Below, piece by piece: positions 1-20,784 of a stretch of DNA of 20,784 nt (position 1 is its first letter; each line of letters opens with the position of its first letter). The notes under the pieces are model-generated. The model saw nothing but the letters and a program-made list of their open reading frames with translations, was not told the DNA's origin and made no database searches. The DNA is from a virus: positions 1 to 20,784 of IMG/VR virus record IMGVR_UViG_3300023172_000245, one strand, 5' to 3'. The position numbers were made by a program, and so were the translations under genes.

Positions 1-288
1 CTTGAAAACTATGGTGCTCACTGCGAGTCTGGTAAGTTTTCCGATGGTAACGCCTACTGGAAGATGAAGGGCGGAGCTGACTACATCGTCAGCGGTCTTG
101 AGCGTATTCAAGATGCCGTTGCTTTCGTTGGTGCTCTATGCATGCAGAACAATCTGTACTACAAAGAGTTTCCCGTCACATTTCGCACTCACGACGATTG
201 GGAAGATGAACTCGCAGAGTTGGACGATGATTATCGTGACTTCCTCGTCTCTAGTGCTAAGCGAGTATCTCCACAGGAGGTACTCTAA
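1..288 (+). CDS. Hypothetical phage protein, 5' end outside window
   Basis: The frame is open from the first base of the window to a TAA at 286-288, so this is the C-terminal 95 residues of a longer protein. An internal ATG at 64 exists, but the reading frame upstream of it is uninterrupted and has protein-like composition, so I do not take it as the start. The tail is acidic, with a run of Asp and Glu around residues 67-77. I do not recognise the family. The stop codon overlaps the ATG of the next gene (TAATG), which indicates translational coupling in one operon with the two small genes that follow. Confidence 0.7.
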   Translation, partial: LENYGAHCESGKFSDGNAYWKMKGGADYIVSGLERIQDAVAFVGALCMQNNLYYKEFPVTFRTHDDWEDELAELDDDYRDFLVSSAKRVSPQEVL

Positions 289-422
289 TGTACTATATTC
301 AAAATGCAGCAAACAACCAGATCATCGCTATGTGCTCTCGCTTAGAAGATGCAAAAGCTTTTATCGGCTCTAAGCTCGACGAGCCAACAGTTTACATCAT
401 CGTGAATAAGGAAACAAAATAA
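288..422 (+). CDS. Small hypothetical protein (44 aa)
   Basis: A 44-codon frame starts with ATG at 288, overlapping the previous stop by one base, and ends with TAA at 420-422, which in turn overlaps the ATG of the next gene. An AGGAGG-like Shine-Dalgarno lies at 275-280. Its length is below usual cut-offs, but both junctions have the exact TAATG geometry and the ribosome site is strong, so it is very likely a real gene. The protein begins MYYIQNAANN and has no motif I recognise; function unknown. Confidence 0.72.
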   Translation: MYYIQNAANNQIIAMCSRLEDAKAFIGSKLDEPTVYIIVNKETK

Positions 423-703
423 TGGCATACGTAACTTACAAAAACCGTTCTTCTCTTGATTATCGTTTCACGGTAAAGTCTCTTGACGATCCTGCGATCG
501 CTGAATTGAAAGCTTTGCTTGTTGAGCGTAATGGATACATCACTCGTGCTCGTAAACTATATGGCACTTTGAGTTACTATGGTAAACAGAATACGCAAGG
601 TCTTCGTATTCGTCCTCGTGGTCCTCGTGAGAATTCTTGGGCCCGCGACACTCCTGCAGAAAATGCGACACATTTTGACGTTTATGTGCGCAATTATAGT
701 TGA
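422..703 (+). CDS. Hypothetical basic protein (93 aa)
   Basis: This is the third gene of the chain of one-base overlaps. The product has 93 residues and is rich in Arg, Tyr and Asn, with a basic stretch around residues 60-73 (IRPRGPRE). I recognise no family. The TGA stop at 701-703 lies inside the TTGACA -35 box of the next promoter, so the operon ends exactly where a new transcription unit begins. No terminator hairpin is evident between them, so read-through into the next gene is possible. Confidence 0.65.
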   Translation: MAYVTYKNRSSLDYRFTVKSLDDPAIAELKALLVERNGYITRARKLYGTLSYYGKQNTQGLRIRPRGPRENSWARDTPAENATHFDVYVRNYS

Positions 704-727
704 CATTCTCTCTAATCCTGATATAAT
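700..727 (+). promoter_or_regulatory. Strong sigma70-type promoter
   Basis: A perfect TTGACA at 700-705 and a perfect TATAAT at 722-727 are separated by 16 bp. It sits in the gap before the gene at 761, with a start expected near 734. This is the form of promoter that T4-like phages use early, read by unmodified host RNA polymerase. Confidence 0.8.
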
Positions 728-760
728 AGAATTATCGTTACACAGAAAGGAACACACACA

Positions 761-1489
761 ATGTTTATGGGCGATATGAAATTTACTACTGCTGGCGACT
801 TCTTGGCTTCACAAAAATCACAATTACATTATGCTGATGACAACATCGCAGAAACATCTGGTCAAGAAACATTCAATGCCGACGGCGAATACACCCCTCT
901 TATCGAAGGTATTCGTTCTATAATTCCAGAATTCCAACGCATTTTCAATACCGAAAAATTGGATTCTGCTTCTAATTGGTACGACAATCCTATCAAAGAT
1001 GAGCTTGACGCACTGCCAATGTCCCAGCGTTCAGCTGAGATTTCTAAACTTTACAGCTCGCCAATCAATAATTTGTTCGGCCGTCTTCTTAAAAATACTG
1101 GTATTGACTTACGAGTTGATCTTTCAGATGGCTATGATTGGGTATACACTAATACGCGCCGTACGGAAATCGAAGACAAAAACTGCATGTCTCAAGCTTT
1201 TGAAAAATTTAACATGTGGACCGGTAACGCTAACGCTGGTGAAAAAGTATCTATGCATCTTCTTAAGCGTTTTCAACTTGACGATAAATATCAAATCGTG
1301 GGCGCTCATGTTTCTTTGGTTAATCTTGATGATACTACTCAGTATTGGAAAAAGCCAAAATCTGGTAAAGGCGCACGCTCAAGTCTTTCCTTTACAAAAA
1401 ATGATTCCCGTGGTATAATTCCAATTATGGGTTACTTCCACGTGCCAGAGCGTGGCCATAAACTGTTTCCCCGTTGTGAAAAAATCTAA
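761..1489 (+). CDS. Hypothetical protein (242 aa)
   Basis: The 242-residue frame begins with ATG at 761, preceded by AAAGGAA at 746-752 and by the promoter at 700-727; the next in-frame ATG (MGDM) lies six bases downstream. No signal peptide, membrane segment or catalytic motif is obvious. The C-terminal third contains FTKND (about residues 210-214) followed by a hydrophobic strand ending in YFHVPERG. It leads the operon that continues into the nucleotide-modification genes, so a role in early takeover or nucleotide metabolism is possible but not shown. Function unknown. Confidence 0.72.
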   Translation: MFMGDMKFTTAGDFLASQKSQLHYADDNIAETSGQETFNADGEYTPLIEGIRSIIPEFQRIFNTEKLDSASNWYDNPIKDELDALPMSQRSAEISKLYSSPINNLFGRLLKNTGIDLRVDLSDGYDWVYTNTRRTEIEDKNCMSQAFEKFNMWTGNANAGEKVSMHLLKRFQLDDKYQIVGAHVSLVNLDDTTQYWKKPKSGKGARSSLSFTKNDSRGIIPIMGYFHVPERGHKLFPRCEKI

Positions 1490-1498
1490 GGAGGTAAT

Positions 1499-1858
1499 AT
1501 GTCAACACCTGAATCCGCAAAAGTCTTAGCCGAGTGTGCTGAGATCCAAGTCAAAAAGTCTCGTGATTATCAAAATCCGAACTCGACTGTACAACAAGCC
1601 GATTACTATCCAAACGGCGTGCAATCGATCCATGATGTCATGCATGGCAAAATGCTTCGTATGAAATCTGTTATGGAAGCTATGCGTGGCGAAGACTATG
1701 AACCAAACTTCGAATCGCTCGAAGATAGTGCTAAAGATCTAATCAACTATGCATCATTCTTTGTTGCATATTGTCGACAAAAGATCGAGGGCCAAGACGG
1801 TTCCCGTGATATTTTCAATCGTCCAATTAACCGACAGGTGACGAATGTTGATGAATAG
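1499..1858 (+). CDS. Nmad1/DUF1599-like nucleotide-modification-associated protein
   Basis: This small all-alpha protein has 119 aa. KKSRDYQNP (residues 19-27), then YYPNGVQSI, then MHGKMLRM (48-55), then a Glu/Asp-rich segment leading to DSAKDLINYA (76-85) match the layout of DUF1599 (nucleotide modification associated domain 1), a family related to MazG-like NTP pyrophosphohydrolases. The ribosome site is exceptionally strong: TAAGGAGGT at 1487-1495, five bases before ATG. It overlaps the dCMP hydroxymethylase gene by 14 nt, which fits a role in processing deoxynucleotides for base modification. The family assignment comes from motif memory, and the exact activity is unknown. Confidence 0.6.
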   Translation: MSTPESAKVLAECAEIQVKKSRDYQNPNSTVQQADYYPNGVQSIHDVMHGKMLRMKSVMEAMRGEDYEPNFESLEDSAKDLINYASFFVAYCRQKIEGQDGSRDIFNRPINRQVTNVDE

Positions 1859-2540
1859 TGTAAAAGACATCCGTGAGTTCTTTATTGGTGAGCTCGCGGA
1901 TGAAGCATTTACAATCGATAAAACTGGCCAGAAAACCATCGAGATGATTGGTGCAAACTTCGTTGCATCTGAACCATCTATCTTTGGCATACCAAATCAA
2001 GCTTATATTGAAGCTGAGTTGGATTGGTATGAAAGCCAAAGTACAAATATCTATGATATTCATGGCAAGAACCAAGATCCACCCGCAGCTTGGAAATATT
2101 CAGCAGACAAGCATGGCAATATCAACTCTAACTATGGCCATCTTGTTTTCTCGGATAAGTACTTCAAACAATTTTATATGGCCTTTGATGAATTATGGTG
2201 TAATCCAGACAGCCGCCGTGCTCAAATGGTTTACAACCGTCCATCAATCTGGGTTGAATTCAATGAAGGCGGCAAGTCTGACTTCATCTGTACAAATGCA
2301 CAAACATTCTATATTCGTGATGGTGTCTTGATGATGGTATCTCAAATGCGTTCTAATGATGTTGTTTTTGGCTATAAGAATGATTATGCTTGGGCACAAT
2401 ACCTTATGGACAAGTTTGTTTCTAATTGGAATGAAATGGCTGCAGTTACAGGTGAACACGGTGAGATTGAAAAAGGTATGCTCATCTGGCAAGTCATGAA
2501 TTTACACGTGTATGAAAGACATTTTAATTTGGTGAAATAA
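1845..2540 (+). CDS. 42: dCMP hydroxymethylase (T4 gp42 homologue)
   Basis: This enzyme transfers a one-carbon unit from methylenetetrahydrofolate to dCMP, making 5-hydroxymethyl-dCMP for incorporation into phage DNA. The 231 aa follow T4 gp42 almost end to end: DKTGQKTIE-IGA (residues 25-37), INSNYG (93-98), NPDSRR (120-125), the catalytic Cys in SDFICTN (Cys149), RSNDVVFG (169-176), ND-YAW (179-183) and LHVYERH (220-226). It belongs to the thymidylate synthase superfamily. The Asn that thymidylate synthase uses to read uracil is replaced here by Asp180, the substitution that gives T4 gp42 its cytosine preference. T4 places these residues at Cys148 and Asp179. The start overlaps the previous gene; an ATG at 1851 is an alternative. 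Confidence 0.95.
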   Translation: MLMNSVKDIREFFIGELADEAFTIDKTGQKTIEMIGANFVASEPSIFGIPNQAYIEAELDWYESQSTNIYDIHGKNQDPPAAWKYSADKHGNINSNYGHLVFSDKYFKQFYMAFDELWCNPDSRRAQMVYNRPSIWVEFNEGGKSDFICTNAQTFYIRDGVLMMVSQMRSNDVVFGYKNDYAWAQYLMDKFVSNWNEMAAVTGEHGEIEKGMLIWQVMNLHVYERHFNLVK

Positions 2541-2779
2541 TGGATCATGAGCCCGGCAAACTTATAATGATTTCTGATATCATTGAGACTAGATTGCGTA
2601 AAGAAAAGGAATTAGAGTACTATCAAAAGCAACTTGAGAAGATACAGCAAAGAATGTTTTTTCTCAAGAAAGATCTAGATCTTACAAATCTGATTATCGA
2701 CTTAATTGAAAAAGAACGAGTTCATGATATTAAGGAACAAATGGAGCAAAAGCTTCTAAACAAAAAAGATGATGAGTAG
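2540..2779 (+). CDS. Small coiled-coil protein (79 aa)
   Basis: A 79-residue charged protein whose ATG overlaps the gp42 stop (TAATG). Residues 18-75 are almost entirely helix-favouring, with regular Leu/Ile/Met spacing among Lys and Glu, so it is probably one long coiled coil. No enzymatic motif is visible. Its tight placement between dCMP hydroxymethylase and dCMP deaminase hints at a scaffold or partner for the nucleotide-precursor enzymes, but nothing in the sequence proves that. Confidence 0.65.
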   Translation: MDHEPGKLIMISDIIETRLRKEKELEYYQKQLEKIQQRMFFLKKDLDLTNLIIDLIEKERVHDIKEQMEQKLLNKKDDE

Positions 2780-3293
2780 AATGGAATATTATCGAGAAAG
2801 TTACCACGATTACATGAGACGGCGTATGCGTGAGGAAGATGCCAAGGATATAAAATGGGATCGTCGTTTCATGGAGATGGCTGAGATCATCTCTGGCTGG
2901 AGTAAGGATCCGTCGAGTAAGATAGGTGCTGTTGTTGTTAATGCTGAAAGGCGGATCCTTGCCACCGGTTACAATGGTTTTCCTCGAGGTATTGAAGATA
3001 GCGATGAACGACTCAACAATCGAGATGAAAAGTATCCTCGTATAATTCATGCTGAAATGAATGCTCTTATGAATGCTTTGTATAATGGCGTTACTGTAAA
3101 GGATGCCACACTATATGTTTATGGCCTGCCAGTTTGCCCAGCATGCACAAAGTGCGTTATCCAAGCTGGTATTAAACGAGTTGTAATGCCTACTGCAAAG
3201 ACAGACAAGGGTAATTGGGAAGAGGTATGGTATAAAGAATCACTTCCCATGTATAAAGAAGCAGGCGTGGTAGTAACAACATTAGATGATTGA
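2769..3293 (+). CDS. cd: Deoxycytidylate (dCMP) deaminase
   Basis: It deaminates dCMP to dUMP, feeding thymidylate synthesis. The zinc and catalytic signature is complete: HAEMNAL with His94 and Glu96, and PVCPAC with Cys123 and Cys126, plus KDPSSKIGAVVV (46-57) and the GYNGFPRG loop (67-74). The protein is 174 aa, slightly shorter than T4 Cd. The first ATG (2769) overlaps the coiled-coil gene by 11 nt; ATGs at 2772 and 2781 are alternatives and the Shine-Dalgarno is poor, so the exact start is uncertain. Together with gp42 it controls the split of dCMP between dUMP and hydroxymethyl-dCMP. Confidence 0.93.
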   Translation: MMSRMEYYRESYHDYMRRRMREEDAKDIKWDRRFMEMAEIISGWSKDPSSKIGAVVVNAERRILATGYNGFPRGIEDSDERLNNRDEKYPRIIHAEMNALMNALYNGVTVKDATLYVYGLPVCPACTKCVIQAGIKRVVMPTAKTDKGNWEEVWYKESLPMYKEAGVVVTTLDD

Positions 3294-3651
3294 TATGATT
3301 GTAGTTGGTATAAATCCTTCAAACGGCCCTGCACATCAGCAGAGTCCTACTATTAAAAGATTGAATCAGTGGATGGATCACCTCGGTATAAGGTACTATG
3401 CATTTACCAATGTTATTCACGAAACCGGACCTTACAATCAATCTATGGTTGACAAAGAGACTCTACTATGTTATATTAATGGTTATAAAAGAGTTATTGC
3501 TCTCGGCAACTTCGTGTCAGAAACGCTAAATAGACTAGGTATTGAACACTTTGTTATGCCTCATCCTTCACCACTAAATAGACTATTGAATGATATTGAA
3601 TATGAAGAGATGAAACTTAAAGAATGTAAAAGATATATGGAGTCGAAATGA
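3286..3651 (+). CDS. Uracil-DNA-glycosylase superfamily protein
   Basis: A compact 121-residue protein with both superfamily motifs. GINPS (residues 8-12) resembles the GINPG of the Mug/TDG branch, and MPHPSPLNR (91-99) resembles the HPSPLS loop of UDG. FTNV (40-43) and IALGNFVSETL (71-81) fit the strands between them. Known members flip out and excise uracil or modified bases from DNA. At 121 aa it is much shorter than typical UDG (about 220), so it is a minimal version whose chemistry cannot be assumed. It overlaps cd by 8 nt and the next gene by 4 nt (ATGA). A second ATG at 3295 is an alternative start. Confidence 0.72.
   Translation: MIDMIVVGINPSNGPAHQQSPTIKRLNQWMDHLGIRYYAFTNVIHETGPYNQSMVDKETLLCYINGYKRVIALGNFVSETLNRLGIEHFVMPHPSPLNRLLNDIEYEEMKLKECKRYMESK
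3449..3477 (+). promoter_or_regulatory. Possible intragenic sigma70-type promoter
   Basis: TTGACA at 3449-3454 and TATATT at 3472-3477 have 17-bp spacing, inside the UDG-like gene and about 170 bp before the glycosyltransferase-like gene. Spacing and both boxes are good, but this is coding sequence and could be coincidental. Confidence 0.35.
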
Positions 3652-4745
3652 AAAAAATCCTTGTAACAGGTATGAATAAGCTGCAGTGTACGAAAGACTT
3701 CTTTCTGCAGCAACAACTTCAGGTTGTGCCATCTCACTATTCACTCATTCGTTGCCTTGAAGATATGGGATATGAGGTTGAACAGCGGCCTGTCAGACTA
3801 GGCGAGAACCTAGATCACTATGATGAGGTAGTGGTATACATTCACAGCATCCAGGCCTTCTGTCAATTCCTATGGTCCGGACTGTATGCCGTACATGCTC
3901 GCCCAAACTGCATCTTAGCTTTTGACGATTGGCAGTTTAAACAGATCTACAGCACTATTGAAACATATAAAGAGAAGCTCGAAGCAAACGATGAAGGTGT
4001 ATTCCGCCAGTATCTCTTTGATCTATGGCAAGGTGTAGAAGATAAAGAAACTGTAGCGTCATATAAAGAACAATATATCGATGCTTGTAACATTATCACC
4101 AGTAAAGAGAATCGTTTGCTTGTAAGCGCCTTTGCAGGTGGTGATATGTCAACACTAGAACTTGGCTGGAAAGAAGAAAACGTTTACACATATAATCCAA
4201 ATCCTTATCATCTAAATCGTCGTGCAGACAACGGTTATGGAACAGGTAGTGTTGGTTTGGATAGTTTCTTTGGTGATACACCAGAAAAAGAAATGAAATG
4301 GAATTTTGCGTCTCTTGTTCAAGAGAAAACGCGAAAATGGCTCAAGGCGCAGCAACCTGACGATTGGAAGTGGGAGATTGTTTACTATGGCGCAAAGCGT
4401 GGTAAATATAAGTCAGAGCGTAAAACCGAACCGGAAATGGTAAAAGTATTCGAACAACAATGGGGCTGTCTAATGCCCGGATACTTCCATGCCGGATCTG
4501 GGTGGTGGCGAGCACGCCCACTGCAGGTTGCTGACGCCGGTTCTATTATTATTGGTGACAAACCAGAAATGATGGTGTATTATAAAGATGAGGGTCTTGC
4601 TGGACTTCGAGTACAAGACGTAGAAGCAATGGATCTTACTCAATTGCAAGCTACTGCCAAAGCTCAGCGAGATGCTCTATATGATAACCATCCTTTGGAT
4701 CAGAGCATTCAAAGAAACGAGCTTGAGAGAGTATTAGCAGCATGA
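3648..4745 (+). CDS. Putative GT-B-fold glycosyltransferase (candidate DNA glycosyltransferase)
   Basis: The protein has 365 aa. Its N-terminus (KKILVTGMNK, then HYSLIRCLEDMGYEVE at 29-44) has the Rossmann start seen in GT-B enzymes. The C-terminal half has a second alpha/beta unit: WEIVYYG (about 242-248), WGCLMPGYFHAGSGWWRARP (273-292), then a short strand and an acidic end before VEAMDL, as in GT-B donor-binding domains. The gene sits between the hydroxymethylcytosine-precursor genes and a UDP-sugar mutase whose start overlaps its stop (ATGA at 4742). A role in moving a sugar from the mutase product onto hydroxymethylcytosine is therefore my best inference. I cannot assign it to a named family. 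It could also modify something other than DNA. Confidence 0.55.
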   Translation: MKKILVTGMNKLQCTKDFFLQQQLQVVPSHYSLIRCLEDMGYEVEQRPVRLGENLDHYDEVVVYIHSIQAFCQFLWSGLYAVHARPNCILAFDDWQFKQIYSTIETYKEKLEANDEGVFRQYLFDLWQGVEDKETVASYKEQYIDACNIITSKENRLLVSAFAGGDMSTLELGWKEENVYTYNPNPYHLNRRADNGYGTGSVGLDSFFGDTPEKEMKWNFASLVQEKTRKWLKAQQPDDWKWEIVYYGAKRGKYKSERKTEPEMVKVFEQQWGCLMPGYFHAGSGWWRARPLQVADAGSIIIGDKPEMMVYYKDEGLAGLRVQDVEAMDLTQLQATAKAQRDALYDNHPLDQSIQRNELERVLAA

Positions 4746-5743
4746 AGTATTTAGTAGTAGGTGCGGGTCTATCAGGTTGTGTGGTTGCTCGTGAGCTTGC
4801 AAGAGCAGGACATAATGTAGATGTAATTGATAAACGAGATCACGTAGCCGGTAATGCATATGATTATGAGAATGAACATGGCATTCGAGTTCATAAGTAT
4901 GGTCCTCATCTATTTCATACTAATAATGAAGAAGTATTTGAATGGCTTTCACAGTTTACTGAGTGGGTTGAGTATCGGCACAAAGTTAAAGCTCAACTCT
5001 CGGATGGACAATACGTCACATTACCAGTAAATCGTGAAACAAAAGATATTGTCGGTGAGGAGAATGTTCTCGACGTATTCTTCAGACCTTATACCAAGAA
5101 GATGTGGGGTGTCGAACTTGATCAGTTGAATCCTGATATTATCAATCGAGTTCCTATTCGTGATGATTACAACGAAGAATACTTTCCAAATGATAAGATA
5201 CAATTCATGCCACGGCATGGCTATACTAAAATGGTTGAGAACATTCTCACTCACCACAATATAACTGTATCTTTAAATACTGAATATAATTATCATATGG
5301 ATAAAGAATACGATCATGTGTTTAATTCTATGCCAATTGATGAATGGTTTGAATGGAAATATGATAAGCTTCCATATCGTTCAATCAAGTTTGAGACTGT
5401 AAGCCTGCCGATTCCACGGGCATTACCAACCGCTACTGTAAACTTTACTCATCACGGCCCAAAGACTCGTGTTACTGAATGGAAGAATATTCCCTGTCAC
5501 GGCGATAATAAATATATCACAACGCTAACGTTCGAGGAACCATGCGATTACTCTGAGAATAACTATGAACGTTATTATCCAGTAAAAGATCGCGATGGTA
5601 AGAACCGAGAGCTATACAAAAAATATAAAGCCGAAATACCAGAGCATATGACCTTTATCGGTCGCTGCGGTTTGTATGCCTATCTTGATATGCATCAGGC
5701 TGTGAGCACAGCGCTCTCAACAGTGAGAAAGTTTTTAGCATGA
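4742..5743 (+). CDS. glf: UDP-galactopyranose mutase
   Basis: This flavoenzyme interconverts UDP-galactopyranose and UDP-galactofuranose; relatives can also act on UDP-arabinopyranose. Visible signatures are the FAD Rossmann GAGLSG (7-12), the acidic end of strand 2 (VIDKR, 28-32), AGNAYD (36-41), YGPHLFHT (53-60), YTKKMWG (117-123), RVPIR..Y (136-143), FMPRHGYT (155-162), and the C-terminal GRCGLYAYLDM (307-317) that closes the flavin site. The length, 333 aa, is somewhat below bacterial Glf (about 370-390) but all core motifs are present, so it is probably active. It overlaps both neighbours by 4 nt (ATGA). Its presence implies the phage needs a furanose sugar donor during infection. Confidence 0.92.
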   Translation: MKYLVVGAGLSGCVVARELARAGHNVDVIDKRDHVAGNAYDYENEHGIRVHKYGPHLFHTNNEEVFEWLSQFTEWVEYRHKVKAQLSDGQYVTLPVNRETKDIVGEENVLDVFFRPYTKKMWGVELDQLNPDIINRVPIRDDYNEEYFPNDKIQFMPRHGYTKMVENILTHHNITVSLNTEYNYHMDKEYDHVFNSMPIDEWFEWKYDKLPYRSIKFETVSLPIPRALPTATVNFTHHGPKTRVTEWKNIPCHGDNKYITTLTFEEPCDYSENNYERYYPVKDRDGKNRELYKKYKAEIPEHMTFIGRCGLYAYLDMHQAVSTALSTVRKFLA

Positions 5744-6948
5744 GTGATATTACCCACGCAAGTATCGTACCACTAATTGGAGGTGAAACTATTGGTTCCC
5801 ATCGAGCCTTTGGTGCACCTCCAATTCATTTTATGTCATATGAACCTTTTGCTGGTAATGACAAACATATTCTAAATTATTACGACAACAAGATTCCATA
5901 TTATGTTCTAGATAAAGGACATAGGCCACCGCCAGGCGAAAGAGCAAATGTTGTATCATCAGTGTGTCCATGCGCTGGTTTATCAATGATGTCACATGGA
6001 TACGGTGACGACAACGAAAACAACAAATGGATGATTGAGACTGCAAAGTATATTCTTGGTGAATATAGACCAGACTGTTTCTGGGGCGAGAACGCTCCAG
6101 GATTTGCTGGTAAGATTGGAACTAATGTTCGTAATCAATTGAAACAGATTGGTAAGGACAATGGATATACGATGAGTGTATACCGGACTAGATCTCTACT
6201 TCATGGTGTTCCACAGGTACGAGAACGCTCATTTTATTTCTTCTGGAAACGAGATAACGGCGTACCAATCTTTGAATACTACAATCGTGAGTACACACCA
6301 ATCGAAGAATTAATTCGTAATGTAAAATCAAACTTTCAAACTGAACCTATCAATACTAAAAAGCCTTCCGACAACCCGTACTATAAGTACATTCTTGAAG
6401 AGATTGAAGGAGGCAAAACTCATACAGAGCATTCTCGCGATGTAGATCCAACGTCAGCTCGTGGTGTGGATTCTTTCTCTTATATCGAAAGAGCAGGTAA
6501 AACTTATAATGAAGTTGCTGACTGGATGGCTGCAAACGGTTTTGAGAAAGAAGTTGATAAGTGCCACTATAAACATGAGAAACTTGCTAAGGGTGGGTCG
6601 ATTATGAGAAGAGGTGTCATTGTTCCAAAAGATCGTATCGGCGCTTTCGTTGGCCACTATCCTACTATGCTTACTCATCCTGATGAAGATCGATTTATTA
6701 ATTACCGAGAAGCTATGTCAATCATGGGCTTGCCCGAAGACTTTGAATTGGTCGATGCGGGCCCTAAGGTAGCAAATCATATTTGCCAAAATGTCCCTGT
6801 GCAAACAGCCACAGACATGGCCACAGAGGTTCTAGCAACACTTAAAGGTCTAAGAAAAATGGTTGACACCGATTACATTTTGCAGTATAATGGTACTCAG
6901 AAGCTTGAATACCAAGAAAACATTACTACACTTGAGGCTTTTCTATGA
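5740..6948 (+). CDS. C5-cytosine DNA methyltransferase-like protein
   Basis: The 402 aa contain the ordered motifs of the C5-cytosine methyltransferase family: a motif I-like PLIGGETIGSHRAFG (11-25), motif IV VCPCAGLS with catalytic Cys78 (75-82), motif VI ENAPG (117-121), motif VIII HGVPQVRER (155-163), a variable region of about 150 residues that could hold the target-recognition domain, motif IX-like YREAMSIMGLPEDF (322-335) and motif X QNVPV (350-354). Motif I and the ENV element are unusual in detail but the catalytic Cys is intact. In a phage that already makes hydroxymethyl-dCMP, ordinary C5 methylation would find little substrate. It may act on residual or host cytosine, or have a new chemistry. 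Confidence 0.85.
   Translation: MSDITHASIVPLIGGETIGSHRAFGAPPIHFMSYEPFAGNDKHILNYYDNKIPYYVLDKGHRPPPGERANVVSSVCPCAGLSMMSHGYGDDNENNKWMIETAKYILGEYRPDCFWGENAPGFAGKIGTNVRNQLKQIGKDNGYTMSVYRTRSLLHGVPQVRERSFYFFWKRDNGVPIFEYYNREYTPIEELIRNVKSNFQTEPINTKKPSDNPYYKYILEEIEGGKTHTEHSRDVDPTSARGVDSFSYIERAGKTYNEVADWMAANGFEKEVDKCHYKHEKLAKGGSIMRRGVIVPKDRIGAFVGHYPTMLTHPDEDRFINYREAMSIMGLPEDFELVDAGPKVANHICQNVPVQTATDMATEVLATLKGLRKMVDTDYILQYNGTQKLEYQENITTLEAFL
6863..6891 (+). promoter_or_regulatory. Consensus sigma70-type promoter inside the methyltransferase gene
   Basis: TTGACA at 6863-6868 and TATAAT at 6886-6891 have the ideal 17-bp spacing, ending 53 bp before the dexA start. Perfect match in both boxes makes this more than chance; it would allow dexA and the following glycosyltransferase to be transcribed separately from the upstream operon. 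Confidence 0.65.
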
Positions 6949-7580
6949 GAACTGACTTTATCCTAGACTTTGAAACAATTGGCCAGTGTGCTCGTAAGGC
7001 GCCTGGCATTGAGTGTTCTTATGCAACATTTGTATGGGATCGCTTTCTTGATGAGCCTTATTCTTTTCAAGAACTTTTAGGTATCATTCAAAAAGCAAAA
7101 CTTGATTTGCAAGATCAAATAAAGAACTATGACTTTGAATATCAAAAGTCAGATCTTGATTGGTGGCTACAGCAAGCACCAGAAGTTCGTAAGCTTTTAA
7201 AACCAAAGCCAGATGATCTTAAGCTACCACAGTTTATTGAGCAGATGATCGGATATCTTCGTACTCAAGATAAAGTTGATTACTGGTGGAGCCGTTCAAA
7301 CGGTTTTGACCCAGTTATTCTAGATCATATGGCAATGGCCGTAGGCAAGGACAAGTTTCTAAACGAGTACATTCCTTACTGGCGTATACGTGATACTCGT
7401 ACATTTATTGATGCGAAGTTTAACTTTACAACAAAGAATGGATTCGTACCCGTTGCAGATACTGAGCAATGGGAAAAAGTATTTAGTGCTCATGATAGCA
7501 GACATGATGTCGCAGCAGACATCCTTCGGATTCAGGCTATTCATAGAGCAGAAAATGATATGGAGCAAGTAGAAATATGA
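6945..7580 (+). CDS. dexA: DexA-like 3'-5' DNA exonuclease
   Basis: A DEDDh-type 3'-5' exonuclease of 211 aa. The catalytic set is visible: Asp8 and Glu10 in ILDFETIG, Asp122 in SNGFDPVILDHM, and His183 with Asp188 in AHDSRHDVAADIL (182-194). The DWW (71-74) segment and overall length also match T4 DexA. T4 DexA degrades single-stranded or host DNA. The start overlaps the methyltransferase stop (ATGA), and the 3' end overlaps the next gene by 4 nt. An internal promoter at 6863-6891 can drive it independently. Confidence 0.88.
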   Translation: MRTDFILDFETIGQCARKAPGIECSYATFVWDRFLDEPYSFQELLGIIQKAKLDLQDQIKNYDFEYQKSDLDWWLQQAPEVRKLLKPKPDDLKLPQFIEQMIGYLRTQDKVDYWWSRSNGFDPVILDHMAMAVGKDKFLNEYIPYWRIRDTRTFIDAKFNFTTKNGFVPVADTEQWEKVFSAHDSRHDVAADILRIQAIHRAENDMEQVEI

Positions 7581-8476
7581 AAATTGAAATCTCTTTAGAC
7601 AAACTCAAAGAGCAGAAGCTCTTTATCGGTACTCCGATGTACGGTGGTAACTGCTCAGGCTCATATGCTAAGTCCTGTAACGACCTGGCTATGATGTGTG
7701 CAGCAAATGGTATTCCTATCCGTTTTTATTATCTCTTTAACGAGAGCCTTATCCAGAGGGCACGTAATTATGTTGTAGATGAGTTCCTCAGATCTGATTG
7801 TACTCACCTTGTATTCATCGATTCAGACATCGCATTTAATGCTAAAGATGTTCTAGGATTAATTGCTGTAAATCTAGCAGACACCGAGAATCATAATATT
7901 GTTGTAGGACCTTATCCTAAGAAAACAATCGCGTGGGAAAAGGTTGCTAAGGCTGCAGAGCTTGGTAAAGGTGACGAAAATCCATTCGAGCTTGATAACT
8001 ATACAGCAGACTATGTATTTAATCCTGTTAAGAAATTAGATACATTTAATGTTGGTGAACCACTTGAGATTGGTGAGGGTGGTACAGGCTTTATGTGTAT
8101 TCCACGAGAAACACTTGAGAAATATCGCGATGCCTATCCTGAACTTCAGTACAAACCAGATCATGTTCGTACGGACAAGTTTGATGGTTCGCGAGATATC
8201 ACAGCGTTCTTTGACTGTGTAATTGATCCGGAATCGCGTCGTTATCTATCAGAGGATTACTTCTTCTGTAGGAAAGCCCGTGACATCGGTATGAAAGTGA
8301 TTATGTGCCCTTGGATGCACCTCAATCACATTGGCACTTATATCTTTAAAGGTAATATGGCTGCTATTGGTTCTCTCGGTGTGTCAGCCACCGCAGACAG
8401 TAAAAGCAATCGTAAAACTTATGCCAATAAAAAACAGTTGACAAAATCCAAAAAACGTAGTAAAATTAATACATAA
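7577..8476 (+). CDS. GT-A-fold glycosyltransferase-like protein
   Basis: The 299-aa protein begins with a nucleotide-binding strand and loop (LFIGTPMYGG, 15-24). It has the donor-sugar/metal motif IDSDIAF with Asp82-Ser-Asp84 (DxD type), a glycine-rich EIGEGGTGFM (about 172-181), a conserved SEDYFFC segment (about 225-231) that would supply the acceptor-side acid, and WMHLNHIGTY near the C-terminus (about 249-258). The last 30 residues are very rich in Lys, which could bind DNA. Similar proteins are widespread in large myophages. It is a second candidate for decorating modified bases, or for modifying host or virion glycans. It closes the modification operon. Confidence 0.75.
   Translation: MKIEISLDKLKEQKLFIGTPMYGGNCSGSYAKSCNDLAMMCAANGIPIRFYYLFNESLIQRARNYVVDEFLRSDCTHLVFIDSDIAFNAKDVLGLIAVNLADTENHNIVVGPYPKKTIAWEKVAKAAELGKGDENPFELDNYTADYVFNPVKKLDTFNVGEPLEIGEGGTGFMCIPRETLEKYRDAYPELQYKPDHVRTDKFDGSRDITAFFDCVIDPESRRYLSEDYFFCRKARDIGMKVIMCPWMHLNHIGTYIFKGNMAAIGSLGVSATADSKSNRKTYANKKQLTKSKKRSKINT
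8438..8466 (+). promoter_or_regulatory. Sigma70-type promoter for the sliding-clamp gene
   Basis: TTGACA at 8438-8443, 17 bp, then TAAAAT at 8461-8466 at the end of the glycosyltransferase gene. Transcription should begin near 8473, just upstream of the gp45 ribosome site AAGGAG (8489-8494). Confidence 0.7.
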
Positions 8477-8502
8477 TGTGAAATTTGTAAGGAGCTTATA
8501 TA

Positions 8503-9165
8503 ATGAAGTTTAGTGAACGTACTCTTACCATTCTTAAGAGTTTTTCGACTATCAACAAGTCGATTCTTATGAAACCCGGCGGTGTACTTAAAACAGTAAC
8601 ACCAGAAAAGACATTGGTTGCGTCTGCAACTATTCCAGATCAGATTCCATCTCAAGCATGTATCTATGATTTGTCAAGATTTTTGTCAATTTTATCACTT
8701 TACAAGGATCCCGACGTAGAGTTTCATGATAAATACTTTATGATCAACGATGGTCGTCGTAAGACGAAATATGTTTACGCTGACATATCAATGATTCATG
8801 CAGCTCCCGAAAAAGAGATTCAACTGCCATCTCTGGATGTAGTTGTTGATGTTTCTTGGGAAGACCTACAGTCTGTTCTTAAGGCTGCAGGTGTGTTACA
8901 ATTCTCTGAGGTAGCCTTTGTAGGGACCGAAGGGAAAATCTGGTTGAAAGCTATTGATAGCAACAATCAAAATTCTGATGATTATGGTGTTGAAATCGGC
9001 ACTACATCTGATGAATTTAAGATTATCATTAAAACCGATAATCTTAAGCTCTTGCCTCAGGATTACAAAGTTTCTCTTTGCGCAAAGGGAATCTCTGAGT
9101 TCAAGGGTACGGACGTCACGTACTTCGTGGCAATTGATACTAAGTCGACTTATCAGAAAGGATAA
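8503..9165 (+). CDS. 45: Sliding clamp (DNA polymerase processivity factor, gp45)
   Basis: The trimeric ring clamp tethers DNA polymerase to DNA and, in T4, also activates late transcription. The 220 aa match T4 gp45 in length (228). The N-terminus MKFSERTLTILKSFSTIN parallels the T4 start, followed by IYDLSRFLSILSL (54-66) and a C-terminal half with TSDEFKIIIKTDNLKL-PQDYKV and AKGISEFKG. Weak sequence conservation is normal in this family. The gene has its own promoter (8438-8466) and a strong Shine-Dalgarno 8 bases before ATG. It is separated from gp44 by one small gene and an intrinsic terminator, which would let clamp be made in excess over loader. Confidence 0.93.
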   Translation: MKFSERTLTILKSFSTINKSILMKPGGVLKTVTPEKTLVASATIPDQIPSQACIYDLSRFLSILSLYKDPDVEFHDKYFMINDGRRKTKYVYADISMIHAAPEKEIQLPSLDVVVDVSWEDLQSVLKAAGVLQFSEVAFVGTEGKIWLKAIDSNNQNSDDYGVEIGTTSDEFKIIIKTDNLKLLPQDYKVSLCAKGISEFKGTDVTYFVAIDTKSTYQKG

Positions 9166-9171
9166 CAAATT

Positions 9172-9459
9172 ATGAATGAAGCTCAAGCAGCTCAAGCACC
9201 CGAGGGACAAGCACCTCAACCGATCCAACTTTCTCTTCAGGATCTAGCAACTGTTGTACAGTTCGTAGACGTTGCGTCTCGCCGCGGCGCAGTAGCCGGC
9301 AACGAGATGGCAATTATTGGAATGCTTCGTAACAAAATCGAAATGTTCCTACAACAGAATGCTCCGCAAGGAGCTCCCGATGGTAACATGCCGGCAGCCG
9401 ATGCTCCAGCTCCGGATGTACCTGAGGACGCACCACTCGCTGACAAAGTGGTACAATAA
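9172..9459 (+). CDS. Ala/Pro-rich hypothetical protein (95 aa)
   Basis: It starts 6 nt after the gp45 stop, with AGGA at 9161-9164 as ribosome site, and ends directly before a terminator hairpin. Residues 20-60 (SLQDLATVVQFVDVASRRGA) form a likely helical domain. The ends are low-complexity Ala/Pro/Gln (1-18) and Ala/Pro/Asp (64-90), so the termini are probably disordered. Co-transcription with the clamp suggests a replication or late-transcription accessory role, but I do not recognise it. Confidence 0.72.
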   Translation: MNEAQAAQAPEGQAPQPIQLSLQDLATVVQFVDVASRRGAVAGNEMAIIGMLRNKIEMFLQQNAPQGAPDGNMPAADAPAPDVPEDAPLADKVVQ

Positions 9460-9491
9460 TGAGTGGGGCTTCGGCCCCCTCATTTCTTTTT
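9460..9491 (+). terminator. Rho-independent terminator after gp45 unit
   Basis: TGAGTGGGGC (9460-9469), a TTCG tetraloop (9470-9473) and GCCCCCTCA (9474-9482) pair over 9 bp with one bulged T, followed by TTTCTTTTT (9483-9491). This is a classic strong intrinsic terminator. Confidence 0.92.
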
Positions 9492-9510
9492 ATATGATGA
9501 TGGTGATTGA

Positions 9511-10464
9511 ATGTCTATTGATGCAAAAGCAAATGAAGTACTTTGGGTAGAGAAGTACAGGCCAATGGTAATTGGCGACACAATTCTACCAGACAAAACT
9601 AAATCTGCTTTCAAAAAATTTGTAGCAGATGAATCTATTCCTAACTTACTACTCACTGGCGGTCCAGGTGTTGGCAAAACTACAATCGCAAAAGCTATGC
9701 TCGATGAACTTGGCTGCGATTATATTATTAAAAACGGCTCACTTAACGTCAATATCGATACCCTCCGATATGACATCTCCACGTTTGCCTCAGCGGTTTC
9801 CTTCACAGGTGGTAGAAAATACGTCATCTTTGACGAGGCGGACTATCTCAACGCAGCAAATGTTCAACCCGCGCTACGCAACTTTATTGAAGAATATTCA
9901 AGCAATTGCGGGTTCATCTTTACTTGTAACTTTAAAAATCGTATAATCTCTCCACTTCGTTCTCGTTTGTCAGAGGTTGACTTTACCATCGAGCAATCCG
10001 ATCGGCCAAAGCTCGCGATGCAATTCCTACGCCGTGTTGAAGCTATTCTTGAACAAGAAAACGTTGCGTATGATAAAGCAGTTGTTGCAAAAGTAATCCA
10101 AAAACACTTCCCTGATTTTCGACGTGTACTTACAGAGTTGCAATCTTACTCCGCTTCTGGCGCTATTGATGAAGGTATCTTTGTTAATCTCAAACAAGAA
10201 TCCCTTGATGAACTCTTTAAACTTCTAAAGAGTAAAGACTTCACAAACATGCGTAAGTGGGTTGCAAAGAACTCAGATCAAGATATGAACGAGATGTTCC
10301 GTCGTATCTATGATATGGCCAATGATAAGGTCGAACTCAGATCTCAGCCAGGCTTTATCGTAACTCTTGCAGACTATATGTACAAAGCAAACTTTGTCGC
10401 TGATCTTGAGATAAATATGGTTGCATGCCTCACTGAAATCATGATGGAGACATCCTTTAAATGA
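9511..10464 (+). CDS. 44: Clamp loader large subunit (gp44, AAA+ ATPase)
   Basis: This ATPase opens and loads the gp45 ring at primer-template junctions. The 317 aa match T4 gp44 (319). Visible are WVEKYRP (12-18), Walker A GGPGVGKTT (50-58), Walker B VIFDEAD (105-111), sensor 1 in FIFTCN (135-140) and the arginine-finger box SPLRSRL (147-153), where the common SRC is SRL. The C-terminal collar domain follows. The ribosome site before ATG 9511 is weak. The gene lies just past a terminator, so its expression depends on read-through or on a promoter I could not identify. The stop overlaps the next gene (ATGA). Confidence 0.95.
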   Translation: MSIDAKANEVLWVEKYRPMVIGDTILPDKTKSAFKKFVADESIPNLLLTGGPGVGKTTIAKAMLDELGCDYIIKNGSLNVNIDTLRYDISTFASAVSFTGGRKYVIFDEADYLNAANVQPALRNFIEEYSSNCGFIFTCNFKNRIISPLRSRLSEVDFTIEQSDRPKLAMQFLRRVEAILEQENVAYDKAVVAKVIQKHFPDFRRVLTELQSYSASGAIDEGIFVNLKQESLDELFKLLKSKDFTNMRKWVAKNSDQDMNEMFRRIYDMANDKVELRSQPGFIVTLADYMYKANFVADLEINMVACLTEIMMETSFK

Positions 10465-10682
10465 ATAACGTAGAAGTATATGGCATCATGCCACAGATTA
10501 CAACAAGTAATTACTACACCACTAATACTACTGTTCATGGTGTTAAGGTAACACAAACGAAACATCTTGAAACACCGACTGGAGTGACATGGGTTGAAAC
10601 CGTTCAATGGACCCGTTACGACCATGCTGGTCGAGTGATTGATGAGAAACCACAGGGACAATTCGTTGATATTGTAGTATGA
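10461..10682 (+). CDS. Hypothetical protein (73 aa)
   Basis: The ATG overlaps the gp44 stop (ATGA at 10461-10464), indicating coupled translation. The 73 residues are Thr/Val-rich with an alternating pattern (NYYTTNTTVHGVKVTQT at 17-33, then TGVTWVETVQWTRYD), so a small beta-sheet protein is likely. I recognise no family. It is the first of four small genes inserted between the two clamp-loader subunit genes. Confidence 0.68.
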   Translation: MNNVEVYGIMPQITTSNYYTTNTTVHGVKVTQTKHLETPTGVTWVETVQWTRYDHAGRVIDEKPQGQFVDIVV

Positions 10683-10683
10683 A

Positions 10684-10872
10684 ATGGCTAAAGTGATGAT
10701 GTGCGATCCGCCCAGCGGTTGGAAGTATGGTTTTCCTAAACCTTTACCCGCAGACTTAGGCGAAGATGAAAGTATCCTTCCTTGGCTGTTGAGCGAAGGT
10801 TATCCGCAGAAAGAGATTGACAACTGCGGCAAATACTTTTATGTTAGATATTGGGAAGAAGATGATGGTTGA
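10684..10872 (+). CDS. Hypothetical acidic protein (62 aa)
   Basis: It starts one base after the previous stop (TGAAATG). The 62-residue acidic protein has PPSGWKYGFPKPLP (9-22), then DESILPWLLSEGYP (28-41), then a Tyr/Trp/Glu-rich end. No motif I can name. Close packing with neighbours supports translation; function unknown. Confidence 0.65.
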   Translation: MAKVMMCDPPSGWKYGFPKPLPADLGEDESILPWLLSEGYPQKEIDNCGKYFYVRYWEEDDG

Positions 10873-11086
10873 AATTAGTGATAATGAATATCAGCTTTAC
10901 CAAAAGCTCTTAAAAATTTGGAAGCATAGCTCACCTGAAAAAACTGGTGCATACTTCATTTGTGGTGAAGCGGGTGAGAAAGACGATTTAGGTTTGCCTG
11001 AATACATTCACGTTTGCCCATCTTATGGATTAGATGGAATAGCTTCATATAAATTGCACAAAGATTATTCAGCGCCGGAGTGGTAA
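10862..11086 (+). CDS. Hypothetical protein (74 aa)
   Basis: The frame extends further upstream with another ATG at 10817, but that would overlap the preceding gene by 56 nt. The ATGATG at 10862-10867, with GGAAGAAG just before it, is the more likely start. The product has 74 aa, with a charged N-terminus (EISDNEYQLYQKLL), a central CGEAGEKDDLGLPEYIHVCP and a Tyr-rich end. No family recognised. The stop abuts the next ATG directly. Confidence 0.62.
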   Translation: MMVEISDNEYQLYQKLLKIWKHSSPEKTGAYFICGEAGEKDDLGLPEYIHVCPSYGLDGIASYKLHKDYSAPEW

Positions 11087-11284
11087 ATGAGCGAATGGAT
11101 GAAACGTCTTATTAAAAAGCATACTTGCTTTTATTGTGAAAAAACAGTTGACAAAGCTGACTTGTTTAGTATAAAATTAGATACAAGTGAAGGGCCTCTT
11201 GAATTAAAAGCCTGCCCCACTTGTGCAGATGATTTAAATGATATTTTGAAAAAGATTGAGGAAGCTCGTGGCGAAGGACTATAA
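11087..11284 (+). CDS. Small zinc-ribbon protein (65 aa)
   Basis: Two CxxC pairs, CFYC (Cys14, Cys17) and CPTC (Cys43, Cys46), are separated by 25 residues of strand-like sequence: the layout of a zinc ribbon that binds one zinc ion. A basic N-terminus (KRLIKKH) and an acidic C-terminal helix flank it. Such proteins often bind nucleic acid or other proteins. It follows its neighbour with no gap and overlaps gene 62 by 17 nt, so it is probably co-translated with the clamp loader small subunit. Confidence 0.75.
   Translation: MSEWMKRLIKKHTCFYCEKTVDKADLFSIKLDTSEGPLELKACPTCADDLNDILKKIEEARGEGL
11148..11175 (+). promoter_or_regulatory. Possible intragenic sigma70-type promoter before gene 62
   Basis: TTGACA at 11148-11153 and TATAAA at 11170-11175 (16-bp spacing) lie in the zinc-ribbon gene, about 90 bp before the gp62 start. 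Both boxes are good, but the site is inside coding sequence. Confidence 0.4.
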
Positions 11285-11666
11285 CCCATTTGATTTTATG
11301 ACAGCAGCTTCTTTCTCGAAGGAAGATCTGATTAACAATAACGAAAATCCAGAACTGATTGAAAAGCAGTACATTCCTTATATGGTAAATCGTGGTTTCG
11401 CAAACTTCGAGGATACTATCTTACATGCGAATGAAATGAATCAACGAGCTCATATGTTCCATGCCGCTCAGTTTCAATATTATCGTGGAGCACTACGCAA
11501 GCGTAAACGTTTCTCAAAGTGGCCAAAGGCCGATAAAGATGCAGACTTAGATGCAATCCAGCAGGTCTATCAGTGTAACCGTACCGTAGCCAAGATGTAC
11601 CAGAAAGCTTTGAGTAAAGAAGATATGAAATATGTACATAGCAAACTTGTCACAGGGGGAGTGTGA
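11268..11666 (+). CDS. 62: Clamp loader small subunit (gp62)
   Basis: The partner of gp44 in the clamp loader. The protein reads AKDYNPFDFM at its start, then EKQYIPYMVNRGFANFEDTILHANEMN (centre) and RKRKRFSKWPK, the hallmarks of the short gp62 of marine T4-like phages. It is about 132 aa against 187 in T4. I prefer the GTG at 11268, with AGGAAG at 11259-11264 just upstream; a TTG at 11256 is the alternative. No ATG fits, so translation begins with a non-ATG codon, and the start overlaps the zinc-ribbon gene by 17 nt. In T4, gene 62 directly follows 44; here about 800 bp separate them. Confidence 0.85.
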   Translation: MAKDYNPFDFMTAASFSKEDLINNNENPELIEKQYIPYMVNRGFANFEDTILHANEMNQRAHMFHAAQFQYYRGALRKRKRFSKWPKADKDADLDAIQQVYQCNRTVAKMYQKALSKEDMKYVHSKLVTGGV

Positions 11667-11670
11667 AAAA

Positions 11671-11678
11671 TATAAATA
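11671..11678 (+). promoter_or_regulatory. T4-type late promoter (TATAAATA) before regA
   Basis: An exact TATAAATA lies 4 bp after the gp62 stop and 61 bp before the regA start. T4-like phages read this box with the gp55 sigma factor and gp45 clamp. Its intergenic position and orientation support function. A late start would give a 5' leader of about 55 nt carrying the ATA repeats. Confidence 0.6.
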
Positions 11679-11707
11679 TTGTTTGGATGGTCATGGTGAG
11701 CATCGTG

Positions 11708-11725
11708 ATAATAACAATAATAATA
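11708..11725 (+). other. ATA/ACA trinucleotide tract in the regA leader
   Basis: Six trinucleotides in a row (five ATA and one ACA) lead directly into the regA Shine-Dalgarno AAGGA (11725-11729). RegA proteins repress translation by binding A/U-rich RNA around start sites, including their own, so this unstructured tract is a candidate autoregulatory operator. Confidence 0.4.
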
Positions 11726-11739
11726 AGGATGCTGTGGTT

Positions 11740-12141
11740 ATGCAAGAAGATATTTTTAAAGGGGTGGGAATTGAGATCTCTCTTCCCTCGCCAGATAGCT
11801 TTTTAAAAGTCAAAGAAACACTAACACGAATCGGTATTTCATCTCGTAAAGATAAGACTTTATATCAAACTTGCCATATTCTTCACAAACAAGGTCGTTA
11901 TGCAATTCTACATTTTAAAGAGTTGTTTATCCTAGACGGAAAGAAAGACACCTTCTCAGAAGAAGATAAGGCTAGAAGAAATACTATCGTAAATTTGCTT
12001 GAGGAATGGGATCTCATCTCAGTTGTAAATACGGAGAAAGCTCAAGATCCAGTTGCTCAGCTTAATCAAATTAAGATTCTATCTCATAAAGAGAAAAATG
12101 AATGGAACTTAGAGGCTAAGTACAATATAGGAAAAAAATGA
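11740..12141 (+). CDS. regA: Translational repressor RegA
   Basis: RegA binds A/U-rich ribosome sites on early mRNAs and, in T4, represses genes 44, 45, 62 and its own. The 133 aa carry the family core: SFLKVKETLTRIGIS with KDKTLYQTCHILHKQGRY, then ILHFKELF, EEDKARRNTIVNLLEEWDLI and a C-terminal HKEKNEW-LEAKYNIG. T4 RegA has 122 aa, and its N-terminus matches GIEISL here. From ATG 11740 the protein has about 9 extra residues; a GTG at 11764 would give the T4-like start, but only 11740 has a Shine-Dalgarno (AAGGA, 10 bases upstream). The frame is open further upstream into gene 62, which I regard as fortuitous. Confidence 0.93.
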   Translation: MQEDIFKGVGIEISLPSPDSFLKVKETLTRIGISSRKDKTLYQTCHILHKQGRYAILHFKELFILDGKKDTFSEEDKARRNTIVNLLEEWDLISVVNTEKAQDPVAQLNQIKILSHKEKNEWNLEAKYNIGKK

Positions 12142-12512
12142 TGATTGATATTGCCGTCTCCTTAAAGCATGGAGACTTTGTTGATACTTATAATAATTGG
12201 AATAAACTACAAAAAATGCATGTAAAAGGATTCGGTCCAGATGCGGATGCATTACAGTTGATTCCAGATGTAAGAGCAATTATTCCAACAGGGCAGACTC
12301 TTGAAGTGCCGGAAGGATACATTGCAAAGATTTATATTAAAGAGGATTGGGCACTTAAGAAATCGCTTGTTCTCGCTTCGTGTGTTCAGATTGTAGAAGA
12401 GACTTCTGAAATTAAATTGATAGTCAAGAATACATGTGACAGTTTAGTTGCCCTTAAGAACGGGGACATTATTGCACACGCAATTCTTGAAAAAAAAGTT
12501 GACATCTCCTAA
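12138..12512 (+). CDS. dUTPase-fold protein, probably catalytically divergent
   Basis: Residues 34-118 follow the trimeric dUTPase/dCTP-deaminase fold: DADALQLIPDVRAIIPTGQTLEVPEGYIAKI, then WALKK-LVLAS, IKLIVKN and the closing NGDIIAHAILEK, which corresponds to the GD-IAQ element. The catalytic loop normally reading GVID-DYRG is replaced by VQIVEETSEI, and the RSS/LA element by KEDWALKK, so the usual active-site Asp and Tyr are missing. It may be inactive as a dUTPase and act as a regulator or binding protein. Length is 124 aa. It overlaps the regA stop by 4 nt; a second ATG at 12141 is an alternative start. Confidence 0.65.
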   Translation: MMIDIAVSLKHGDFVDTYNNWNKLQKMHVKGFGPDADALQLIPDVRAIIPTGQTLEVPEGYIAKIYIKEDWALKKSLVLASCVQIVEETSEIKLIVKNTCDSLVALKNGDIIAHAILEKKVDIS

Positions 12513-12529
12513 ATAATGTGATATAAATA
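12499..12529 (+). promoter_or_regulatory. Composite promoter: sigma70-type overlapping a late TATAAATA box
   Basis: TTGACA (12499-12504), 17 bp, TATAAA (12522-12527) forms a sigma70-type promoter. The same -10 region is an exact T4 late box, TATAAATA (12522-12529). The site ends the dUTPase-like gene and precedes hsp20 by 60 bp, so hsp20 could be expressed both early and late. Confidence 0.65.
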
Positions 12530-12583
12530 ATATAGGGAATGCCTAATGGGTTCCCTTATTATAAATCTTGCTTAATAAAGGAG
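12529..12583 (+). other. hsp20 5' leader with two competing hairpins
   Basis: AATATAGGGAA (12529-12539) pairs with TTCCCTTATT (12551-12560), with one bulged T, to make a 10-bp hairpin near the expected 5' end of the late transcript. Part of its 3' arm, CCTTATT (12554-12560), can instead pair with AATAAAGG (12574-12581, one bulged A), which covers most of the Shine-Dalgarno AAAGGAG (12577-12583). The two structures exclude each other, so the leader could switch access to the ribosome site. Folding was judged by eye only. Confidence 0.4.
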
Positions 12584-12589
12584 ATAGCA

Positions 12590-13033
12590 ATGAATACACG
12601 TAGCTTTAGAGCAGATATGCTCAATGACCCACTTTTCATCGGTTTTGATCGCATGATCGAAAGAATGAGAGAACAAACACCGGGTCAAACTAATTATCCC
12701 CCATATAATATTGCAAAGATCGACGACGATAACTATGCCATTGAATTGGCGGTCGCGGGCTTTGGCGAAGATGAACTAGACATCGAACTAAAAGACGGTG
12801 TTCTATATATTGAAGGGACAAAAAACGACGACGAAGAAGAACGTACATACCTACATAAAGGTATCTCAGCGCGTCACTTCCGTCGTAGCTTTACACTCTC
12901 AGATACAATTGTCGTACGTGGTGCACATTTCGCAGATGGCATTTTGACAGTTAAATTGGAGAATGTGATTCCGGAAGAGAAGAAGCCTCGTAAGATTGAA
13001 ATCGGCCGAGCTCCAGAACTTCTAAACGGGTGA
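12590..13033 (+). CDS. Small heat-shock protein (Hsp20/alpha-crystallin, IbpA-like)
   Basis: The 147-aa protein has an alpha-crystallin domain at about residues 40-140: PPYNIAKIDDDNYAIELAVAGF, then ELDIELKDGVLYIEG, YLHKGISARHFRRSFTLSDTIVVRGAHFADGILTVKLE, ending PEEKKPRKIEI (the I-x-I-like tail). These proteins hold unfolding proteins in an ATP-independent way; Hsp20 genes are common in cyanophages and other marine T4-likes. An upstream in-frame ATG at 12539 exists, but the AAAGGAG at 12577-12583, six bases before ATG 12590, and alignment with IbpA-type N-termini (FIGFDRM) fix the start. Confidence 0.92.
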   Translation: MNTRSFRADMLNDPLFIGFDRMIERMREQTPGQTNYPPYNIAKIDDDNYAIELAVAGFGEDELDIELKDGVLYIEGTKNDDEEERTYLHKGISARHFRRSFTLSDTIVVRGAHFADGILTVKLENVIPEEKKPRKIEIGRAPELLNG

Positions 13034-13050
13034 TTCCGTAACGAATCCGC

Positions 13051-13078
13051 GGGGAGCCACGGTTAGCTCCCCATTTCT
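13051..13078 (+). terminator. Probable terminator after hsp20
   Basis: GGGGAGC (13051-13057), an 8-nt loop, then GCTCCCC (13066-13072), followed by ATTTCT. The stem is strong but the T tract is short and interrupted, so termination may be partial. A small GATTC/GAATC inverted repeat (13032-13047) precedes it. Confidence 0.6.
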
Positions 13079-13169
13079 ATTAAAGGAAAACAAAATGAAT
13101 ATATGTAATCCAGGTTATTATGATATTCACCCAAATTGGCTAACACATACATACACAAAGGAGAAAGTT

Positions 13170-13403
13170 ATGGCTAATAAAAACCCATTTGAAATTCGTT
13201 CAGAAATGCTAACACTTGCAAAAGATTATATGGATCAGCAGTATCACATGAACGTGTCGTTTGCTGAAAAAATGATGGATGCAGGTAAGATGCAGATGGA
13301 AGAATTTCAAAAGCACATCGAAATGTATTCTGTAGAAGAGCTTATGTCTAAAGCGAAAGAAATGTATTCCTTCGTTTCTGACAAAGGTGATTCTACGAAA
13401 TAA
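13170..13403 (+). CDS. Small conserved-looking phage protein (77 aa)
   Basis: The product begins MANKNPFEIRSEML and is a helical, Met-rich protein (residues 15-60) with a charged C-terminal helix. ATG 13170 has a strong AAAGGAG at 13157-13163. A second in-frame ATG at 13095 has its own AAAGGA (13082-13087) and would add 25 residues with an unrelated Tyr/His/Asn-rich composition. I favour 13170 as the main start. I recall similar short proteins next to structural modules in T4-likes, but cannot name a function. The stop overlaps the convergent tape-measure gene by 11 bp. Confidence 0.68.
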   Translation: MANKNPFEIRSEMLTLAKDYMDQQYHMNVSFAEKMMDAGKMQMEEFQKHIEMYSVEELMSKAKEMYSFVSDKGDSTK

Positions 13404-15453
13404 ATGATAGGTTGTAGGGGTCGTCGCTTCCAAAGCCGCCCCCGCCACCACCGAAGGAGGCCATCTGAATATAGTTGGCCGACTTCCCACCCTCTACATT
13501 ATTCACGACAGGCGCACTTATTTGAGGTGCATTAATTACAACAGGAGCACCGCCAACTCCTCCGTATGATGCTAGACCAATCATACTGTTGTTAAATCTT
13601 CCTCCATTAAAAGACATTTTTTGGATGGTTCCGAGTTCTTCTCTATCAAAATATCTAAACTTACCGTCAGATCCAAAATTTGGTGTGTAACGATATTGCG
13701 TATTAGAGTTTGGGCCTGTTCCATATCCATAGAAAGACGAAGGACCGGTGTAGTTATCTCTTGTTTGTCCTCTAAAGTTTGGAACAGCGTACATATCTTC
13801 TAGAACACTATAGTTCGGATCTTGCCCGCGATAGTATTCACCTAATTTGCTTTCTTGTTGTCCCAAAATGCGAGCTCTTTCATCTGCTGGTAAAGCGTCA
13901 AATTCTCTTCTTTTTTTGTCTGATTGCTCTTTTTGATATTGTTCAATTGCTTTTTCTACTTCTTGTCCAATAATCACCATGAAGTCTACGTGAGCTTCAT
14001 TAGCAGGATTAAAGGTAGTCTTTTCTCCAAAGGCTTCTTCAGACATTTCAAAGAAAATTTCTGTAGCAACACTTCCAATATCTACAGCGGTACCAGATAT
14101 TGTAGGCAAAAACAAGGATACGCCGTTGGCTGCCGCAGATGTATAATCTCCTTTAAATAAGTTATTAAGAGCAAGCCAAGCTCCAACGCCCATGCCAATA
14201 ATTGGAAGAGCGGTTCCGAAAACTTTCCAAACTTTATCTTTGGCAAGAGAAACAATTTTAGGTCTCAGCTTTTGCCCAGCTTGCTTTCCAATATCAGAAA
14301 TAGTTGCTCTTATAGGAGGTGATGTACTAATGCCAGGTATATGGACTCTGCCACCAATAATGTCAGCACTCAATGCTCGTTGTGCAGCGTCTCTTGCCGC
14401 ACCTCTAAGTGGAGTATCAGGTTTAGATCTAGAATAGAATTCTCCATCTTTTACTACGAAGTTTCTTCCACTCAGATCAATGTTTCCAAGATTTGTAGTA
14501 ACCTTACCGCTTGGATTACTAGACATTCCGTCTGGTAATTTAGAATCAGGAATTATTTTACCAGTTTCGTCTAGATATCTTCCCGGTTTTAAAGGATCGT
14601 CATAGATTGGTCTGCCATCTTTTGACACACCAATTGGTGTTTTTGATGACGCAACTGGTAAATCTGGCTTTGGAACTTTTGTTGGATCACCACCTGACAA
14701 TTTTATAGCATTTCTAGAAGCTCTCCAATTGGCAATTGCAGTAGAGGCTCTAAAACCAGCTATGGTTGCTTTCAGTCCAAGTATGGTAAGAGTAACGTTG
14801 CTTAAAGCATTCCATATGCCACTGATCAGATCTGTCCATCCATATTCTTCCCATTTTGTTTTAAAGTCTTGAAATGCTTTAGTAATGTCATTAATCATAT
14901 TTGTAAGCTTGGGTAGAGAATCAACAAAGTTTGTAATATTTTCAGTTAGTTTTGTTGTGTCAATATTAGCAAGACTTCTACCGAGGCTACCAATCCCGGT
15001 TTCCATCTTGTCCCAAGCTCCATCATACTTTTGATTAATGAAACCTTTAAGGAAATTATATCCGACAAACATTCCAGCAGCGCCTACTGCTAGATTCTTA
15101 AGACTCAAAGCAGATGAAAGCTTTCTAGCTACGTCGTCTATTCTTCTTTCAGTTCCACTTCGTCCTGGGCCTGAGGTAGCCGGTGACGAATCGTTTTCTA
15201 CTGTTGGAGGAGTAAGCTCTTCGTATTGTCTTCTTGTTTCTTCGTTTCTACGGGCTTGAGCTGCTAATCCGGCCTGAGCTCTCAAAAGATCGGTCTGAGC
15301 AACAAGTTGTCTATTAATACTTGTAAACAAACCTTCAAACTTATCTAATTTGATAGTCATCGTGCGCAGAGAATTAGTTCCGCTATTGCGAATTAAATCA
15401 CCTTCTGCTTTAAGTCTATCTATGATAGCTTGTGTTTCTTCTGATACTGCCAT
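13393..15453 (-). CDS. Probable tail tape-measure protein (gp29-like)
   Basis: The largest gene in the window (686 aa) lies directly after the tail-assembly-chaperone gene pair, the usual position of tape measures. It has a helical, charged N-terminal third (residues 1-80), hydrophobic segments at about 119-138, 210-235 and 411-433, and long Ala/Gly- and Lys-rich helices. A low-complexity Gly-rich C-terminus (about 665-680) follows INAPQISAPVVNN. Such proteins set tail length and move through the membrane with the DNA. T4 gp29 has 590 aa; residue-level similarity is not evident to me, so the call rests on size, composition and context. AAGG about 9 bases upstream is the ribosome site, inside the end of the preceding frame. 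Confidence 0.6.
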   Translation of the reverse strand: MAVSEETQAIIDRLKAEGDLIRNSGTNSLRTMTIKLDKFEGLFTSINRQLVAQTDLLRAQAGLAAQARRNEETRRQYEELTPPTVENDSSPATSGPGRSGTERRIDDVARKLSSALSLKNLAVGAAGMFVGYNFLKGFINQKYDGAWDKMETGIGSLGRSLANIDTTKLTENITNFVDSLPKLTNMINDITKAFQDFKTKWEEYGWTDLISGIWNALSNVTLTILGLKATIAGFRASTAIANWRASRNAIKLSGGDPTKVPKPDLPVASSKTPIGVSKDGRPIYDDPLKPGRYLDETGKIIPDSKLPDGMSSNPSGKVTTNLGNIDLSGRNFVVKDGEFYSRSKPDTPLRGAARDAAQRALSADIIGGRVHIPGISTSPPIRATISDIGKQAGQKLRPKIVSLAKDKVWKVFGTALPIIGMGVGAWLALNNLFKGDYTSAAANGVSLFLPTISGTAVDIGSVATEIFFEMSEEAFGEKTTFNPANEAHVDFMVIIGQEVEKAIEQYQKEQSDKKRREFDALPADERARILGQQESKLGEYYRGQDPNYSVLEDMYAVPNFRGQTRDNYTGPSSFYGYGTGPNSNTQYRYTPNFGSDGKFRYFDREELGTIQKMSFNGGRFNNSMIGLASYGGVGGAPVVINAPQISAPVVNNVEGGKSANYIQMASFGGGGGGFGSDDPYNLSFIS

Positions 15454-15457
15454 TTAA

Positions 15458-15634
15458 TTAACCTTGCTGTGCCTGTTGTTGTTCTTGAATATGACTAATC
15501 AGCATACTAAAATACAAATCTCTTTCGTATGGTATCAAATTTTCAATATCACTTATAGAGTATTTATGGTGCTGAGCCATCGAGAAATTAATTCTGTAAT
15601 AGTCCTTGAGGCTAATATGACTCAGCACTAGGAA
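15458..15634 (-). CDS. gp51/GT-like extension reached by -1 frameshift
   Basis: In the -1 frame relative to gp26, translation continues past the gp26 stop for 58 codons to TAA at 15458-15460, five bases before the tape-measure ATG. The sequence is protein-like, with HHKYSISDIENLIPYERDLYFSML (residues 22-45 of the extension). That resembles the short C-terminal domain of lambda GT-type tail chaperones and the PYERDLY segment of gp51-like proteins. It has no Shine-Dalgarno start of its own; the only in-frame ATG (15580) lacks one. The fusion would be about 289 aa. This is best read as the long form of the tail-assembly chaperone. Confidence 0.72.
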   Translation of the reverse strand, partial: FLVLSHISLKDYYRINFSMAQHHKYSISDIENLIPYERDLYFSMLISHIQEQQQAQQG

Positions 15635-15640
15635 AAAAAA
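15569..15640 (-). promoter_or_regulatory. Programmed -1 ribosomal frameshift signal
   Basis: On the minus strand a run of eight T (15640-15633) contains the slippery heptamer T_TTT_TTT in the gp26 frame. After a 5-nt spacer, GTGCTGAGTCAT (15628-15617) pairs with ATGGCTCAGCAC (15580-15569) over 12 bp with one G-U pair, closing a 36-nt loop. The gp26 stop codon (15630-15628) overlaps the stem base. Slippery site, spacing and stem all match known signals. Confidence 0.8.
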
Positions 15641-16326
15641 GAGTTAATTCCTTCAATAACAAAAGTTTTCTCATCTCCGTTACTATTCTTATAAGATACT
15701 TCATGACGTAGCTTTGGCATGGTGTCGAAGAAATTTTGAATTCCTTTTACAACCGGTGCCGATATTCCCTCCATAAACTCATCAATTTCTTTTTGAGTAT
15801 ACTTATGGAATTCAAAGACTTCGTCCTCAGAAGCGACTTTATCTAAACAAGAAATCATAATTACATAGTTCGCTAAAGGATCTGAAGGATCGATACTAGC
15901 GATTTTAATGAACTCATCTATTGTAGGGTATCTTAGAAATAGAACATAGTCATCGTTAATAGGAACTTGATTAGTATGATTAGGATCTTTGGTAACCTTT
16001 ACCTCATCTAAATCTAATTCCAAATCTACTTGCTCGTTTGTGTCTGGATCTACTATGCTAAACTTAACACCGTTTTCTACTGATCTTGCTCTGATAAGTA
16101 GAAGCATATATTCCATATCAAACATAGCTAGTTTGCTAGCATCTGTATCAATTAAACAATTATTTAAAACTTGCTTGATTGCTAAGACGTTTTGTTCTGG
16201 GTCTTCGCTTTCAGAAGCAACAAGAAGAATTTTTTCTTCTTTTACTGTAAACACTCTATATTTGACTTTCTCACCTGTTGATGGCAAGGTTGTTTCAAAA
16301 ATAGGAAGATCAATTTTTGGTAGCAT
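15628..16326 (-). CDS. 26: Baseplate hub / tail assembly chaperone (gp26-like)
   Basis: The 232-aa protein starts LPKIDLPIFETTLPSTGEKVKYRVFTVKEEKILLVASES, the N-terminus typical of the T4 gp26 family of marine T4-likes (T4 gp26 is 208 aa). LNNCL (about 50-54), YMLLLIRARSVE and FLRYPTIDEFIK follow. In T4, gp26 and gp51 act in baseplate-hub assembly. Position before the tape measure and the frameshift at its end suggest it is the short form of a G/GT-type chaperone pair. AGGAG at 16341-16337, 10 bases before ATG, is the ribosome site. Its 0-frame ends with a run of Phe codons and TAG. Confidence 0.85.
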   Translation of the reverse strand: MLPKIDLPIFETTLPSTGEKVKYRVFTVKEEKILLVASESEDPEQNVLAIKQVLNNCLIDTDASKLAMFDMEYMLLLIRARSVENGVKFSIVDPDTNEQVDLELDLDEVKVTKDPNHTNQVPINDDYVLFLRYPTIDEFIKIASIDPSDPLANYVIMISCLDKVASEDEVFEFHKYTQKEIDEFMEGISAPVVKGIQNFFDTMPKLRHEVSYKNSNGDEKTFVIEGINSFFS

Positions 16327-16343
16327 AATTTAATTTCTCCTGT

Positions 16344-17135
16344 TCATCCACCTAAGAATCTACCCACCTGGTTTGCGAGACTTCGACCTTTGCTAGAAAT
16401 ATTATCAAATTCGCTGTTAATTCCAGTGAGTTTATTAACTGCATCTTGTACATCAGTTGGAAGAATACCACCGCCCATAATGTCGTTGATTCTACCGGCT
16501 GCTGTAAGTAATTTAAGTAGGCTGTTTCCATCCCCGCCTATAGGATAACCATATCTTTCACCTGAGAACTCGATTCTATCATATTGAATACTTACTGGTA
16601 GAACAACAAAACTGTCACCATTCTCCCATGCAAGATCCACATCACCCATTTGAATTGGGAACGCTTTATCTAGAATTACCTCATAGTATTGTCCGGTTTG
16701 CAAATAGTTTGCACTATAATGTTTGATAACCATTCGACATGCGTAATCATCACGATAATTAATTTCAAATGGTTTTGTACCGTCAACCGCAGAGAATGCT
16801 CCACCCGCGGTACTAAAGTTTACCATACTCTGAGCCCAGCCATGAAAGAATGTAAGTACTTGTTTATCAGCATCAAGTAAAAAGATTGCTTGTACTGGTT
16901 CTGGGTTGAATCCCATAGGATAGACCTTACGCATCTGACCCACGGCTTCATACTGAGCAGGGTTAAAGATCATGCCCGGTATGGCTACGTTTTTACAGAA
17001 AAATTTAAGGTCATATGAACCCGCTCTCGATTTAGTTAAAGGTAAGCCACTGAGCTCAACTTCAAATAAAGAGGCACGATCTGGTCCACCGAACCAGTCC
17101 ATCTGGGATTTGAATTGTGATAAGTTAAATGCCAT
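16344..17135 (-). CDS. Tail-tube-fold baseplate protein (gp54/gp19-like)
   Basis: The 263-aa protein opens with SQFKSQMDWFGGPDRASLFEVELSGLP and continues FFCKNVAIPGMIF (about 45-57), then YPMGFNPEPVQAIFLLDADKQVLTFFHGWAQSMV. This is the pattern of phage tail-tube proteins: a strand-rich domain with a conserved FFCK-----PG turn. Strands with YEVILDKAFPIQMGDVDLAW and LPVSIQYDRIEF follow; the last 60 residues are helical. In T4, gp19 (tube) and gp54 (tube initiator) share this fold. Its place in the baseplate operon rather than beside the sheath points to gp54-like. ATG overlaps the upstream stop (TAATG). Confidence 0.68.
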   Translation of the reverse strand: MAFNLSQFKSQMDWFGGPDRASLFEVELSGLPLTKSRAGSYDLKFFCKNVAIPGMIFNPAQYEAVGQMRKVYPMGFNPEPVQAIFLLDADKQVLTFFHGWAQSMVNFSTAGGAFSAVDGTKPFEINYRDDYACRMVIKHYSANYLQTGQYYEVILDKAFPIQMGDVDLAWENGDSFVVLPVSIQYDRIEFSGERYGYPIGGDGNSLLKLLTAAGRINDIMGGGILPTDVQDAVNKLTGINSEFDNISSKGRSLANQVGRFLGG

Positions 17136-17761
17136 TATCGTGATGCCCTTATAATTCTTCTAGAGTCGGCATAAACTTGAGTAGCATTTGCACCGACAAA
17201 TTTCTGTGTTGGTAAGAACAATGCAACATCCCACTCACTTGGATAAATGTAAGCTGGCTTTGTTCTCACATGAGCATTGAGATAATGTTTGATTGTCGGC
17301 TTAAACTCTCTAAACTTAGCCGCACCGTTCAAAATATCATATGACAATCTCAATCTTGTAGTCTCATCAAAACGTTTATTTGTCGTAACAGTATACAACT
17401 GATCCATTAACTTTGCTCTTAATACTGGCGGTAGGTAGTGCATATTAATACCTAGAAATCCACCCTTAGCTTTATTTATTGGAAAAATAAGAGGAAACCT
17501 ATCGTAGTACGGAAGCTTGTCTTTATGCTTTGGATCATAGGTAAAAAGATACATGTCGCCTAGTCTAAATTGACTGCGCTGTGGTCTATCGCCATCTCTA
17601 CGAATCTCTCTTATTAATTGATCGGCACGAGTTCTGTTACGAGATGACCGAGTAACTTCTTTTGCTTGGTCTCTATACCATTCACGAGCCTGTGCTGTAC
17701 GAGCAGGCATCTGACCCGCTCTAATACCTTGTGATAGAATATTGCTAAATATCTCAGCCAT
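17135..17761 (-). CDS. Conserved T4-like structural protein (208 aa), function unassigned
   Basis: A basic N-terminal helix rich in Arg (residues 12-60) precedes a compact domain: FRLGDMYLFTYDPKHKDKLPYYDRFPLIFPI (65-95), GFLGINMHYLPPVLRAKLMDQL (102-123), YIYPSEWDVALFLPTQKF (about 172-189). I recall the same architecture in marine T4-like phages beside gp4. T4 also places the DNA-end protector gp2 next to gp4, so gp2-like is one possibility, but I cannot confirm homology. Start and stop each overlap a neighbour by one base (TAATG), so it is translated with gp4 and the tube-like protein. Confidence 0.7.
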   Translation of the reverse strand: MAEIFSNILSQGIRAGQMPARTAQAREWYRDQAKEVTRSSRNRTRADQLIREIRRDGDRPQRSQFRLGDMYLFTYDPKHKDKLPYYDRFPLIFPINKAKGGFLGINMHYLPPVLRAKLMDQLYTVTTNKRFDETTRLRLSYDILNGAAKFREFKPTIKHYLNAHVRTKPAYIYPSEWDVALFLPTQKFVGANATQVYADSRRIIRASR

Positions 17762-18228
17762 TATTTGATTCCTAATTGGTCCTCAGTATATATGTGGAAT
17801 GTCCATCCACGTTGTGCACACCACGCTCGAGCTGCTTTCCACTTTGCTTCATTGATACCGTACGTTTTCACCTCGTTAATATATCGCCTTGATAAGTTGC
17901 CCTTAGCCGTTTTCATTTTAGATCTATCCGGCGGTCTTGTTTGTCCTTTTGGTTTGATCTCAATCATCATAGTAGATTGAGTTCCATCCGGTCCTTTTTT
18001 ACAAACAACAACATCAGGAAAATACCGATGCCTCTTACCGTCAATTGGTGAATAGTATGGAATTACATATTCCTCACTGGCCCACCATAAAACATGCGGG
18101 TGTTCATCAACATAACGAAAGAATTTGAACTCCCACATAGATCTATAATAAATTTTTGTTGGATCACCTTTATATTTTACGGGGTTCTTTGGTCTAAACC
18201 TTCCACCATACGCCACGTGCCGCCTCAT
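17761..18228 (-). CDS. 4: Head completion protein (gp4 homologue)
   Basis: Acts in finishing DNA-filled T4-like heads. The 155 aa read GGRFRPKNPVKYKGD near the start, YYRSMWEFKFFRYVDEHPHVLWWASEEYVIPYYSPIDGKRHRYFPDVVV (27-75), MIEIKPK-QTRPP (88-100) and AKWKAARAWCAQRGWTFHIYTED near the end, closely following T4 gp4. The acids Glu33, Asp72 and Glu90 with Lys92 (E...PD...EIK) form a PD-(D/E)xK nuclease-like active site, so it may cut DNA during head completion. It is the first gene of the minus-strand operon, with a late box at 18264-18257, 28 bp upstream of ATG. Confidence 0.9.
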   Translation of the reverse strand: MRRHVAYGGRFRPKNPVKYKGDPTKIYYRSMWEFKFFRYVDEHPHVLWWASEEYVIPYYSPIDGKRHRYFPDVVVCKKGPDGTQSTMMIEIKPKGQTRPPDRSKMKTAKGNLSRRYINEVKTYGINEAKWKAARAWCAQRGWTFHIYTEDQLGIK

Positions 18229-18235
18229 TTCTCAG

Positions 18236-18243
18236 TATAAATA
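18236..18243 (+). promoter_or_regulatory. Late promoter (TATAAATA) for gp48 operon
   Basis: An exact T4 late box oriented rightward, 39 bp before the gp48 ATG. A start near 18249 is expected. It forms the left arm of a perfect inverted repeat (TATAAATAG at 18236-18244, CTATTTATA at 18256-18264). Confidence 0.85.
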
Positions 18244-18256
18244 GATCATAATAACC

Positions 18257-18264
18257 TATTTATA
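18257..18264 (-). promoter_or_regulatory. Late promoter (TATAAATA) for gp4 operon, facing the gp48 promoter
   Basis: Minus-strand TATAAATA reading leftward, 28 bp before the gp4 ATG. Expected start near 18251, only a few bases from the start of the opposite promoter, so each polymerase would cross the other's -10 box. Confidence 0.85.
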
Positions 18265-18282
18265 TAAAAAGGCGGCAGTTTA

Positions 18283-19374
18283 ATGATCGGCTCAATCGGT
18301 AAAAAATTTACCCCACCGGAAATACTAAGAACTAAAAAAGAAGAAGATAAAGCTCCAAAATTTTTTAGCTTTCCTTCAGACGGCCAACCGCATAAGATTC
18401 TTATGGTGTTCAAACAATACGACTTCAAATCTTTATTTGGAGACGGAGATTCTGTGGGAACCGCGCGTGGACTTCTTGAAGCACCGGAAGATCAGTTTGG
18501 TAGAACTGTTGCAGCAACACTTAAAACTACAACATCAATCGAGTTGCCTTTTCCAAAGCAGCTTACAGACCAAACGAGCCTCAGAGTAAATAACTTTGAG
18601 AGAGATCCTTTTGTAGAACAAATTGCTACAAGAGTAAACAACTATATTCAGTCTGGTGGTAATGGCCAAACTATTGGAGATCTTCCAAAAATTCTACAAG
18701 GTATGGGCGCTGCGGTTGGAAGTATGCTTGGAGGTGGTGGCACGTCAGGTGGTGGAGGTGCAATGGCTCAGCTTCAAGGTGCGCTTGGAAATGCTATGGG
18801 TACAGATATTGCCGATGTTGTAACTGGTGCTCAATACCTATTAAGAAAAGCATTGCCGGGTGACTATGCTCGTGCAGTAAACAATGCTACTGGACAGGTT
18901 CTGAACCCTCGTGAAACCCTTACATTTGAAGGTGTAAATCTAAGACAGCACCAGTTTAACTGGGAGCTATTTCCAAATAACACAAGAGATTCAGATATAA
19001 TTAAGAATATTGTTTATCACCTGAAACAGCACTCTTTACCGCAAACAGCAAATCTATTTGGAATCAATTCAGCATTTTTAAGATATCCATCTACAGTAAA
19101 CATTTATTTGCTTGGTGTAAATGGTGAACATTTTATGAAATTTAAACCAGCTATGATTCAAAACATTACAGTTGATTACGGACCTACAGGTGGCGTATCG
19201 ATTATGAGAGGTGGTAAACCAGCAGCGGTAGGACTTGGTATACAGTTATCAGAGCTTGAGGTTGAGACAGCACACGATTATGGTATTGCTACTCCTCCAC
19301 CTAAGACTGCAAAGTCAGTACCCCCTCCTGCTGAAACAAATCAGGGTAACAATAATGGGACGACGGTGGCATGA
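18283..19374 (+). CDS. 48: Baseplate tail-tube cap protein (gp48 homologue)
   Basis: gp48 caps the baseplate hub and, with gp54, nucleates the tail tube. The 363 aa equal T4 gp48 in length (364). The N-terminal half is Gly/Gln-rich with a low-complexity GGGG-GGGG stretch (about 145-160). The C-terminal half, LNPRETLTFEGVNLRQHQFNWELFP, then IVYHLKQHSLPQT, LRYPSTVNIYLL and FKPAMIQNITVDYGPTGGVS, is the strand-rich tube-like domain of the family. A Pro/Asn-rich tail follows. ATG 18283 lies 39 bp past the late box; the ribosome site (AAGG near 18269) is modest. It overlaps gp53 by 4 nt. Confidence 0.85.
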   Translation: MIGSIGKKFTPPEILRTKKEEDKAPKFFSFPSDGQPHKILMVFKQYDFKSLFGDGDSVGTARGLLEAPEDQFGRTVAATLKTTTSIELPFPKQLTDQTSLRVNNFERDPFVEQIATRVNNYIQSGGNGQTIGDLPKILQGMGAAVGSMLGGGGTSGGGGAMAQLQGALGNAMGTDIADVVTGAQYLLRKALPGDYARAVNNATGQVLNPRETLTFEGVNLRQHQFNWELFPNNTRDSDIIKNIVYHLKQHSLPQTANLFGINSAFLRYPSTVNIYLLGVNGEHFMKFKPAMIQNITVDYGPTGGVSIMRGGKPAAVGLGIQLSELEVETAHDYGIATPPPKTAKSVPPPAETNQGNNNGTTVA

Positions 19375-19745
19375 CAAGATATTTTGAAAAATTTCCAGAA
19401 ATTGAGTACCAAGGTGTTAAAGTTAAAGACATCACTCGCCGCAATACGTTTACAAAAGAAGTTACAAACAATCCACTTCTTTATATGCCTTACACTGTTA
19501 AGGAAGGTGAAAGAGCACAGGATATCGCAGAGTGGTATTATGGCTCTGTAGATTATGAATGGCTAGTTTATATGGCTAACAATATTACAGATCCATATCA
19601 CGAATGGCCTAAATCAAATCACGAGTTCAATTTATTTTTAATTGACAAATACGGTGAAGCATCGGGACTCACAGGTGAGGACATTATCGACTGGACTAAA
19701 GACGATAATGACGAGAATATTATATATTATTACAAAGAGGTATAG
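19371..19745 (+). CDS. 53: Baseplate wedge protein (gp53 homologue)
   Basis: gp53 joins wedges around the baseplate hub. The 124 aa begin TRYFEKFPEIEYQG, then a LysM-like unit at residues 40-80: PYTVKEGERAQDIAEWYYGSVDYEWLVYMANNITDPYHEWP, with the typical YTV-EGE-xxDIA start, followed by FNLFLIDKYG. T4 gp53 (196 aa) carries the same LysM-like domain; this short form is usual in marine T4-likes. Its ATG overlaps the gp48 stop (ATGA). Confidence 0.9.
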   Translation: MTRYFEKFPEIEYQGVKVKDITRRNTFTKEVTNNPLLYMPYTVKEGERAQDIAEWYYGSVDYEWLVYMANNITDPYHEWPKSNHEFNLFLIDKYGEASGLTGEDIIDWTKDDNDENIIYYYKEV

Positions 19746-19748
19746 TAG

Positions 19749-20006
19749 ATGGCAGTAGAAATTGTCAAACTAGCGCCAGAATCTTTCCGAACGATTTATC
19801 TTCGTAAAGAAGATCGCGTTATCTTGCGTACTGAAACAGGTCGTAAGATTATTATCAAACGAATTATTCCAGACGAGTGGAAACCTTGGAAGATTTATGA
19901 CGAAGAATATGCGTTGAATGAAAATAAGAAAGAGATATTCTTAATTGATAGAGAATATTTGCCACGTATAGAACAAGAATTTATTAGAAAACTAAGAAAT
20001 AACTGA
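19749..20006 (+). CDS. Small hypothetical baseplate-operon protein (85 aa)
   Basis: It begins three bases after the gp53 stop, with AAGAGGT at 19735-19741 as ribosome site. The basic 85-aa protein alternates strands and charged residues (TIYLRKEDRVILRTETGRKIIIKRIIP) and ends in a helix, EYLPRIEQEFIRKL. It has no motif I recognise. Position between gp53 and a hub-like protein suggests a baseplate role. Its TGA overlaps the next ATG (TGATG). Confidence 0.72.
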   Translation: MAVEIVKLAPESFRTIYLRKEDRVILRTETGRKIIIKRIIPDEWKPWKIYDEEYALNENKKEIFLIDREYLPRIEQEFIRKLRNN

Positions 20007-20784
20007 TGTCACGTAATCTATCCCAATGCGAAGTCGTATCCTGCCAGATTGTAAACGAGTTTGATCCCAAACGCGTAGAGGATATTGCTCAGTTTATTAC
20101 CGGCTTTGAGATTTCGCAGAGCATGGAAGCTCATCAGTATCAGGGATTTTTAGAGATCGAGGAGACGGTTGGTCTTCTTGAGAATTTGCCGTTGCGCGCA
20201 GAAGAAACATTGCTTATGACAATTATTTCTTCTGATATGCCGTATAAGGTTGTTTTAGAAACAAGAGTGATCCGTATAAGTGACATTACACCTATGGAAA
20301 ATACAGACGGTGCTGTATATAAAATGCACTTTGTTTCTAAAGAAACTTTTAATGCCAACAAAAGAAAAGTAATCAAAGCCTACAATGGGCAAATACACGA
20401 GATTGCAAAAAGAGTATTTCAAACTTATTACGCAAAGGTAGGTGGGGAAACTGAAATAGATCAACTGTATGGCCAAGATTTTACAATGAGATCTGCTAAG
20501 AGATACAACCTTACAGAATCTACCATTGTTGAAGAAGATTTTGGACAAAGAAAGTTTTATCTTCAGGATACTTTTTCGGCAACTGGTTTAACTATACCAC
20601 GTTATACACCAGCTTACACAATGAATTTACTTGCAAGCATGGGATTCAATACAAATGTTCCTTCATGCACATATAGATTCTTTGAGACTCTCGAATCTTA
20701 TTATTGGGTAACAGACGAGTTCTTTATTCATAAACATAATGCTGGGAAAATTAAGCATTTATATTACGGCCCTATTGGTAGTAT
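20006..20784 (+). CDS. Baseplate hub protein, gp27-like, 3' end outside window
   Basis: An open frame runs from ATG 20006 (overlapping the previous stop) to the window edge, giving at least 259 residues. The N-terminal layout IAQFITGFEISQSMEAHQYQGFLEIEET, then LPLRAEETLLMTIISSD and VVLETRVIRISDI is the two-barrel beginning of phage hub proteins such as T4 gp27. LQDTFSATGLTIPRYTPAYTMNLLASMGF follows. The gp53-adjacent location agrees. Residue identity to gp27 is weak by eye, so another hub subunit remains possible. Confidence 0.65.
   Translation, partial: MSRNLSQCEVVSCQIVNEFDPKRVEDIAQFITGFEISQSMEAHQYQGFLEIEETVGLLENLPLRAEETLLMTIISSDMPYKVVLETRVIRISDITPMENTDGAVYKMHFVSKETFNANKRKVIKAYNGQIHEIAKRVFQTYYAKVGGETEIDQLYGQDFTMRSAKRYNLTESTIVEEDFGQRKFYLQDTFSATGLTIPRYTPAYTMNLLASMGFNTNVPSCTYRFFETLESYYWVTDEFFIHKHNAGKIKHLYYGPIGS

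Follow-up and report, generated by a model that had tools for sequence, protein, structure and literature searches.

In the lambda G/GT and HK97 gp13/gp14 systems, a short tail assembly chaperone and a long form made by a -1 shift are encoded in turn, followed by the tape measure protein. Vladimirov et al. 2022 reportedly identified the tail assembly chaperones of the T4-like phages; their abstract is reported to describe conserved frameshifting in several of these groups and, in T4, the use of two distinct genes, 26 and 51. In T4 these two genes lie on opposite strands. A passage of the PRFect paper cites Vladimirov, Gautam and Davidson 2022 (Virology 566:9-15) for some T4-like phages having a short gene and a longer fusion gene with no frameshifting (PMC10885494), and a passage of the phage Adele paper cites the same work for poly-T -1 frameshift signals in T4-like TAC-N genes (PMC12846349). 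The frameshift idea is therefore already in the literature, although a preliminary description of the locus analysed here, made from its sequence alone, knew of no established account for T4-type gp26/gp51. In the chaperone gene of Vandenendeviridae and Andersonviridae, as in phage Adele, a -1 frameshift is described at a poly-T tract at the end of TAC-N and before the tape measure gene (PMC12846349); these are other phage families, and the motif there is GTTTTT. Sullivan et al. 2010 reported that cyanophage and marine vibriophage gp51 are without the first ~200 residues of T4 gp51, the cyanophage protein being 'only ~20% of the length' (PMC3037559). Their short gp51 is the same ORF after gp26 that is considered below, and was treated there as a reduced separate gene.

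We analysed a stretch of viral DNA of 20,784 nucleotides (IMG/VR record IMGVR_UViG_3300023172_000245), the whole of which is called the window here and whose source is a marine T4-like phage. The features of its gp26 locus are listed in Table 1. The gp26 frame ends, at the coordinates given in the preliminary description, in a run of eight U (15640-15633, minus strand) that contains U_UUU_UUU; the 3' end of the gene reads GGA ATT AAC TCT TTT TTT TCC TAG. A spacer of 5 nt (15633-15629) separates the heptamer from a 12-bp stem that takes in the last base of the stop codon, an arrangement that had been read from the sequence and is borne out both there and in the predicted fold. In the -1 frame, 58 codons are open (15634-15461) up to a TAA at 15460-15458, as first described; the gap from this TAA to the ATG at 15453 of the probable tape measure gene had been given as 5 bases and is actually 4. 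Joined to gp26 by the shift, the extension gives a fusion of 289 aa.

Table 1. Positions of the features of the gp26 locus in the window.
Feature	Position	Strand	Details and basis
gp26 ORF, predicted short tail assembly chaperone (TAC-N)	15628..16326	-	232 aa, TAG 15630-15628; phrog_150, PF12322
Slippery heptamer U_UUU_UUU, in gp26 frame	15634..15640	-	Sequence and relatives
Stem 5' arm	15617..15628	-	Begins at last base of gp26 stop; fold and covariation
Stem 3' arm	15569..15580	-	Fold and covariation
-1 frame extension, putative gp51 C-terminal domain of long chaperone	15458..15634	-	phrog_634, pN/pS
686-aa ORF, probable tape measure protein	13393..15453	-	Position; weak phrog_1283 match

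From comparison with related sequences we consider it very probable that a -1 programmed ribosomal frameshift gives two tail assembly chaperones from this one gene. Most ribosomes would stop at the end of gp26 and yield the short form, equivalent to T4 gp26 and like lambda gpG. Some would slip back by one base on U_UUU_UUU, probably helped by the stem 5 nt downstream, and would read 58 more codons to yield the long form, equivalent to T4 gp51 and like lambda gpGT. Both forms would presumably bind the tape measure protein, whose gene lies just downstream, and guide tail assembly; they are encoded directly upstream of the 686-aa ORF, whose match to the tail-length family phrog_1283 is weak (E 0.0032). 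The basis for this reading is the slippery site, an open -1 frame that is under selection, a covarying stem and homology of the fusion to T4 gp51. Compared with lambda G/GT and HK97 gp13/gp14, the slippery site here is poly-U and the short form has roughly double the length. The protein families and the short/long pair are the same as in the T4-like gp26/gp51 chaperones of Vladimirov et al.; in the window one gene would provide what T4 makes from two, and a covarying stem immediately downstream of the slippery site is particular to the window's clade.

To describe conservation at the junction, we used 80 relatives with identities of 62-100%, a further 80 with identities as low as 38% and four named phages, which reduce to 128 distinct junctions. 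A canonical U_UUU_UUU or U_UUU_UUC stands at the end of gp26 in 127 of them, nearly always one codon ahead of the stop, so that the U run is kept among relatives. The -1 extension is open in all 128 and mostly 53-65 codons long. Together, these two counts indicate that the junction is more than a product of chance. The codon ahead of the two Phe codons encodes different residues but has T as its third base in 125 of 128 junctions, compared to about 61% for S/T/G/D/N codons in the rest of gp26. The same layout is found in S-SM2, B23, HTVC008M, P-SSM4, P-SSM2, RL2RES, OLIVR6 and phiN3, and also in the Straboviridae PVA8 and Aeromonas phage 65. Collectively, these comparisons with relatives mark the window's site as a real -1 programmed frameshift site of a known class, and they strongly support a mechanism that had been proposed from sequence.

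Some loci depart from the usual form. The sole non-canonical heptamer among the 128 is G_UUU_UUU (L041, likewise L042 and L043), and at one locus (L080) the extension has 85 codons, not about 55-60, with an added C-terminal tail. The more distant Vibrio phage VAP7 (Ackermannviridae) and Pseudomonas phage Cygsa01 have gp26 and an open -1 extension, joined at a non-canonical U run that is shorter and outside the usual codon phase (CAC GUU UUU CGC and AGC AUU UUC ACC, respectively), and the slip there must therefore differ.

Poly-T runs can cause RNA polymerase slippage, and with eight consecutive U in the window the long form might be attributed to transcriptional slippage and not to ribosomal frameshifting. 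Against this, many relatives (at least 68 of the 128) have just six T and then C, as in U_UUU_UUC; the run keeps to the codon phase that slippage by ribosomes requires; and a structured region lies downstream of it. We therefore regard transcriptional slippage as extremely unlikely.

The coding character of the extension was assessed over its first 48 codons, with 55 sequences from the window's clade. The pN/pS values were 0.26 for the -1 frame, 1.07 for the frame of gp26 and 1.88 for the remaining frame; stops numbered 0, 254 and 287, respectively. The end of gp26 itself gave a pN/pS of 0.32 in this clade. The extension thus evolves as a protein in the -1 frame, and the plausible protein that had been read there is under codon-level selection. 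A +1 frame was also considered and was rejected as short and not conserved. These values bear on the suggestion that the U run is a sequencing or assembly error, or marks a decayed gene, and that the true gene is one continuous frame. Homopolymer runs are error-prone and T4 gp51 is indeed one continuous frame; yet the same frame break recurs in 128 independent distinct junctions and in many public isolates, the heptamer stays in frame while the surrounding bases vary, and both frames are under purifying selection. We give an error or decay almost no credence.

A different account would make the extension a separate small gp51 gene, translated from its own start or by termination-reinitiation near the gp26 stop. 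Annotations of many cyanophages present it so, and public records that do are those of P-SSM2, P-SSM4, S-SM2, HTVC008M and phiN3; in the window a GTG overlaps the gp26 stop. Across relatives, however, the start is not fixed: the triplet that overlaps the stop varies (GTG, GCG, ATG, ACG, AGT and others), and at 19 of 128 loci none of ATG, GTG and TTG occurs within roughly ten codons downstream of the stop. Ahead of the first candidate start, a Shine-Dalgarno-like motif is present at 4 of 127 loci, compared to 80 of 126 for gp26, and no start comes near the slippery site in constancy. Moreover, T4 gp51 carries a gp26-like domain and the extension in one chain. Since neither a start codon nor a ribosome-binding site is conserved, an independent gp51 start was rejected, and a separate gene is, in our view, very unlikely. 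The preliminary description had named a separate and well-conserved gp51 gene elsewhere in the genome as a finding that would speak against frameshifting; none was found in eight relatives of 77-195 kb, genomes that may be incomplete, in which the only gp51-family match (phrog_634/phrog_150) is the -1 frame.

With programmed frameshifting, the 'gp51' of cyanophages, pelagiphages and vibriophages probably represents the C-terminal portion of a frameshifted gp26-gp51 protein and not a truncated gene. This would explain why cyanophage and vibriophage gp51 appear to be without the first ~200 residues, and the explanation for the truncated-looking cyanophage protein may be new. The frameshift reading would correct the widespread annotation of a short 'gp51' and would resolve the reports of gp51 missing in some phages.

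Structure prediction gave the 12-bp stem, which has one G-U pair, as the principal helix, in a fold of -21.9 kcal/mol (z -2.0; 9 of 200 shuffles did as well). Covariation within the window's clade was quantified on 49 distinct sequences relative to 500 partner shuffles. Paired stem cells made up 85.9% compared to 82.4% in the shuffles, the covariation score was 0.188 compared to 0.136, and 29 cells were changed on both sides compared to 15.4; for each measure, none of the 500 shuffles was as high. The signal was destroyed when the partner was slid by 1-3 columns. The clearest covarying pair joins the first base of a Ser/Cys codon (AGY/TGY) to the silent third base of an Ala codon (GCT/GCA). 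On the gp26 tree, the clearest inner pair had 6 same-branch changes, out of 8 and 7, to be read beside one control site that shared 5 of its 12 changes with the tested site. Well-supported branches alone provide only 2 independent pairs, too few for a verdict on the covariation.

The window's stem was not found at the same positions in cyanophages, where pairing was no better than with swapped arms. Of the conservation looked for among relatives, covariation within the window's clade therefore held, and presence at these positions in cyanophages did not. On average, the cyanophage junction region is more stably folded than its shuffles (mean z -2.0), and another structure may serve there in place of the window's stem. 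At some cyanophage junctions, for example L110 and L120, a different hairpin (GGTATGGCTCA...GAGTCATACT) is seen a few bases past the slippery site. We found no description of the covarying stem in the literature, and it may be new.

At the level of protein families, gp26 matched phrog_150, a baseplate hub family, at E 1e-59 (profile 7-232 of 282) and PF12322 at 180.9 bits (cut-off 24.5). The extension continues phrog_150 at 232-276, after the part matched by gp26, and matched the gp51 family phrog_634 at E 3.2e-24. T4 gp51 spans 13-280 of phrog_150 and T4 gp26 spans 14-235. A profile built from 126 fusions together with the window aligned with nearly the whole length of T4 gp51 (12-275 with 7-243, E 2e-5) and with T4 gp26 (16-233, E 2e-10), compared to E 0.03 or worse for the decoys, namely three shuffles and four further T4 proteins. 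By the phrog_150 spans and the fusion alignments, T4 gp26 is the counterpart of the short form and T4 gp51 that of the long form. In some Acinetobacter phage records, gp26 and gp51 are named tape measure protein assembly chaperones. In the record of Acinetobacter phage 133, the annotation of gp27, which adjoins the gp51/gp26 pair, describes a fusion to a hypothetical protein of an Acinetobacter phage.

An AlphaFold model of gp26, built from the window and metagenome rows only, was confident (mean pLDDT 86.7). The best solved matches by VIA-align were 3fgx (Z 7.9), 2ob9 (Z 7.6) and 3klu (Z 6.3), with the next at 4.4; a VIA Z below 8 can reflect a common arrangement and is alone no proof. All three were matched on about residues 1-92 of the model. 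Of these structures, 2ob9 is the HK97 tail assembly chaperone gp13, which the N-terminal domain of the model appears to resemble, and 3klu is YqbN, which we take to be a chaperone-family protein of a Bacillus prophage. The agreement of these top matches would fit a tail assembly chaperone. Foldseek of the model against the PDB gave no match with E < 0.001, and a search of the gp26 profile against the sequences of solved structures revealed no convincing relative, including no sequence similarity to the lambda and HK97 chaperones. The initial reading of the locus as a lambda G/GT layout is thus supported by the profiles and more weakly by the fold.

The relation of the one-gene and two-gene states was examined in a tree of 24 gp26-type domains, which is unrooted and has long branches. 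A branch supported at 98/99 splits all frameshift genes from T4-type gp26 and gp51, and T4-type gp51 forms a supported group. The tree appears to fit a single duplication in the T4-type lineage and does not prove its direction. Frameshifting occurs in some Straboviridae and in other families, from which we infer that it is the simpler ancestral state. On balance, and with modest confidence, we favour the view that the clade-specific covarying 12-bp stem over the gp26 stop is a stimulator, that one-gene frameshifting is ancestral and that the opposite-strand pair of T4 arose by one duplication. The T4 pair beside the one-gene state provides a natural case in which a recoded gene and a duplicated pair do the same job.

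Other genes in the window include a T4-type replication block (8503-12141, plus strand) with the sliding clamp gp45, the clamp loader gp44 and gp62, and a RegA-type translation repressor. A gene at 4742-5743 (plus strand) encodes a 333-aa protein that reads like a UDP-galactopyranose mutase, and it adjoins a glycosyltransferase-like gene (7577-8476) and a DNA methyltransferase gene (5740-6948). On the minus strand, at 17764-18228, a head closure (gp4-like) protein has an N-terminal match to the TnsA-like endonuclease family PF08722 (E 1.3e-21).
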